Of a stretch of DNA of 64,000 nucleotides, positions 1-64,000 are shown piece after piece; positions within the stretch are counted from its first letter, which is position 1, and each line of letters opens with the position of its first letter. A model generated the notes under the pieces. That model was not told the DNA's origin. It did no database searches and saw nothing but the letters and a program-made list of their open reading frames with translations. Both the position numbers and the translations under genes were made by a program. Origin of the DNA: Cyanidium caldarium (lineage: Eukaryota; Rhodophyta; Bangiophyceae; Cyanidiales; Cyanidiaceae); the NCBI GenBank assembly GCA_026184775.1, contig JANCYW010000001.1:372001-436000 (forward strand). Reading direction: 5' to 3'.

Positions 1-560
1 TTGGTGTCGTTCGCCAGGTGAAAGAAGAACGACGACAACAATCGAGCGCGCGGTGTCCATGGCAGCACGCGCCGACGATACACCCGGGTCACCTCGGCCA
101 GTTCGGTCTCCAGCAAGTCGCGGCGCACACCGTCCACGCTGCGGTTTTGGACGTAGCGGATGGCGCGCACCATCTCGGCGCCGTACTCCTCCACGAGGCG
201 ATGTTGGCGCCGACGTATACGCTGCACGCTAAAGTAGCCTACGGCGCCGGTGGCCATGGCGACGGCTAGGGAGATGATGACGGTGGCCAACAACGACGGG
301 CCGGCCATGTTGGGCTCCTGCTGTTGACCGGGGTGACGCCCGCCGCCGTCCGCCGCATCCATGCCCTGCACGTGCCGCTGCGCGTCGCTACGCTCGTAGC
401 GTTGATACCGACGGCGTGTCGGTCGCCGCGTATCGATCGCCGGCGCTGTCGCCAACGGCAACGCGGTGGCAATGCGGATGCGGTGAGGCGTGGCCGGGGA
501 TAGGAGCGGTGTCGATTCCGCCGGCATCCCGTCGGAAGCAGCAGGCAGTGGTTCCGTCAT
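1..560 (-). CDS. partial membrane-anchored protein (N-terminal part)
   Basis: An open frame enters from the left edge and reads on the minus strand, so only the N-terminal part is present (about 186 residues). The first ATG is at 560; later in-frame ATGs lie at 527, 362 and 308, and the true start could be any of them. The N-terminal 80 residues are rich in Pro, Ala and Arg. A single membrane segment follows (beginning GPSLLATVIISLAVAM), then a basic stretch and a charged, probably helical region. I do not recognise the family. The gene is head-to-head with the coiled-coil gene that starts near 1005. Confidence 0.5.
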   Translation of the reverse strand, partial: MTEPLPAASDGMPAESTPLLSPATPHRIRIATALPLATAPAIDTRRPTRRRYQRYERSDAQRHVQGMDAADGGGRHPGQQQEPNMAGPSLLATVIISLAVAMATGAVGYFSVQRIRRRQHRLVEEYGAEMVRAIRYVQNRSVDGVRRDLLETELAEVTRVYRRRVLPWTPRARLLSSFFFHLANDT

Positions 561-1004
561 AATGAGAGCTTTGCGGGTATGGCAGGCCGGTTTCCGGAAA
601 TGCCACAGCCTCCTCGACCCATTCTGGGTCGTCGAGGCGAGTCGGCCCCGTCTGGACAGCGGCACTCCGGCCGGCGCCACAAAATGCCACATGGCGATAC
701 AGTCTCTCAGAGGGGTGAAAGCCAGTTCGTATCGCGTCAAGCCCTGAATACCTTCCCCTCCAAGACAACCAGTTCACAGTGCACGACTCCCTCGTCGTCC
801 CGCGCTCGGTGACAACCGCTCTCTCAAGGGCGCCCCACTGGCGTGACTCGGAGCACCGCCCGTGTTGTCAAGCGGCCGGCCGTCCCTTCCACGGCTCCCC
901 GATCCGCCATCCGCACCGCTCGATCCATCCGCAGCGTTCGCTCGGCTGGGGAGTCGCTTGTCGTCCACTGGGCAGCTCTATTGCGTGGCCGTCCGGGGCA
1001 CGCC
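561..1004. other. divergent intergenic region
   Basis: About 440 bases separate two divergently transcribed genes and presumably hold both promoters and leaders. Short open frames here lack consistent codon bias and no known motif is evident. Confidence 0.4.
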
Positions 1005-1949
1005 ATGGACGTGACGGTGCTGGGGTATGTGGCACCGACCTTTCCATGCGCACGTTATGCACAGGGTCACGGCTGGGGACGTGTGGAAGGGCAGCACCGA
1101 CGTCGGTCGACCCCTTCTTCCGGTCGGTTTCGGTGGTGGGCGCGGGTGCGCGGCAGCAACCCGTCGCGCCGACTGCGACTGTTCGAGTGGTTTCGGGCGC
1201 TGCGCAAAAAGACTATGGCGTTGCGGCGGCGACAGCTGCCGAAAAATGACGCCGGAGGTGTGCCGGTCGTGGAGGACGACGAAGAGGCGGAGTTGATCGA
1301 GTCGGACTGGCTGTCGGAGGTGGTCGTCGACGACGCGAACGAATGGGACGCCGTCGTCGACGCAAACATGTCGGATCGTCCACGCTCGCGGCCGGTGGAC
1401 GAAGGTACGCGTCACCACCGCCAAATTGGCGACCAAGCGGCACGGGGGACGGCAGAGGCGGCGTTGCGGGCAACGCATCCCCTCGCGGGTGTGAATACCG
1501 ACCCGGCGGCGGGTGACGGTCGGTCGGCATCGGCGCCGCCGGCGGAGAACGTAGTGGACCGATCGGCACCATCGAATACTGGCGCTGCCCGCGAGGCATA
1601 TGCGCGCGAGAAGCAAGCGCCGCGGGACGATTTCGAGCGACGGCAGTGGGCGTTGGAAGAGAGCATTCTGCAACGCATGCGCGCCAGCCGGGAGAAGATC
1701 GCGCGCTTACAAGAGCGCATCGATCGGTTTCCCGAACAGATGGAGGCCATCATTCGCGAGCTGGACGAACATCGCTGCGCCGGCCGGCACGACCTCGTCG
1801 AGCAGTTGGCTGATCGCGGCAACCTCCTCTGGCTCGAGTTCGATGTAGCCGTGAGCGATCTGTCGCTGGAGGAGGCTCAGCTGGAGGAGCGGCTGTACGA
1901 GCTGGAACGTCACCGGTCCGCTGCCGACCTGCGCCCGCCGTACTACTGA
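1005..1949 (+). CDS. hypothetical acidic/coiled-coil protein
   Basis: A 314-residue protein when started at the ATG at 1005. The frame is open upstream to 843 but only from a GTG. A second plausible ATG is at 1215 (MALRRRQL), just before an acidic stretch (VVEDDEEAELIESDW). The middle is low-complexity and probably disordered. The C-terminal 110 residues form a charged coiled coil with regular Leu and Ile (for example ILQRMRASREKIARLQERI), ending near PPYY. I do not recognise the family; a structural or adaptor role is possible, but nothing shows it. It converges with the SBPase gene downstream. Confidence 0.55.
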   Translation: MDVTVLGYVAPTFPCARYAQGHGWGRVEGQHRRRSTPSSGRFRWWARVRGSNPSRRLRLFEWFRALRKKTMALRRRQLPKNDAGGVPVVEDDEEAELIESDWLSEVVVDDANEWDAVVDANMSDRPRSRPVDEGTRHHRQIGDQAARGTAEAALRATHPLAGVNTDPAAGDGRSASAPPAENVVDRSAPSNTGAAREAYAREKQAPRDDFERRQWALEESILQRMRASREKIARLQERIDRFPEQMEAIIRELDEHRCAGRHDLVEQLADRGNLLWLEFDVAVSDLSLEEAQLEERLYELERHRSAADLRPPYY

Positions 1950-2187
1950 GGGAAGGTGAGGTTGTGCGGCAGTCGCGTGACTGTGTAGAGGTTGGCGTGG
2001 ACATAGATCAAGGCAGTGCGGAGCTGGTACGAAGAATCGGTGACAGGGGTGCCTTTACCCACAGCCACAACGACGTTTTTCACGCACGGCTGCTCCCGAC
2101 CAGAAGCCATGCTGCCGCTACTGCTGCTGCCTCGGAGCGCAACGTCCTGCGTAGCATCGATCCGCCCCACCCGTCCACTTTTTCCGA

Positions 2188-3339
2188 CTAGTTCATGTAC
2201 TTTTTGCCCACCAGCTCGTTGAAACGGGCTACTTCCCCGAACGATCCGTAACACACCTGCGACCGCTTGTCCGTCGCGTCGATGGGAATGTCCAGCGCGC
2301 TCACTTCACCGTCCGACGACGCGCCGCCGCCCTTCTCAATCAGGTACGCGATGGGCGCCACTTCGTACAGCACCCGCAGCTTGGCCGGCGCCGACGGCGA
2401 CGCCGGGTTAGCAAACACGCCCTTGCCCTTGATGAGGATCTGGTTGCAATCCGGCACCATCCCGCCTGTATAGCGCAGCTGGTACTTGTTTCGTAACCAG
2501 TAGTCGAACAGCTCGTTGTATCCGGGGTTGTCCCGGGTGGCGCGCAAGTTGCCCGGCGCGAACAGCTTGCCCTCGTCGATGGTGTAGAACGACTGAACCA
2601 GAATCCACATACCGTGCTGTCCCGAAAAGTTATCGATGAGGAGGAACTCGTGCGTGCCCGGGATGCCGTCCACGGCGACGGTCATGGAGGTGCGCGGGCC
2701 GTACACCGCCATGCCGGCCGCCGCCATCTGCCGCCCGGTGATGCCGGTGAGTCGTTGGCCTGGCCAGATGCCGTAGATGGTGCCCACCGAGAAATTGGTG
2801 TCCACGATAGACGAGCCGTCCAGCGGATCCCACGCCACCGAGAACGCGTCGCCGCCGTACTGGTTCTCCACCGGCTGCTCCTCCGAGCTGCCCACCGCGA
2901 TCACCCCGGACGCCTTCATGGCGTCGCCGATAGTCTTGTCGGCCAGCAAGTCGATGGCCAACTGCTGGTCACCGAACGCGTTCACACACTCCTCTTTGCT
3001 GCACGACGCGGTGCGCACCTCGTAGCCGACCACCTTGCAGGCCATGAACATGGAGTCCACGGCGACGGCCAGTTTCGGGTCCGACATCAGCGCCAGAAAC
3101 TCGTGCAAGCGCATTCCGTCGCGCACCCGTTCGTCCGGTGCGCTCGCCTTGAGCGACTGGCCCGCCACCGTCCCCGCCGGATGCGACGCTACCATGCGGA
3201 CGGCGCTGCGGACGGCGCCGGCCGACGGCTTCCCCCACCATCGGTGCTGACGCCGCAGTCGCGGACCACTGCACACCGTGCGACTCGCGCCCAACCACGC
3301 GCAACGGCTCGTGTGGGCGAATGGCACTATGAAGCCCAT
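2188..3339 (-). CDS. SBPase: sedoheptulose-1,7-bisphosphatase, plastid
   Basis: Calvin-cycle enzyme that removes the C1 phosphate of sedoheptulose 1,7-bisphosphate in the plastid stroma. The 383-residue protein has the FBPase/SBPase metal-site motif DPLDGSS at about 171-177, then SBPase-type blocks LTGITGRQ, GTHEFLL, PGNLRAT and LRYTGGMVPD. Cys113 and Cys118 (CSKEEC, before VNAFGD) align with the CX4C pair used for thioredoxin control in plant SBPase, so light/redox regulation is likely. The ATG at 3339 gives a presequence starting MGFIVPF, with Phe near the N-terminus as in red algal transit peptides; the frame stays open upstream but without a convincing protein. The assignment to SBPase rather than FBPase rests on the C-terminal blocks and is firm. 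Confidence 0.93.
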   Translation of the reverse strand: MGFIVPFAHTSRCAWLGASRTVCSGPRLRRQHRWWGKPSAGAVRSAVRMVASHPAGTVAGQSLKASAPDERVRDGMRLHEFLALMSDPKLAVAVDSMFMACKVVGYEVRTASCSKEECVNAFGDQQLAIDLLADKTIGDAMKASGVIAVGSSEEQPVENQYGGDAFSVAWDPLDGSSIVDTNFSVGTIYGIWPGQRLTGITGRQMAAAGMAVYGPRTSMTVAVDGIPGTHEFLLIDNFSGQHGMWILVQSFYTIDEGKLFAPGNLRATRDNPGYNELFDYWLRNKYQLRYTGGMVPDCNQILIKGKGVFANPASPSAPAKLRVLYEVAPIAYLIEKGGGASSDGEVSALDIPIDATDKRSQVCYGSFGEVARFNELVGKKYMN

Positions 3340-4041
3340 ATCGTTTGCAGGGAACGAATGTCGTAGCGGGTGGCCCGTTTCCGACCGCACGAAAAGCAGC
3401 GAAAGCGCCGCGCCGCCGCGCGGCAGATCGACGACGCGCAAGACGGCCACAGGGGCGACACCGTGTCGGTGCGGGAGACGGAGATATCGGAGGACGAGGT
3501 GTGGAGAGGGAGTCAGAGAGCGGGAGCGGAGGCCGGGTGAGGGACACCACAATGAGGGGAGCTGGGGTGGGTCTCGTATGATGTGGAAAGGCAGCGACGA
3601 GGTATGTCGAGAGAAAGGGGTCTCCTCCCGGCACCGTTGCGTGACTGAACCGTGGCAGGTTGGACAGTGCTGACCGAGTTTGCGGTTCAGCAACGGAAGA
3701 CAAGAGCGGAGCGGCTGCGCTGGGATCCACCAATCGACTGGACGCCGCACTTTCTTATTCTCGACTCCCGTCCCCTCTCGATACTTGCACATCGTCCCCA
3801 CTCTGACCTGCTGTGGTATCCTTCAACGACACGTCTTCTAAAGTCTCCTCCTGAAAGTGTCCCGTCGACCCTGCGGCGGTCGTCCGAGTGTGCCGCGAGT
3901 CGGCCGTGAAGCGATTTTCGCACCGTTTCCGAACCCGTTCGCGCCGGTTACGCTCTCGTCGTCAGGGCAGACGCCCGCAGCGCCGTATCTCTGGCTGGTG
4001 ACCACAAAATTCGCCCCTTCCAACTGCACACACACACACAC
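3340..4041. other. divergent promoter region of SBPase and SNAP-25-like genes
   Basis: A 700-base spacer between two head-to-head genes. The open frames inside lack family similarity. Its right end is a (CA)8 tract that runs into the SNARE start codon (listed separately). Nothing else stands out. Confidence 0.4.
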
Positions 4042-4042
4042 A
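4027..4042 (+). repeat. (CA)8 tract abutting the SNARE start codon
   Basis: Eight CA dinucleotides occupy the last bases of the 5' leader, and the final A is the first base of the ATG at 4042. A tract of the same length lies 19 bases upstream of the MYCBP start (53395-53411). Confidence 0.85.
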
Positions 4043-5280
4043 TGCGCACCACTTCATCGTGCGACGAGGGAGCTGCCAAAGGCGTGGTGGCGGGAGGCAA
4101 GACACACGAGGAGCGGGAGCGGGCGGCGCTGTTCGGACCTCGGACCGAGGCGGGACGTGCGGCGGCGGCGGCGACGAGTCGGACGCGGCCGTCGACGAAT
4201 GAGGGAACAGAGGCGCTGCCACGGCGCACGCAATCGTCGTCCCTGCCGAGCAATGCCTTCGTTGAGTATGAAGGCGACGGATTTGGTGTTGCGGACGACA
4301 GCTCGCCGTGGTCTACGCGCGACGACCAACTGCAGGCGCTGCGGCGACGGGCGACGGCGGCGGCGCAGGAGGGAGCGCAGTCCACGCAGCGCACGTTGCG
4401 GATGGCGCGGGAAGCGCGCGGTGTCGGGGTGGATATCACCGTCAAGTTGGACAGCCAGGGGGAGCAGTTGGAGCGCATTCAGAACGACATCGACGAGACG
4501 CACGGCCACTTGACGCACAGCGATGAAGTCATCCAGGACATGCAGTCGTTTTGGAAGAAGCTGTGGCCGTGGTCGGGCGATCGGAATCGACGGCACGCCA
4601 AGTATGCGCCCAAGTTTCAGGACGTGCCAGAGAGGCCGACAGGACAGCAGCGCGAAATTGAGGCGTTGCAGAAACGACGCGCACAAGGCACGCTCGACGT
4701 AACGCACAAGCTGGACCGGCCGGAAGCGGATGGCGAAGGCGCAGCGAACGGGCAATCCAAAACCACGGCGGCGGCGGCGGCGGCGACGCACGAGAGCCTC
4801 AGTGGCACCATCGAGGAGGCAGTGCGCACCGCGCCCAAACGGGAGCGCGGCAAGGGCCGCGTGTTGCGCGCCGTGGATCATGTCACCCGCAAAGTGACCG
4901 GCGTGGAAGACGAGCAGCAGCGGGCGGAGCGTGAACGCAACGAGCTGCTCGCGCAGCGCTCTGGCGGAAGCGAGCCACTGCCGCGATGGCGCAGTCGGGC
5001 GGATGAAGATAGCGAGTCCAATCAACGACAACAACAACAACAACAACAACAACAAGATGTGGTGGAGCAGGAGGCCGAGCCGTGGGAGGCCCATGTGCAG
5101 GCGCAAGACCGCGACCTGGACGAGATCAGCACGGTGGTGTCCGACCTGCGCACTCTGGCCACCGGCATCAACGAGCAACTGAAGGCGCAGAACGTGCAGA
5201 TCGACAACGTGAGCAAGGACGTGGAGTACGGCCGCGATCGCATCCACGAGAACAACCGAAGAATTCGTCGGCTGTTCTAA
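4042..5280 (+). CDS. SNAP-25/SNAP-29-like Qbc-SNARE
   Basis: A 412-residue membrane-fusion protein with two SNARE helices and no transmembrane segment, the architecture of SNAP-25, SNAP-29 and plant SNAP33. The first (Qb) helix spans about residues 110-170 and contains LDSQGEQLERIQNDID, nearly identical to the zero-layer region of animal SNAP-25. The second (Qc) helix is the last 60 residues, with LRTLATGINEQLKAQNVQID. The linker is long and low-complexity, with a poly-Gln run encoded by CAA repeats (5026-5055). There is no Cys cluster for palmitoylation in the linker, so it resembles SNAP-29 more than SNAP-25. The N-terminal 100 residues are disordered and acidic/basic. The start is the first ATG, directly after a (CA)8 tract. 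Confidence 0.88.
   Translation: MRTTSSCDEGAAKGVVAGGKTHEERERAALFGPRTEAGRAAAAATSRTRPSTNEGTEALPRRTQSSSLPSNAFVEYEGDGFGVADDSSPWSTRDDQLQALRRRATAAAQEGAQSTQRTLRMAREARGVGVDITVKLDSQGEQLERIQNDIDETHGHLTHSDEVIQDMQSFWKKLWPWSGDRNRRHAKYAPKFQDVPERPTGQQREIEALQKRRAQGTLDVTHKLDRPEADGEGAANGQSKTTAAAAAATHESLSGTIEEAVRTAPKRERGKGRVLRAVDHVTRKVTGVEDEQQRAERERNELLAQRSGGSEPLPRWRSRADEDSESNQRQQQQQQQQQDVVEQEAEPWEAHVQAQDRDLDEISTVVSDLRTLATGINEQLKAQNVQIDNVSKDVEYGRDRIHENNRRIRRLF
5026..5055 (+). repeat. (CAA)n coding repeat (poly-Gln)
   Basis: A run of nearly pure CAA triplets inside the SNAP-25-like gene, translated as about nine consecutive Gln in the linker between the two SNARE helices. Confidence 0.85.
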
Positions 5281-5329
5281 CACGCGTGCGCGCAGGTGCT
5301 GCTCCGTTCCCTAGAGTTGGCGGAAATGT

Positions 5330-6598
5330 ATGCGTAAAGTGGCTACAGAGCATGCATTCGGCTGGAGAGGGGTGCTAGCCAGAGCGTTCCTGCAGGATAT
5401 GCTCTTGACGCATCTCCGTTGCCCGTCTGATGGGAAAGGCTCCGCTGCCAGCGTTCCAACCACCAACGGAGGCAGCCTCGGATTGCCGGAAAAAGAGGGA
5501 ACGTCTATGATGCCGACTCCGCTTCCGATTTCACTCGATGTTCATCAACCGCCGGCAATGACAGCCGATGCACCTAAAGCGTGTGGAGCACTCGGCTCTC
5601 CTCCACACAGCTTCACCGCGTGCCCCTTATCCTGGGTGCAAACGGGGGCGGCGACGCGCCGGGCACACTCGTTCACTTCGGGGGAGCGCAGCACCGGCTG
5701 CCGCCTCCACCCCTCTGTCATCCTCGGGCGTCAGCGACGCAGTCGTGCCCAGTTGCCTGTCATTCACTCGAGTGCCAGTACGGCCGACGAGCCCATTGAG
5801 TATCACGACGGTCTGATGGCGCGCTTGTTCATCACCGCTTTCCGCACTTGTATGCACAAGGAGCTGCGTCGACTCGATTCGACGCACCGCCCTGCGCACC
5901 CCTTGACGGGATACGACGGTCTGTTGCAAGACTGCCGCGATCTGTTTCGCTTGTGTATGGCCGAGGCGCCGACCGAATCCGACGGCCTGGTCAAGGGGGC
6001 ACCGTCGACGCGCGCCCTCCGCGTCGGCGAGCCGTCTTGCTGCCCGCGAGCATCGCCGCAGGCGACCGGAGCAGCGGCGGTGCGTCGAGCCATTGGCAAC
6101 GTGCTGTCGTACCTGTCGGGCGCGCCAGTCGGGCCGGCGATTTTCCGCTGGCTGATCGCCGGCTTCCCGTCCATGGAGACCGCCGCGGCCGCCAACGCCC
6201 ATGTCACGCCGCTCTTCTTCAGCTGGCTGGTGGGTGCGAATCAGGCCTTCGCGCCAGATGACCCCGACGAAGAGCACCGCCCTGCCGATGACCGTGGAGA
6301 GACATCGGTCGGCGACCGAATCGCCTTCAAACGACGCACCGGTGTGCGCATCGAGCGCTGTCGCTTCCTAGAGCAGAGCGGCTGCAAGGCCATGTGCACA
6401 CACCTCTGCCAACAGCCAGTGCAGACGTTCTTCACCGAACAGCTCGGTCTGCCGCTGCGAATGACACCCGACTTTGAGACGAAGCGCTGCGAGATGGTGT
6501 TCGGCGTGCCGCCGGTGCCTCCCGCGGAGGACGTGGCCGCCGACCCGTGCGGACCATGCATGCCGCATTGCCCAGTGGCCAGCAACCGCACCGCTTGA
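5330..6598 (+). CDS. D27: DWARF27 (D27)-like carotenoid isomerase, DUF4033
   Basis: The C-terminal half has the DUF4033 signature of D27 beta-carotene isomerases: CRFLEQSGCKAMCTHLC, then a Phe-Phe motif, GLPLRMTPDFETKRCEM and a terminal Cys cluster (PCGPCMPHC). D27 proteins are plastid iron enzymes that isomerise all-trans to 9-cis beta-carotene, the first step towards strigolactone-like compounds in land plants. In algae the family is present but its product is less certain. The conserved domain starts around EPIEYHDGLMARLF. From the first ATG (5330) the protein is 422 residues, longer than plant D27; in-frame ATGs at 5507, 5510 and 5558 are equally plausible, and codon bias only becomes clear after about 5600. 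The gene converges with the DUF3177 gene with a 52-base gap. Confidence 0.82.
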   Translation: MRKVATEHAFGWRGVLARAFLQDMLLTHLRCPSDGKGSAASVPTTNGGSLGLPEKEGTSMMPTPLPISLDVHQPPAMTADAPKACGALGSPPHSFTACPLSWVQTGAATRRAHSFTSGERSTGCRLHPSVILGRQRRSRAQLPVIHSSASTADEPIEYHDGLMARLFITAFRTCMHKELRRLDSTHRPAHPLTGYDGLLQDCRDLFRLCMAEAPTESDGLVKGAPSTRALRVGEPSCCPRASPQATGAAAVRRAIGNVLSYLSGAPVGPAIFRWLIAGFPSMETAAAANAHVTPLFFSWLVGANQAFAPDDPDEEHRPADDRGETSVGDRIAFKRRTGVRIERCRFLEQSGCKAMCTHLCQQPVQTFFTEQLGLPLRMTPDFETKRCEMVFGVPPVPPAEDVAADPCGPCMPHCPVASNRTA

Positions 6599-6650
6599 GC
6601 GACGATATTCTCGGTACAGCCGCCGCGCCAACACGCATCGTGGCACTGCT

Positions 6651-7652
6651 TCACGCCTCGTTATTGTCTGACAACCAGCCCCAGGAGTGCAACAAGGCCA
6701 CACTGGTGAGGAGGCCGGTGCGTGGGGCGCGTCCCTGTCGACCCACCCGCGGCAGCACCGCAAACAGCAAATACAACAGGTACGAGGCGTACACCGACAG
6801 TCCGGCGTAGCCCATCGCCCCAAACACCCATTCGGGGACGCCGCCGCCCAGCAGCGTGCCCACGTGTAAGTTGTAAAATTCGAACGGCGGCTCGAGCCAG
6901 GCCGCACACATGGCATCGTCGAGCAGCTCGCCGGACGATAGCAGCGCGCATCGTTGCGTGGTCAGCTGCATGAGCGCGCCCATCGCTCCCAGTGTGGCGG
7001 CCGCCGGCCGCCACAACACAAAAATGCGCTCTAACAAGCTGCCGCCCGTGGCCAGGCCGCGCACCTCGTTGTCCAAATCGCGCCACCAGTACAGCACGAT
7101 GGGGATGATGATCTGCACTGCCAGCGCGGTGGTGTAGCCGATCGGCTGCTGTGCAATGTTCAGGAACACCGTCAGCATCAGCAGCGAGCTCGCCTGCCAG
7201 TATCCGACCATGATCCGCTTGAGGGCGTCGTGCGCGTCGCCGTTCCGAAACGACCCGAAAAGGATGCCCAGCGGCACGAGCACGAAAACCCCCACCGCCA
7301 GGTGAAAGTCCACCCAGACGATGTCATGCAACGACGGCCACGCCAGGGCGAGGCTGGCGGTGGACGATGCACGAAGACGTGGTGCTACACTGTTGAACGT
7401 CTCGTGGCTCAAGCGCAAGTTTTGCAGGCGCTGTGGGAGCCCAGTCGCGCGTTGTAGACGGCGTGAGCGGCGGGCAACGGTGGTCGGCCCACGCGTCGGC
7501 CCGCAGCACCTAGCTCCGCGAGCACCGCGCAACCGTCCTAAGGCACTACAGGAAAAGGAAAAGGCTGGCGCCTGAGCGGGCTGCACCAACCTCATCCACG
7601 CGACACCGCTTGACTGCCTTGCAACTCGTTGGAGTGTCCCAGAGACAGCCAT
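6651..7652 (-). CDS. DUF3177 plastid membrane protein
   Basis: A polytopic membrane protein of 333 residues from the ATG at 7652 (314 if started at 7595, MRLVQPAQAP). The N-terminal 100 residues are Arg/Ala/Ser-rich like a plastid transit peptide. The remainder carries about five hydrophobic segments and matches the layout of DUF3177, known from cyanobacteria and plastid-bearing eukaryotes: WVDFHLAVGVF, IMVGYWQASSLL, a central RDLDNEV loop, CAAWLEPPFEF and a terminal YASYLLYLLFAVLPR helix. The function of the family is unknown; distribution suggests thylakoid or envelope. The frame extends further upstream only from a GTG. Confidence 0.72.
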   Translation of the reverse strand: MAVSGTLQRVARQSSGVAWMRLVQPAQAPAFSFSCSALGRLRGARGARCCGPTRGPTTVARRSRRLQRATGLPQRLQNLRLSHETFNSVAPRLRASSTASLALAWPSLHDIVWVDFHLAVGVFVLVPLGILFGSFRNGDAHDALKRIMVGYWQASSLLMLTVFLNIAQQPIGYTTALAVQIIIPIVLYWWRDLDNEVRGLATGGSLLERIFVLWRPAAATLGAMGALMQLTTQRCALLSSGELLDDAMCAAWLEPPFEFYNLHVGTLLGGGVPEWVFGAMGYAGLSVYASYLLYLLFAVLPRVGRQGRAPRTGLLTSVALLHSWGWLSDNNEA

Positions 7653-8393
7653 GACAACTCGTCCGCCGCGCACCTCGGCTGCGCGAGGTGCTCCAACGAT
7701 CGCGAGTAGCGCTCGATGATTCGGTGCCGTGCGCTCTGGAGCACTCACGCAGATCGCCCGCCTGTATCGTCCGGGTCATGTACGAAGATAGCAGGCAGCA
7801 GGTGACGCTCTGAATGACGGAGTTGATAGCGACCCACAACGTGCCGCAAAGTCGTCTTCCTGGAGAACATCTCGGCGTCTCTCCTCTTTCAAGGTACCAC
7901 AGCCAGCGCGGGTGTGACCGGGATATGGGAGGGATGGCCACACGTCGCTCCTCTAACAAACGCTTGCGCACATGCTTGAACAAGGATACTCTTGTGTCCC
8001 TCCGCCCGATGCGCAAATAAAATACCTTGGCAACTCTGCCAGATCCGACTGCTCACTGTCGCCCTGCACCAAGCGCCTGCATGCTCTCCGTCTCCATGGG
8101 CCTCCTTGTCACTCCCACGAGCCCCGTCATGCTCTCTCCAGTGGTCCCTCGAGGTGCCTCCTTTGCGCACGTTCCGTCACACGCATCGAACGTGACAGGC
8201 GGTGTTGGGCGCTCGAACGTCACGCCGTTTTCGTGCAGCAGGCCGCGGCCTGCGCACCCGACGCGGAACTGCGCGTTCACCCGACAGGCAGCACGGGTGT
8301 GTCGAGCGGGTGCCACGTCTCGGCCACAAGCACACTGTGGTGGCGGCGGGCGCGCGACGGCGTTGGCAGCGTTGGCAGCAGTGAGTGCGGTCG
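7653..8393. other. divergent intergenic region
   Basis: A 740-base spacer between the DUF3177 gene (minus) and the HECT ligase gene (plus). Many short overlapping frames are present on both strands, none with a start, codon bias and family similarity together. Probably both promoters and a long leader of the ligase gene. Confidence 0.4.
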
Positions 8394-11300
8394 ATGGGTT
8401 CGGGGCGCACGCGCGCACGAACGGGAAAGCGCGTGGCCGACAGTGGCGCGACCGGCGATCGACCAGCAGCGACAGCGGGCGCCCCCGAGAAGCGGCCGGA
8501 GCGGGAGAGTGCGCGGGTGAAGCTGCGGGTGGCCAAGGGTAGCGGCGAGTTGCGGGCACCGGCCGCGGAGGCCAAAGCTGCAGCCGGTTCGCGGGCGAGC
8601 GACCAGCGGCAGCATCAGCAAGGCGCGGCGCCGACAGCGGGCGCTAAGCAGCGGCGCAAGCGGGAGGCGCGTCCGCGTCCGACGGCAGCAGGCACCGATC
8701 GCGAGACCGAGTGTCTAGAGGCGGTCCGCAGTGGGCGGAAACGCAGCAGCGCGGACGCCAACGTAGGGAGCGAGGGCGCGGCCCCGAAGAGAATGCGGCG
8801 GTTTCGGCAGCGCGGCCGCCAGCAGCGGAGCGACGATCCGGACGATCAAGACGATGTTGACTTTGAAAGCGGACTGGCAGGTAGCGATAACTTTTCCATG
8901 GAGGAGGTGCGCCCCGAAGAGGTGTCTCGTCGCCATCGCGCGTACCACTCGGCGTCCTCGTACCCGCCGCGGCGCGGCGACGAGCCGGGCAGCGGTGGCG
9001 TCAGTGTGCGCGTGAGTGACACCAGCGCCTCCACTCGGCGGCGGGGCGCACAGACGGCCGCGTCGTTGCCGACGGAGGGAGAGACGCCGGCGGGTCTACA
9101 AGGACTGCTGCGACGTCTGGGCGCCGGCTTGGACGAGATGTTTCCCTCGTTCGCCAACAGCTCGCAGTCGCGCCTGCGACGGCTGGCAGCGGAGTTGCGG
9201 CGCGTGTCGGCCAGCACCCCGGAGGCTGCCGACGTGACCGTGCTGCTGCAGACGCTCACCGAGCTGTGCGAGATCCTGTCGGTCGGCACCGAGGACTTGG
9301 CGCTGGGATTCTCCTCCGATCAGCTGGTGTCGCCGCTGGTGTGGGTGCTGCAAAATTTCCCGACGGTGCCCGACCTGCTGATCCTGGCGGCGCGGGCGCT
9401 GGCGTACCTCATCGAGGTGAGCCCGAGCACTGGCGCGGCGATCGCGCAGAGTCGCGCGGTGTCGGCGCTGTGTGCCTCGCTGCTGAACATCGAGTACATC
9501 GATCTGGCGGAGCAGAGTTTGCAAGCGCTGGAGCGCCTCAGCCACGAATACCCGCACCAGGTCATCCGCAGCGGCGGCCTGCGCGCCGTATTGCAATATA
9601 TTGACTTTTTCCCGTCGGGTGTGCAGCGCATCGCAGCGTCGGCAGCGGCCAACCTGTGCTGTCGCGCCAACGACAGCACCTTCGGGTCGGTGGTAGAGTC
9701 GCTGGAGTTGCTGAGCCAACTGTTGGAGAATAGCGATACGCGCGTGCGTGAAAGCGGCCTCCTGGCGTACAGCCGTCTGGCGCTGTCGTATCGCAGCAAC
9801 GCGCTGGCGGAACCCAAGCTCCGGCAGGTGGCCACCGCGGGCGACGCCATCGCCCGCATCGCGGCGTTACTATCGACCGGCCCCGCGGCGGTGGACACGC
9901 GCCACAAAGCGATGGCATTGCGTACGTTGGCTTGCTTCGCGGAGGCGTGTCCATCGTTGCGGACGCGCATGCTGCAAAACGCCGACGGGGACGCTGACGG
10001 CATAGACATGCCGCGAGTGCTGCAGCGCCTGTTGAGTCAACGCGGCGAACCGCAGCAGCAGTCGCGGTCGTCGCGCAACCCGGATCGCCTCTCGCCAGCC
10101 GCCAGCGACGAGCGCGCCCGCATCGCTGAGGCGCTGGCGGCGGATGCCCTGGCGCTGGTGGACGCGCTGGCGCCCAACACCGCGCTGGTGATGGGGCTGG
10201 CGGCGACCTTGGACGCGTGTGTCCGCTCACCCTCCAGCAGCTCGTCGACGCAAGAGCGCCGGCGGCATGCCTTGTCGGCTATTGTGAAGACGCTGCGGCA
10301 GCTGCAAGAGCCGCGTGAAGTGAGCACTGCGGCGCGCCTGTTCATGCCGCTAGTGGCGAACGTGCTGAGCGAACCGATCGACGATCGGGAGCTGGCAGTG
10401 GCCGTGGAGATGGCACGCGAGCTGCTCAGCAAGGCGGACGCCGACTCGGAGGTGTATTCGCTGTTGGTGAAGCAGGGCGTGTTGTACGAGTTGCAGCGAT
10501 GCCGTGAGACCCATGCGACGGCGCGGCATCTGCTAGATGAGTTTGGCGAGCGGCTGCAACGGGTGGGCGAGGAGTCGTTGCGGGCGCTACAGCGCATCGG
10601 CCGGCGCTTGGAGTCAGGCGATGCGAGCGTGTTGCCCGAGTTGGCGAGGCGGGTGTCGTCGGTCTCCACGTTCGAGTTGCAGCAGAGCCGCATTGTGGAG
10701 GCGCTGGACGCGTTTCTGTCCGCCGACGCCGGCGCCCTGGGTGATTTGGTGCGGCGCTATGCTCACACGTTGGTGCACTTGTATCAGCCGGCGGCGGCGA
10801 CGGCAGCCGAGCAGCCGTTCGCCGCGCTGGTGAAGCAGACGGTGGCGGCGTTCTCGCACCAGGAACGCTTGGAGACGGTTTTGAACAGGAGCGGCAACGG
10901 CAGCATGTCGTCGGGCATTCGGCTGCTGGCGCAGCCGTTTCGGCTGCGGCTATCATTGGACACCACCACGGCGCGCTCACCGCGTCTGCGCGAGTTTCCG
11001 CCCAGCATCGTGCTCATCGAGCCGCTGGCGACGGCGCAGTCGATTGAGGAGTTTCTGGTGCCGCGCGTAACCACCGGGCACTCGAGCAGTTCGCCGATGG
11101 ATATTGGCCTCGAACAGGAGACGCTGTTCGAGGCGTCGGATGAATACAGCGAAGGAGACGACGACGACGACGACGACGAGGAGGAGGCTTCAAGTATGAA
11201 CAACGACGACGACGACGACGAGGAAGATGAAGAAGAGGATGACGAGGACGCCTCCGATGACGAGGACGCGGAGCACCTCAGCAGTGAGGCCGACGAAGTG

Positions 11301-13733
11301 GAGCAGTTGGGGCCGGAACACGGACTGGAGAATCCGGTGCTGTCCACGTCGCTGCCGGCGGTGGATATTCACGTTGAGACGAGTCCGAGCGGCGGGTCGC
11401 GCGGCGTAGCGGATTCGCATCGGCGCGGCAGCCGGACGCCGCGCGCCAAACCGCATGCCGAGAGTTATGCCGCGCGAGCCGGTCACCGAGGGCCGTCGTC
11501 GGGCGCACATGCATCCCGCCGCGCGCCGAGTCGCGGCGGCGACCGCCGCCCACTATCATCGTCTTCGCCGACAGCTGCCGCTGCTGCTGCCGACCTGCGA
11601 CTGCGGCTGACGCTGCGCGCACACCCGCTGGCGCCCACCGAGACCATCCTGCACGCGGTGGCTGCGCAGGCTGGCGGCGGCTCGACACTGGGACCGCGCC
11701 TCTGGGCGGACATGCATGAGCTGCTCTACAGCGAAGTGCCGAGCGCATCGACAACGGCGGACGCGGCCAGCACAGAGGAACTGCCCAGCGGCGGCCTGTC
11801 GAGCGGCGACGGCCTGCCGGCCGGCAACGCCTTTCAGCAGCTGGGCGTGGTGTACGAGACGCTGGACTTGCCGCAAGTGCATGTGCGCTTCCCGGTGCGG
11901 CTGCAGACGCCGAGCGGCGTTAACGGCGGTCTGGCCGCCTGCCTCTCCCTGCTGAGCAAGCTGTACTGGCTGAATCACCACCACAGTGAAGTGGCGGCAG
12001 CAGCACGTGCTCTGCGTCACCATGCGGACAGTGCAACAGCGACGGTGACAGCGGTAGAAGAGGTGCTGGCGCACCTGCCGCCCGCCGAGGAACCGCTCCT
12101 CCACGACGCCACCGTGTTTGTGAGCGCCAAGCTCGATGCCAAATTGCGACAGCAGCTGGGCGATCCGCTGGCGGTGGCCGCGGCCATGCTGCCGTCGTGG
12201 TGCTTTGGCATTCCGCTGGTTTGTCCGCCGCTGGTGTCGCTGGAGACGCGGCGCCTGCTGGTGCAGGTTTCGGCGTTTGGCATTGCGCGGGCGCTCAGCG
12301 CGCTGCAAGCGCGTGCCGACGCTCTGCAGCTGCAACGCGGGGCCAGCCGGCCGGCCGCCGCTTTGCCCGCCCATGCGGCCGCGTTGGGCGCTGGCGCTCT
12401 AGAGCAAGAGGCGCGCGTCGGACGCATTCAGCGGCAGAAAGTGCGCGTGCAACGTACTCAGGTGCTCGAGTCGGCACAGGCGATTATGGACAAGTTCGCC
12501 GACCAGAAGAGCATGATCGAGGTGGAGTACTTTGATGAGGCGGGCACCGGCCTGGGGCCGACGTTGGAATTTTATGCGCTGGTGTCGCGCGAGCTGCACC
12601 GCGCCGACCTCGGTCTGTGGTGGGAGGACAGCTCCAAGGCCGCCGAGCGGCAGCGGCTGTTGCGTCGGTTGCAGGAAGGAGCGGCGGCGATGTCGGCGAG
12701 TGCATCGTCCAGCTCCCACGAGTGGCTGCACGAGTCGGAGCTGGCACACTACGTTGCGCCCACCGGGTGCGGGCTGTTCCCGGCGCCGATCGGTCCTCAC
12801 GAGAGCGGACCGGTGGTGGAGCGGCGGCTGGCGCTGTTCCGTTTCGTGGGCACGTTTTGCGCCAAGGCGCAATTGGATGGTCGGCTGCTGGACTTGCACT
12901 TTTCTCCGGCGTTTTGGCGGATTGTGGCGGCGTTGCGGGACGCGCTGCGCAGTGCGCCGTCGCGGCGCCGCGTCCGTTACCGCTCGCTGGTGCGTGCCGC
13001 CAAGCAGGCGATGGATTTCACGCCGGCGCGCCTGCTGGAGGTGGACACCGAGTTCGCCCGGTCGTTGCACTCCATTGCGCTGATGGTCGACGCCGCTGAC
13101 GAGGACGTCGAGGCGCTGGGACTGGACTTTACGCTGCCGGGGGCGCCGCAGGTGGAATTGAAGCGGCACGGCCGGCGCCTGCCGGTGACACGCGACAACC
13201 TCGCCGAGTACTGCATGCTGGTGACCGAGCACGTGCTATTCGATGGGGCGGTGCGTGCGGCATACGCGTTTGTGCAGGGTTTCCAGCGCGTCTGCTGCGT
13301 GGATGCGCTGGTGGGCGTGTTCGGGCTGGATGAGGAGGTGAACGTGATCCTCAGCGGCCCGCAGATGGAGACGTGGCACGAGTCGGATCTGTTGGCGGCG
13401 TTCCGATTCGACCACGGATACAGCCGTGACAGTCCGGCGGTGTTGCATTTCGTGCGCGCGCTGTGCAGTCTGGAGGAGGACGATAAGCGGCGCTTTCTGC
13501 TGTTCGCCACCGGCTCGCCGCGCTTACCGGTGGGCGGCTTCCACGCCCTGCTGCCCAAGATGACCATCGTGCGCCGCTCGCCCGAGTCCGGCCTGGCGGC
13601 GGACGACTGCCTGCCGACGGTCATGACCTGCACCAACTACCTCAAGCTGCCGGAGTACTCCAGCTATGAAGTGCTGTGGGAGCGCTTATTGTACACCATC
13701 CGCGAGGGACAGAACTCGTTCGATCTGTCCTAG
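8394..13733 (+). CDS. UPL3: HECT E3 ubiquitin ligase, TRIP12/UFD4/UPL3 type
   Basis: A very large protein (about 1779 residues) in one uninterrupted frame. Order: basic, disordered N-terminus; an armadillo-like helical region (roughly residues 220-600) beginning LQGLLRRLGAGLDEMF, the block shared by TRIP12, Ufd4 and plant UPL3/UPL4; a long linker with an Asp/Glu run near 920-965; and a C-terminal HECT domain. The HECT core has FADQKSMIEVEYFDEAGTGL and GPTLEF. The catalytic Cys is Cys1746 in VMTCTNYLKLP, followed by the family ending REGQNSFDLS. These ligases act on N-degron and ubiquitin-fusion substrates in nucleus and cytosol. The length is close to UPL3 and TRIP12. The ATG at 8394 is the first in frame. 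Confidence 0.93.
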   Translation: MGSGRTRARTGKRVADSGATGDRPAATAGAPEKRPERESARVKLRVAKGSGELRAPAAEAKAAAGSRASDQRQHQQGAAPTAGAKQRRKREARPRPTAAGTDRETECLEAVRSGRKRSSADANVGSEGAAPKRMRRFRQRGRQQRSDDPDDQDDVDFESGLAGSDNFSMEEVRPEEVSRRHRAYHSASSYPPRRGDEPGSGGVSVRVSDTSASTRRRGAQTAASLPTEGETPAGLQGLLRRLGAGLDEMFPSFANSSQSRLRRLAAELRRVSASTPEAADVTVLLQTLTELCEILSVGTEDLALGFSSDQLVSPLVWVLQNFPTVPDLLILAARALAYLIEVSPSTGAAIAQSRAVSALCASLLNIEYIDLAEQSLQALERLSHEYPHQVIRSGGLRAVLQYIDFFPSGVQRIAASAAANLCCRANDSTFGSVVESLELLSQLLENSDTRVRESGLLAYSRLALSYRSNALAEPKLRQVATAGDAIARIAALLSTGPAAVDTRHKAMALRTLACFAEACPSLRTRMLQNADGDADGIDMPRVLQRLLSQRGEPQQQSRSSRNPDRLSPAASDERARIAEALAADALALVDALAPNTALVMGLAATLDACVRSPSSSSSTQERRRHALSAIVKTLRQLQEPREVSTAARLFMPLVANVLSEPIDDRELAVAVEMARELLSKADADSEVYSLLVKQGVLYELQRCRETHATARHLLDEFGERLQRVGEESLRALQRIGRRLESGDASVLPELARRVSSVSTFELQQSRIVEALDAFLSADAGALGDLVRRYAHTLVHLYQPAAATAAEQPFAALVKQTVAAFSHQERLETVLNRSGNGSMSSGIRLLAQPFRLRLSLDTTTARSPRLREFPPSIVLIEPLATAQSIEEFLVPRVTTGHSSSSPMDIGLEQETLFEASDEYSEGDDDDDDDEEEASSMNNDDDDDEEDEEEDDEDASDDEDAEHLSSEADEVEQLGPEHGLENPVLSTSLPAVDIHVETSPSGGSRGVADSHRRGSRTPRAKPHAESYAARAGHRGPSSGAHASRRAPSRGGDRRPLSSSSPTAAAAAADLRLRLTLRAHPLAPTETILHAVAAQAGGGSTLGPRLWADMHELLYSEVPSASTTADAASTEELPSGGLSSGDGLPAGNAFQQLGVVYETLDLPQVHVRFPVRLQTPSGVNGGLAACLSLLSKLYWLNHHHSEVAAAARALRHHADSATATVTAVEEVLAHLPPAEEPLLHDATVFVSAKLDAKLRQQLGDPLAVAAAMLPSWCFGIPLVCPPLVSLETRRLLVQVSAFGIARALSALQARADALQLQRGASRPAAALPAHAAALGAGALEQEARVGRIQRQKVRVQRTQVLESAQAIMDKFADQKSMIEVEYFDEAGTGLGPTLEFYALVSRELHRADLGLWWEDSSKAAERQRLLRRLQEGAAAMSASASSSSHEWLHESELAHYVAPTGCGLFPAPIGPHESGPVVERRLALFRFVGTFCAKAQLDGRLLDLHFSPAFWRIVAALRDALRSAPSRRRVRYRSLVRAAKQAMDFTPARLLEVDTEFARSLHSIALMVDAADEDVEALGLDFTLPGAPQVELKRHGRRLPVTRDNLAEYCMLVTEHVLFDGAVRAAYAFVQGFQRVCCVDALVGVFGLDEEVNVILSGPQMETWHESDLLAAFRFDHGYSRDSPAVLHFVRALCSLEEDDKRRFLLFATGSPRLPVGGFHALLPKMTIVRRSPESGLAADDCLPTVMTCTNYLKLPEYSSYEVLWERLLYTIREGQNSFDLS

Positions 13734-14090
13734 CGACGGCGATGACGGGGACGACCGCAACGGAATGTAGACTCAGGACGGTGGTGGCGGTGGTGGCGTG
13801 TGCCAAGAATGGATCGTAAACGGCCCGTGCCACGATGAATACGTAGAGAGGAGGCACATGCTCGTGCGTGTTGCCTTTTTGCGAATGTCCCTCCTCCCTG
13901 CTTCCATTTCCTTCCCCACACTTCCATTCGCTTCTTTCGGTCACCCGCGATCATCGCGTCGAATGCGAGCCGCTCGGCGTCGGCGGCGCGCGCGTCCCCG
14001 GCACTCGCGCTCGGCATCCGCCCGCGACGTGCCTTCGTTTCGCGTTGTCGCCGACGGGTCTCATCACCGCCGCGCTCTATCCAACGTATC
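13734..14090. other. intergenic region
   Basis: About 360 bases between two plus-strand genes; presumably the terminator of the HECT ligase and the promoter of the GTPase. I see no gene here. Confidence 0.4.
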
Positions 14091-15776
14091 ATGAACCCGG
14101 ACACGGCGCCCAAGGTATTGCAAGTGGTGGATGAGGGCGGAGATATGATCGATCGGTCTCCGTGGTTTGACAACGAACCCGAACTGGGTGCGGAGTGCTA
14201 CGCGGCGGTGGCCTGCCTCGGCGGGGCCGCGTCCGGCAAGTCCACCCTCCTCAACCGCTTGTTCGGCACAGCGTTTGCGGTGGCGCCGGCGGGCCGGGCG
14301 GCGCGCTTGGGTCGCACCGCCACCCGGGGCATTTGGGTGTCGCAAGCGGCCGGCAGGGAGACGTTGCTGGTGATGGACGTGGAGGGCGGTGATGGGCGCG
14401 ACGGCGGTGGCCGGTTGGCGCAACTGGCGGCGCGCTTCGTGGCGTCGGTGGCGGACGTGATCATCCTCAACGTCTGGTATCACGATCTGGGACGGTATGA
14501 CACGGTGCCGATGGCGCAGTTGCGAGCGGTGCTGGCCGAGTCGGCGCGCGGTGAAGGGCCGCTGCTGCGCACTGGCGTCGTGGTGGCGGTGCACGACACC
14601 GATCCGGACGCGATGGACAGCGCCGACACGGTGCGCGCGCAAATTCTGGAGGACGCCGAAGAGATGTGGGCGGCGCTAGGCAACAAGTCGGCCGAGGCGG
14701 CATCGTTGCGGGTGAGCGATGTGTTCGATTTCAAGGCGGTGATGTTGCCGCACATCCGACACGCCGCCGACGAGTTTGATGCGGCGGTGCGCAGTTGCTC
14801 GCGGCGCTTGCTGGAGGGCGACGAGTGGATGGCGCCCGAGTTTAGCAAGGGCCTGCCGGCCGACGGTTTTGCGGCGTTCAGCAAGCGCTTGTGGGATGGC
14901 ATCAAATCCAGCGCCACCCGGTTCAGTGGCGGCGGCGGCGGCGCCGATGCCCTGTCGTTGAGCGCGCCCGGCGCCAGCGCCCTGGACGAGGAGGTGCTGG
15001 CCGCCTTCAAGTGCGACGAGGTGTTCTCGGAGCTGCTGCGTAACAGCGCCGAGGAGATGGCTGACATGGCCAGCCAGATCGAGGAGGGTGAGCGGGTGAG
15101 CGGTTTCGGGCGGCGCGCCGAGGAACTGATGAGCAAGTATCTCAACGCTTACGACGACGCCACCCCGTCGTTTGCCCAGTACGCCACGCAGCAGCGAAAG
15201 CGCACCGAGCTGGAGAGCGTGTTGGACACGTCGCTGCAATCGCTCTTCCTGAAACAGCTGCAGCTCATCCGGGAGAACGCCCTGCAGCACTTCAAGACCG
15301 CCTCCTCCTCCGAGGAGGTGCCCGGCGACTTTGCCTTTTACACCGCCGACGCGCTGTTCCAGCGCGAGGCCGACGACAGCGTGCGCCCCGGCTCGGACTG
15401 GTCGTACACCAACGAACGCAGCGACCTGCAGCAGACCATGGCCGAGATATCCGCCCGCCGCAAACAGCTCATCCATGCGCAGATACAGGCCGCCGAACAG
15501 CAGCGCCAAGCCATGCAGTACATGCAACTGCAGCAGGCACAGCTGCAAGCGGTGCAACAACAGCAATACGGCGGCGCTCTAGGCAACTGGAATATCGGCG
15601 CCGCCTACCGCCCGCCCGACACCAACGTCAACATGTCGCTCATGTATCAGCAGGGCCGCACCCAGCTCCAAGTCAGTATGGTGCCCGACGAACAGGCCGG
15701 CCTCCTGGGCCCGAACGGGTTCACCAGCGGCGTCGGACCGGGCAATCTAGGCTTATCGTTCAACGTCAACCTATGA
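14091..15776 (+). CDS. RHD3/Sey1-like large GTPase lacking membrane anchors
   Basis: A 561-residue protein whose N-terminal GTPase domain resembles the RHD3/Sey1/atlastin group of dynamin-related GTPases. The P-loop is GGAASGKST at about 44-52, the switch Thr lies in TATRGIW, the G3 motif is VMDVEGGDGRD, then NVWYHDLGRYD (family NMWCHDIGR) and a G4-like VHDTD. A helical middle domain follows, then a Gln-rich stretch and a Gly/Asn/Pro-rich tail ending GLSFNVNL. Known RHD3/Sey1 proteins are about 750-850 residues and end with a two-pass membrane hairpin and an amphipathic helix that fuse ER tubules. Neither is visible here, so it is a soluble relative or a distinct subfamily. A GBP-like affiliation is the main alternative. 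The role is unknown. Confidence 0.75.
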   Translation: MNPDTAPKVLQVVDEGGDMIDRSPWFDNEPELGAECYAAVACLGGAASGKSTLLNRLFGTAFAVAPAGRAARLGRTATRGIWVSQAAGRETLLVMDVEGGDGRDGGGRLAQLAARFVASVADVIILNVWYHDLGRYDTVPMAQLRAVLAESARGEGPLLRTGVVVAVHDTDPDAMDSADTVRAQILEDAEEMWAALGNKSAEAASLRVSDVFDFKAVMLPHIRHAADEFDAAVRSCSRRLLEGDEWMAPEFSKGLPADGFAAFSKRLWDGIKSSATRFSGGGGGADALSLSAPGASALDEEVLAAFKCDEVFSELLRNSAEEMADMASQIEEGERVSGFGRRAEELMSKYLNAYDDATPSFAQYATQQRKRTELESVLDTSLQSLFLKQLQLIRENALQHFKTASSSEEVPGDFAFYTADALFQREADDSVRPGSDWSYTNERSDLQQTMAEISARRKQLIHAQIQAAEQQRQAMQYMQLQQAQLQAVQQQQYGGALGNWNIGAAYRPPDTNVNMSLMYQQGRTQLQVSMVPDEQAGLLGPNGFTSGVGPGNLGLSFNVNL

Positions 15777-16158
15777 GGTAAAGGAGGATGCCGAACGGGA
15801 TACGGAGAAGTGGAGCGGGGAGTACGCGGAGGGTGTGCGATGGTATGCGCTCTGCATGGAGTCGACGAATGCGCCTCCTTCAGCGCATTCGTGCCCTCCG
15901 CGGTCTCGGGCGATCGATGCGGTGGGTGGTCGGGTCGGACGAGCGCCCGCTGCACGGGAGACAATGCACAGTGCGTTCGCGTCGAGCGCCGGCAGGTATG
16001 GAGTCACCAGGACACAAGCACAACCATCACGGAACGCTCGTTGTGATCTTCACTCGAGTTGGCAGGTGGGGAGACGGTGGAAGCGGGCGGCATGGCCGCC
16101 CGCTGGACACTGCTCCCCATTGGGACGGGTTGGCAGGCGCCCTCTCCCCAGATGGCAG
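15777..16158. other. intergenic region upstream of the MutL gene
   Basis: About 380 bases; the MutL frame is open through it but has no ATG until 16159, where the conserved protein begins. Probably promoter and leader. Confidence 0.45.
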
Positions 16159-18045
16159 ATGCGGGTGTCGCGGTTGCCGCTGGAGGTCATTCAACGGATA
16201 GCCAGTGGAGAGGTGGTTGACTCGCATCGGGCGGTCGTGCGCGAGTTGGTGGAGAACGCGTTGGACGCGGGCGCGCGACAGATTCAGGTGCACGTGCGCG
16301 ATGGCGGGCGGGAGCTGTTGGTGGTGGACGACGGCGGCGGGATGGACGCGGCCGACTTGGAAGCCAGCATATTGTTGAATACTACCAGCAAGCTGTGCAC
16401 GCTGGAGCAGTTGGTGGCGGGTCAGGTGGGTACGTTGGGATTTCGGGGCCAGGCGCTGTGGGCCATCGCGCATCGCGCCGCCGCCGTGCACATTCGCTCG
16501 ATGGTATCGGGAGCGCCGCACGGACATGAGCTGCGCACCGGGCTGCGAGACACATCCGACGGTCGCAACGGTATGGAGGTGAGCGTGCATGTGGTGGCCG
16601 CAGTGCCGGGCACGATGGTGCGGGTGTGCGGCTTGTTCGAGCGCGAGCCGCTGCCGCTGCATGCAAACCGGTCGGCGCGCCTGGATGCCGACGAGCGCCG
16701 CCAACTGGTGCAGTTTATCGAGCACACTGCCCTGGCGCATCCGCAGACCAGTTGGCGCGTGCACTGGGATGGATGTGAAAAGGTGCGCTTGTTCGCCACT
16801 CTTTCAGACTCGATGGAGCCGGCCACATCCCGCTCATCATCCGCCTCCCGCGATGTGTTTGTGCAAGTGTTCGGCATCGCACCCGCCCACCTGGTGTCGG
16901 CCTCTGGTCCGGTCACCGACGGAATGGTGGAGTGTGTGGTAGCGCTGCCCGAACACGGTCACCATCGCGCTCGCCCCGACCACATCGTCATCGCCATCAA
17001 CGGCCGCGTCGTGCAGACCGCCGCCCTAACGCAAGCGGTGATGCAGGCGCTGCGGCGCTGCGTGCCACCGGGCCGTTATCCGATGTGCTGGGTGCAGGTG
17101 CGCTGCAGCGGCGCGTTTGTCGACTGGAACGTGCACCCGATGAAGACGCAAGTGCGGTTGCATGACGAACGGCGCTGGGCGGAGGCGGTGCAGGGCACGT
17201 TGCAGCAGGCGATGGCGCTGCGAGTGGGGCAGCCGATTGCCGGGTGGGAGACATCGATGGCGGAACCGATGTGGCGACAGCTCTGGGAGCATAGGCGAGT
17301 CGATGCGCCGTGGGATACGCCTACGACGGAAAACGAGGCGGACGAAATGTTCTCTGCGCCGCTGTGGCGGTTACGAGTGGTGGCGCAACTGCAGCGCACC
17401 TACATCGTGGCGGAGGAGGATGTGGACGCGGACGACACCGGAGGCGGCGTGTGGTTGATCGAGCAGCATGTTGCGCACGAACGAGCATTATACGACGAGT
17501 TGCAGCGGGAGCGCGAACAGATCGTGCAGCACACCCGGGCCTTGCCGCAACCGCTCCGACTGCACGGTCCGTTCACCGCGGCAGAGCGTCGGGCGCTGCG
17601 CGACGCCCTCGGCCTGCACATTGCCGAATGCGGTCCGCTGGAGTGGCGGTTGGAACGGGTACCAGAACGCGTGTGGCAATGGGTGGAAGCGGAGCCGTCG
17701 GCGTCCCGGTCGCAACTGACACAACTGGTGCGCTATTTGCAGTTGGCGGATGGCATGGAGCAATGTCTGGCCACCGTGGCCTGCCGGTTGGCGGTGCGGA
17801 ACGGCACCGCTCTCAGCGTCGACCGAATGCAGCGTCTGGTGGATGCGTGGGTGCGCAGTCGTATGCCGCGTACCTGTCCGCACGGCCGACCGATCTTTTG
17901 GCGTATCAGCGCCGCGGAGCTGGCGCGACGGTTTCGTCGGCGATACCGCCCGCTGGGCAACGGGGAGGCGGCGGCGGGCGGAGGGAGCGGAGACGGCAAC
18001 GCGGAGGCGGGGCGCCGGACGGTCTCACCGGTAGAACCATGCTGA
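16159..18045 (+). CDS. MutL-family mismatch repair protein, PMS1/PMS2 or MLH3 type
   Basis: A 628-residue MutL homologue. The start is fixed by the family's N-terminus (LPLEVIQRIASGEVV). The GHKL ATPase has Glu29 and Asn33 in ELVENALDAGA, numbered as in E. coli MutL, then VDDGGGMD, NTTSKL and GFRGQAL, where nearly all relatives have GFRGEAL. The C-terminal dimerisation/endonuclease part carries IEQHVAHERALYDE, VACRLAVRNG and CPHGRPIF. These correspond to the metal-binding DQHAX2EX4E, ACR and CPHGRP motifs of PMS2 and MLH3, which MLH1 lacks. The first motif is a variant (Glu for Asp, Asp for the last Glu). The tail is basic and Gly-rich, and its last 140 bases overlap the convergent glycosyltransferase gene. 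PMS1/PMS2 is more likely than MLH3, but I cannot decide. Confidence 0.88.
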   Translation: MRVSRLPLEVIQRIASGEVVDSHRAVVRELVENALDAGARQIQVHVRDGGRELLVVDDGGGMDAADLEASILLNTTSKLCTLEQLVAGQVGTLGFRGQALWAIAHRAAAVHIRSMVSGAPHGHELRTGLRDTSDGRNGMEVSVHVVAAVPGTMVRVCGLFEREPLPLHANRSARLDADERRQLVQFIEHTALAHPQTSWRVHWDGCEKVRLFATLSDSMEPATSRSSSASRDVFVQVFGIAPAHLVSASGPVTDGMVECVVALPEHGHHRARPDHIVIAINGRVVQTAALTQAVMQALRRCVPPGRYPMCWVQVRCSGAFVDWNVHPMKTQVRLHDERRWAEAVQGTLQQAMALRVGQPIAGWETSMAEPMWRQLWEHRRVDAPWDTPTTENEADEMFSAPLWRLRVVAQLQRTYIVAEEDVDADDTGGGVWLIEQHVAHERALYDELQREREQIVQHTRALPQPLRLHGPFTAAERRALRDALGLHIAECGPLEWRLERVPERVWQWVEAEPSASRSQLTQLVRYLQLADGMEQCLATVACRLAVRNGTALSVDRMQRLVDAWVRSRMPRTCPHGRPIFWRISAAELARRFRRRYRPLGNGEAAAGGGSGDGNAEAGRRTVSPVEPC

Positions 18046-19189
18046 GGCGGGCGCTGGCGGCGAACGGTGGTGGGAGAAGTGTGCGGGCATCCCGCAATAG
18101 CGCCCGCGCGTAGCGGAAGAATAAACCGCCCGGCGCGCTGGCTGACGATGGTGAGGACGATGCCGGCAACCACTGGAGATGCCGGAGGAATCGCCGATGG
18201 GACTTGTGCGCCCACAGATGGATCGCCAACGGCATCGACGATAGCGGCGATTCCGTGCCTCTCACGGCCGTTTTCGACACATTTCGTTCGGTGCTCTCGA
18301 CGATGTCGTCATCGTCGCTGCTCCCCACGAACAACGCATGCAGACCGTGTTCATCCCACAACGGCTCGTAGAGCGCCTCGGGCGGGAGGACGTGAATCTG
18401 ATGCGGAAACTGCCGGTGTAGCGCCGCGGGCAACTTCACCGAATGGTGATTCCAACAGTGCCAGCAGGGCACCGAGCGCATGGCGTACAGCCATTGTGCG
18501 AGGAACGGAGCGCCCGGGCGCGCTACGATCACCGCGTTGCCCAGACCGATGTCGCCTTCGCGTCCCAGCACCACCCCGCCGGGTGCCTGAGCGGCTGTAT
18601 GTCGCAGATCGTCCAGCGCCGGATGGCAGGCTAGCACGTCCATATCCAAGTACACGCCACCGTATCGGTACAGCAGCTGCAACCGCAGCACGTCGGAGCG
18701 CTGCGCGCCACTGGTCAGCGGCCGGCCGGCGTACTGGTGCGCCACACGCACCCGTCGCGTCTCCACCAGCGGCAGCGTCCGTCGCCACCAGGCGTTACCG
18801 CCTGGCGCAGCCGCCGGATCGTGGCCGTAGTGCAGCAGGATGCGGGTGTCGGCCGGCAGGTACGTGCGCACCGCCAACACCGCCAAGTACTGCACGACGC
18901 CGTACTCCTTGCCGTCAAAATCGGCCGCCAGACCGAAGATGAAATGCACCAGGCGCGGCACGGCATCCCTCAGATGTCGCACTGGAGGCGTCTGCCCGGC
19001 GGCGGTGGTGGAGGGCAGAGGCGCGGGTGATAGGAGCGACGACGACGCATACCGCTCTCCTGGTGATCCTCGCATAGATCCATTTCGTGCAGCGACCGAC
19101 TCACCAGCGCCCCCCAACATCAAGGCGCACACCATCAACGTCGCCCACATTACCCCATATCGTCTCCGGGTTCGTCGGCGTTGGTTCAT
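17906..19189 (-). CDS. DXD-motif glycosyltransferase (GT32-like), type II membrane protein
   Basis: A 427-residue putative Golgi glycosyltransferase. The ATG at 19189 gives a basic N-terminus (MNQRRRTRRR), one membrane segment at about 14-35, a stem, and a catalytic domain with PRLVHFIFGL, RSDVLRLQLLYRYGGVYLD and the nucleotide-sugar-binding Asp182-x-Asp184. This is the layout of the sugar-binding DXD family (OCH1/GT32 and alpha-1,4-GalT-like enzymes). Donor and acceptor cannot be read from sequence. An acidic insert (SSDDDDIVES) and a Pro/Arg-rich C-terminal tail are unusual. The tail overlaps the MutL gene by 140 bases on the other strand. It is a paralogue of the gene at 19398 and head-to-head with it (208-base gap). 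Confidence 0.82.
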   Translation of the reverse strand: MNQRRRTRRRYGVMWATLMVCALMLGGAGESVAARNGSMRGSPGERYASSSLLSPAPLPSTTAAGQTPPVRHLRDAVPRLVHFIFGLAADFDGKEYGVVQYLAVLAVRTYLPADTRILLHYGHDPAAAPGGNAWWRRTLPLVETRRVRVAHQYAGRPLTSGAQRSDVLRLQLLYRYGGVYLDMDVLACHPALDDLRHTAAQAPGGVVLGREGDIGLGNAVIVARPGAPFLAQWLYAMRSVPCWHCWNHHSVKLPAALHRQFPHQIHVLPPEALYEPLWDEHGLHALFVGSSDDDDIVESTERNVSKTAVRGTESPLSSMPLAIHLWAHKSHRRFLRHLQWLPASSSPSSASAPGGLFFRYARALLRDARTLLPPPFAASARLSMVLPVRPSGAPPPRCRLRSLRPPPPPRCPAGGIADETVAPAPRR

Positions 19190-19397
19190 GCGACGGAGAA
19201 CGACTCGACCAAGTATGCGAGAAAAATCGAAACTGCTGCGCAATCCGCGCCGCCGCCCATTCCTGACTGGTCCCGACGCGACGCCCGCGATTTCGATTTG
19301 CCGCTGGCAGCGAACCGCGCTCCGGTAATCTTCGCGCCCGTGTCCGGCTGTCACCGCAGCATCGTGCACAGAGCACCCGACCAGAGTGCATACAGGA

Positions 19398-20351
19398 ATG
19401 AAGAGACATAGAGGGCGCATTCGATGGGGGTGGTTCGTGCTGGTAAGTTTATGTATCTGGTGGTGCATTTCCGGGGGCTATCGCGGGAACTCTGAAACCT
19501 CGGGGCACCTGCCGCCGAAATGCTCGGCGACTTGTCTATCTGCACCCACTCCCCGTGTCGTCCATTTCGTATTCGGCCTAGACGCCACAGATGAATTCGG
19601 GTTTACGGAATACCTCAGTGTGCTGGCCGCGCGCCGACGATGCGCTGCCGACACGTGGGTGCTGCTGCACCTCGGTCGATCGTCCAGCACCTCCAACCGC
19701 TGGCTCACCGCTGCCCTGCAATGGCCGCGAGTGTTAGCCCGGCCGGTGCGCGTACCGAGGCACCTCGGCCGGTGGCCGGTGCGCCATGCTGCCCATGCGG
19801 CCGATTGGCTGCGGTTGGAGGTGCTGGCGCGCTTTGGCGGACTCTACCTCGACGCGGATGTGTGGGTGCTGCGCGATCCTTTCGACCTCGTCGACAGAAC
19901 TGGTGCCGCTTGCGGTATCGGCGTGGAGACGGTGGAGGATGGCGGCGACCGCACCGTCGGTCTGTGCAATGCGGTGCTGTGGTCCGTGCTGGGTGGCTGT
20001 CCGCTTCTCCACCGCTGGATGCTGGCGTACCGGTCGTTTCAGCCGTGGCACTGGAATCGCTTCAGCGTGGTGTTGCCGTGGCAATTGGCGCAACGCTGGC
20101 CGGCCGAGATACATCAAGTACCCGCCCGGGCCTTCTTTCCTTTCTCCTGGGATGCCCTCGGCTTGCGCGCTTTGTACGGCAATCGCAGCCGGGCAGCGTG
20201 GTCGCGGGTGGAGGCGGCGCATGCCGTGCACCTCTGGGCGCATGCCGCTCAACGCGCTGGCTTTCCGGTGCGCTCGCTCACCGCGCAGGAGTGCCTTCGA
20301 CGCAACACCACATTGCACGCTATCGCTCGAAGTATTCTCAGTGAAGTGTAA
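19398..20351 (+). CDS. DXD-motif glycosyltransferase (GT32-like), paralogue of the neighbour
   Basis: A 317-residue type II membrane protein: basic start MKRHRGRIRW, membrane segment at about 11-26, and a catalytic domain with PRVVHFVFGL, ADWLRLEVLARFGGLYLD and Asp152-x-Asp154. It shares these blocks and a C-terminal HLWAH motif with the divergently transcribed gene at 17906-19189, so the two are an inverted duplicate. It lacks that protein's acidic insert and long tail. The frame opens at a GTG at 19386, but the first ATG is 19398. Likely a Golgi enzyme building cell-wall or secreted glycans; substrate unknown. Confidence 0.82.
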   Translation: MKRHRGRIRWGWFVLVSLCIWWCISGGYRGNSETSGHLPPKCSATCLSAPTPRVVHFVFGLDATDEFGFTEYLSVLAARRRCAADTWVLLHLGRSSSTSNRWLTAALQWPRVLARPVRVPRHLGRWPVRHAAHAADWLRLEVLARFGGLYLDADVWVLRDPFDLVDRTGAACGIGVETVEDGGDRTVGLCNAVLWSVLGGCPLLHRWMLAYRSFQPWHWNRFSVVLPWQLAQRWPAEIHQVPARAFFPFSWDALGLRALYGNRSRAAWSRVEAAHAVHLWAHAAQRAGFPVRSLTAQECLRRNTTLHAIARSILSEV

Positions 20352-20482
20352 AGTGGAACGATCGACGTCGACGGATGCTCGAACGGGGACATGCCCTCGA
20401 AGCGACATTTTCGAGTTGCCACGGCGCGCGTCGAGGCCGTCGAGTACGTAGACGTTTCCGTACGAGTTTGAACACACGAGAC

Positions 20483-21127
20483 ATGACCATTCGCTCGGCG
20501 TTCTGCACACCGTGCAATGCGTTTCGACTCCCGCGCAACAAGTGCCGACGAGACGACCCGTCCCGCCGTCTCTGCATGCTGGTGTGCAACCGTCGCGAGG
20601 CCCTGCTCACCTTGTTGGGATGGGCGCTGGCAACGCCGGCAGCCCTCAGGTTCACCCCTGCCCCGGGTCTGACCGCGCCAGCCTCTGCAGCTGCTTCGGC
20701 CAAGTCGCGACGGACGCTGGCCAAGTGCCCGGCCACTTCCAATTGTATCTCGTCCACTTCGGTGGGCAACCCGTCCAAGTACGGTGCGCCGTGGTCGTTC
20801 GCCGAAGTGACGGACGATCCGCAGGCGGCGTGGCGCTCGCTGCAGGAGGCGTTGCAGCAGCAGCCGAACGTGCAGATCGTGGAGTCCGATGACGCGTACG
20901 TGCACGCAGTGTCGCCCAGTCGGTTCCCGTCACGCGGCACCGACGACCTGGAGTTTCTGATGCGGCCGGAGGAGCGGCTGGTGTTGTACCGTTCGGCGTC
21001 ACGGGACACTCAGTACATCTATCCCTTCGCGCAGCCGCTGAGTGACTTTGGGCACCACCAGCGCCGTCTTGATGAGATTCGGGAACGGCTCGGCTGGCGG
21101 CCGTTGGACTGGAATCAAGTTTACTAG
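20483..21127 (+). CDS. DUF1499 protein, probable thylakoid lumen
   Basis: A 214-residue protein from the ATG at 20483 (MTIRSAFCTPC). The mature part matches DUF1499: a CPATSNCISS motif, a central AWRSLQEAL helix, DDAYVHAVSPSR, DDLEFLM, and YRSASR before a terminal RRLDEIRERLGW helix. The N-terminus looks bipartite: a basic transit region, then a twin arginine (NRREALL) with a hydrophobic stretch and Ala-rich cleavage region. This suggests Tat-dependent import into the thylakoid lumen, where plastid members of the family are found. Molecular function is unknown. It lies between the two glycosyltransferase/paralogue pairs, with no obvious functional tie. Confidence 0.8.
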   Translation: MTIRSAFCTPCNAFRLPRNKCRRDDPSRRLCMLVCNRREALLTLLGWALATPAALRFTPAPGLTAPASAAASAKSRRTLAKCPATSNCISSTSVGNPSKYGAPWSFAEVTDDPQAAWRSLQEALQQQPNVQIVESDDAYVHAVSPSRFPSRGTDDLEFLMRPEERLVLYRSASRDTQYIYPFAQPLSDFGHHQRRLDEIRERLGWRPLDWNQVY

Positions 21128-21315
21128 CGGGGTCGTCGCCAAAGTCGTCGCCGCCGCCGGCAACTAGATGTGGCGATGCATCCGCCCGCCACGAAAGCGA
21201 TACTGCGCACAGGAGCACGTTCCCCGCGACCCATATGAATGAATCCTCTACTCCGCCGATGCAGCGCCCACAAGCGATACTATCTCTCTCCTCGGCTTGT
21301 ACTACTCCGCCGCCT

Positions 21316-21759
21316 TCAGCAATCCATCACTCCGGTGATCGTGGTGGGTGCAGTCACGTCCGCCGGACACAGGAAGCGGTACAGCACTCGCTCGGCGGCA
21401 GCACACTCCAGCACCATGTTCGCCGCACTGCCCGAGCCGCTCGACGCTCGCACCAAAGTCTGAAAACGCCCCTCGCCCCAACGGTACTCCCGCTCCGGCC
21501 CGTCGTGCGCCACCAACACCTGTTTGTGTTGGGACACCTCCCAATGATTCAAGTCATTCAACAACATCAGCGCCTCGTTGCGCAGCACAGCGTTCTCCAC
21601 CGCTAGCCGCTCCGACTCGCTCATGGCGTCGCCAGCCACTGGAACCACGGCCGCCGCCGTCGCCGCCGCCACGAACAACAAGAAGAGGAACGCAACGCGC
21701 GCCCACCTCCCCAGGCGATCCCGACATCCTCCTGCGCGCGCAAAACCCCCACTCTGCAT
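21316..21759 (-). CDS. novel small membrane-anchored protein A (three-Cys family)
   Basis: A 147-residue protein from the ATG at 21759. It has a basic N-terminus, a membrane segment at about 21-42, a leucine-rich helical stretch (ERLAVENAVLRNEALMLL) and a C-terminal domain of about 45 residues. The C-terminal signature is VRAS, then LECAAAERVLYRFLCP and TITGVMDC, with Cys119, Cys131 and Cys147. The divergent gene at 22103 has the same architecture and the same cysteine spacing. I know no named family with this signature. Topology suggests a type II protein with the Cys domain in the secretory lumen or outside the cell. The frame extends to 21792 but only from a GTG. Confidence 0.72.
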   Translation of the reverse strand: MQSGGFARAGGCRDRLGRWARVAFLFLLFVAAATAAAVVPVAGDAMSESERLAVENAVLRNEALMLLNDLNHWEVSQHKQVLVAHDGPEREYRWGEGRFQTLVRASSGSGSAANMVLECAAAERVLYRFLCPADVTAPTTITGVMDC

Positions 21760-22102
21760 GACTCGCTGGCAGGTTCGAGGTGGCGGCTTCACTGCAGCGC
21801 GAACACCTCACCTGTGCTACCGATACGAAAAGCGTGCACGCAGACACGCACGCGCAACCGATGCAGTTCGCGCGAGGCGCTCGGTGCGCGCTGCCGCGAT
21901 GAAACAGCGCAGCGGGGCAGCGAACACGTCGAGGAGAAATGCGTGACACGCAACGCCGCCAAAAACAATGCGTGCGATCGATGTGCGCGCCGATCGCTCG
22001 ATGCGCCCGGCGCGGTGGCAAGCCTGCCAGGAGCGCGTGCGGGCGCGGCGAGGATGCGTGTCGGGTATTTTGCCTGCCGCGAGAGCTAGTGGCCGATCGG
22101 CG

Positions 22103-22537
22103 ATGACGGGCATCACGGGGAAGCGGGTAGGGATGGATCGGGGCGCGTGGGTGTTTATTGCAATGGCTGTGGTGGCGCTGTTGGCGGGCATGAGCTCGGT
22201 GGGTGCGCGCAGTGGTGGCGAGGCGCGTCACTCCGTGGAGCTGTTACGAGCCGAGCGCGCCCAGTTGCACCTGCTGGTGCGTGAGTTGCGAGCGGCAGTG
22301 CAATCGGGCGGCAAGGGTGCGTTGCCGAGTTTCACGCGGGATCAGCTGGATGCGCTGTTGTTCGGAAGCGCGCAGCAGCGGGGGGTGGCTTTGAAGCAGT
22401 CGGCGGTGCGAGCGTCGGCCACAAACGGCGATCTGGTGTTGGAGTGCTCCGCGGCCGGTAAGCTGCTGTACCGCTTCTCGTGTCCGAGTGGCGGCTCGAC
22501 GCCGTCGACCTTTACCGGAGTGGCCACCTGCACTTGA
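22103..22537 (+). CDS. novel small membrane-anchored protein B (three-Cys family)
   Basis: A 144-residue paralogue of the neighbouring minus-strand gene: membrane segment at about 15-34, coiled-coil-like ELLRAERAQLHLLVRELR, then VRAS, LECSAAGKLLYRFSCP and TFTGVATCT. Cys115, Cys127 and Cys143 have exactly the spacing of protein A (C-x11-C-x15-C). The frame is open to an ATG at 21968, which would add 45 basic residues; 22103 is preferred because it gives the same architecture as protein A. An ATG at 22133 is also possible. The two genes are head-to-head, about 340 bases apart. Function unknown; a secretory-pathway role is inferred from topology and glycosyltransferase neighbours. Confidence 0.7.
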   Translation: MTGITGKRVGMDRGAWVFIAMAVVALLAGMSSVGARSGGEARHSVELLRAERAQLHLLVRELRAAVQSGGKGALPSFTRDQLDALLFGSAQQRGVALKQSAVRASATNGDLVLECSAAGKLLYRFSCPSGGSTPSTFTGVATCT

Positions 22538-22590
22538 GACGAGGGAATGACAAGTAGATGTGGGATACCAGGTGATATTGGCGTGCACTT

Positions 22591-24021
22591 TCATTGTATC
22601 CGTTGGGCGTACCGCTGCAACACCGCTTCCGTATACGCAAGCATACCGCGCCGCGAGAGGAACGCGAGGGCAAAGTGGTTGGCGTTGCTCGCCAACTGGC
22701 GCGCGTCGCGGTCGCGGCGGCGCAGCCATCGTATCCGCTGGGGCAGGTCGCGGAACGACATAGTGCAGGGCACGGTGTGCACAAACGGTTGCAGGAGCGG
22801 CTCGAAGAAGGATCCACACGGTGATTGCTGTTGCAGCACCACCTGCGAGCCGTGCAGCTGGCGCCACAGTCGATCCGCCCAACCGCAGTTGCCCTCGGCG
22901 TACACGGCGTAGCGAAAGCGTCGCTGTTGCTGCAACGGCGACAGCGCTGCCGGGTCATCGCGATGACCGGCGCTCCATGCCATGTCGAGCAAGCGCGGAT
23001 GGCGACGGGCGCGGCGCCATAGCGACTCTCGGCCATACGCCAGGGCGGTCTGCCAAACGGCGGTATGGTCGGTCGCGTTTAGCGGAGATACTGGCCGCAG
23101 ACGCGCCGCCAACGCGTCCCGCCGGCCGCCGCGGAACACCGCCTGCGCCTGCCGCTCCTGCCATCGTGCACGCTCCGCAGCATACAGCGCGCAACTTACG
23201 TCCCAGTCATCGAAGCCGGCTCCGTGGCCGGCCCGCATGCCGGGCGCGCCCGCTTCGAACACCGGCAACGGAATGTCGTCGCTTAGTGAACTGCAGTGAA
23301 TGGTGGTGAAAATGGGTCGGGGATCGCTTTCCGCATAAAAGGGCATCTTGGCGTACGCCGACCGCCGTCGCACCGTCTGCACACAATCGTGCACGCACTG
23401 CACCAGGGCGAATCCGGCCTGCGGTAGACGCGCGGCCTGCAGCAGCTGCGCCGTCCACCGCAATCGCCGCTGCCAGAACGGCTTGCGCGCTGCCGTTGCC
23501 GCACCAGTCACATTGTACGGGTCGTGCAGCGTGGCAGTACCGTTGCGTACCCGCCATAACACGCAACCGGTGGCCTTGCGCGCCCCGCTCGGCATCGTAG
23601 CGTATCGTTGACGCCGCAGCGTCTCGAGTGCGTTACGCAGGAGACGGCGCCCGCTCTGTGCAGCGAACGGCGCCAAGTATCGTTTTGCGAGTGCCTGCAG
23701 TGTGGCAACGACCTCCTGGTCAGTGTACCATCGTTCGGGTACTCGTGCGGGAGGCGAGCGGAGTGTCGACGAGTCATCTAGCAAACGCCAGTCGTCCCCC
23801 AGCAACTGGGAGAGCCGCTCTCCTCTCGATGCCCAGCTCGTCCACTTCTGTAGCGCCGGTGGCACAAGCGCCCACAAAAGGAGGCACACGGCGAGCAGCG
23901 TCAACCACGCCGGCCCTCTCCTGCCTTTAGACACGAGGCGGGAGGGAGCCGGCCGCCACCGCCGCCGGCGCGCTACACCAACGCTCGACGACCTATATGG
24001 CAGGCATCCGGGAGAGCCCAT
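22591..24021 (-). CDS. GT90 (CAP10/POGLUT-like) glycosyltransferase
   Basis: A 476-residue type II membrane protein: basic N-terminus, membrane segment near residues 38-57 (WLTLLAVCLLLWALVPP), then a GT90 catalytic domain. Recognisable blocks are PIFTTIHCSS, DDWDVSCALYAAERARW, VFRGGRRDAL, FRYAVYAEGNCGWADRL, SPCGSFFEPLLQPFVH and a C-terminal HFALAFLSRRGMLAYTEAVL. GT90 enzymes transfer xylose or glucose in the ER/Golgi (fungal capsule xylosyltransferases, animal protein O-glucosyltransferases). The acceptor here is unknown. The ATG at 24021 is the first in frame. It converges with small protein B (53-base gap). Confidence 0.83.
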   Translation of the reverse strand: MGSPGCLPYRSSSVGVARRRRWRPAPSRLVSKGRRGPAWLTLLAVCLLLWALVPPALQKWTSWASRGERLSQLLGDDWRLLDDSSTLRSPPARVPERWYTDQEVVATLQALAKRYLAPFAAQSGRRLLRNALETLRRQRYATMPSGARKATGCVLWRVRNGTATLHDPYNVTGAATAARKPFWQRRLRWTAQLLQAARLPQAGFALVQCVHDCVQTVRRRSAYAKMPFYAESDPRPIFTTIHCSSLSDDIPLPVFEAGAPGMRAGHGAGFDDWDVSCALYAAERARWQERQAQAVFRGGRRDALAARLRPVSPLNATDHTAVWQTALAYGRESLWRRARRHPRLLDMAWSAGHRDDPAALSPLQQQRRFRYAVYAEGNCGWADRLWRQLHGSQVVLQQQSPCGSFFEPLLQPFVHTVPCTMSFRDLPQRIRWLRRRDRDARQLASNANHFALAFLSRRGMLAYTEAVLQRYAQRIQ

Positions 24022-24368
24022 GAAATCCTTCCGAACCCCCCAAACTCCTGGTCACTCGCACCCCTGTCTCCGGCTTCCCTGACCTGCTCTACTTCTAACT
24101 GCGTACTGCGCCTCCGGGCGCACAATTCACGGCATTGGCGCCATCGTGGACGGCCAGCAGCCGCGGCAGGAGCGGTTACGGTCCGCGAGCGACAACGCAC
24201 GGCGGTGTGGACGCAGCCGTGAAGAACGAGCGGGGACACGGGAGAGTCGGGTCAGGTTGCAGCACCGGGGCACAGAGGAAGCGAAAGAGGCGAGCACTCT
24301 TGCGACGACGCTTGCCGTCCACGGAACCACTCTCTCCTCTGTTGTCCGAACCGCCCTCTTCCACGGCC
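24022..24368. other. divergent intergenic region
   Basis: About 350 bases between the GT90 gene (minus) and the RMD5 gene (plus). The RMD5 frame is open upstream only from a TTG. Presumably two promoters. Confidence 0.4.
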
Positions 24369-25664
24369 ATGTCATCTCCGGAGGGGCGCAGCAGTGGCGG
24401 TACGGCGCTCAGCGCCAGCTTGTGGGAGGATTTGGGGGTCGAATGGCGACGGGCTGCCGTGCACCACGACGAGCTCTTCCGCGGTAGCAAAGAGTGGTGT
24501 GCACAACTGTTGCGCGAGTTGGACCAGCTGGCCGGCCAGCTGAACAGTGCCGCCGCTGCTGCCCCCGAGGACGCACCACCCAAGCCGAGGGCGCTCCCTG
24601 CAGTGCAAGCGCTACGACAGGCGAGTGAGCGTGCCCGCGACGCTATCGGCGTGCAACAGAAGAAGCTCAACGCCTCGATCACCAAGTACACCAAGTTTGT
24701 CGACAAGCATTTCGCATTCGACCCAAAGCGGGCCTGCCGCGGCCGGCCGCTCGACCGTCGTCTGCTGGAGCGCGCCATTGTGGAGCACTTGTATCGCGAG
24801 GGCGAGTTCGAGCTGGGCGAGCGACTGGCGCACGAGGCGCAGCTCGCAATGGACGCATCCCTCATCGAGCCGTACGTGGAGATGCACCAGGTGCTCAAGG
24901 CGCTCGACGCCGACCAGCTCGAACCGGCCATCGACTGGGCGCGACGACACCGCCAACAGCTGTGGTGCGCGCAGCAGTCGCTGCCGATACGTCCAGCTCA
25001 GTCGCCGGGCGCTGCCGAGGCCGGGCAGAGCCCGAGCGCAGAAGGCACCGAACTGGAGTTCAAGTTGCATCGGCTGCAGTTTGTGAACCTGCTGCAACAG
25101 GGCAAAGCGGCCGAAGCGCTCCGGTACGCTGAGCGCACCTTTCCCCAGTTCCAGCGCACGCAGCATAGTCAGATTCAGCACCTGATGGGATGCTTCCTAT
25201 TCGCCTCGCGCATTCTGCATTCGCGGCTGTCGCACCCGCGCTATGCACCGCTGTTCACTCCGGCGCTGAAACAGGACGTCGTTCAGAGCTTCAAAGCGAG
25301 CTGCTGGCGCGTGTTGGGCCTGGCGCCCGAGAGCCCGTTGCACAGCGTGGCTTCGTGCGGTGCAGTGGCGTTGCCGCTGCTCATCAAGGCGGCCAAGCTA
25401 CTGCCCAACAAGGACGCCTGGGACGAACGCGACGAGCTGCCGGTGGAGGTCGATCTCGGCCGCCCCTACCAATTCCACTCCATTTTTGTGTGCCCGGTAT
25501 CGCGCGACCAGAGCACCGAACAGAACCCACCGATGCTGCTACCCTGCGGCCATGTGCTCTGCAAGGAGACCGTCGGGCGGCTGCCCCGTGGCGGCACCCG
25601 CTTCAAGTGCCCGTACTGCCCGAGCGAGCAGCAGGTGGCGGCGTGCCGTCAGGTGCGCTTCTAA
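24369..25664 (+). CDS. RMD5: RMD5/RMND5-like subunit of the GID/CTLH ubiquitin ligase
   Basis: A 431-residue protein with the GID2/RMND5 layout. An N-terminal helical region is followed by LisH/CTLH (LLERAIVEHLYREGEFELGERL and onward), CRA (LEFKLHRLQFVNLL, EALRYAERTFPQF), and a C-terminal degenerate RING. The RING reads HSIFVCPVSRDQSTEQNPPM, LPCGHVLCKE and FKCPYCPSEQ, very close to human RMND5A, including the missing zinc ligands usual in this family. The complex ubiquitinates metabolic enzymes such as gluconeogenic FBPase in yeast. The first ATG in frame is 24369. The 3' end overlaps the convergent AK6 gene by 62 bases. Confidence 0.92.
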   Translation: MSSPEGRSSGGTALSASLWEDLGVEWRRAAVHHDELFRGSKEWCAQLLRELDQLAGQLNSAAAAAPEDAPPKPRALPAVQALRQASERARDAIGVQQKKLNASITKYTKFVDKHFAFDPKRACRGRPLDRRLLERAIVEHLYREGEFELGERLAHEAQLAMDASLIEPYVEMHQVLKALDADQLEPAIDWARRHRQQLWCAQQSLPIRPAQSPGAAEAGQSPSAEGTELEFKLHRLQFVNLLQQGKAAEALRYAERTFPQFQRTQHSQIQHLMGCFLFASRILHSRLSHPRYAPLFTPALKQDVVQSFKASCWRVLGLAPESPLHSVASCGAVALPLLIKAAKLLPNKDAWDERDELPVEVDLGRPYQFHSIFVCPVSRDQSTEQNPPMLLPCGHVLCKETVGRLPRGGTRFKCPYCPSEQQVAACRQVRF

Positions 25665-26205
25665 GCTTCCACCAACGCACCGTATCGTCGATGATGCGCC
25701 GTCGTTGCCACGGCCGAGTGTTGTCCACCACGCAGACCACTTCGGCCGCGTAACTGGCGCGCGCCTCGTCGACGCACACCCGCAGTATCTCCGCCTCCAC
25801 GTTTTCCCGCACCTTGCGCTCGTCATACTGCCGCGCGGCCAGCCGCGCATACAATTCGTCGCTGTCGCACTGCAGCGCCAGCACCCGCGCAAACCAGCGC
25901 TCGGGGAACCACTCGCTGGAGTGGTGCTCGACGATTTTGCCACCGGCCGTCAGCAACGGCTCCAAATAGTCTAAAATGGCGTCTTCATCCAACACGTGAC
26001 AGTCGCGCTCCCGGTCGTACTCGTCTGCAAACCGCTCCGGCTGCGACCGCACCAGCTGCCCGATGTCGATGACCTGAACCGCTTCCACCGACCCGTGCAG
26101 GGTGTTGAGCGCTCTGCCGAGCGCTTGCGCCACGGCCGACTTGCCCGTGCCCGGAGTGCCGGTGATGAGGATGTTGGGCAGCGGCACGGGAGGTGGAGTG
26201 CGCAT
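25603..26205 (-). CDS. AK6: adenylate kinase 6 / FAP7 (hCINAP)
   Basis: A 200-residue nuclear adenylate kinase-like ATPase needed for 18S rRNA maturation. It has the Walker A motif ITGTPGTGKS at residues 14-23, the family motif DCHVLDEDAILDYLEP, IVEHHSSEWFPERWF, and the short lid/NMP layout of AK6 rather than classical adenylate kinases. DEARASY and a terminal RPWQRRRIIDDTVRWW follow. The start codon is the only suitable ATG. Its last 62 bases overlap the 3' end of RMD5 on the opposite strand, so the two tails are encoded by the same DNA. Confidence 0.93.
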   Translation of the reverse strand: MRTPPPVPLPNILITGTPGTGKSAVAQALGRALNTLHGSVEAVQVIDIGQLVRSQPERFADEYDRERDCHVLDEDAILDYLEPLLTAGGKIVEHHSSEWFPERWFARVLALQCDSDELYARLAARQYDERKVRENVEAEILRVCVDEARASYAAEVVCVVDNTRPWQRRRIIDDTVRWWKLRSAPDGTPPPAARSGSTGT

Positions 26206-26420
26206 CTCCTGACGAGAAATCGTGGTCGCAGGGAGGGGCAGACGGCGGGCCGCGCTCTCCCAAAGTGGCCAAGTTTATCGAGTGGAGCTGCTGCTGGCAG
26301 CGGTGGGCAAAGGGTGCAGATGGCACAACCGCGAGGCATTTTTGGAGGAGATACACGAGAGCTGCACGACAGGCGACATCCCACCGGACTCGTGCATACC
26401 CGCAACAGCAGTACACCACT

Positions 26421-27950
26421 TCACTTATCGTGCTCTTTCCGAGGGCTCTGATTCCGCAGCGGCGGCTGCAGCGTGGACGCGAGCACTCGATGCCACATGC
26501 GCGAGCTGAGGTCCACGCGGGTGCGACCTTTGCGCACAATCTCCCGCAACGGTATCATCACGTGATGCGTGTTCACCACGCCGCAGATGAAACCGGTGTA
26601 ACCGGCCATGGCGCCGTGCACCGCACTCTGCGCCAGCAGTGTGCACATGATGGTGTCGGTAGCCACCGGCGGCACCGACCGGATCTCATAACTCGGGTCG
26701 AGGTACTTGAGGTTGATCTCCCGACCGCGAGCCCTAAAGTGCCGCTTGATCTCCTCCGACAACCAGATGCCCACGTTGGGCAGTTTCACGTTGCCGCTGG
26801 CGTCGTGGGCTTCGTCGGCATCGTCGTCGTCGCGCAACATTTGGCTCAGGCCGGCGCCCTCGGCCACCACAATCACGCAGTGTCCTTTGGTGTCCAGCAG
26901 GCGCTCGATGTGGCTGAGCAGGCCGCAGTCGCCAGCGAGGTCGAACTCGATCTCCGGAATGAGACACACGTCCACATCGCCTGACGCCAGCGTGGCAAAC
27001 ATGCTGATGTAGCCCGAGTGGCGACCCATCAGCCGCACCAGCCCGATGCCGTGATACCCGGATATGGCCTCTACGTGGGCCGCCCGAATGGCCCGCTGCG
27101 CCTCCTCCACGGCGGTCACAAAGCCGAACGAGTTGTCGATGATGGCGATATCGTTGTCGATGGTTTTCGGGATGCCCACCACCGACACGCACATTCTGCG
27201 TTGACAGCACTCTTCGAAGATCGCTTGGGCACCGCGCTGCGTGCCGTCGCCACCGATAATGTACACATGTCTAAAGCCGTAGGCGGCAATGGCGCTAACG
27301 ATCATCTCCAGGTCAAAGCCGCCGCGCGACGAGCCCAACACACTGCCGCCGCGGTGGTGAATGTCGCTGACCCAGTCTGACGTCAGCCGCACCAGACTCA
27401 GCTCCGGCGAGTAAAAGCCGCGGTACCCCATGCGCACGCCGTACACCTCCTCCACGCCATACATGGCGGTGAGCGTCATGTACAGCTCACGGATGACGGT
27501 GTTGATGCCGGGGCACAGGCCGCCGCAGGTCACAATGGCCGCCTTGACCGACTTGGGATGGAAGGCGGTGTACTCACGCGGACCGCCCCGCAAATACTCC
27601 CGCGACACCGTCTCGGCGTCCTTTTTGGACATGATGTCCGCTAGGATGGTCTCGGTCTCGGGCACGAAGGAGCGCCCCAGGGAGCGGGTGGCCACGGCCG
27701 TCGCCAGCGGTGACGGGAACCGGCCCACATTGTCCGCCAGATCGCGCAGATGAGGTACTCGATATACTGATTGATCGAACTGCGCCTCGGAAGCATCGCG
27801 CGGACTCACCGTCTTGGTAAACGGGTGGTACAAATCGACGGCGGTGTCGGAGCGCCGCAGGGTGCGCGGTCCGCCCTCAGTCTCCTCCAGAAAGCGGTCA
27901 CTGCGGGAACGATCCATCGTCGCGCTATGCGCCGCTGCCACTTCCTCCAT
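26421..27950 (-). CDS. PFK: ATP-dependent phosphofructokinase, plant type
   Basis: A 509-residue 6-phosphofructokinase of the plant/algal (group II) type. Blocks: TCGGLCPGINTVIREL, GYRGFY, SDIHHRGGSVLGSSRGG, IIGGDGTQRGA, GIPKTIDNDI, FGFVTAVEEAQRAI, LMGRHSGYISM, CLIPEIEFDL, VVAEGAGLSQM and LAQSAVHGAMAGYTGF. Gly in GGDG with Lys in PKTIDND is the combination of plant ATP-PFKs, whereas PPi-dependent PFPs have GGDD. The ATG at 27950 (MEEVAAAHSA) is the first in frame; no convincing transit peptide, so probably cytosolic. Confidence 0.92.
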   Translation of the reverse strand: MEEVAAAHSATMDRSRSDRFLEETEGGPRTLRRSDTAVDLYHPFTKTVSPRDASEAQFDQSVYRVPHLRDLADNVGRFPSPLATAVATRSLGRSFVPETETILADIMSKKDAETVSREYLRGGPREYTAFHPKSVKAAIVTCGGLCPGINTVIRELYMTLTAMYGVEEVYGVRMGYRGFYSPELSLVRLTSDWVSDIHHRGGSVLGSSRGGFDLEMIVSAIAAYGFRHVYIIGGDGTQRGAQAIFEECCQRRMCVSVVGIPKTIDNDIAIIDNSFGFVTAVEEAQRAIRAAHVEAISGYHGIGLVRLMGRHSGYISMFATLASGDVDVCLIPEIEFDLAGDCGLLSHIERLLDTKGHCVIVVAEGAGLSQMLRDDDDADEAHDASGNVKLPNVGIWLSEEIKRHFRARGREINLKYLDPSYEIRSVPPVATDTIMCTLLAQSAVHGAMAGYTGFICGVVNTHHVMIPLREIVRKGRTRVDLSSRMWHRVLASTLQPPLRNQSPRKEHDK

Positions 27951-28436
27951 GATAGAGACAGTCTGGAGCGAAGAGAATGGGTGACGAGGCGACAGGAGAT
28001 GGAGGCTGCCACCCTCGAGCTGTGGATCCACGTTCAACGTCCGATCGGTGTGTCGGACGAAATGGCTGCGGCATCTCGGGTGCCAACACGAAAAATGGCC
28101 AGTGAATTCATCGGTTTGATGGAAATCATCAGGAACAACTACCTCGGTGCGAAAGTTTGATAGCACTCGCACACTGATTCAAACGCCAGCCGAGAGCGGT
28201 GATCTACTCAAGTTTCGTCCGAGCTCACTGTTGATGGGAGGGCTCCTCGGTCGTGGGACAGGCCACCAGCTGCTGGTCGGTGCGCACCTGGCTCGAAAAG
28301 ACCACGTCGAGCACTCTGAACGACACCGTGACTTGTCAACGAAAGTTCCTCATTCCTTTACACGATGTCGATGCTGTCCAAACTATTCGTTCCGTGTTGC
28401 CTGCGGCATGTGTGTCCTGTCCTCTACGCTCCGCCC
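27951..28436. other. intergenic region between PFK and the fasciclin array
   Basis: About 490 bases that hold the PFK promoter and the 3' end of the first fasciclin gene. The PFK frame is open upstream to 28172 but has no ATG there. No gene is evident. Confidence 0.4.
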
Positions 28437-29183
28437 TCAATAGGGCTTTTTCACCACCTGGACAACCGTCTTGGTCACAATCGGTTGCACCGTCTTGGTC
28501 ACGACAGGTTGGAAGATCTTGGTCACAATCGGTTGCACCGTCTTGGTCACGACAGGTTGGAAGATCTTGGTCACAATCGGTTGCACCGTCTTGGTCACGA
28601 CAGGTTGGAAGGTCTTGATCACGACAGGCTGGATAGTCGGCGGTATGGCCTCTATCTGCTGAAACAATTGCTCAAAACTCGGTGGCACCAGCACGCCGTT
28701 GATGATGTGAATGACGCCCAGGTCGAAGAAGATGTCCGCCTTGATCACCTCCTTCCCGTTCACCGTGATGGAGGTGGGCATACCATCTATGGTGACGTAC
28801 TCATTGTCGAAAAGCGTTTTCGCCTGGATGATGCCCTTGCCGTACAACTGCTGCGCGGTGGTGGTACCCGGCAAGATGTGGTACAGCAGCACATCCGCCA
28901 ACACCGTCGGATGCTCTTTCAGATACTGCAAAAGGCTCGGGGGTAACGCCTGGAACGCGGCGTTGTCCGGCGCAAAGATAGTGATGGTCTTTTGCTCCTT
29001 TTGCAGCTCCTGCAGCTGCGGCTGCAACGTTTGCAGCGCCAGCGTCACCAGCGTCGAGATCTGCGGATACTCCTGGCCAATCTGGGACAGTGTCTGCGCC
29101 TGCGCCGGGCCACTCGACAACAGGAGGAAGAATACCATCATCCAGGTGGCCCAGAAGAACGTGTTCTTGCGTGCAATGCTCAT
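28437..29183 (-). CDS. secreted fasciclin-domain protein 1, with C-terminal repeat tail
   Basis: A 248-residue protein with a signal peptide (core WMMVFFLLLSSGPAQAQ) and one FAS1 domain. The FAS1 blocks are TIFAPDNAAFQALP (H1), YHILPGTTTAQ and DLGVIHIINGVLVP (H2). After the domain comes a tail of about 70 residues made of alternating QPVVTKT and QPIVTKI units, ending VVKKPY. It is encoded by a 48-base minisatellite. Unlike its three neighbours it has no N-x-S/T site. FAS1 proteins act in cell adhesion and wall structure. It is the most downstream gene of a four-gene same-strand array. Confidence 0.88.
   Translation of the reverse strand: MSIARKNTFFWATWMMVFFLLLSSGPAQAQTLSQIGQEYPQISTLVTLALQTLQPQLQELQKEQKTITIFAPDNAAFQALPPSLLQYLKEHPTVLADVLLYHILPGTTTAQQLYGKGIIQAKTLFDNEYVTIDGMPTSITVNGKEVIKADIFFDLGVIHIINGVLVPPSFEQLFQQIEAIPPTIQPVVIKTFQPVVTKTVQPIVTKIFQPVVTKTVQPIVTKIFQPVVTKTVQPIVTKTVVQVVKKPY
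28471..28638 (-). repeat. 48-base coding minisatellite, about 3.5 copies
   Basis: Three copies of a 48-base unit (28471-28518, 28519-28566, 28567-28614), identical except for one base near the end of the third, then a diverged half copy. Each unit itself consists of two related 24-base halves. Read on the minus strand it gives a 16-residue unit rich in Val, Thr, Lys and Gln-Pro in the tail of fasciclin protein 1. The near-identity of copies suggests recent expansion. Confidence 0.93.
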
Positions 29184-29507
29184 ATTGGCGAGAAGTGCTG
29201 CGTATGGAAGTTGAATTCACCGGGAAACGTCACTAGAATGTATGAGAGAAAACCAAAGTGAACGACTGGGATCACGTTCCAACGGAACGCGCCAGAACTC
29301 GGAATCTGATGGCGTATTGTTTTCGGTGAGCACGTCGCTAGCACAGCCACGTGGCACGCGCTCCACAAACTTGAACTTCTTTCCTTTAGCCTCTCTCTCA
29401 GACTATCCAACAAGGCAATGCACTCCGCTCTCCACTACTCGGCTCTGGTACTTCGGTCCGCTACGCTTCCTCATCCAACGCTGTCCCTCCACTTCGACTA
29501 GCATATT
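29184..29507. other. intergenic region in the fasciclin array
   Basis: About 320 bases containing the promoter of fasciclin gene 1 and the 3' end of gene 2. I see no gene. Confidence 0.4.
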
Positions 29508-30035
29508 CTATCCAAGCAGTTCATGTCTCAGATTGGTGGGCACCAGGACGCCGTCGATGATGTGAATGACACCTAGGTCGAAGAACACGTCGGGCGTGAT
29601 GACCTTGTTGCCATCCACGGTGATTGAGGTGTTGGTGGCGTTGATGAGCACCGAGCTGTTGTCGTACAATGTTTTCGCCTCTATCAATCCCTCGCCCAGC
29701 AGATCGTGCGCGGTGATGTTGCCGCGCAAGATGTGGTTCAGGAGCACGTCCTTGAGCAGCGTGTGATTCGTGTGTAGCCGGTCCAACACCGCATGCGGCA
29801 GTGCATCGAACGCAGAGTTGTCTGGCGCGAAGACGGTGATGGTTTCGTGGCGCGCGGCGATTGTGCTCAACTCGGAGCCCAGCGTCTCGTTGGTGAGCGT
29901 GACGAAGGTAGAAATGTCCGGGTGCTCCCGCTCCACCTCCGAAAGCGACTGCGCATGCAGCGGCCTGGTCGCGGATAGGAGGGCGAACAGGATCCAGCAC
30001 ACCGCGGAGAGGATGGCGACGAATGAACGCTTCAT
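29508..30035 (-). CDS. secreted fasciclin-domain protein 2
   Basis: A 175-residue protein: start at the ATG at 30035 (MKRSFVAIL), signal peptide ending near LHAQS, and one FAS1 domain with VFAPDNSAFDALP, LLNHILRGNITA and DLGVIHIIDGVLVP. It ends directly after the domain (ELLG). Six N-x-S/T sites (NET, NHT, NIT, NSS, NAT, NTS) suggest a heavily N-glycosylated secreted or wall protein. It is exactly as long as proteins 3 and 4. Confidence 0.9.
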   Translation of the reverse strand: MKRSFVAILSAVCWILFALLSATRPLHAQSLSEVEREHPDISTFVTLTNETLGSELSTIAARHETITVFAPDNSAFDALPHAVLDRLHTNHTLLKDVLLNHILRGNITAHDLLGEGLIEAKTLYDNSSVLINATNTSITVDGNKVITPDVFFDLGVIHIIDGVLVPTNLRHELLG

Positions 30036-30268
30036 ACTGAAAGTTGAACGCGTCGGAATTGTTTTCTGGGAGGAAGGACAAAAGCGGAAATCTACGACGA
30101 AAAATAGGACAGCCGCCGCGGGTGAATGCACCAGGACCGTCCGAATCTGTCACGTGACGGATTTCACAGATTCTTCTCGGGGCAGCCTCGTTACGAGGCG
30201 GACCCTCACGCACCACGTCCTCCCATGCAAGCGCCGGAATTATTTCAACCGCTGCTCACGTACCGCCC

Positions 30269-30796
30269 TCATCCCAACAAATCGCTTCTAAACTCTGGCG
30301 GGATCAGCACACCGTCGATGATATGGATCACGCCCAGGTCGAAGAACACGTCGGGCGTGACGACCTCGTACCCATTCACGGTCACGCCGGAAGCATTCGC
30401 CTCGATCAGCACCGTGTTGTTGTCGAATAGCGTCTTGGGCCGGAATGCGCCTCTCTCCTCCAGGTCACGCGCCGTGTAGTTGCCGTGGAGCATGTGATAC
30501 AGCAACACATCCTGGAGCAGCGTGTGGTTGCGCTCCAGGTTGGCCAGTGCCCCCTGCGGAAGCGCACGGATCGCCGTGTTCTCTGGAGCAAAGATGGTGA
30601 GCGTCTCGTGGGCTGCTTGCAACGCCTCCACTTGACCACCCAGGGTCTCGTTGAAGTAGCTGATGGCGATGATGATTTCCGGGTGTTCGGATTCCACCTG
30701 CGCTAAAGTCTGCCCTTGCGAGGGTGCGGTGCAGGAGAGGAGCGTGCACAAGATGCTCGATATGAGCAGAAGTAGGGCCAATACGGGGCGGCTCAT
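30269..30796 (-). CDS. secreted fasciclin-domain protein 3
   Basis: A 175-residue protein from the ATG at 30796 (MSRPVLALLLL), with a signal peptide and one FAS1 domain: IFAPENTAIRALP, LLYHMLHGNYTA, DLGVIHIIDGVLIP and the terminal DLLG. Five N-x-S/T sites (NET, NHT, NYT, NNT, NAS) coincide with those of protein 2. It is closest to protein 2 by eye. The frame is open further upstream without a sensible protein, so the ATG before the signal peptide is chosen. Confidence 0.9.
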   Translation of the reverse strand: MSRPVLALLLLISSILCTLLSCTAPSQGQTLAQVESEHPEIIIAISYFNETLGGQVEALQAAHETLTIFAPENTAIRALPQGALANLERNHTLLQDVLLYHMLHGNYTARDLEERGAFRPKTLFDNNTVLIEANASGVTVNGYEVVTPDVFFDLGVIHIIDGVLIPPEFRSDLLG

Positions 30797-31178
30797 CTTG
30801 CCTGTGCTTAATAATATGAGGAGCGCTAACAGCGCGGATGTGAAGGGGAGTGTCGGTAGGAGGGGAATATTATTCTGGGCACATCGGTGGTGCCGGAACG
30901 CATCTTCTTCGGCGAACGATGTAACGTGACGAAATTGAGAACCCCAATACCTCTCGAGCTGAACCAGTGCCAGCAGAGTCACAGTTTGCTCCACATGAGG
31001 TGGCGGCACCACGTCGCATTGGAAGCTTCCTTATGCACACTGCAGCACTTTTTACTCGACTCTCTTGCTTTCCGATGGCAGGCCATTTCCCTTTCTTGCA
31101 TCTCCCGTGGCCATCCACTTTCCCGCTCCCGTCTTGCTCCCGCCTCGCTCCTGGCCGTCGCCCCTTCTCACACCCTTC
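30797..31178. other. intergenic region in the fasciclin array
   Basis: About 380 bases between fasciclin genes 3 and 4; promoter of gene 3. No gene is evident. Confidence 0.4.
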
Positions 31179-31706
31179 CTACCCGAGTATCTCTCTCGTC
31201 AGGCTGGGCGGGACCAGCACCCCGTCGATCGTGTACACGGTGCCCAGATCAAACGGGAATCCCGGCTTGACCACCCGGAGCCCATTGACCGTGATAACCC
31301 GACTCGACGCACGTATCAGAATCGTCTGGTTGTCGTACAGCGTGTGCGCCCGGAAACGACGTCTGACGATCAGCTCTGGCTTGGTAAGGTTGCCCAGGGT
31401 CACGTGATATAGCAGCACGTCGTTCAGCAGCGTGTGGTTCTGATGCAGCTTGCGCGTCACCCGCGCTGGCAGCCGGCGGAACGCCGTATTATCGGGTGCA
31501 AACACTGTCACCAGCGTGCGGCTTGTACTCAGCGTCTCTGCCTCGCGCAGCAACGTCGCGTTCGCCAACGTAAAGAACGTGCTCACGTCCGGGTGCTCAG
31601 CCACAAATTCCGACACCGTCTGCGCCTGCAGCGGCCGGGCCAGGAGCGCAAAGGCACCCAGGATCAGCAAGAGGTAGCTCGCAGCAGTGATGAACCTGGC
31701 GCGCAT
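31179..31706 (-). CDS. secreted fasciclin-domain protein 4
   Basis: A 175-residue protein from the ATG at 31706 (MRARFITAASYLLLILG), with signal peptide and one FAS1 domain: VFAPDNTAFRRLP, LLYHVTLGNLTKPE, DLGTVYTIDGVLVP and terminal EILG. It is the most diverged of the three 175-residue copies and has more Arg. Four N-x-S/T sites (NAT, NHT, NLT, NQT) lie at the positions shared with proteins 2 and 3. It is the outermost gene of the array, head-to-head with plastid trigger factor. Confidence 0.9.
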   Translation of the reverse strand: MRARFITAASYLLLILGAFALLARPLQAQTVSEFVAEHPDVSTFFTLANATLLREAETLSTSRTLVTVFAPDNTAFRRLPARVTRKLHQNHTLLNDVLLYHVTLGNLTKPELIVRRRFRAHTLYDNQTILIRASSRVITVNGLRVVKPGFPFDLGTVYTIDGVLVPPSLTREILG

Positions 31707-32315
31707 GGTTATGAAGACGTGTACGCGGGAAACGCCAAACCTCGTGCGATACACGTGGCAACGAAACGCAGTCGCAGGGCAAACTTCGGCAAAGTTCCCG
31801 AGTAAAACTTGGACATTCTACTGTACCACACAAGACGTTGAGCATTTCGTCTGGCTGGTGAGAGTATGCATCAAAAAGGCGTTGTCGCCCAGCGGCGAGT
31901 GCTTCTTCCAGTGGCGACCTAGACTCGCCGGCAACTTGTGCCCTGCCACACGCAACCCGAATCTTTCTTCTGAAGCCCACAAATCGCGCCGCTACGAATG
32001 CTCGCGTACGCAGTCGGCACATCAGCTCTCCCAACAGAACGTGTCCCCAGCTCAAGGCTTACATTCTCGCCTTCTCGCGCCCTGATCCCTCCCCACTACC
32101 CCACTTCTTGCCTCTGTCCCAAATTCCGTGCCCGCTGCCCAACTTGTCGCGTTCGCCCGTTGCCCTCATCCCTCGCGCATTCTCCCGGCACCCTATCGGC
32201 GCTCCTCTCATCTCGCACTTCACCTCATACGCGAAAACACGCTTCGCCGGCGCGATCGTCTCGTCGTCCACCGCTGTTTCTTGCCTCGTCTCACAACCGC
32301 CGCGTTCTCTGCCTC
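31707..32315. other. divergent intergenic region
   Basis: About 610 bases between fasciclin gene 4 and trigger factor. The trigger factor frame is open from an ATG at 31998, but the extra 106 residues look like translated leader (Pro/Ser/Arg-rich). Presumably two promoters. Confidence 0.4.
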
Positions 32316-33908
32316 ATGCTCGCTCTCGCGTACGTTTTCTCGGGCGCCCTCACGCCGCGACACTCACCGGCGCTGAATGCACGCCGATGTCCGCGTCATG
32401 GCAGTGTAGCGCCCGCGCATCGCCCCCGCCTCCTCACGCCTGCGGCTTGGCTCTCGTCGTCGGCGTTCCTCGGCGCCGCGCCCCACCGGCCGCGCTCCTC
32501 AGCGCCGGCGACACGGCAGCAGTTGTGCATGGGCATCCAAGTGGAAAAGCTCAAGGCCGGTGGGGCAACGGTGTCACTACGGATCACCGTGGACGGTGAG
32601 TCGACTCGCTCCACGTACAGGAGCGTGCTGAGAAACCTGGCAAACAAGGCGAACGTGCCCGGTTTCCGGAGAGGCAAGGTGCCCACCAACATTTTGATTA
32701 ACTTTTTCGGAAAGGAAAAGGTGATGGCATCCGTGGCCGAGGAGCTCGTGAGTGAAAATATCAAAAAGGCTGTACAAGAGGCGGGGCTGCAGTACCTCGG
32801 CCAGACGGATTTGTTGGAGCCGGCCGAGGACGTCGTGGCGCGCCTCACGCCGGGCGAGCCGCTATCTTTTGAAGTCAAGGTGGAGGTGTGGCCAGAGGTG
32901 ACGCTGACGGGACCGTACAAAGACGTGGAGATCGAGGCCAAGGGGGTGGACATCGAGAACGAGGAGATGCTTATTGATCGGGCGCTAGGGGAGATGCGCG
33001 CGCGGCGCTCAAAGCTGGTGGACTCGGACAAGACCGCGGCGGAGTTGGGCCTGACGGCTATTGCGTCGCTCAAGTGTTTCCGCAAGCTGCCGGACGGTGG
33101 CAAGGGCGAGCAAATCGAGGGCGTGGCCGCCGGTGACAACCTCGAGGTGCCCATCGAGCCCGGCCGCTTCACCGAGGGCTTCGTCGAGGGCATGGTCGGT
33201 ATGCAAGTGGGCGAGGTGCGCGACGTACCCATCGTGTTCCCGGAGACGCAGAGGCTGAAGGATCTGGCCGGCACACCGGCCATCTTTGAAGTGGAGCTGC
33301 ACGCCCTCAAGCAGCGCATCTTGCCCGAGCTGACCGACGCGTGGGCGCAGGAGGTGGGCGAGTGCCCTACGGTGGCCGATTTGAGAAACAAGCTGCGCGA
33401 GAGCATCAGCGATGAGGCGCAAAACACGCTCGAGCGAAACATCGAGGCCGCCATCGAGAGCATGCTCACCCGTATCATCCAGGTGGATTTGCCGGAGTCG
33501 CTGGTCGAGGACCAGGTCAAGCAAAAATTCGCCGAGTTGATGACCCAGCTGAAGGGCCAGGGCATCCCCGACGACCAGATCAAGGCGATGATCACCAAGG
33601 AGAACTACGAGAAGTATCGAACCGGACCGGCGCGAGAGGCGGCCGAGAAAGAGTTGCGCATCTCGTTTGGCATTGCGAAGATCGCCGAGCTGGAGAAGAT
33701 CACCATCGACGAGGCCACCGTGAACGAGCAGTTGGCCAACGCGCGTCGCGAGATGGGCGCCGACAACCTCGACGAGAAGCGCACCCGAGACCGCATCGAG
33801 GCAGCGCTGGAGCGCCAAAAGGTGTTCAGCTTTATCCGAGAGAATTGCACGATGAAGCTGGTGCGCAGCGAGGGCGCCGAAAAGGCGCGGGAGACCGTGG
33901 CCGCGTAG
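32316..33908 (+). CDS. TIG: trigger factor, plastid-targeted
   Basis: A 530-residue chaperone and peptidyl-prolyl isomerase that binds nascent chains at the plastid ribosome exit. The mature part begins near MGIQVEKLKAG. The ribosome-binding signature NVPGFRRGKVP is intact. A central FKBP-like domain (around GDNLEVPIEPGRFTEGFVEG) and a long helical C-terminal chaperone region (from about LPELTDAWAQEVGECPTV) follow, all in bacterial order. The ATG at 32316 gives a presequence MLALAYVFSGALTP, Arg/Pro/Ser-rich and almost free of acidic residues, suited to plastid import. Alternative start: 31998. Confidence 0.92.
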   Translation: MLALAYVFSGALTPRHSPALNARRCPRHGSVAPAHRPRLLTPAAWLSSSAFLGAAPHRPRSSAPATRQQLCMGIQVEKLKAGGATVSLRITVDGESTRSTYRSVLRNLANKANVPGFRRGKVPTNILINFFGKEKVMASVAEELVSENIKKAVQEAGLQYLGQTDLLEPAEDVVARLTPGEPLSFEVKVEVWPEVTLTGPYKDVEIEAKGVDIENEEMLIDRALGEMRARRSKLVDSDKTAAELGLTAIASLKCFRKLPDGGKGEQIEGVAAGDNLEVPIEPGRFTEGFVEGMVGMQVGEVRDVPIVFPETQRLKDLAGTPAIFEVELHALKQRILPELTDAWAQEVGECPTVADLRNKLRESISDEAQNTLERNIEAAIESMLTRIIQVDLPESLVEDQVKQKFAELMTQLKGQGIPDDQIKAMITKENYEKYRTGPAREAAEKELRISFGIAKIAELEKITIDEATVNEQLANARREMGADNLDEKRTRDRIEAALERQKVFSFIRENCTMKLVRSEGAEKARETVAA

Positions 33909-33961
33909 GCGGCCGAAGTAAAGCGAGCTCGTCTGGATGGGCGTGTCGACGGTTCACCTCT

Positions 33962-34312
33962 TCAGTGCCGCCCTTGTTCCCGCCTCTCCTCCTCCAGCTG
34001 TTTCAGTCGCTCATACTCGGCCAACTTTTCAAAGTACACCGTCCAGACGCAATTGTCGCAGCCGTTGCCGCAACACTCGTACGGCTCCGGCTCTGCCGGC
34101 GGTGCCGGACGCGATGTCGTCGGCGTCCAGGGCGCGTCCTGTGAGGTGCCTGGGACGGCTTTGGCGGGCGCACTCTGGGCGAGTTGCTCCCGCTCGCTGG
34201 CATCCTGCGTCGCGTCGCCCATAGCGAGCGAGGCACGGAAGCGCCGCCCTCGCCACACTGCTCGCCTCTTCCAGACACCGAATCTTGCAACCGCCGTCAC
34301 AATGCAGCGCAT
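33962..34312 (-). CDS. oxidoreductase-like domain protein (OXLD1-like), probably mitochondrial
   Basis: A 116-residue protein. The C-terminal half is the oxidoreductase-like (Oxidored-like) domain: PAEPEPYECCGNGCDNCVW followed by TVYFEKLAEYERLKQLE, with the CCxxxCxxC cysteine pattern of the family. The N-terminus (MRCIVTAVARFGVWKRR) is a typical amphipathic, Arg-rich mitochondrial presequence. The family's role is poorly known. The start is the ATG at 34312; the triplet just before is TTG. It converges with trigger factor with a 53-base gap. Confidence 0.82.
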   Translation of the reverse strand: MRCIVTAVARFGVWKRRAVWRGRRFRASLAMGDATQDASEREQLAQSAPAKAVPGTSQDAPWTPTTSRPAPPAEPEPYECCGNGCDNCVWTVYFEKLAEYERLKQLEEERREQGRH

Positions 34313-34690
34313 CAACCCTCCGCACCTCTACCACCACCGAGCGCTGCAGGGGAAAATGCTAGTCTCGCAAGCACCGCGGCGTTCCCGGGACGGCGCTGTC
34401 TCTCTTACGCATAGAGGCAGCGTCCTCAGAACGCCTCTACAGCGTGAACTTCAAGGCGCTGACCGAAAACGGATCCGCCTACAAGAAGCGTCGCACTGAC
34501 GTACAAGATGCGGAGGAGCAACTGCGGGCACAACACGGGAGAGCGGGAGGGCAGACTTTACTGCGGAGGTCCAGCGCGTGGAGCATAAGGCGCCGTCGCC
34601 CTCACGAGTGCAAGACGCATTCTGTGCTCCCCAAAAAGAGGCCGCTGTCGGGACCCCTTGCCGGCGAGCCAGCATCTCCGCCTTTGGCTC
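34313..34690. other. intergenic region with weak short frames
   Basis: About 380 bases between two minus-strand genes. A plus-strand frame from an ATG at 34303 to 34500 (65 residues, starting MQRINPPHLYHH) and a neighbouring frame without an ATG (34363 onward, containing LYSVNFKALTENGSAYKKRR) look faintly protein-like. Neither has family similarity and I do not call a gene. Confidence 0.3.
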
Positions 34691-35323
34691 TCAAGTAATG
34701 ATGGCGCGCTCGCGCCAGTACGCCACCGCCTCTGCGTATTTCTTGCGGCAGAGCGGCACGCCGCTGCCGCCCTCACCAATAAGCGAGTTGCGCATGATGG
34801 TGATCGGCTGCATGGGTGTCTCGTAGGGCTCGTCCTGCGCCTTGATGCTGATGATGCGCCAGGGCGCATCCTCCAGTGGCGGCTCCTCGCCCATCGCCTG
34901 CGCCTCCTTGAGGCACTGTTCCCGCGAGTACAGAATAACGTCCAAATATCGGGCAACGGGCAGCGCTGACTCCCCGCCCAGCGCCTCCGAAGGAAAGAAG
35001 CGCACCAGCACTGGCAGCTCGTTGGGCCGCCGAGCTTCGTATCGCGTCCGCAGCAACGACTCGTTTTCCGCAGTGATGCGCTGCACGCTCACTTTGGCGC
35101 CGGTGAAGTTGGGCATGAACAGGTGTCGGCAGAATGGCGCGTAGCCCTGCACCAGTGCCGGCCGGTCGCCAAACTCGGTCTCCAGCGCGTGCCGCTCCCC
35201 ATAATACTCGTTTACTTTGGACTCGAACGTGTCCGGATCGAAAAAGATGCGCGTGCCTGCGTACTTGGCGGTGTTGAACTGCCGCAACGCAAACCGATCC
35301 AGCTTGAGGAACACTGCGGCCAT
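34691..35323 (-). CDS. DUF3228 family protein
   Basis: A 210-residue protein matching DUF3228 from end to end: FALRQFNTAKYAGTRI, GYAPFCRHLFMPNF, YEARRPNELPVLVRFFP, YLDVILYSREQCLKEA, IISIKAQDEPYETPMQPIT and MRNSLIGEGGSGV. The family occurs in protists, algae and some bacteria and its activity is unknown. The ATG at 35323 (MAAVFLKLDRF) fits the family N-terminus; no targeting signal, so probably cytosolic. Confidence 0.87.
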   Translation of the reverse strand: MAAVFLKLDRFALRQFNTAKYAGTRIFFDPDTFESKVNEYYGERHALETEFGDRPALVQGYAPFCRHLFMPNFTGAKVSVQRITAENESLLRTRYEARRPNELPVLVRFFPSEALGGESALPVARYLDVILYSREQCLKEAQAMGEEPPLEDAPWRIISIKAQDEPYETPMQPITIMRNSLIGEGGSGVPLCRKKYAEAVAYWRERAIIT

Positions 35324-35607
35324 GCTTCCCGGAAGATTGCAGTGGCAATTCCCTCTCTTGCAGTGCGACTTTGAGCGGCGGGCTTCCGCAGACTGGTGCG
35401 CCCTTTCTGGTATTGATGCCACCGGTGCGAGCTTTCGCGCAAAAGCTCACGACTTGTCGCCGAACTGTGCTGCGCACAGCGCCGGTCGCTAAACCACGCG
35501 TAAACGTCGCGTTGGAGCGTTCAGCGGCCCGCTTTCCAACGTTCGGAGTCGCACAGAGAAGGCGATCCTGCCGACAGGTGCCGTAGCAACACCACCCGTC
35601 GGTCATC

Positions 35608-36438
35608 ATGATCTCGCTGCCCAGTGTTGGATTCCTTGGCGGGGGCGTGATGTGTGAGGCGATCTTGAGGGGCTTGCTGAGCAAGTCCCTGGTCAGCGCC
35701 GATCAAGTTTGGGTGAGCGATGTGGCCGAGGCGCGCTTGGAGGTGATGCGGAAGCTGGGGGTGCGCGCCACCGCCGACGGTCGCGAGGTCGTGAAGCACA
35801 CCAAGCTGGTCGTGCTGGCCGTCAAACCGGACGTGGTGCCGGCGGCGCTGAAGGAAGTGCGAGATCTGATTGAGGCGGAGCACCTGCTCGTATCCATCTG
35901 TGCCGGAGTGACGTTGCATCAACTAGAGGAGTGTTTACCGGCAAACGCGGCAGTGGTGCGAGTGATGCCCAACACGCCCTGCCTGGTGGGTGCGGCGGCG
36001 ACGGCGTTTGCCCTGGGATCGGGCGCGAAAGCGTCACCGCACGGAGAACTGGTGGAGCGACTGTTCGGTGCAGTCGGTGTGGCGCTGCCGGTGGCGGAGA
36101 AGCACCTCGATGCGGTGACGGGAGTGAGTGGCTCAGGCCCGGCGTATGTGCTCATGTTTATGGAGGCATTGGCCGATGGCGGCGTGTCGGCGGGCCTGCC
36201 GCGAGATGTTGCACAGAAGCTCGCCTGCCAAACTGTGTTCGGAACGGCCAAAATGGCTCTCGAGCAACCGGACGTGCATGTGGCCGAGTTGCGCAACCGC
36301 GTCGAGTCTCCAGGTGGCACCACCGTCACCGCCACTCGCACGCTGGAGGAGGCCGGCTTACGCACGGCGGTGATTCGCGCAGTGCGCGCTGCGGCCAGAC
36401 GCGCTGATGACCTCAGTCACGGCATGCTACCTTACTGA
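35608..36438 (+). CDS. P5CR: pyrroline-5-carboxylate reductase
   Basis: A 276-residue enzyme catalysing the last step of proline synthesis, reducing P5C with NAD(P)H. The Rossmann motif GFLGGGVM lies at residues 8-15. VVLAVKPDVV, VVRVMPNTPCLVG, TGVSGSGPAYVLMFMEALAD and RVESPGGTTVTATRTLEE are all typical of P5CR. Length is standard. There is no presequence, so probably cytosolic. It is head-to-head with the DUF3228 gene (284-base gap) and converges with Derlin. Confidence 0.95.
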   Translation: MISLPSVGFLGGGVMCEAILRGLLSKSLVSADQVWVSDVAEARLEVMRKLGVRATADGREVVKHTKLVVLAVKPDVVPAALKEVRDLIEAEHLLVSICAGVTLHQLEECLPANAAVVRVMPNTPCLVGAAATAFALGSGAKASPHGELVERLFGAVGVALPVAEKHLDAVTGVSGSGPAYVLMFMEALADGGVSAGLPRDVAQKLACQTVFGTAKMALEQPDVHVAELRNRVESPGGTTVTATRTLEEAGLRTAVIRAVRAAARRADDLSHGMLPY

Positions 36439-36618
36439 GGGAGAAGCGACTGCATTGCTGAACGCCGCCACCGCGAAAAAGAGAGGACCGCCCGTGTGGC
36501 TGCACTCGACGCAATGATGTTGAAGCGAGGCGCCGGCGCCAAAAACGTGCCTCGGCAAGGGAGTTTGCAACGCCCTAGCGTGGTGAGTTCCTCGAAAGCA
36601 TTCGTCATCTCGTGGCAT

Positions 36619-37419
36619 TCAGCTGCCACTGGAGTTTTCCTGAGAGCCCAGGCGCTGCCCGGTGCCCCAGCGGTGGCCGCCTGTCAGCGAGCTCAGCGAG
36701 ACGCGGGAGGTCGTGTCGGAAGCGTCGCGGCGCAGACCACGGCTTGGCACTGGCCGGCCGCCAACCAGCCGCGCAAAAAGGGCCGGCGTTTGAAGGGGCT
36801 TTTGCCCTTGGTTTCCGGGCAGGAAGGGATACACCGAGTCGAGAAAGTAGTACAGGTGGCCGCAGATCATGCCTGCCGCGCCGGACAGATCCAGTCCGCC
36901 GCCCATCAGCAAAGTGAGAGCCAGCAAGGCGAACGAAAGATATGCCGCGGGAACCGTAAAGAAGAATATGGTGACTCGCATCGTCGGAAAATGTCTCGAC
37001 CAGATGTGGGTGACGGCCATCAGAAGCGCCGGGCCCAAGACGTACGTGCGCAGCACCGTCGCCGAGACGATCAGCAGGGCGCTGCCAACCACCACGAACA
37101 TCCACAAGTAGTCGGCAGTCCTGCCTTGAAAGACATTCTTCTCCAGCGCGCTCGAGTACTGGTAGATGAACAACAGATTGAACAAAAAGCCGAAGCCCAA
37201 GCTGCCGAGGAAGAGGAAGCAGGTGAGCAGGCGCCACAACTGCCAGCCGTGTAGGATCTGACGCCAGTCCAGGATGACAAGCCGCGGGTCGATCAGGCCG
37301 ATGCCACAACCGAGTGTGACCAGTGTGCAGCTCACCAGCCAGTACCGCGTCACCGGTGGTATTGAGGCAAACCAAGTAGAGAGGGTGTCTCCGTCTTGCA
37401 CGTTGCGAACGTCGGGCAT
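36619..37419 (-). CDS. DER1: Derlin (DER1-like) ER-associated degradation protein
   Basis: A 266-residue rhomboid pseudoprotease of the ER membrane that helps retrotranslocate misfolded proteins. Family blocks: WFASIPPVTRYWLVSC, WQLWRLLTCFLFLGSLGFGF, FNLLFIYQYSSALEKNVFQG, RTADYLWMFVVVGSALL, and a GGGLDLSGAAGMICGHLYYF segment corresponding to the rhomboid core. The C-terminal 60 residues are basic/Ser-rich and cytosolic; no clear SHP box is visible. The start is the ATG at 37419. Only 74 bases separate it from the divergent methyltransferase gene. Confidence 0.93.
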   Translation of the reverse strand: MPDVRNVQDGDTLSTWFASIPPVTRYWLVSCTLVTLGCGIGLIDPRLVILDWRQILHGWQLWRLLTCFLFLGSLGFGFLFNLLFIYQYSSALEKNVFQGRTADYLWMFVVVGSALLIVSATVLRTYVLGPALLMAVTHIWSRHFPTMRVTIFFFTVPAAYLSFALLALTLLMGGGLDLSGAAGMICGHLYYFLDSVYPFLPGNQGQKPLQTPALFARLVGGRPVPSRGLRRDASDTTSRVSLSSLTGGHRWGTGQRLGSQENSSGS

Positions 37420-37493
37420 CGGGCACGCGTGCGAGAGCGCCCCCAACGCTGCAACTGGATTGACCGCCAACGTTTGGCCACCGAGGCGTTCCC

Positions 37494-38399
37494 ATGGACG
37501 AGGTATGGCGGCGTTCGTGGCGCGGATGGCGAGAGCGCTTTCACGACGACTTTTTATTCCAGGCAAAATTGCCTGGAGCGCATGCGCCTGTTGTGAAGCT
37601 CCGGCTGAAGCAGGCTCCAGCAGGTGCGTTGCGAGATAACTGCGGGCGCTCGTGCCGCGACTGCGTGAGACGAAGGCAGCACCGCTGCTCTATCGATAAC
37701 AGTAGAGCGAGCGCGGAGCACGAGGTGCAGCGCTGCGACCCGTGGCGAACAGGCACGACGCTGTGGGACGCTGGCCTCGTCTTGGCGCACTGGCTGCTGA
37801 GGGAGCCGCAGCTGGTGCACGGGAAGCGGTGCCTCGAACTGGGCGCTGGCGTCGGGCTCGTGTCTTGTGTGGTGTGTCTTCTGCAACCGGAGACAGTAGT
37901 CGCAACCGACTTGGAAGCGGTGGTGCCACTGCTGGCAAACAACCTGGCAGCGGCATCGAGAGCTGCTAGAGAGCTCACCGGCGACGCGGCACACAGCCCA
38001 ACTTGCGGTCGTGAAGGCGCCGTCGTTCCACTTCAATGGGGTTGTCCAAAAGACGCTCAGCGAGTGCTGGCGGAGCACGGCCCATTCGACGTAATACTGG
38101 GCGCGGATCTGGTTTACAACTCGGAGGCGGTGGAGCCACTGGCGGCCACATTGTGCGCTCTAACTGAAAGAGCCGCAGCTGACAGCGGGCCGCTCATTTT
38201 GTTCGCCCAAGATACGCACATACCCGAAGCTGTCGGCGCCTTTTACAGCAACATTCGAAACTATTTTCTTGCAGAGCCGGTGGAGCCAACTCGTCTCGAC
38301 GCTTCAGTCAGCAGCGAGGCCATCGAGGTGTTCATATTTCGCCGACGGCGGTCGTCATCGGCCGTCTCTGCTGCTGTGACGTCAAGCTTCATGACATGA
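37494..38399 (+). CDS. METTL21-like protein lysine methyltransferase (Methyltransf_16)
   Basis: A 301-residue SAM-dependent methyltransferase of the METTL21/EEF2KMT group. Blocks: GTTLWDAGLVLAHWLL, CLELGAGVGLVSCVV (SAM motif I), VVATDLEAVVPLLANNL (acidic residue of motif II), PLQWG, and VILGADLVYN (the family's DxxY-like motif). The N-terminal 85 residues are poorly conserved. The ATG at 37494 (MDEVWRR) is the first in frame. Targets of the family are chaperones and translation factors; the target here is not predictable. Confidence 0.82.
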   Translation: MDEVWRRSWRGWRERFHDDFLFQAKLPGAHAPVVKLRLKQAPAGALRDNCGRSCRDCVRRRQHRCSIDNSRASAEHEVQRCDPWRTGTTLWDAGLVLAHWLLREPQLVHGKRCLELGAGVGLVSCVVCLLQPETVVATDLEAVVPLLANNLAAASRAARELTGDAAHSPTCGREGAVVPLQWGCPKDAQRVLAEHGPFDVILGADLVYNSEAVEPLAATLCALTERAAADSGPLILFAQDTHIPEAVGAFYSNIRNYFLAEPVEPTRLDASVSSEAIEVFIFRRRRSSSAVSAAVTSSFMT

Positions 38400-38739
38400 G
38401 GCAGATTGATGGTTTGTTGCGGGCCTCGCGTCTTTGTAAATGATCGCGCGCGTGAACAGAGGCTGCGTCCCGTCTGGCCGCGAGATTCATCGACACCGTT
38501 GCGAACCTTCGCGGCAGCCAACAGTGCGAACCGCCACGTGACTGTCTCCAAAACATTTGTGATATTCGGAATGAAAGTAATCAATGTTTTTCCGTAATGG
38601 AGAAAAAAATTTGCGACAATTGATTTTTGTAAACTCGGAATCTCGAACATGATCTTTTTGGGGGCCCGCAGTGGCGAGCACACCACGCTTGGGGCATTTA
38701 CATCAGCCGTGGGGAATAACCTTCGTCAGAATCCCCTCT
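38400..38739. other. AT-rich spacer between convergent genes
   Basis: About 340 bases between two convergent genes. The part from about 38540 to 38665 is conspicuously AT-rich with A and T runs (for example GGAGAAAAAAATTTGCG and GATTTTTGT), unlike the rest of the window. It could hold transcription ends for both genes or a small non-coding RNA. I see no ORF with support. Confidence 0.45.
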
Positions 38740-39801
38740 TCACTCTGACGGCACTGCTTGCTCAACTTTGACATTTTCCAACTTCCGCGGATGCAGCCCG
38801 AGAAAGCCGCTCTTAAAAGCAGCCCAAGCGAGCGCGCCTGCCTCCCGCTGCACATCCGCGTTTTCCAGTACATTGGTGCTCAACTCGCGCGCTCGCTGTC
38901 GCACATGCTCGTTTTCGAGAACGAAGTTGGTGAGCTGCAATGCAGAGCGCTTGACGCTCTCTGACGTAATCGCCGAAGCCAGCATCTCGGTGAACTGCTC
39001 CCGCAGCCTCTCGTCCGCTAACAACGAGCTGGTTATTCTGTGCAATTGGCTTCTCACGGTGGTCACACTTTGTTCCGAGTTGAGCACGTTCAGGAGCAGC
39101 GTCAGGAATTCCTGGAATGTTCGCTCGTCGTGGATCAGTTGTTGCACGAGCTCCGCGGCCAACTGGTGTGCCTTCAGCTTCACCAGCTCGTCCTCCAGTG
39201 TTCGACTGGCCACGCCGGCGCCCTGCTCTGAGCCCCACTCCAGAAATCGATTCCAGTACAAAACGACACCGACTGCAAACACTGACAACCACAGCGAGGT
39301 GATTCGCACCAGGTTGTATCCGCGTCGCTCCAGAGCGAGTTCCAACGCCTTCACGTATGAGGAGATGTGGGTGTGGTCCACGTCTGGTGGTGGTGGTGGT
39401 GGTGGTGGTGGCGGCGCCGTGGTTGAGCGTGTCGCCGCAGATCCCGAAGTCGGGCCTGCCGCTGACGACGAGCCTCCCGACGCGGTGGCGGCCTGAGCGC
39501 CGACTGGACCGGCAGCGCGCCTTCTACCACTTAGCAGTCGTCTTCCTGTCCGTGCTGCCGGTACGGTCGCCCAGTTCGGCGCCAACGGACGTGCGCTGTT
39601 CAAAATAAACGCCATCCCACTGCCCCATCGGCTCCCGTGGATCGCGTCCAGTCCAGGGAGGCGTGAGCGCCCGCTCCACCACGAGCGGTTCGTTGCTCGC
39701 GGCCAAGCCTGTTGGTGCAACCAGGCACGCCATTCCTTGCAATGCACAACTGCAGTCGCCGCCCGTTGCACGGCTGAGCGCGCCAGCCTCCAGGCGCTCA
39801 T
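38740..39801 (-). CDS. unknown membrane protein, probably mitochondrial
   Basis: A 353-residue protein from the ATG at 39801. The N-terminus (MSAWRLARSAVQRAATAVVH) is an amphipathic, acid-free presequence suggesting mitochondria. A low-complexity Ala/Ser/Gly region and a run of about ten Pro (from GGT repeats on the plus strand) follow. Then comes one membrane segment (ITSLWLSVFAVGVVLYW), and about 140 residues of amphipathic helix with repeated patterns such as LADERLREQFTEML and LENEHVRQRARELS. I do not recognise a family. The helical part suggests a coiled or HEAT-like scaffold on one side of the membrane. Confidence 0.65.
   Translation of the reverse strand: MSAWRLARSAVQRAATAVVHCKEWRAWLHQQAWPRATNRSWWSGRSRLPGLDAIHGSRWGSGMAFILNSARPLAPNWATVPAARTGRRLLSGRRRAAGPVGAQAATASGGSSSAAGPTSGSAATRSTTAPPPPPPPPPPDVDHTHISSYVKALELALERRGYNLVRITSLWLSVFAVGVVLYWNRFLEWGSEQGAGVASRTLEDELVKLKAHQLAAELVQQLIHDERTFQEFLTLLLNVLNSEQSVTTVRSQLHRITSSLLADERLREQFTEMLASAITSESVKRSALQLTNFVLENEHVRQRARELSTNVLENADVQREAGALAWAAFKSGFLGLHPRKLENVKVEQAVPSE
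39385..39411 (+). repeat. (GGT)n coding repeat (poly-Pro on the minus strand)
   Basis: An uninterrupted run of GGT triplets, read as consecutive Pro codons in the minus-strand membrane protein gene. Confidence 0.85.
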
Positions 39802-39957
39802 TTCACGAAGGATAACCCTTCGTGCCGGGCGGCCGCGTGTTCTGTCCTTTGTGGCACTGCGCGACACATTGCCGCCCCCCCCCGAACCGAAAGCACGGCG
39901 AACATGTGGCGGACCTTCACGGCGGGACGTTGAGGCAGACGTGGGTTCGTCGTCGTC

Positions 39958-40626
39958 ATGGAGCTGGCCGAGCGAGCTTTTTTCCAGCGACTAGTGGCGT
40001 CACGCTACATGACGCGACAAGAGGCCTGCGCCGCGTACGCTGAACTGCTTTGCGCGTGCAAAGATCCGCGCGGCGCCGCGCGCTCCGCAGGAGACGCCGC
40101 TGGCGCCACGGAAGGCGCACTGGAGGCAGTCGTTAACCGCTTGAACGCTGTGCTGCGCGAGTACGACTTGGCGGTGCAGAGCGCCCGGGATGAGGACGGC
40201 ACGCCCTACGTCGGCCTGTGCAATCTGGCCGCTGACGACGGTCTAGCGCAGCTGGCCACGCAGTACACTGCCCACGAGTTGGCGCTGTTCCGCAAAATCC
40301 TTTTCGAGGGGTTGCTCAACGAGGCGACCCCGTTTTACGCAGACGGCATCGTGCCTTTAATCGACTGCATCAATCTGTGTCACGACCTGCACATGTCCTC
40401 GCCGATGGCACCTACCGAGGCAGAGGCTGCCATCAAGCGCCTCGTCCGCGACGGGTGGTTGCGCCTCGCGCGCCAAGCGGGCTCGTCGCACCGGCGAGGC
40501 GAGCCGACTCTATCGGTCGGCGTCGGCATTCGCGCGTGCCTCGAAATTCCAGAGGTGCGCTCTTGGCGCATGCAACGAGCGCAGGACGTGCAGACGTCCC
40601 CTGTTGGCGAGGGCACGGACCCGTGA
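39958..40626 (+). CDS. NSE1: Nse1-like subunit of the SMC5/6 complex, without RING domain
   Basis: A 222-residue protein resembling the winged-helix part of NSMCE1/Nse1: an N-terminal FFQRLVASRYMTRQEA, VVNRLNAVLREYDLAVQSA, YVGLCNLAADDGLAQLATQYT, ELALFRKILFEGLLN, KRLVRDGWLRLARQ and LSVGVGIRACLEI. These are in the order of Nse1, which with Nse3 forms the WHA/WHB dimer on SMC5/6. Known Nse1 proteins then have a C-terminal RING-like domain (about 60-70 residues); here the frame stops about 25 residues after the last winged helix. None of the downstream frames to 40790 shows a Cys/His pattern. Truncation, splicing or genuine loss are possible. Confidence 0.75.
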   Translation: MELAERAFFQRLVASRYMTRQEACAAYAELLCACKDPRGAARSAGDAAGATEGALEAVVNRLNAVLREYDLAVQSARDEDGTPYVGLCNLAADDGLAQLATQYTAHELALFRKILFEGLLNEATPFYADGIVPLIDCINLCHDLHMSSPMAPTEAEAAIKRLVRDGWLRLARQAGSSHRRGEPTLSVGVGIRACLEIPEVRSWRMQRAQDVQTSPVGEGTDP

Positions 40627-40791
40627 ACGTCACACAAATTCGTGGCCGTCTGAACGAGGCATCCGGCTCGCCAGCGCACTTTTGGGAGGGGTGCACGATG
40701 TCGCGGGTTCATCTCCACGCGTCCGTCGGCGGTGCCGTGCCGGGACGCCTGCCCCGCGCCCCCCAAACGTCGGGCACCGGAGAGGCGTGCG

Positions 40792-41598
40792 CTATCCATA
40801 AAACACCCCCGGGCCGAACGTCAACGGGTTGCTGTAGACTCGTGCCGGCCATTCGTTTCGATTCGCTTGGCTTGGCGGTGCGCCGGTGTTCGATGGTGCT
40901 CGATGCGGGCTGGACGTCAACGAGCCCTCCCTCGACTCGGCCCGCGCGCTGTTAGCTCCAGCGCTGCCCGCGCCTCGCTGCTGTGTAGAGCGCATCTCCT
41001 CGGCGGCCTCGCTGAGCGGCACGATCTCGTGCTGACAGAGCGGACACCGGTTGGCTCGCTGCACCCACTTGCTGATGCAATGCGAGTGGAAGATATGGCC
41101 GCACGGCAGTTTGCGCGCCATATCGCCTCTGGTGAACGGATCCAGGCATACCGAGCACGACTGGCAGAAGGTGCCGTTCTTGCCGCACTGCCCTTCGCCG
41201 GTTGCGCGCGTCGAACTCGACACCCTGGGCTCGGCTGCAGGCTCGGCCTCGCTCGCCGCGGCACACGCCGGACACGCCGTCAACGGCCTCGAGGGCGCCA
41301 CCTTGTCGAGCCGCGCCACCACCGCCGACGCCGGTATTCGCGTCGGGCCGCCGCCTGCCCTGCTCGAGCCGTCCGGGTTCCCCGGGATAGTATACATGTA
41401 CACCCCGTCGACAAACACCGCCCGCTGCCCAGGCGCCAAACCCGCCTCCACCGCCTCCGCCCGTGAAGCCGCCGCCCGCGCCTCTCGCTCCGCCGACTGT
41501 CGCAGTGTCCTCCGCTCACGGAGGCACGTGCACAGCCACCCCAGCAGCAGCAGGAAAATCGCCGAGGCGGCCACCACGGCGAAAACCAAAATAGGCAT
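40792..41598 (-). CDS. membrane-anchored RING-H2 E3 ubiquitin ligase
   Basis: A 268-residue protein: an N-terminal membrane segment (MPILVFAVVAASAIFLLLLG) followed by a basic cytosolic stretch. Next is a low-complexity linker with a CPACAAA motif, then a complete RING-H2 domain at about 148-190: CSVCLDPF, LPCGHIFHSHCISKWV and CPLCQHE. The Ser/Ala-rich tail ends GPGVFYG. The layout is that of ATL-like and related single-pass RING ligases. The unusual feature is the conserved-looking segment AVFVDGVYMYTIPG between the anchor and the RING, whose role I cannot assign. Confidence 0.85.
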   Translation of the reverse strand: MPILVFAVVAASAIFLLLLGWLCTCLRERRTLRQSAEREARAAASRAEAVEAGLAPGQRAVFVDGVYMYTIPGNPDGSSRAGGGPTRIPASAVVARLDKVAPSRPLTACPACAAASEAEPAAEPRVSSSTRATGEGQCGKNGTFCQSCSVCLDPFTRGDMARKLPCGHIFHSHCISKWVQRANRCPLCQHEIVPLSEAAEEMRSTQQRGAGSAGANSARAESREGSLTSSPHRAPSNTGAPPSQANRNEWPARVYSNPLTFGPGVFYG

Positions 41599-41903
41599 GT
41601 CTCCCAGCTTACGCTCGCACCCCGCACCTCACTCCCATTCGCATACCCCAGCGTTCCCGCGAACCGATAAACACGCCTCCCGGTCGACAACCACGTTCGC
41701 GACGAGGTGAACCGCCGCGCGACGTAGTACACTTCAGCCCTGCACGCGATGCTCCCGAAACCGGCCAGACAGCGCCGCGAATCGCCACAATTTCTCGGTT
41801 GAACGGCGCGCAACCCCTCGCACTGTGCGACAGCGCTCGACGGAGGCGTGCGCGCGTCGTGTGGGGCGACGAGGCTGCCGAGGTTGACGGCGTTGTGAGT
41901 GGA

Positions 41904-43100
41904 ATGCGTGACGGATTTCGTCGAGACGCCCGATGCTTCGTGAGTGCATGGTCTGCGGAGGGTGCTCGACGGTGGGGGCGGAGTGTAACATTGTCGTGGG
42001 CGACGCCATTCACTGCTGTGGTTGCCCGCCAGCTGGCGCCTGTCGGGCCGTGGGGCCGGACGGGCAGTTTGCGGCCGGCGGCGTTGCGGTTGGCGGGCAC
42101 AGCGGAGAGGGGGGTGGCGGACGTCCGCGTTGGCGCTTTGGAGGGCACTCGGGCGGTGGCTCGAGTCAAGATTCTGCACTTTAGCGACATCCATTTTCAC
42201 ACGCCATCGCTCGCCGGCCGCGTGCCGCGCCTCAAAGAGGTGCTCGGCTACGCCAACCTGTATTTGACAAAGCGCCGAGCGAGTTTTCAGGCACCGGCAG
42301 CCGCTGGAGCGCTGCTGTCGTTGGCGCTGCAGTTGCAGCCGGATGTGCTGGTGTTCAGCGGCGACCTGACCTCGACCGGGACGCGCGCCGAGTTCGAGTT
42401 GGCCAAGAAGCATCTGGCGCCGTTGCGCAACCTACCGCGGGCCGCGTCAGACGCCCTGGCGTCTGCGGATGCGTCAGACACCGTCCCCCTGATCATGATC
42501 CCCGGCAATCACGACCGATACACCTATAAGAATTTTTACGAGATGGAGCGGCACTTTGCCCGGGAGATGCTGGGCGGCGGGCCGAACACGCCCTTGCGTT
42601 ACCAATACGCGCGCAACCCCAACGACAGCAGCGGCCGCAACGGCAACGGCGCCGCAGACGAGGCCACATCCAGTGGGCTGGTGTTTGTGACCATCGACCA
42701 CTGCCGGCCGTCGCTGGTTAGCAACGGGCACCACCACCAGCCGGGCACGCTAGAGCGACTGGAGAACATCCTGGCGCGAGATGCGCGGCGAGCCATTGTC
42801 ATCGGACACTATCCGGTGCTGGAGGAGGACGGGCGGCGCCTGTATATGCGGTACGGCCGCAGCCTGACGGATGTCGCCGACCTCTACCAGGTGCTGCGGA
42901 AGCATCCGCCATTGGCGTACTTGTGCGGCCACCATCACCACGGCTTCGTGGTACGCGACGCGGCGACGCAGTTTTGGCACATCAACTGCGGCACCAGTGG
43001 CCAGCTGGGGGAGGCCAGCGCGCTGGAGATCGATGTCGAGCAGATGTCGGACACGGGCGCGTTTCGAATCGCCCGCGTCCAGCGACACGCTTTGTTGTAG
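41904..43100 (+). CDS. calcineurin-like metallophosphoesterase
   Basis: A 398-residue protein with all metal-binding motifs of the class III cyclic-nucleotide phosphodiesterase-like branch: FSDIHFH, FSGDLTSTGT, IPGNHDR, VIGHYPVLEED and LCGHHHHG. Between GNHD and GHYP there is a variable insertion. The layout is like bacterial CpdA, but substrate specificity cannot be read from it. The frame begins at a TTG at 41799; the first ATG is 41904 and gives about 80 basic, Ala/Arg/Trp-rich residues that could be an organelle presequence. It is head-to-head with the RING-H2 gene. Confidence 0.85.
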   Translation: MRDGFRRDARCFVSAWSAEGARRWGRSVTLSWATPFTAVVARQLAPVGPWGRTGSLRPAALRLAGTAERGVADVRVGALEGTRAVARVKILHFSDIHFHTPSLAGRVPRLKEVLGYANLYLTKRRASFQAPAAAGALLSLALQLQPDVLVFSGDLTSTGTRAEFELAKKHLAPLRNLPRAASDALASADASDTVPLIMIPGNHDRYTYKNFYEMERHFAREMLGGGPNTPLRYQYARNPNDSSGRNGNGAADEATSSGLVFVTIDHCRPSLVSNGHHHQPGTLERLENILARDARRAIVIGHYPVLEEDGRRLYMRYGRSLTDVADLYQVLRKHPPLAYLCGHHHHGFVVRDAATQFWHINCGTSGQLGEASALEIDVEQMSDTGAFRIARVQRHALL

Positions 43101-43225
43101 CGGCGCGTGACGTGCCCGCCGATGCTCCCGACATCATTCGGTGGCGCCGCCAACCGTTCCTGCCGTCGCCCCCACGGGCATTCCATAGTGCCTCGACACG
43201 CCCGGACGCCTGCCTCGCACCGGCT

Positions 43226-44410
43226 TCATCGTCGCCGCTGCAGCAGAAAGTGCGATATCTGCTCGTAACACACAAAAGTGATGGCCGACGAGGGCGTCAC
43301 GCGCAGCAGGTTGGCGGTCATCCCGCGATACAGGCCGCGAAGGCCATGCAGCACCACAATGGTCCGCAGCGCTCGGGACATGTTGCCGTACAGCCGCTGG
43401 TCGGCGCGATGCTGTTGCATGCGCGTTCGCGCCACTTGGAATGGGTAAGTGGCGATCGAGGCAATGACTTTGGACAGGGTGGCGGCGATCAAGTTCTCCC
43501 CAATGGTCAGCGCCGCGCTGCCCAGCCCGTGGCTGTCGCGCTCGCGAGAACTTGCGGCTGCCTCATCAGGCGCCCGTCCTCGGGTTGCCTCGGAAGCGCG
43601 GCGCCGTCGATGTAGCAACACCGATCGGATACGCTCGTAGGCGGCAAACTGAATGGCGCCGTGCGATACCAGCAACAATGACGGGCCCACACCGCGGTAA
43701 AACCCCAGCGGTCCATCGTGTCGCCAAACGGACAAGATGGCGCGCACCAAGTTGCTGTAGGGGCCGCGCGCAGACGCGCCCATGCCGCCGACCTGGTGTT
43801 GCGCATTCTCCAGCTGCATGCGCGTCTTCAGCAGCCATATCGGATTGGTCGCCAGCACCGTGAACACGCCTGCCACGGTGCCGGACAACAAGTGGTTCAT
43901 CGTGCGGTCGGCGGTCAACAGCTGGCTGTCTAGCAGGCCGCTGGCACAGGACAGGAGCGCCTTGGCGCGCTGGTAACACTCAAAGTAAATGCCCCAAGAG
44001 ATGGAAGAGCCCAGCAGCGCCGGTACCACGCCGCGATAGAGCCCGCGCCCCAGGCCCTCGTTGCGCGCTATGGTCGCCACCGCGTCAGCCACCGAGCGGT
44101 AGTCGAAGTGGGCCGCGCCCGCCGCCGGCGACGCTGCCGCCTGCAGCCTCGTCTTCACGGTGTCGAACGGATGCAGCGCCAGCGTGCTCAGACACCCGCC
44201 GCCCACACCCGCAACCATATATACCATCGAGTCGCGTGGCTTGTGCGTGTCCGGCTCGCTCAGGTCGTCGGCGTGAGCGCGAGACGGCGCCCGACGCGCC
44301 TTGTCGGTGACTGACCCCTCTCCGCCGTCAGCATCCGCGTCCGCCGACAGGCTGAACTGCACGTTGTCTTCGGGCGCCAGCGCCATGGCATCAGATGCTG
44401 CTGGCTTCAT
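43226..44410 (-). CDS. mitochondrial carrier, folate/FAD/NAD+ transporter type (SLC25A32-like)
   Basis: A 394-residue member of the SLC25 family with three repeats and six membrane helices. Signatures: HPFDTVKTRLQ in repeat 1, NPIWLLKTRMQL in repeat 2 and YPFQVARTRMQ in repeat 3. The Trp in repeat 2 (PIWL), WGIYFECYQRAK and LLVSHGAIQFAAYERIR are typical of the SLC25A32/FLX1/FOLT1 and NAD+ carrier branch. The substrate within that branch (folate, FAD or NAD+) cannot be fixed, and plastid envelope members exist. An acidic 60-residue N-terminal extension precedes the carrier domain, and a charged insert (about 270-300) separates repeats 2 and 3. Confidence 0.85.
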   Translation of the reverse strand: MKPAASDAMALAPEDNVQFSLSADADADGGEGSVTDKARRAPSRAHADDLSEPDTHKPRDSMVYMVAGVGGGCLSTLALHPFDTVKTRLQAAASPAAGAAHFDYRSVADAVATIARNEGLGRGLYRGVVPALLGSSISWGIYFECYQRAKALLSCASGLLDSQLLTADRTMNHLLSGTVAGVFTVLATNPIWLLKTRMQLENAQHQVGGMGASARGPYSNLVRAILSVWRHDGPLGFYRGVGPSLLLVSHGAIQFAAYERIRSVLLHRRRRASEATRGRAPDEAAASSRERDSHGLGSAALTIGENLIAATLSKVIASIATYPFQVARTRMQQHRADQRLYGNMSRALRTIVVLHGLRGLYRGMTANLLRVTPSSAITFVCYEQISHFLLQRRR

Positions 44411-44970
44411 TTCCTTCTCTCGGCCAAACCGCCGAGCTCCTCGGTGCGCTACGCAGCTGCACCGTTCGCGATCGCAGCCCCTACAGCCGGCTGAACACCG
44501 CGGCCGGAGACGCCGATGGCAGACGCTGTTGCTGTCGGTCGCCGTGCAGCACGAGCTACCACACTCATGAAGCCTGTCGCCCGAAAGCTCTCCACCGGGT
44601 TCAGCCGTCGTGTCCTGCTCCGACTCCCTTCAGGACGCAGGGACGCCCGGCGGCAACACCCACAACGGGGACAACTGGCCGGGAACTCGCGCGGGTCCCG
44701 CAAGAGAACGGAAGAGCGGACACTCCAAGCACTGCCCGACACTGCGCGGCAACTTGGAGAGGAAAGACACCAGAGATGTGCAATGGTCGCGAGTGTACAA
44801 TGCCTGTTTGGGTATGCCGTGTCAGCGAACGGAGTACGGCCTGCCCAAGTACATTCACATATTGTCCCGTGCGCTGGAGACGCCACAGAGGATACACATA
44901 GCGTCCGCGGGTACTGATGGTGCACGGAACGGCACATGGCCGAGTGCACTCTCTGTCGTTGCAGCGCAAG
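44411..44970. other. intergenic region with unresolved short frames
   Basis: A 560-base gap, large for this window. Two plus-strand frames look mildly protein-like: 44567-44917 (116 residues, starting MKPVARKLSTGFSRR, presequence-like) and an overlapping frame from 44610 without an ATG that contains EYGLPKYIHILSRALE. Neither matches a family I know. It could be leader and promoter of the carrier, or an unrecognised small or spliced gene. Confidence 0.35.
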
Positions 44971-45660
44971 CTATCGTTTTGCCTGTGTCTCCTCCCAGGC
45001 CGCGCATAGGGGTTGCAGCATCTCGTCCAGGCGAGCGCCCAAGTCACACAGCGAGTCCTCGTCGACCGCGGCGCGGTCCGCGATGACGGTCAACAGCAGC
45101 GAGCCGCCCGACAGGTGTTGCTGCAGTACGACGCGGTTCTCGCCCCAGACTGACAAGAGGTAGAGCGGCTCCAGGCGTCCGCACTCCGATTCGGCGACAC
45201 CGCAGCTGGCGTCTGCCTCGTGCCGCTGCCGCAACATCGGGCGGGATGCGGGCGGCACTCCCGGCGGGTCGCGATGCTCCGTCGCCGCCGACGCCTTATA
45301 CTGCCGTATACGTTGCACCTCTGCGTCGCGCAATCGCCGCGTCTGCTCCGACACCAACTGAAACGCCACCACCATGCCCGCGTTGGTCTCCCACCAGTCC
45401 GCAAACAACGCCTCCGCGTTGCCGCCCGCCTGCGGTTCCGCATCGAGATCGCCCCGCAGACAAGATATCACCGCCGCTCCCGCCGCGTCCGCCACCAACA
45501 CGCCCTCGATAGCCCTCGGCAGCGCCTCACTCATCACGCGCCCCAGCAGTAGCGGCAACGGCACGCTGTCCCCTGCCCCCTCCATTCCGCATCGCGGATA
45601 CACCCACACCTCTCCGACGCGCGCAAACCCCGCCCCCGCCTCACGCGCTGCCGCTTGCAT
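44971..45660 (-). CDS. LAMTOR3: LAMTOR3/MP1-like roadblock protein (Ragulator)
   Basis: A 229-residue protein whose ends match the roadblock/LC7 fold of LAMTOR3 (MP1). The first strand/helix is LPRAIEGVLVADAAGAAVIS (animal: LPSVEGLHAIVVSDRDGVPV). After an insertion of about 60 residues come LYLLSVWGENRVVLQQH, LLLTVIADRAAVDEDSL and a terminal LDEMLQPLCAAWEE helix, parallel to the animal protein. LAMTOR3 pairs with LAMTOR2 in Ragulator, the lysosomal/vacuolar scaffold for Rag GTPases and TORC1. A LAMTOR2 homologue is encoded at 54395. The first 30 residues are not conserved; an ATG at 45585 is a possible alternative start. Another roadblock protein is the main alternative. Confidence 0.62.
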   Translation of the reverse strand: MQAAAREAGAGFARVGEVWVYPRCGMEGAGDSVPLPLLLGRVMSEALPRAIEGVLVADAAGAAVISCLRGDLDAEPQAGGNAEALFADWWETNAGMVVAFQLVSEQTRRLRDAEVQRIRQYKASAATEHRDPPGVPPASRPMLRQRHEADASCGVAESECGRLEPLYLLSVWGENRVVLQQHLSGGSLLLTVIADRAAVDEDSLCDLGARLDEMLQPLCAAWEETQAKR

Positions 45661-45965
45661 GCCTCCCTCAGGACGACTCTCTCCAAATCTACCTGTTCAA
45701 CTCGCTCAAGCCGCCCTTCTCAACTACCGCACCCATCGTCTATCTTTCTCGTCCACCTCCACCGCCTCCTCCAACACCACGCTCCCTCCCGCCCTCCCTG
45801 CCCCGTCGAGCCGCGCCGAAGAGGGCGCGCGCGTCTTGCAGCGAGCGGGTCGTCGGAGGCCCGCGTCTCCTGTTGTGGTGAGCGACGTGCTCGCGCACAC
45901 ACCCCGGACACTTTTAGACCGGCAAATACCCTCGACGACGAGCACTCCGCGCGGGGCACTCGCTC
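45661..45965. other. divergent intergenic region
   Basis: About 305 bases between the LAMTOR3-like and GIP1-like genes, presumably two promoters. The frames inside have no support. Confidence 0.4.
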
Positions 45966-47993
45966 ATGGCGACTGTGCGCATACCGGCGGCGGCGACCAA
46001 GAAGGTGGACAACGTGGCGGAGGTGTGCAACGTGGAGCGGGAGGATGCCTACCGCTTGTTGCAGCAGGTGGGTATGGACGAGGAGATGGCGGTGGAGCGG
46101 TTTTTGGCGGGCAAGGTGGATACTTGGCACACGGTGAGTGACCGCAAGAAGCGCGCAGTGGCGCCGGCGCCGGAGGACAAGGCCGGGGCGGGGGCGGACG
46201 GGCGCGCGGCCGACGGGCTGGTGAAAGCGGCGGTCGGTGGTGGTGGGGCGCGGGGAGCGCGGCGGCCGGTTCGCGGTGCGAGCGAGGCGGGCGGCGGTGT
46301 CAAAGAGGCGCGTGGGCGGTCGCGTCGTGGCGAGGTGACGGTGGACAAGCAGACGACGTCGCCGCAAGGGGACGGGTCGCGGGGCCGCAAGGCGGTTGCG
46401 GTGCGTCGGCAAAAGGGCAGGGGCGAGCGCCGCGAAGGCGCAGCTGCACCGTCATCGTTACCGGATCCAGTGGCGTCGGCGCCGGTGCGCCTCGCGCAGC
46501 CCACCTGGGCAGATCGGCTCAAGCTGAAGTCAGCGGCGGCGTCCCCTGCAGGGAATGATGTTGTCAGCGGGGGCGGTGCGCGCAGTGCAGTTCAGGTGGC
46601 ACCGGAGATGCGGGAGTCGCCCGACAAGGTGGAAGGAGCTGTTGCGTCAGCCGAAGCGCCAGCGGCTGCCAGGAGTTACGCATCGGCGTTCGCCGCTCGC
46701 GGCGTGGCGCCCACGTCACCGCCGCAATCGACGGCGGACGCGGGGAATGCGATACCCCAGGCGCCAGCCGCTGCGATGGGCGACAACTCGTTGGATGTTC
46801 AGTTCGGCAACTTTAGCATGGAGGAGAGTCGGGCCGCCGCTAGGCGGGCGGACGCCAAGGCCGTCGACGTGGCGGCGTTGTTGAAGGAGCGCGAAGCTGC
46901 CGGGCCGATCGGCATCGAAATGCGCCGGCCGGGCGACCGTCCACAACCGGCCGCGGCGGGCATCGGCGCGGCCGGCGGCTCGCCGAACGTCACTGCCGCC
47001 ACTGCCCCACCACCGAGGTCGTTGCCGTTCGATTCGATTTCGAACGAGGCGGTGTCGCCCGAGTGGGCCGCGGCACAGGCAGCGGCCCACTCGGGCAACC
47101 GGGCCACATCGCGGGAGGGTGCGCGTGCCGAGCCGTCGGCGCAGAATGGTTTGGAGGGCGATTCGGCGGCTTCGACGGCGCCCGAGGCACCGCCGCAGCA
47201 GCAACCGCCGCCGCAACAGCAACAGCAGCAGGCGAACGGCTCTCCGCCCAACTACTTTGGCTATTACACACAGGGCATGCCCGGTCACGTGCCCGGCTAC
47301 TCGTACCAGGGTTACCCGTACCAGTATCAGCAGTACGGCGCGTACGGCATGGGCAACACGCGCAATGGCGCCGGCATGGGTGCGGCGACCGGCGCGTACG
47401 GATACGCCGGGGCGCCATACGGCGACGCCAAGGGCACCGCCTCGACGGGCGTGCCGGCCTCGGCGATGGGCGGCAGTGCGCCGCAGTCCCAGAATCCGTA
47501 CGGTGGCAATGAAATGTACTACAACGCGTACGCGCAGCAGTACGGCGACGCATTCCCCAGCGGCGCGGTCGCTCAGGCGGGCGGCACCTCCGCCGGTGTG
47601 GAATCGACACGTGGGGCACGGCGCCCCCGCGGGAACGACTACTATCCGGCGGGCGTGCATGCATCCGGGGCGGCGTACGGCGGCGGCTACGCCTCTTTCT
47701 ACGGTGCGATGCCGCAGGGCGGAACGGCGCAGCCGTACGGCGGCGTGCCCTACGGCGCCCAGGCGTATCCTGGTCAGGCGTACGGGGCTGCGCAGTACGC
47801 CACACAGCCGTATGGCGGGCAGAACTTCGGCGTACAGTCATATCCACCACAGCAGTATGGCGGCTGGCAGTCGCAGCAGCGCCATGCGCCCGCCAACAAC
47901 CCGCAAGCACCGTTTGGCAGTGCGCAAGCGCCTGGACCGGCGCCGGGGACGTTTCCCGCGCAGCCCTCATCGAATCCCTACTCGTCGTACTGA
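45966..47993 (+). CDS. GIP1-like (DUF1296) UBA-type protein with prion-like Tyr/Gly/Gln tail
   Basis: A 675-residue protein. The first 60 residues form a UBA-like domain close to plant GBF-interacting protein 1 (DUF1296): KVDNVAEVCNVEREDAYRLL and MDEEMAVERFLAGK, then a KRDKK-like SDRKKRA. The middle is basic and Ala/Gly-rich. A short motif VQFGNFSMEE recalls the FGSF-type motif of UBAP2L/Lingerer proteins. The C-terminal 260 residues are dominated by Tyr, Gly, Gln, Ala and Pro (repeated AYGG, PYGG, QQYG), a low-complexity domain expected to phase-separate. Related proteins bind RNA granules or stabilise Pol II under stress (yeast Def1). Function here is inferred only. Confidence 0.72.
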   Translation: MATVRIPAAATKKVDNVAEVCNVEREDAYRLLQQVGMDEEMAVERFLAGKVDTWHTVSDRKKRAVAPAPEDKAGAGADGRAADGLVKAAVGGGGARGARRPVRGASEAGGGVKEARGRSRRGEVTVDKQTTSPQGDGSRGRKAVAVRRQKGRGERREGAAAPSSLPDPVASAPVRLAQPTWADRLKLKSAAASPAGNDVVSGGGARSAVQVAPEMRESPDKVEGAVASAEAPAAARSYASAFAARGVAPTSPPQSTADAGNAIPQAPAAAMGDNSLDVQFGNFSMEESRAAARRADAKAVDVAALLKEREAAGPIGIEMRRPGDRPQPAAAGIGAAGGSPNVTAATAPPPRSLPFDSISNEAVSPEWAAAQAAAHSGNRATSREGARAEPSAQNGLEGDSAASTAPEAPPQQQPPPQQQQQQANGSPPNYFGYYTQGMPGHVPGYSYQGYPYQYQQYGAYGMGNTRNGAGMGAATGAYGYAGAPYGDAKGTASTGVPASAMGGSAPQSQNPYGGNEMYYNAYAQQYGDAFPSGAVAQAGGTSAGVESTRGARRPRGNDYYPAGVHASGAAYGGGYASFYGAMPQGGTAQPYGGVPYGAQAYPGQAYGAAQYATQPYGGQNFGVQSYPPQQYGGWQSQQRHAPANNPQAPFGSAQAPGPAPGTFPAQPSSNPYSSY

Positions 47994-48421
47994 GGCGTCG
48001 TGACCCACACATGTCGCGACAGTAAGTCTGGTGTTTTGGAATGCAAACGCGACTGGCAGCGGGCTGGCGCACGCCCCGACTGCCTCTTGAACCGATAAAG
48101 CGCGTGCGACCCTGCGGTTGAATCTCCTTTTCCCCGGGTGCGTCGGGCAGAAACCTTGCGCAACATGAACCCCGAAGAATCTACCCCGTTCTCGCTTATG
48201 CCTTCCCACACTATCCACACCCTTCCTCAACCTCCCTCCATATCCCTTCGTCTCCCCTCCGTGTTTCATCCACGCGTGCGCTTCCCCTCCACTCGCGCAC
48301 CCGAACGACCCGATCATCGTCGGGGGCGGCTCGCGAGGGTGCCGCGCGAGATTTGCAGTGGCGCTGGCGCTCGGGTGCGCAGGCTGCGGCCAAGTGACCG
48401 GTGCACCGACTTCCACAGGTC
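47994..48421. other. intergenic region upstream of YME1
   Basis: About 430 bases between two plus-strand genes. The YME1 frame is open to 48401 but only from GTG. Pyrimidine-rich stretches occur near 48190-48300. No gene is evident. Confidence 0.4.
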
Positions 48422-50722
48422 ATGAGTCTCTCCGGGTGGGGGAGGAGGGTGTTGCCGGTGAGTGGGTGTGCGCGGGCGATGAGGAGTCTGTTGTGGGGAT
48501 CGGCTAGGGTGGGGCGGGCGTGTCGCGAGGTGCGGCGTCGCGCGTACGCCACCGGGCTGGCGTCGGTGGGGCTGCGGCGGGTGTTGGTGCGTCTGGAGCG
48601 GGAGGCGGACGCGTTCCCGCACGATGCGGAGCGGCAGTTGGTGTTGCTGAAGGGTCTGAATCAGGAGGGCAGCGCGTCGAGTGCGGAGAAGGTGGTGCGG
48701 CGGTTCGAGTCGGGTCAGTTTGCCGCCGACGGGCGGGCGGAGGTGGAGTACGTGAAGGCGCTGGTGCGGACGGGCCGGCTGGAGTCGCGGGCGGAGGAAC
48801 ACGGTGGACTGGCGTCGCTGCTGTCGGAGCAACATGCGGGGGCGGCGGCGACGGAGGCGGGCGCGTATGCGGCGGACGCCGGGCGCAGTCTGGCGTCGCG
48901 CACCGGGCGGTACGCGCTCGGTCCGGAGTATACGCCGCCGAGCACTGCCGATTTCGCCGGCAGCAGCGCGTCGGGCGGCAGCTTGTCGCGCTCGGCGGCG
49001 ACTGGCGCCCTGCCATCGGCGGGAGCGCGGCGTGCAGTGGCGGGCAGTGCCGGCGGCAGTGCGGACGAGCCGCTGGTGGTGTCGCTGGCGGAGCCGACCT
49101 TTCGCGCGCAGCTGTGGAAGACAGTGCGCACGCTCGGCACGGTATTTCTGCTCATGTCGGGTCTGGGTGCGCTGATGGAGGAGCGCGGCCTGTCGCGGGG
49201 TATCGGTTTGCAGCAGGAGGTGCAGCCCGAGGAGGGCAGCAAGAACACCAAGCGCTTTGACGATGTGAAAGGCTGCGACGAAGCCAAAGACGAGCTGGTG
49301 GAAATTGTAGAATACCTCAAGGCGCCGCAAAAGTTTACCCGCCTCGGCGGCAAGTTGCCCAAGGGCGTGCTGCTGGTCGGGCCGCCGGGCACCGGCAAGA
49401 CGCTGCTGGCGCGGGCCATCGCCGGCGAGGCGGGCGTGCCCTTCTTCTACGCATCCGGCTCGGAGTTTGAGGAGATGTTTGTGGGCGTCGGGGCGCGGCG
49501 GGTACGTGACCTGTTCAATGCCGCCAAGAAGCGCGCACCGTGCATCGTTTTTATTGACGAGATCGACGCCATCGGCGGCAAACGCAACCCCAAGGATCAG
49601 CAATACATGAAGATGACGTTGAACCAGTTGCTGGTGGAGCTGGACGGGTTCTCCAGCACTGAGGGCATCATCGTGATTGGCGCCACCAACTTTCCCGAGT
49701 CGTTGGACAAGGCGCTGATTCGGCCCGGTCGCTTCGATCGGCACGTGGTGGTGCCCAATCCGGACGTTCGCGGCCGTGAGCAGATCCTCACGCTGCACAC
49801 CGAGCGACTGCCGCTATCGGGCGATGTCGACCTGGAGGTGCTGGCGCGCGGCACGCCGGGCTTTTCGGGCGCCGACTTGGCCAACCTGGTGAACATGGCG
49901 GCGCTCAAGGCGGCGCGCGAGGGCTCCTCGCTGGTCACCATGGAGAATTTCGAGTTTGCCAAGGACAAGATCCTCATGGGCGCCGAGCGAAAGAGCGCGG
50001 TCATCTCCGAGGAGAACCGGCGGCTGACGGCGTACCACGAGGGCGGCCACGCGCTGGTGGCCATGTACACCGACGGTGCCATGCCGGTGCACAAAGCGAC
50101 CATTGTGCCGCGTGGGGCCGCGCTCGGCATGGTGTCGCAGCTGCCCGAGAAGGATATGGTGATGATGTCGCGACGGCAGATGCTGGCCAAGTTGGATGTG
50201 TGCATGGGCGGGCGCGCCGCCGAGGAGCTGATCTTCGGGGCGGCTAACGTGACCAGCGGAGCGGAGTCCGACTTTCAGAGCGCCACCCAGGTGGCCGACG
50301 CCATGGTCACCCGCTTCGGCATGAGCGAGCGCGTCGGGTACATGGTGCTGGACGGGCAACGCGTCGGCGGTGACACCCGAAGAGCGGTGGAGGAGGAGAT
50401 GAAGAACCTGCTAGATGTGAGTTACACGCGCGCCAAAGAAATTCTGGTCAAGCACGAACCCGAATTGCACAGACTGGCGGCGGCGTTGCTGGAGCGCGAG
50501 ACGCTGACGCAGGAAGATATCCGCCGGGTGATCAACGGAGAGAAGATAGCCAGCAAGAACAGCAAGCCGCAAGAGATCGGACTCGATAGTGTTTCGGAGG
50601 TGGATCCGCTGCGAGCTGGGGAGGGCATGGCGGCGCGAGCGCGTGGCGCGGTGGCGGCTGCCGCTGCCAAAGCGGCCGCGCCGCGTCCATCCAAAGTGCC
50701 GGCCCCTGTAAAGACGTCGTGA
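48422..50722 (+). CDS. YME1: YME1-type i-AAA protease (FtsH family), mitochondrial
   Basis: A 766-residue AAA+ zinc metalloprotease of the mitochondrial inner membrane, facing the intermembrane space. The Arg-rich N-terminus ([15 protein letters not shown]) is a mitochondrial presequence. One membrane segment lies near residue 235 ([13 protein letters not shown]). The AAA domain has Walker A GPPGTGKT (about 320), Walker [20 protein letters not shown], and an SRH with [10 protein letters not shown]. The protease site is HEGGH at about 539. The sequence [19 protein letters not shown] and a single anchor distinguish YME1 from the two-pass m-AAA and from plastid FtsH proteins. The ATG at 48422 is the first in frame. 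Confidence 0.93.
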
Positions 50723-50827
50723 ATCGGTGGAGTGCGTGTGAGAGGTGAGCATTCGTTCGAGGCCAAGCGCAGAAGCGGTCTGAGGTGGCGCCCGACAACA
50801 GCGCCGGCCGGCAACCGGCGCTGCGCT

Positions 50828-51364
50828 TCACGACAGCATGCGGGCGCTCGCCAAACTCTCCTCGAGTCGCGCGGTGAGCGTCGCGGACTGGATCGGGCCG
50901 CCGACGTCGCCAAACGGGTTGCACACGCTGTCCACGTAGTGTCGACGTACCGTGGCCAGTAACTCACGCTCTTGCGACGTGCGGAACTCGCCCGAGAGCA
51001 CCACCACGAAATCTGTCCCGGTCGCCGCTCGGAAAGCGCACGCCCACCGCCTCTCCTCTATGTACACCGCCCCCAGAAACCGACCGCCACCGTCGAGCGT
51101 TGCCATATTGCCGGACGATCGCGCCGCGCTCCCGCGACCGCTTCCGACGCCTGACGCTCTGGTCTCGGTGTATGGGCGCGCAACCACCACTTCCAGGCCG
51201 CGTTGCACGCTCACCCGCAGCTGTTCCAGCTGCGGCGCGGCGCCCTCCGACAGTCCGCCCAGCCACTGCTGGTACACCAACTGCTTCCGTACGTTGAATA
51301 TAAACACCGCCACCACCTGCACAACATCGTCAACTGCCCTGGGCGTCTTGGCGTCCAGTGACAT
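50828..51364 (-). CDS. TRAPP complex subunit, Bet5/TRAPPC1-like
   Basis: A 178-residue longin-fold protein. It starts MSLDAKTPRA and has the opening strand VVAVFIFNVRKQLVYQQW, comparable to the IFNLYIFDRNG-type start of Bet5/TRAPPC1. It closes with RHYVDSVCNPFGDVGGPIQS, comparable to the VKNP or MNPF segments near the end of TRAPPC1, C2 and C4. A basic/Gly-rich insert (about 70-90) is unusual. TRAPP is the tethering complex and Rab exchange factor of ER-Golgi traffic. TRAPPC2 (sedlin) is the main alternative. The ATG at 51364 is the first in frame (a TTG precedes it). Confidence 0.6.
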   Translation of the reverse strand: MSLDAKTPRAVDDVVQVVAVFIFNVRKQLVYQQWLGGLSEGAAPQLEQLRVSVQRGLEVVVARPYTETRASGVGSGRGSAARSSGNMATLDGGGRFLGAVYIEERRWACAFRAATGTDFVVVLSGEFRTSQERELLATVRRHYVDSVCNPFGDVGGPIQSATLTARLEESLASARMLS

Positions 51365-51563
51365 CAAGCTCTAGGGTACACCGCCTCGATGAGCAACCGG
51401 ACCACGCTCCTTCACCCCCTCGGGATCGTTCAGGACGGTTTCGGCAGTTCGGGTGGCGTGCGCGCACGGGCGCGTTGGACGGAACCGGGGCGAGGACGTT
51501 GGTGCTGTTGAAGTGCGGTTCGTTGACTCGTTCGGGAGGCTCGTCAACTCAGTCCCCGTCGAC

Positions 51564-52856
51564 ATGACCGCTGGCGGCACGGGCCGGGACAAGAGTGACG
51601 GGGAGCAGGCGGTGGTGCCGCTGGATGCCGGCGACATCCAACTGCTCAAGTCGTACGGCCTGGGACCGTACACTTTGAAGATCAAGCAGCTGGAGAAGGA
51701 CCTGGAGGCGTACGTGAAGAAGATAGACGAGCTGGTGGGGGTGAAAGAGTCGGACACGGGGTTGGCGCCGCCGAACTACTGGGACCTGGTGGCCGACAAG
51801 CAGGCCATGCAGGAGGAACAGCCGCTGCAGGTGGCGCGCTGCACCAAGATCATCGAGGAGGAGAGGGAGGGCGACCCGGCCAAGTACGTCATCAACATCC
51901 GGCAGATTGCCAAGTTTGTGGTCGGGCTCGGGGAGCACGTGGCGCCCACCGACATCGAGGAGGGCATGCGGGTCGGGGTGGACCGCAACAAGTACCAAAT
52001 TCAGATACCGCTGCCGCCGAAGATCGACCCCTCGGTGACCATGATGACCGTGGAGGAGAAGCCCGACGTGACCTATGCTGACGTGGGCGGCGTGAAGGAG
52101 CAGATCGAGCGCATTCGGGAGGTGGTGGAGTTGCCGCTGCTGAACCCGGACAAGTTCGTCAGCCTGGGCATCGACCCGCCCAAAGGCGTGCTGCTGTACG
52201 GCCCACCGGGCACCGGCAAGACGTTATTGGCGCGCGCCGTGGCCAACCGCACCGACGCCACCTTTATCCGGGTGATCGGTTCGGAGCTGGTGCAAAAGTA
52301 TGTGGGCGAGGGTGCGCGGATGGTGCGCGAGCTGTTTCAGCTGGCGCGCTCCAAACGCGCCGCCATCGTGTTCTTCGACGAGGTCGACGCCATCGGCGGT
52401 GCCCGCTTCGACGACGGCCAGGGCGGCGACAACGAGGTGCAGCGCACCATGCTGGAGATCGTGAACCAGCTGGACGGTTTCGATGCGCGTGGCAACATCA
52501 AGGTGTTGATGGCCACCAACCGACCGGACACGCTGGACCCGGCTCTGCTGCGACCCGGTCGCATGGACCGCAAGATCGAGTTCAGCCTGCCCGACCTGGA
52601 AGGCCGCACCGCCATTTTGAAGATCCACTCGCGCAGCATGAACTGCGAGCGCGACATTCGATACGAGCTGCTGGCGCGGTTGTGCCCGAACACCACCGGC
52701 GCCGACTTGCGCTCGGTGTGCACCGAGGCGGGCATGTTCGCCATTCGGGCGCGTCGCAAGACCGTCAACGAGCGCGACTTTTTGGATGCCATCGGGAAGG
52801 TGATCAAGGGATACGCCAAGTTTAGTGCCACCTCCCGATACATGGTGTACAACTAG
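51564..52856 (+). CDS. RPT1: 26S proteasome regulatory ATPase RPT1 (PSMC2)
   Basis: A 430-residue AAA ATPase of the 19S base. Rpt1-specific N-terminal coiled coil ([20 protein letters not shown]), an OB domain, Walker A GPPGTGKT at about 213, Walker [20 protein letters not shown], and [11 protein letters not shown]. The C-terminus [11 protein letters not shown] parallels human PSMC2 (FSATPRYMTYN), which separates RPT1 from the other five ATPases. The frame is open upstream from a GTG at 51453; the first ATG (51564, MTAGGTGRD) is taken. It is head-to-head with the TRAPP gene (about 200 bases). Confidence 0.95.
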
Positions 52857-53054
52857 GTGCTGGAAGAGGGAGACGGGATAAAGACACTCGGGTGCGACGT
52901 GGAGAGGAAGGAGATGTCGCGAGCTGGCGGAGAAGCTGGCGATACGCGGGGAGAGGCCAACACTGCCGCCCTGGCGGCATCCGCTTCGTGCACCCACCTG
53001 AAGAGCTTCCCGCTCGCCGCGTTTATGCCGTCTGCGCGCACTCCCCTCGTCTCG

Positions 53055-53375
53055 CTACTCCGGTGCCTCGCGCTTCTCGGCCTTGGCAGAGCCGTCCGCG
53101 GCGTCTGCCTCACCTTTTAACGGTGGCGACTTGGACGTGCTGGCGCTGTCGTTGGATTCGACCTCGGCTTGTCGTCGCTCCAGCGCTACCGCCAGCCGCT
53201 CGTGGAGAAATTGTAGTGCGCTGGTCGGCCGCGGTTGGGCCATGTACAGATCGCCGATCGCCTCCACCAGGAACGTGCTGACGCCCTGCTCCTCCAGGTA
53301 CGCCCGGAACGCCTTGATCTTTTCCGGCGGCTCGTTGACGGCCGCACCACTGGCCGCTGCGGGACTCTCCGCCAT
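53055..53375 (-). CDS. MYCBP: c-Myc-binding protein (MYCBP/AMY-1) homologue
   Basis: A 106-residue protein aligning with animal MYCBP over its conserved helical region: KIKAFRAYLEEQGVSTFLVE, then PTSALQFLHERL (animal: PNSALDFLKHHL). The C-terminal 40 residues are charged and Ser/Ala-rich. Outside animals these proteins bind A-kinase anchoring or ciliary/cytoskeletal proteins and resemble DPY30-type dimerisation modules; the role in an alga is unknown. The start is the ATG at 53375, preceded 19 bases upstream by a (CA)8 tract. Confidence 0.8.
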   Translation of the reverse strand: MAESPAAASGAAVNEPPEKIKAFRAYLEEQGVSTFLVEAIGDLYMAQPRPTSALQFLHERLAVALERRQAEVESNDSASTSKSPPLKGEADAADGSAKAEKREAPE

Positions 53376-53394
53376 AGGCAAGGTGGAAAGTGGG

Positions 53395-53411
53395 GTGTGT
53401 GTGTGTGTGTG
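53395..53411 (-). repeat. (CA)8 tract in the MYCBP leader
   Basis: A (GT)n run on the plus strand, that is (CA)n on the coding strand, 19 bases upstream of the MYCBP ATG. It is comparable in length and position to the tract before the SNARE gene at 4042. Confidence 0.85.
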
Positions 53412-53586
53412 GGACAGGACGCGTCGGCCACCGAGACGCCGCACAGGCGTGAACCGACAGAAAGGCTGCGGCGCGCCTCTGAACTCGGAGCGCGCGGAAA
53501 ATGCACGTGCAGAGCAGCCGCGGTATCCGCGCTTCCTGCCCCCGTAAGTGCACTCCGCCACCAGCGGTGCTTGGCACCGTTCTCGT

Positions 53587-54132
53587 TTACGACACGGCAC
53601 ACACGGCGGCGTTCTTGGAGTTGCGCTTGTACACCAGGATGCCCAGCGAGTCCAGCCGCGGATACACCTTGAAGTCGTTGAAGCCCCACTTGTCGTCGTG
53701 TTCGTAAAAGCCGTACGGCAGGATCTGGCTGCTGAGGATGCTTTGGCGCAGCGGGCACGGCTCGCAGCCGACCACTTCGTAGTTGGCCTCGAACGCCTGT
53801 CCACTGCCGACACGGCGCATCAGACAATAGGTGTACTGCAGGTCGCGGCCGTCGTAAAGCGCCTTGGGGAAGCGCACCCGCAGCGCCCACTCGGTGTCAC
53901 CTTTTTTGCGCTTGAGGCGCTTCATGGGCAGCGGCGCGTGGAACGAGTCGTGCAACAGCGGCAGCGTGCCCCACACCGCCAGCCACTCATCCTCCCGCAC
54001 CGTGCATCGGACGCGGAACTGCAGCACAAAGTACCGAAAACCATACGGCTCGTTGGAGGGATTCTCCACGCTGGCGTCGCCCACCACGCCGTACCGCGTC
54101 GACTGCAGAAACGAGGGGAACGCAAAGTTCAT
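53587..54132 (-). CDS. small protein with a CBM20-like starch-binding domain
   Basis: A 181-residue protein beginning MNFAFPSFLQST. The centre looks like a CBM20 beta-sandwich: FRVRCTVREDEWLAVWGTLP followed by PLLHDSF, then LPMKRL, EWALRVRFPKALYDG and LQYTYCLMRR, as in VVGSxPxLGxW...AxPM...W...V.LP....YKY. The C-terminal 55 residues (from ILPYGFYEHDDKWGF) are not part of that fold and I do not recognise them. No catalytic domain is attached. If the CBM20 assignment holds, it may bind starch or act in glucan-phosphate metabolism as an accessory protein. The frame extends upstream but overlaps the LAMTOR2 gene there, so the ATG at 54132 is chosen. Confidence 0.55.
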   Translation of the reverse strand: MNFAFPSFLQSTRYGVVGDASVENPSNEPYGFRYFVLQFRVRCTVREDEWLAVWGTLPLLHDSFHAPLPMKRLKRKKGDTEWALRVRFPKALYDGRDLQYTYCLMRRVGSGQAFEANYEVVGCEPCPLRQSILSSQILPYGFYEHDDKWGFNDFKVYPRLDSLGILVYKRNSKNAAVCAVS

Positions 54133-54394
54133 GGTGCGCGGTGAGGGGAGAGTGGGGATGAGGAGATTGGGTAGCTTGGACGATCCCGTAGCGGTCAGGC
54201 AGGAGCCACCACCGGACAATCCATCGCCACGTTCCCTATTCGCTCTCGGGCGCAGCAGTCGGCAGTGACTTGCTCGGGTGCACACGTCCCTCCCGCGGGT
54301 TGCAACGGCGCGAACGGTCCGCCGAAATCCGCTGCCGCCGGCAGCGACGATGCGCCAAGACCGGAGGCAGCGACTTGGGAGAGAGACGAGCGTC

Positions 54395-54895
54395 ATGGAG
54401 TCAGATTCCAGCCTCGAAACAGGCGAAGAGCGGTATTTGTTACGACCGGCAGGTCTGCCACGAGTGCTGCAGCAGATTTGCACGGAGGGCGTGCAGTTGG
54501 CCGCGCTGCTGAACCCTGACGGCACGCTGCTGGCTGCGGCTGCGGCCGATGCGCCCACGTCCGCCACGGCCGCCGCTGAGGACGACATGAGCACCGACAA
54601 GGGTCAAGGGGACGCGCGGCGCTTCCAGGCGCTGATGCTGGGCAAGCTGGTGGGCGCGGTGGCCAGCAACTCATGGCTCACCTACGAGCAGCTGGACTCG
54701 GAGGTGCGCACCCTCTACTTGCGCTTTCCGTGCGGTGCTGTGTCGATCGCGCCAGTGTCGCAACTGCTGCTGTGTCTGCTGGCGTCACCGCAAGTGCCGT
54801 GTGCGGCTTTGCGGGCACGACACCGAGCAGTGCAGGAGTATCTGTCGGAGCCGCTCGAACGGTTGTACGCGCAGGTGGAGGAGCACCCCGCCTAG
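54395..54895 (+). CDS. LAMTOR2: LAMTOR2/p14 homologue (Ragulator roadblock subunit)
   Basis: A 166-residue roadblock/LC7 protein close to animal LAMTOR2 (p14): LLRPAGLPRVLQQICTEGV, ALLNPDGTLLAAA, GAVASNSWLTYEQ, CGAVSIAPVSQLLLCLLAS and AVQEYLSEPLERLYAQV match the animal blocks in order (LRPKALTQVLSQ, LLLNNEGSLLAY, AAIASNIWAAYD, GRVAITRVANLLLCMYA, ALVQYLEEPLTQV). An insert of about 25 residues separates the first two and last three blocks. LAMTOR2 forms a heterodimer with LAMTOR3 in Ragulator; a LAMTOR3-like gene is at 44971. The start is the ATG at 54395 (MESDSSLETG). It converges with XPD. Confidence 0.87.
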   Translation: MESDSSLETGEERYLLRPAGLPRVLQQICTEGVQLAALLNPDGTLLAAAAADAPTSATAAAEDDMSTDKGQGDARRFQALMLGKLVGAVASNSWLTYEQLDSEVRTLYLRFPCGAVSIAPVSQLLLCLLASPQVPCAALRARHRAVQEYLSEPLERLYAQVEEHPA

Positions 54896-54963
54896 TCGCG
54901 GAGCGACGCACCGCCGTCGGAACAGCACAACGCGGCGCCGTGTCCACTCCCCAAGGCATTCCA

Positions 54964-56897
54964 TCACAACAGCGGTTGCGCCATGTGTAGCAGAAACTGC
55001 CGCGCGAAATGCAGTGCCGACTCCACGTCCACCCCGATGTACGCGTCCAGGATGAACTGCGAGATCCAGCGCGGCAGTTTCTGCAGCTGCGACGGACGGG
55101 CATATCGCCGGTCGGCGAACACCATAATGCCATAGTCGCGTTTGTTGCGTATCACCCGGCCGACGCACTGCGCTGCCTGCCGCATGGCGTCGAAGATGAG
55201 AAAGTCGTCTTCGCGGATGCGGTACTGCTCGTGCAGAAACGCCAACCGCGCCCGCAGGATGCGCGACTCGCTGTACTGGAAGGGCACACCGAACAGCAGC
55301 ACGCAGCGGCCGTAGTGTCCGTCAAAGTCGATGCCCTCGGCGGCCTTGCCGCGCGCCACCGACAGCAGGACCGCGCCGCGTCCGGCATCGCAGGCGACGC
55401 GAAAGTTGCACAGCGCCGCGTTGGCCTCCAGCGCGTCCGGCGTCTCGATGAACACCAGTTTGGTGTGGCGCACGCGCTCCAGCATCCCGGTGGCGATCCA
55501 CGCGCTGAGCACGCCCTGCAGAAACTCGTAGCTGGGGAAGAAGCACACCACCCCATCGGGCACCGCCGCGGCCATGCGCAGCAGCAGTTCGCCGTAGTTG
55601 CGCGCGATGGACGGCTCGCTGCGCAGGCTATACTGCGAGCTGAGCAGCGTCTGATCGCTGCCGCGGGTGACGATCAGCGGACAGATACACTCGCGTTGCA
55701 GCGACATGGGGAACGATTCGGCCACCGAGGCGCGGAAGCTCAGCATGCGCGGATACACCCACAGCGGGCTGAGCGTGCCCGAGGTGATGATCACGCACTG
55801 GAACTTGTCGAACACGGGTTTCACCGCCAGCGAGGCGTCCAAGCAGGCCAGGTGCAGCACCCGCTCCTCAGGTTCGTTGAGCACCACAAAACCGGCGGGA
55901 TACGTGCCGATGAGCGAGCAGAATTCGGCCACTTTCTGCAGCGGCAGAAACGCCGTCCAGTCGCTCAGCTCCAGCGTCCACAGCAGCGACACCAGTCGCT
56001 CGCTGACAAAGCGCAGCGCGCGCGGCTCGTGTCGGGTCTCGGCACAGAGGCGGGCGCGGAATCCCAGCGGCGACTGCTGCCGCGCCACGCTGTCGCCACT
56101 GGTCTCCGGCCGCAGAAACTGCAGCGCGGCGCGCAGAAACGCCAGAAAGTCGTCGGCTTTGCGGAATTCGTTGCCCGGCAGCGAATCCGCCAACGCATCG
56201 TGATCGCGGCCGTCGGTGGCCTGTATTACGGGCGCGGCCAGTTCGCGCTCCGCCAGGCGCTGCTCGGCAGCCGACAACCCGCGCATCAACCGTTCGTATG
56301 CGCGCGACAGCCGCCGCGCCCCGGCGCGCTTCACCTCCAACAACCGGCCCGCCAACGCATTCAGGTTGCGCGTGGCCTGTTCCAGCAGCCGCTCGCTCAC
56401 GTCGATGCTCAGCGCCTCGATGCACACGTTGTCGATGTTGTGCGCCTCGTCGAACACCACCACCGAAGCCTCCCCGAAACCGCTGCTGACCACGCGCGCC
56501 ACCCGCGGATCGATCAGGTACTGGTAGCTGAATACCACCACCTGCGCCAGGGCGATGCAGCGGCGGGCCAGAAAGTACGGACACCAGTGGCGGCGGCGGC
56601 CGAGTTCGCGCAGATCCTGCAGCGTGTACACGCCGCCGGCAGGCAGGATAAAGTCGCGCCCGGTGCCCTGCTCCAGCTCCTCGTAGAATTCACACAGCGC
56701 GGGGGCGGTGCTGCGGTCGCCGTCGATGCCATCGCCGGCGTCACGTTGCACGGCCGCGCTGGCGGCAGCAGCCCGCTCCCGCACCCAACTGGCGGTGCGC
56801 GCGCGACACCCGCTATCCACGCCTTTGCTGCACCGCAACACCTCCTCGTTGATGCACAGGTGATTGCGCGACGCCAGACCCAAACTGAGCAACGACG

Positions 56898-56929
<32 letters not shown>

Positions 56930-57237
56930 CCGTCCTTGGCGGCGGCGGCAGCAGCGTTGCCTCGCACCAGCAACCGCAACTCCTGCAGCACCTTCTCCAT
57001 CTCCTCCACGGTGCGCGTGCAGTACACCAGCCGACGATATCGCGACGGGTGCCGCCTCAGGTACGCCACCACCAAGCTGAGGATGGTGACCGTCTTGCCG
57101 GTGCCCGATGGCATCTCAAACAGGCCGTGCCCGCCGCCGTCCAACACCCGCTTCAGCGCGTGCATGTACTGCCGCTGCTCGGCGTACAGCGACGGGTACG
57201 GAAACTCCACCGCCAGGTCCTCGATGTCGACCAACAT
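54964..57237 (-). CDS. XPD: XPD/Rad3 DNA helicase of TFIIH
   Basis: A 757-residue 5'-3' helicase of TFIIH used in nucleotide excision repair and transcription initiation. The N-terminus (FPYPSLYAEQRQYMHALKR) and Walker A MPSGTGKT (42-49) are canonical. The four iron-sulphur cysteines are Cys128, Cys144, Cys182 and Cys219 (HLCIN, GCRART, LCEFYEE, HWCPYFLAR); DEAH is at 263-266. Motifs IV-VI follow (VVCFFPSYEFLQGVL, VARGKAAEGIDF, QCVGRVIRNKRDYGIM). Compared with human XPD there is an Ala/Asp-rich insertion at about 95-115 with a poly-Asp run, and a longer spacing between the second and third Cys. Confidence 0.96.
56896..56927 (-). repeat. (GAC)n coding repeat (poly-Asp) in XPD
   Basis: A run of GTC triplets on the plus strand, read as consecutive Asp codons between helicase motif Ia and the first iron-sulphur cysteine of XPD. 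Confidence 0.75.
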
Positions 57238-57490
57238 GACGGAGGGAGCAGGTGGTGGCGGGAGGAGCTACGAAAGTAGAGCGCATGTCCGCGGCACTGA
57301 CGTGCTCTAATTAGCGTACCAAGACGTCCGCAAACGGACAACGGACAAGCGACACACGTTCCGCAAGCAGTCAGGTTCCCACCGCCGGGGCCGAGGGGCG
57401 CGGAGATGCTCGGCGAGCGGTGCGTCCCCACCACTGCGGAACGCTCGTATGCTCCTCATACTGCAGCGTATGCACCAGTTCATTGAGTGT

Positions 57491-59467
57491 TTAGGGACGC
57501 ACAACCTCTTTGTCGGTATGCGGCACTGCCGACGGCGGTGTCGATGCTTCATCCTCCTCTTCCTCCACCACCCGGGTGATGGCGCCCTGGCTGGCCGGCT
57601 GCACCAACCGTCGATACTTGGCGAGCAGGCCGCTGGCCGGTTTGTGCACCGGCTTCCAGGCGGCCCGCCGTCGGTCCCATTCGTCGGCCGACCAGCCTAT
57701 CACCGATACGGTGCGCTCGACGGTGTCAATGGCGATGGTGTCGCCCTCGCGCAGCAGCCCGAGCGGGCCGCCGCGATACGCCTCCGGGCACACGTGGCCG
57801 ACCATGATACCGTGGCTGCCGCCGCTGAAGCGCCCGTCGGTGACCAGTGCGACGTCGGCGCCGAGACCGCGGCCCACCAGCGCCGCGCTCGGCGACAGCA
57901 TCTCCGGGCAGCCAGGCGCACCGGCCGGCCCCACGTACCGTATCACCACGACGTCGTTCTTGTGGATGTGGCCGCCGAGGATGGCGTCCAGCGCCGCCTC
58001 TTCCGAGTCGAACACGCGCGCCGGCCCTGCGTGGCGCTGCAGCGACTTGCCGCTGAGTTTGATGACCGCGCCCTCGGGCGCCAGATTGCCCTTGAGGATG
58101 AGGATGTGGCGCGCGGGCGGGGCGTACGGCGCCTGTACCGGCAGCAGCACATCCTGGCCGGCGGGCAGCTCGGCAGGCACGTCGGCCAGATTCTCCTCCA
58201 CCGTCTTGCCGGTGCAGGTGAGGCAGTCGCCGTGCAAGTACCCGTGCGCCAGCAAGTGCTTCATCAGCACCGGAACGCCGCCGATGCGGTCCAGGTCGGC
58301 CATGACGTACTTGCTGAATGGGCGGAACTGCCCCAGCAGCGGCACCCGCGCGGCGATCTGGTGAAAGTCGTCGATGGTGAGCGGCACTTGCGCCTCGCGC
58401 GCCATGGCCAACACGTGCAGCACCGCGTTGGTGCTGCCGCCCAGCGCCATGGCCACGGTGATGGCATTCTCGAACGCCTTGCGGGTGGCGATCTGGCGCG
58501 CGGTGATGCCGCGCTCCAGGCAGGTGAACAACGCGTCCACCGAGTCACGGCAGTCCTGTCGCTTGTGCTCGGTGACGCGGCCTTCGTAGGTGGCGGCCAC
58601 GTGCCCGGCCGAATAGGGCACTGACAAGCCGAGCGCCACGCCGATGGTGGCCATGGTGTTGGCGGTGAAGGCGCCAGCGCAGGCGCCCGCTCCCGGGCAA
58701 GCGTGCCGCTCGATGTGCAGCAGCTCCTCGTCGGTGATGCGGTTGGCGGAACGTGCACCGATCGCTTCGATCGCCGATACAAAGTCCAGGTTGCGCTGCG
58801 GACCGCCCGGTAAGATGGAGCCGCCGTATAGGAACACGCCGACGGCGTCGTGGCGCAGCATCGGCATCATGGCGCCCGGGATGGTCTTGTCGCAGCCGCC
58901 GATGGTAACGAGGCCGTCGGCGGCATACGCCTCGTGTTGGCACTCGATGCAGTCGGCAATGAGGTCGCGGCTCACCAGCGAGTAGCGCATGCCGGGCGTG
59001 CCCATGGTCTCACCGTCCGACACCACCGGCGTGCCGTGCAGCAGCGGCTTGCCGCCGCGTTGGCGCACGTGCTCGGCGACCACCGCCGCCAGCTCGTCCA
59101 CGTGCGCGTTGCACGGCGTGGCGTTGGTGAAACACGACGTGACGGTGATGAGCGGTTTGCCAAAGTCATCGTCCTTGAAGTCGACGGCGCGGAGCATGGC
59201 GCGCGCTGCGGTGCGGCGGATCCAGTCGGGCGCGCCCGGTCGGGTGCCGGTCAACGCCGCCGACCGCCGTCGGAGGTCGGAATGAGAAGATGAAGTGGGC
59301 GCCGGGCCATCGGTCGCTTGTAGGTGGAACGCGCCGAACGGAGCATTGGGTGCAGAGCTGAAGTGGCGCCGACACTTTGCGGTGAAGGAAAGAGTCGGCC
59401 TCGAGCACCCGCCACGACGCGGTTGCCCCAACCACGACGGCCACTGGGTGAAAGCCACGGGCGCCAT
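57491..59467 (-). CDS. ILVD: dihydroxyacid dehydratase, plastid
   Basis: A 658-residue enzyme of valine, leucine and isoleucine synthesis that dehydrates 2,3-dihydroxy acids. Iron-sulphur ligands: [21 protein letters not shown] and [16 protein letters not shown]. Catalytic C-terminal motifs are [17 protein letters not shown] and [11 protein letters not shown]. The ATG at 59467 gives an N-terminal extension of about 90 residues, [11 protein letters not shown] at the start, with Phe near the N-terminus and few acidic residues, consistent with plastid import. The C-terminus carries an acidic, non-conserved tail (VEEEEDEAS). Confidence 0.95.
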
Positions 59468-59870
59468 GGTCGTATACGGATCGTTGTCTAATGTCTAGTA
59501 CGCCTCGATCAGCACAAACCTGGTACAGCGGCCCTGAATGAGACTTGGTCGTCTCGTTACGCACCGCGGTGAGCCGAATGCCTCGTCCACGCGATACGCC
59601 GGGCGCCGCCGTCCGCCGAGGACAGGGACATGCCCTCCGCGAGCGAGCTGCCCGCACGCACGAACAGCGAGGTAGTGTTTCTGTGACAGGGCATGACAAG
59701 GAGCTGCCGGGAAGACGGGAAGCATGGCAGTGGCCATGCCGGTAAAGGCGGCTCGGCGTGCGCGGGAGCAGATATTTAGGAACGGATGCACGACGGGGAG
59801 ACGCGACGCTACCATCTCCTCCAAAGCTTCGCGTGCATCGTCCTGATTCCAACTCGGCGCGACTCGCTTC
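59468..59870. other. intergenic region between DHAD and ribosomal P1
   Basis: About 400 bases between two minus-strand genes: promoter of the dehydratase and 3' end of P1. No gene is evident. Confidence 0.4.
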
Positions 59871-60215
59871 CTAGTCGAACAGACCAAAGCCCAGGTCCTC
59901 GTCGCTCTCCTCCTTCTCCTCCTCCTTCTCCTCTTCCTTGGCGGCGGGCGCAGCGGCCGCAGCGGCGGCGCCGCCGGGTGCTGCAGTCGGAGCCACCGCC
60001 ACCACTGTGGGCGCCTTGCCCACGGACGAGATCAGGTCGCCGAGATCCGCTTTGGCGATGGCTCGCGCAAACATATTGTACCAGAACGCTTCCATGTCCA
60101 CGTTGGCCGCCTCGATCACCGCCCTCAAGTTCTGTGCATTGATCTCCGCCTCCGCATCATGCAGCAGGAGCGCCGCGAGCGCCAGCGCCATCTCGGGTGA
60201 GTCGGCTTCGGCCAT
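59871..60215 (-). CDS. RPP1: 60S acidic ribosomal protein P1
   Basis: A 114-residue stalk protein. The helical N-terminal dimerisation domain is typical of P1 (ALAALLLHDAEAEINAQNLR, VDMEAFWYNMFARAI), followed by an Ala/Pro hinge and the invariant acidic C-terminus ESDEDLGFGLFD that binds elongation factors. P1 rather than P2 is shown by the start of the domain and the FWYNMFARAI block. The frame is open upstream to 60401, but the family N-terminus is at the ATG at 60215. Confidence 0.95.
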   Translation of the reverse strand: MAEADSPEMALALAALLLHDAEAEINAQNLRAVIEAANVDMEAFWYNMFARAIAKADLGDLISSVGKAPTVVAVAPTAAPGGAAAAAAAPAAKEEEKEEEKEESDEDLGFGLFD

Positions 60216-60767
60216 GACGGGTCGAGAGAGGGTGCGAACGGGGTACAAGAGGCGGCGAGTGGGAACGCGAGGCAATCGAGGCAGCGGCGCGCGCCGACGA
60301 TGCCAGCGGCGCAGGCGATATGTAACGCGCGTGACAGAATTGGGAGCTGAAAAAGTGAGGGTACCTCGGCTCATGGGAGGTTTGGCACGCCCACAGGACA
60401 TCCATCAAGCAGATGCCTCCGTCTGGAATAGACCGAGACGCGATTCGGTAGACTCGACGCAAACAGTGGCATGCAACACCGCTCCTCCCCACGCCCTGAA
60501 CGTCCCATTCTTGCTGATCTTCTCTCTGCCTCGACCGATGTCCTCGCATCCATCACCGACTCTGCACCTCCATCCTCACGGATCCTATTCTACTGCCCGC
60601 ACCCTAGCCCTATCCCTCTGCCATGCACGCTCCGCTCATCGGCCTGCACGCCGCACACGTTCGCCGTCGCGATGCGCATCGGCAGCCGCGACCGAGCCGT
60701 CCTCGCGCTGCGCTTCTCGCCCCCGTTCACGAAAGAGCCACTGCGCAACTCCCGCTCCCTCTCCCGA
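60216..60767. other. divergent intergenic region
   Basis: About 550 bases between ribosomal P1 and the acyltransferase. The acyltransferase frame is open here from ATGs at 60471 and 60672, so part may be coding. Otherwise presumably two promoters. Confidence 0.4.
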
Positions 60768-62474
60768 ATGGTGATCACCACCCACAGCATGCTCCGAGTG
60801 AACTGGTTGTCCCTGTTGTTGGCGATAGAGACGTGGGCGCAGCCGTTTATGGGGCGGCTCGATGCATGGGCTACGCAGTACCTCCGCATGCCGCCGTGGT
60901 TTTACGCGTTGGTGGAGCGGGCGGCGTCGAGCGGCGTGGCGTCGGAGGCCGAATTACGCTTCCTGGTGTTGTTGCTGTCGGCGTACCTGTTTAGTTTGGG
61001 GTACCGCTTTACTCCATTTAGCTGGGCGCGGCACTTGCTCTCGGTGTACGTGGGCGCGAGCATGGGGCACGCGTTCTGCGGCGTCACCGGCTGGCTCTTT
61101 CCGCTGCTGGCGTGTCTGATCTCTTACGGCATGATGCTGGCGCTAGGGCCGCGCCGGGCGCGGCACGCCGTGTTCGTGTTCAATCTGGTGTTCCTGTTGG
61201 CGTTGCACGCGTACCGGCAACTCACCGATCCGCACGGCTGGCAATTGGACGCCACGTTTATGCAAATGATCGTCACCCAGAAGCTGTCGGCGGTGGCGTA
61301 CAACTACTACGACGGATCGGGCGCCAATCCGGCGCTTACGACGTCGCAGGCGCGCCTGAGCGCGGCACGGCTGCCGTCGCCGCTGGAGACGTTGGCGTTT
61401 GTGTACTTTCCGCCGTCGTTCCTCATGGGACCGACGCTGGAGTACCGCGACTGGTGGCAGAATGTGTACGAATTGTCACCAGTAGACCTGTCCGGGGAGA
61501 GCAGCTCAGCGCACGCAGAGACAACACCACCACCACCGCCATCACCACCACGACCGCTGCGCAAACGACCCACCGTGTGGCAGACGCTGCCGGCGGCGCT
61601 GCAACGGCTGGCGCTGTCGCTCCTGCTGCTCGCGGTGTACCGACTGGACGATATGCTGCTTCCCGTGGCCGCGCTCACGGATCGGGCCTGGTTGGCGGCG
61701 CGTACGCACCGCAACGTGCTGGTGAACTTTCTCTATATGTATGTGTCCTTCTTCGGACTGCGGTGCAAGTATTACTTTGGCTTCAAAATGGCCGAGGGCG
61801 CCATGGTGATGAGTGGCGTTGGCTTTAACGGCTACGTGCTGGAGACGTCGGCATCCGCCGGGGGGCACCGGCCGAGCGCTCGCTGGCGACCGCGCTTCGA
61901 CCGCATCCGCACGATGGATGTGGTCGGGTTCGAGCTGGCCGGCAGTATGCGCGACGCGGCGGACGCCTGGAACAAATCCACGAACCAGTGGCTACGGCGG
62001 TATGTGTACGACCGGCTGCCGCGACGTCACCAGCTGAACCTGTACGGCACCTTTGTGGTGTCGGCCATATGGCACGGCATCGCTCCGGGCTACTATCTCT
62101 TCTTCGTGACCAGCGCCACACTCACCAGCCTGGGACGGCGGTGGCGACGGCTGCTGCAGCGCCGCGGCTGGGATCAGTGCATTGCCCACCATCGCGCGTC
62201 GCGCCTGCTGTACGACGTGCTCGCGCGGGTGTTCACCACGGCGGCACTCAACTATTTCATCATCTCGTTCGTGATGCTCACCTGGGAGCGATCGCGACAA
62301 GTGTGGGCCGTGCTGAACTGGTGGGGACACAAACTGCTGGCTGCCTACTTTGGGATGAGCGTGGTGATGGGTGTGTTGGTGGGGCCGCCCAAGTCGTTAG
62401 CGGCGACCAAGGCGCCGGCAGTGGGCGCTGAAGACGGTCAGCGGGTCGAACGGGGCCGGTCCAAGGCGTTGTGA
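60768..62474 (+). CDS. MBOAT lysophospholipid acyltransferase (LPCAT/ALE1-like)
   Basis: A polytopic ER membrane enzyme of about 568 residues that re-acylates lysophospholipids. MBOAT lysophospholipid acyltransferase blocks: an N-terminal helix pair, FVYFPPSFLMGPTLEYRDW (family FF...LVGP...Y.D), NFLYMYVSFFGLRCKYYFGF, GFNGY, WNKSTNQWLRRYVYDRLP and SAIWHGIAPGYYLFF. The last of these holds the catalytic His; the upstream Asn of WNKSTNQWL is the second active-site residue. A Pro-rich insert lies between the FLMGP block and the next helix. The start is uncertain: ATGs at 60471, 60672, 60768 and 60789 are in frame; 60768 is just before the first hydrophobic helix. Confidence 0.88.
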   Translation: MVITTHSMLRVNWLSLLLAIETWAQPFMGRLDAWATQYLRMPPWFYALVERAASSGVASEAELRFLVLLLSAYLFSLGYRFTPFSWARHLLSVYVGASMGHAFCGVTGWLFPLLACLISYGMMLALGPRRARHAVFVFNLVFLLALHAYRQLTDPHGWQLDATFMQMIVTQKLSAVAYNYYDGSGANPALTTSQARLSAARLPSPLETLAFVYFPPSFLMGPTLEYRDWWQNVYELSPVDLSGESSSAHAETTPPPPPSPPRPLRKRPTVWQTLPAALQRLALSLLLLAVYRLDDMLLPVAALTDRAWLAARTHRNVLVNFLYMYVSFFGLRCKYYFGFKMAEGAMVMSGVGFNGYVLETSASAGGHRPSARWRPRFDRIRTMDVVGFELAGSMRDAADAWNKSTNQWLRRYVYDRLPRRHQLNLYGTFVVSAIWHGIAPGYYLFFVTSATLTSLGRRWRRLLQRRGWDQCIAHHRASRLLYDVLARVFTTAALNYFIISFVMLTWERSRQVWAVLNWWGHKLLAAYFGMSVVMGVLVGPPKSLAATKAPAVGAEDGQRVERGRSKAL

Positions 62475-62832
62475 AGTATGGCAGCTTCATGGTGGAAGTG
62501 GGAACACCGGCCGTTGATGCGATACGCGGTGACGTTGTACCGTCATACGTCTATACGGTAGTGCGAGCGCTCACCACTGCACAACATTCCGCCTCCTTGC
62601 GCGTCCAATCGACGTCGCCGGCCGGCGTCCACGTTCCACGGGCGCCACCCTGAGCGTTGCGTAGTCCGATCAGGCTCGCAGACCGCAGCAACCGCTAACG
62701 TAGGTCGGCGGGCGCATCCCACCGATCATCTCCAGTCATTAAACGCCGTGGCTGGTCAGAGTCTGCACGGGGACGGGTCAACTGCCGGAGAGGTGTTGTG
62801 GTGGGCCACCTGACCAGTTTTCGTCGCATGGC
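62475..62832. other. intergenic region
   Basis: About 360 bases between two plus-strand genes: 3' end of the acyltransferase and promoter of RsfS. No gene is evident. Confidence 0.4.
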
Positions 62833-63606
62833 ATGCAACGCGTTTGGCAGCGGCTGCTGCGATGGACCGGCGAGGCGCAGAGCGGGTTGCGGTGGTCGCA
62901 CAACTATGGTGTCCTGCGTGGAGGCACGGTAGTGCCCGCATCACGAGCTGCTGCCGTTGCTGCCCGAGCCGAACCTCGGCACGATCTGCACCGCTCGCTG
63001 CTGCACGGCGATGCCAACGCAGGCAGGGCGCGACAGACGCCACGGGTCACTGCCCGTCGCCACGGCACGTCCACACGCTCGTCGCGGCAGACAGCACGAC
63101 GGCAACACCAAAGGAGCGCGCCGGGGCCGGAGACGGCCGGTGCCGCCGCCAACTCCACCACCGCCGCCACCTCCGATTCCACCCCGCCGACGCGGCCGAC
63201 GATGCTGCCGCTGCCGCAGTTGGGTGGACGCATACCGCCGGCGCAGGAGATCGCCCGCTGGCTGGAGTCGGAGAATGCGCGCCACGTGGTGGTGCTGGAT
63301 ATCTCCGCCCGAGCCAACTTTACCGACACTTTTGTCATCGCCACCGCTATGACCACCGGTCACGCGTACCGCTTGGCGGACGTCGTGCGCAAAGCACTGA
63401 TGGAGCGCGACGTGACCGTGAACGGGGAGGAGCCGTACATTGAGGGGCGCGAGACCGGCGAGTGGATGCTCATCGACGTTGGCGCCACCGTCGTGCACAT
63501 CATGGTGCCGTGGGCGCGCGAGAGGTACGATCTGGAGCGATTGTGGACCACCGACGAGGAGGACGACGAGGGCGAGGGCAACGGCGGTGAAGAGGAGGAC
63601 CGATGA
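62833..63606 (+). CDS. ribosomal silencing factor RsfS/Iojap (MALSU1-like), organellar
   Basis: A 257-residue protein. The C-terminal 120 residues are the RsfS/DUF143 domain: HVVVLDISARANFTDTFVIA, RLADVVRKALMERDVTVNGE, YIEGRETGEWMLIDVGATVV and HIMVPWARERYDLERLW. RsfS binds ribosomal protein L14 and blocks subunit joining in bacteria, mitochondria and plastids. The long N-terminus starts MQRVWQRLLRWTGEAQ, an amphipathic Arg/Trp helix that suggests mitochondria (MALSU1) more than plastid; dual or plastid targeting is not excluded. The tail is very acidic. Confidence 0.88.
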   Translation: MQRVWQRLLRWTGEAQSGLRWSHNYGVLRGGTVVPASRAAAVAARAEPRHDLHRSLLHGDANAGRARQTPRVTARRHGTSTRSSRQTARRQHQRSAPGPETAGAAANSTTAATSDSTPPTRPTMLPLPQLGGRIPPAQEIARWLESENARHVVVLDISARANFTDTFVIATAMTTGHAYRLADVVRKALMERDVTVNGEEPYIEGRETGEWMLIDVGATVVHIMVPWARERYDLERLWTTDEEDDEGEGNGGEEEDR

Positions 63607-63756
63607 AGGGGACGAGAGGGGGAGGTCCGACGCATGCGGTTTACCTAGAGTTTGTCATTCGTGTCTGCGCGGCGTCCACATCGCCCGCTCGCATCGGTCG
63701 CCACAAGGCGACGCGCTCGGCGCTGGCGTCCGCGTCGCCCCCACTGTCGCCTCCTG

Positions 63757-64000
63757 TCAGATCTCGGTGTACATCGCGGCAGGTCGACTGGCCTCCGCGT
63801 CGGCCGAGCGGGAAAAGTCGTACTGCTGCTGCATATCGTCCACAATCGAGGCAAACTGCCACGCAATAAACAGGGAGACGCAACCGCACACGATCAGCAG
63901 CACCCCGAACCCGTACGCCATCGCCGAGATGCCCAGCGCCAGAAAGCCGGTCACCACCAGCAGCAGGCCGCGGAACTGGAAGCTGGTCAGTTTCGGGTAC
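63757..64000 (-). CDS. partial membrane protein (C-terminal part)
   Basis: An open frame enters from the right edge and ends at 63757, giving the last 80 residues of a protein: YPKLTSFQFRGLLL, two hydrophobic segments (LLVVTGFLALGISAMAYGF and GVLLIVCGCVSLFIAW), then a short polar tail with DDMQQQYDFSRS. The family cannot be fixed from this part; a Golgi TVP15/COPI-associated-type protein is a weak guess. It converges with RsfS. Confidence 0.5.
   Translation of the reverse strand, partial: YPKLTSFQFRGLLLVVTGFLALGISAMAYGFGVLLIVCGCVSLFIAWQFASIVDDMQQQYDFSRSADAEASRPAAMYTEI

Follow-up and report, generated by a model that had tools for sequence, protein, structure and literature searches.

A 64-kb window (64,000 nucleotides) of the Cyanidium caldarium genome contains two small divergent genes, A and B, together with several duplicated neighbors (Table 1). 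The first-pass annotation had described open reading frames of 147 and 144 residues at these positions, and both were recovered as described. Their C-terminal domains carry cysteines C119, C131, and C147 in A and C115, C127, and C143 in B. A fourth cysteine of A, C12, precedes its hydrophobic stretch, so the description of A and B as three-cysteine proteins holds for the part after that stretch, where both have the spacing C-x11-C-x15-C, and fails for the whole A chain. G+C content by codon position (0.66/0.51/0.77 in A and 0.63/0.57/0.78 in B) resembles that of four other genes in the window. The start of B at 144 residues is backed by a relative, P0004, with the same starting place. The database form of A, P0008, has 102 residues (21316-21624, minus strand); with its start at the internal residue M46, it does not include the hydrophobic stretch, and the start of A is therefore not certain. 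Any putative promoter shared by the two genes would sit in the region between their start codons. A scan of this region for bacterial promoters and terminators was discarded, as it has no meaning in this organism.

Table 1. The A/B pair and its neighbors, with positions in the window
Feature	Positions	Strand	Description
Glycosyltransferase ORF with DXD motif (PF04488)	17906-19468	-	Head-to-head paralogue of 19386-20351
Glycosyltransferase ORF with DXD motif (PF04488)	19386-20351	+	
DUF1499 protein	20375-21127	+	Left neighbor of A
Gene A	21316-21759	-	147 aa; N-terminus basic; hydrophobic at residues 22-39, then a helix and the three-Cys domain at the C-terminus
Region between the ATGs of A and B	21760-22102	none	343 bases
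Gene B	22103-22537	+	144 aa; N-terminus basic; hydrophobic at residues 14-35, then a helix and the three-Cys domain at the C-terminus
Glycosyltransferase family 90 (PF05686)	22591-24021	-	Right neighbor of B
Four tandem fasciclin genes (FAS1, PF02469)	28440-31754	-	

A and B had been called paralogues, and direct comparison of the two proteins bears this out. Half of the aligned C-terminal residues (24/48) are identical, with a BLASTP E value of 4e-14, and the Smith-Waterman score of 125 against a maximum of 50 among 1000 shuffles rules out a chance resemblance. On this alignment, A and B are divergently oriented paralogues. We rejected the cysteine spacing as stand-alone evidence because the pattern is not rare, with 12 occurrences across all six reading frames of the window, A and B included; the signal is carried by the aligned domain around the cysteines. 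Pairwise likeness between the N-terminal halves is not significant (92 of 1000 shuffles attain the score). When matched to a profile built from the remaining five family members described below, the N-terminal half of A scores 6.0 bits, a value attained by 4 of 2000 shuffles, and common descent of the whole chains is thus weakly supported.

Searches of the organism's own genome (8,787,356 bases in 20 contigs, with the window on contig 1) found only A and B, whether A, B, or the relative P0007 was used as the query. We also searched a collection of about 5.8 billion proteins, restricted to predicted proteins of 0.55 to 1.75 times the query length. With B as the query, 5 of 187 candidates matched, one being the protein encoded in the window and the other four being relatives outside it (P0004 to P0007). 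A six-row profile, scored on the 7995 candidates with the most shared words, gave six matches, namely the same four relatives and two proteins of the window itself. With A as the query, no orthologue was found among 432 candidates, the sole match being the window's own shorter form. P0004 is 90% identical to B and probably comes from another C. caldarium strain, and the search with A found no orthologue from this strain either. The first-pass annotation had looked to a profile search for members elsewhere, which the four relatives now provide. As relatives of B were found but an orthologue of A was not, the pairing need not be general within the family.

All six sequences (A, B, and P0004 to P0007) keep the three C-terminal cysteines at identical spacing, within a domain that carries RA, VLEC, LYRFxC, and TxTGVxxC along with C-x11-C-x15-C. 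From these same six sequences we define an orphan three-cysteine family of Cyanidiales, a confinement drawn from one organism name and the absence of other matches. The only named relative is P0006 of Cyanidiococcus yangmingshanensis (hypothetical protein CCYA_CCYA11G3097), which has the same layout in 131 residues, the same three C-terminal cysteines, and identity to B at 24 of 31 core positions; the protein itself has no name and no assigned function.

Consistent with the earlier statement that no named family has this signature, a described domain was ruled out by the lack of significant matches in Pfam, NCBIfam, or PDB sequences. The best Pfam-A E values were 0.054 for A and 0.16 for B, short of the cutoff; across all six members, the best was 0.022, and no Pfam family matched more than one of them. 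NCBIfam, scanned with A and B, likewise gave subthreshold values of 0.071 and 0.15, respectively. The best E values among PDB sequences were 0.16 for A, 0.011 for B, and 0.19 for the profile; the best chain for B is named gp41-5, with no single stretch passing alone. When the low-confidence model of B was compared with known structures in Foldseek, 0 of 376 matches had an E value of ≤0.001. We found no description of the family in the available portions of the literature on CCYA11G3097, on fasciclin in Cyanidium, or on orphan or cysteine-rich genes of Cyanidiophyceae. By these searches, A and B belong to an undescribed small family with one named relative so far, from the same order. Lineage-restricted small secretory proteins are a known kind, and the A/B family and its neighborhood are new within the searches made.

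The two copies have not diverged equally. Identical residues of A and B use the same codon in 19 of 24 cases, where codon frequencies in ten long ORFs of the window predict 11.6 (P of about 0.001). Nei-Gojobori estimates are a dN of 0.41 and a dS of 0.88 on a short basis of 45 codons, and LWL85 gives 0.44 and 1.10; dN/dS is about 0.4 to 0.5, and dS is not saturated. The codon sharing, together with the unsaturated dS, suggests that the gene was duplicated within the Cyanidium line or that gene conversion took place afterward. However, A shares 17 of 31 core residues with B and 16 to 17 with the other members, and is no nearer to B than to these, a pattern also compatible with a more ancient duplication followed by gene conversion. 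Relative to three outgroups, A has 14 to 15 private changes in the C-terminal domain and B has 5 (gap columns counted), and by this count A has diverged faster than B. Among the 29 domain columns invariant in the other five members, A keeps 17, all three cysteines included, and alters 12. These column counts and the Nei-Gojobori estimates lend mild support to the claim that the domain is under selection.

Since relatives were found for B and no orthologue was found for A, A looks like a divergent duplicate. Such a duplicate could also be decaying or unexpressed, with B as the only working gene. The altered domain columns point in this direction, as do the failure to find an orthologue of A even from the strain of P0004 and the M46 start of the database form, which leaves out the hydrophobic stretch. 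However, the frame of A is open and without stops, the retained columns include every C-terminal cysteine, and dN/dS is about 0.4 to 0.5; we consider decay of A improbable.

Each of the six proteins begins with 10 to 28 residues ahead of an uncharged hydrophobic stretch of 18 to 26 residues, with a maximum mean hydropathy of 2.2 to 2.9. The charge before this stretch is net positive in all six and above that of the flank after it in all six, a difference that is small in B and P0004 (+2 versus +1). Under the positive-inside rule, these flank charges would place the C-terminal domain outside the cytosol, and we regard this exoplasmic topology of A and B as probable. By simple rules, all six sequences have a basic n-region, a hydrophobic h-region, and small residues at -3 and -1, with candidate small-residue cleavage sites within the hydrophobic stretch or downstream of it. 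This stretch may equally be a signal peptide or an anchor. The proteins had been described as membrane anchored; the hydrophobic stretch itself stands, and the anchor becomes one of two readings, as all six have candidate cleavage sites.

In mitochondrial sorting signals, a membrane segment can likewise follow a short basic N-terminus, and disulfides occur in the intermembrane space. The N-termini of A and B would therefore also fit mitochondrial proteins of the inner membrane, with the domain in the intermembrane space, or else plastid proteins. Against a mitochondrial location, in none of the six sequences are cysteines spaced as CX9C or CX3C. For the plastid, the short N-terminal part would leave little room for a transit peptide, and no significant match was obtained among PDB chains, which include red-algal photosystems; photosystem subunits were rejected on the same ground. 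An organellar location of either kind seems quite unlikely.

The region between the hydrophobic stretch and the cysteine domain had been called a Leu-rich helical stalk. AF2 predicts a helix here and strands in the C-terminal domain, with mean pLDDT values of only 49.4 and 53.0, and at this low confidence we infer no fold from the models. A heptad pattern is weakly indicated in the five B-type members, where 24 to 86 of 500 shuffles attain the score, and no heptad signal was detected in the stalk of A (383 of 500 shuffles). The helix is retained as a low-confidence prediction. The heptad result bears on the proposal that A and B form an obligate disulfide-linked, membrane-anchored heterodimer, coexpressed from the shared intergenic region. 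Three cysteines at equal spacing in both chains, the head-to-head arrangement, and the low-confidence helical stretch are what such a dimer would call for, but the stalk of A shows no heptad signal, and the finding of B relatives without an A orthologue suggests that B-type proteins elsewhere function without an A partner. We find an obligate heterodimer improbable.

Genes for glycosyltransferases flank A and B on both sides. The PF04488 ORFs, the minus-strand member of which we take to be "GT32," form a second head-to-head paralogue pair about 1 kb from A/B and are 36% identical over the aligned part. They overlap at their starts, so that at least one true start codon is internal, and the starts are unsettled. 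The plus-strand member is closer to its partner than to a third copy on contig 17. The flanking genes account for two of three PF04488 matches and one of three PF05686 matches in the genome, counts that are lower bounds. These glycosyltransferase families were examined for being neighbors, and their nearness is therefore no test. Golgi transferases have a short basic N-terminus, a hydrophobic stretch, a stalk, and a luminal domain. A and B match this layout and could be Golgi type II membrane proteins with an uncleaved anchor, acting as partners or chaperones of the neighboring glycosyltransferases. Whereas the N-terminal layout and exoplasmic domain are as in Golgi type II proteins, no catalytic domain was matched in A or B; moreover, this explanation leans on gene neighborhood alone, and the small-residue sites would permit cleavage. 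It is an unlikely account of the pair.

All four FAS1 matches in the genome (a lower bound) lie in the tandem array about 6 kb to the right of A/B. The array sits in a dip in G+C content (0.557 to 0.579 at 28001-32000, compared to about 0.65). A CTLH-RING gene and a phosphofructokinase gene lie between the PF05686 gene and the array, and the genes thus do not form a tight cluster. FAS1, LOX, and PF08030 (a stand-in for RBOH-type oxidases) were picked from the published work on these algae before their locations were known, and one of the three proved to be near A/B; LOX and PF08030 matches are on other contigs. Assuming uniform placement, the chance that one locus would land no more than about 10 kb from A/B is ~0.2%, or ~0.7% for three tries. 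The remaining window holds mostly housekeeping genes (38 ORFs scanned). At 54964-57279, a DEAD_2-type (XPD-like) helicase gene (757 aa, minus strand) is opposed by an open frame of 756 aa on the plus strand, which is most likely an effect of high G+C content.

The available portions of published work connect FAS1 and LOX with the cell wall of these algae. Both are reported to be expressed mainly in walled diploid cells; C. caldarium carries FAS1 as four and LOX as two tandem copies, and in Cyanidiococcus and C. merolae 10D each gene occurs once (PMC13353863); our genome matches, four and two, are the same as these counts. The accessible text describes the four-copy tandem array without mention of its place near A/B (PMC13353863). 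Cellulose synthase genes have been lost in these acid-living red algae, and the wall is reported to be largely protein (PMC13353863); a figure of 50 to 55% protein is given for the wall of "Cyanidium caldarium" (PMC6508830, PMC13353863), for a strain of uncertain identity (PMC13353863). As described in the parts available, the FAS1 and lysyl oxidase proteins of Cyanidiophyceae are of secretory type like A and B and are local duplicates in C. caldarium (PMC13353863, PMC6508830). However, A and B have no match to the FAS1 or LOX Pfam models, and whereas expression data exist for both FAS1 and LOX, and secretion data for LOX as well (strain RK-1, renamed Cyanidiococcus) (PMC13353863), A and B are known here from sequence alone.

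Based on the signal-type N-termini, the wall-linked neighbors, and the reported makeup of the wall, we propose that A and B act at the cell surface or in the wall, on the noncytosolic side, and that A is a divergent duplicate of the Cyanidium line, a tentative reading to which we assign a probability of roughly 0.45. A and B would be two members of a small orphan Cyanidiales family. The basic and hydrophobic N-terminal stretch would pass each chain through the endoplasmic reticulum membrane, such that the helical stretch and the three-cysteine beta domain end up outside the cytosol. A single disulfide may brace the small beta domain, leaving the third cysteine free to link chains, and the products could then serve at the cell surface or in the protein-rich cell wall. 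B would represent the conserved form of the family, and A would be an inverted, head-to-head duplicate that arose in the Cyanidium line and diverged faster.

A bolder extension of the surface or wall reading, which we hold to be a long shot, is that a 14-kb stretch around A/B forms a surface-building neighborhood in which three secretory gene families, the PF04488 pair, A/B, and the FAS1 array, were each locally duplicated. A and B would then be disulfide-linked structural subunits of a protein-rich, acid-proof wall, coproduced in walled diploid cells under the control of a single divergent promoter. A published method allows genes to be targeted in haploid cells of these algae, which have no wall (PMC13353863, in the part available). 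As a conserved orphan family near FAS1 genes, the proteins described here are testable candidates for surface or wall proteins.
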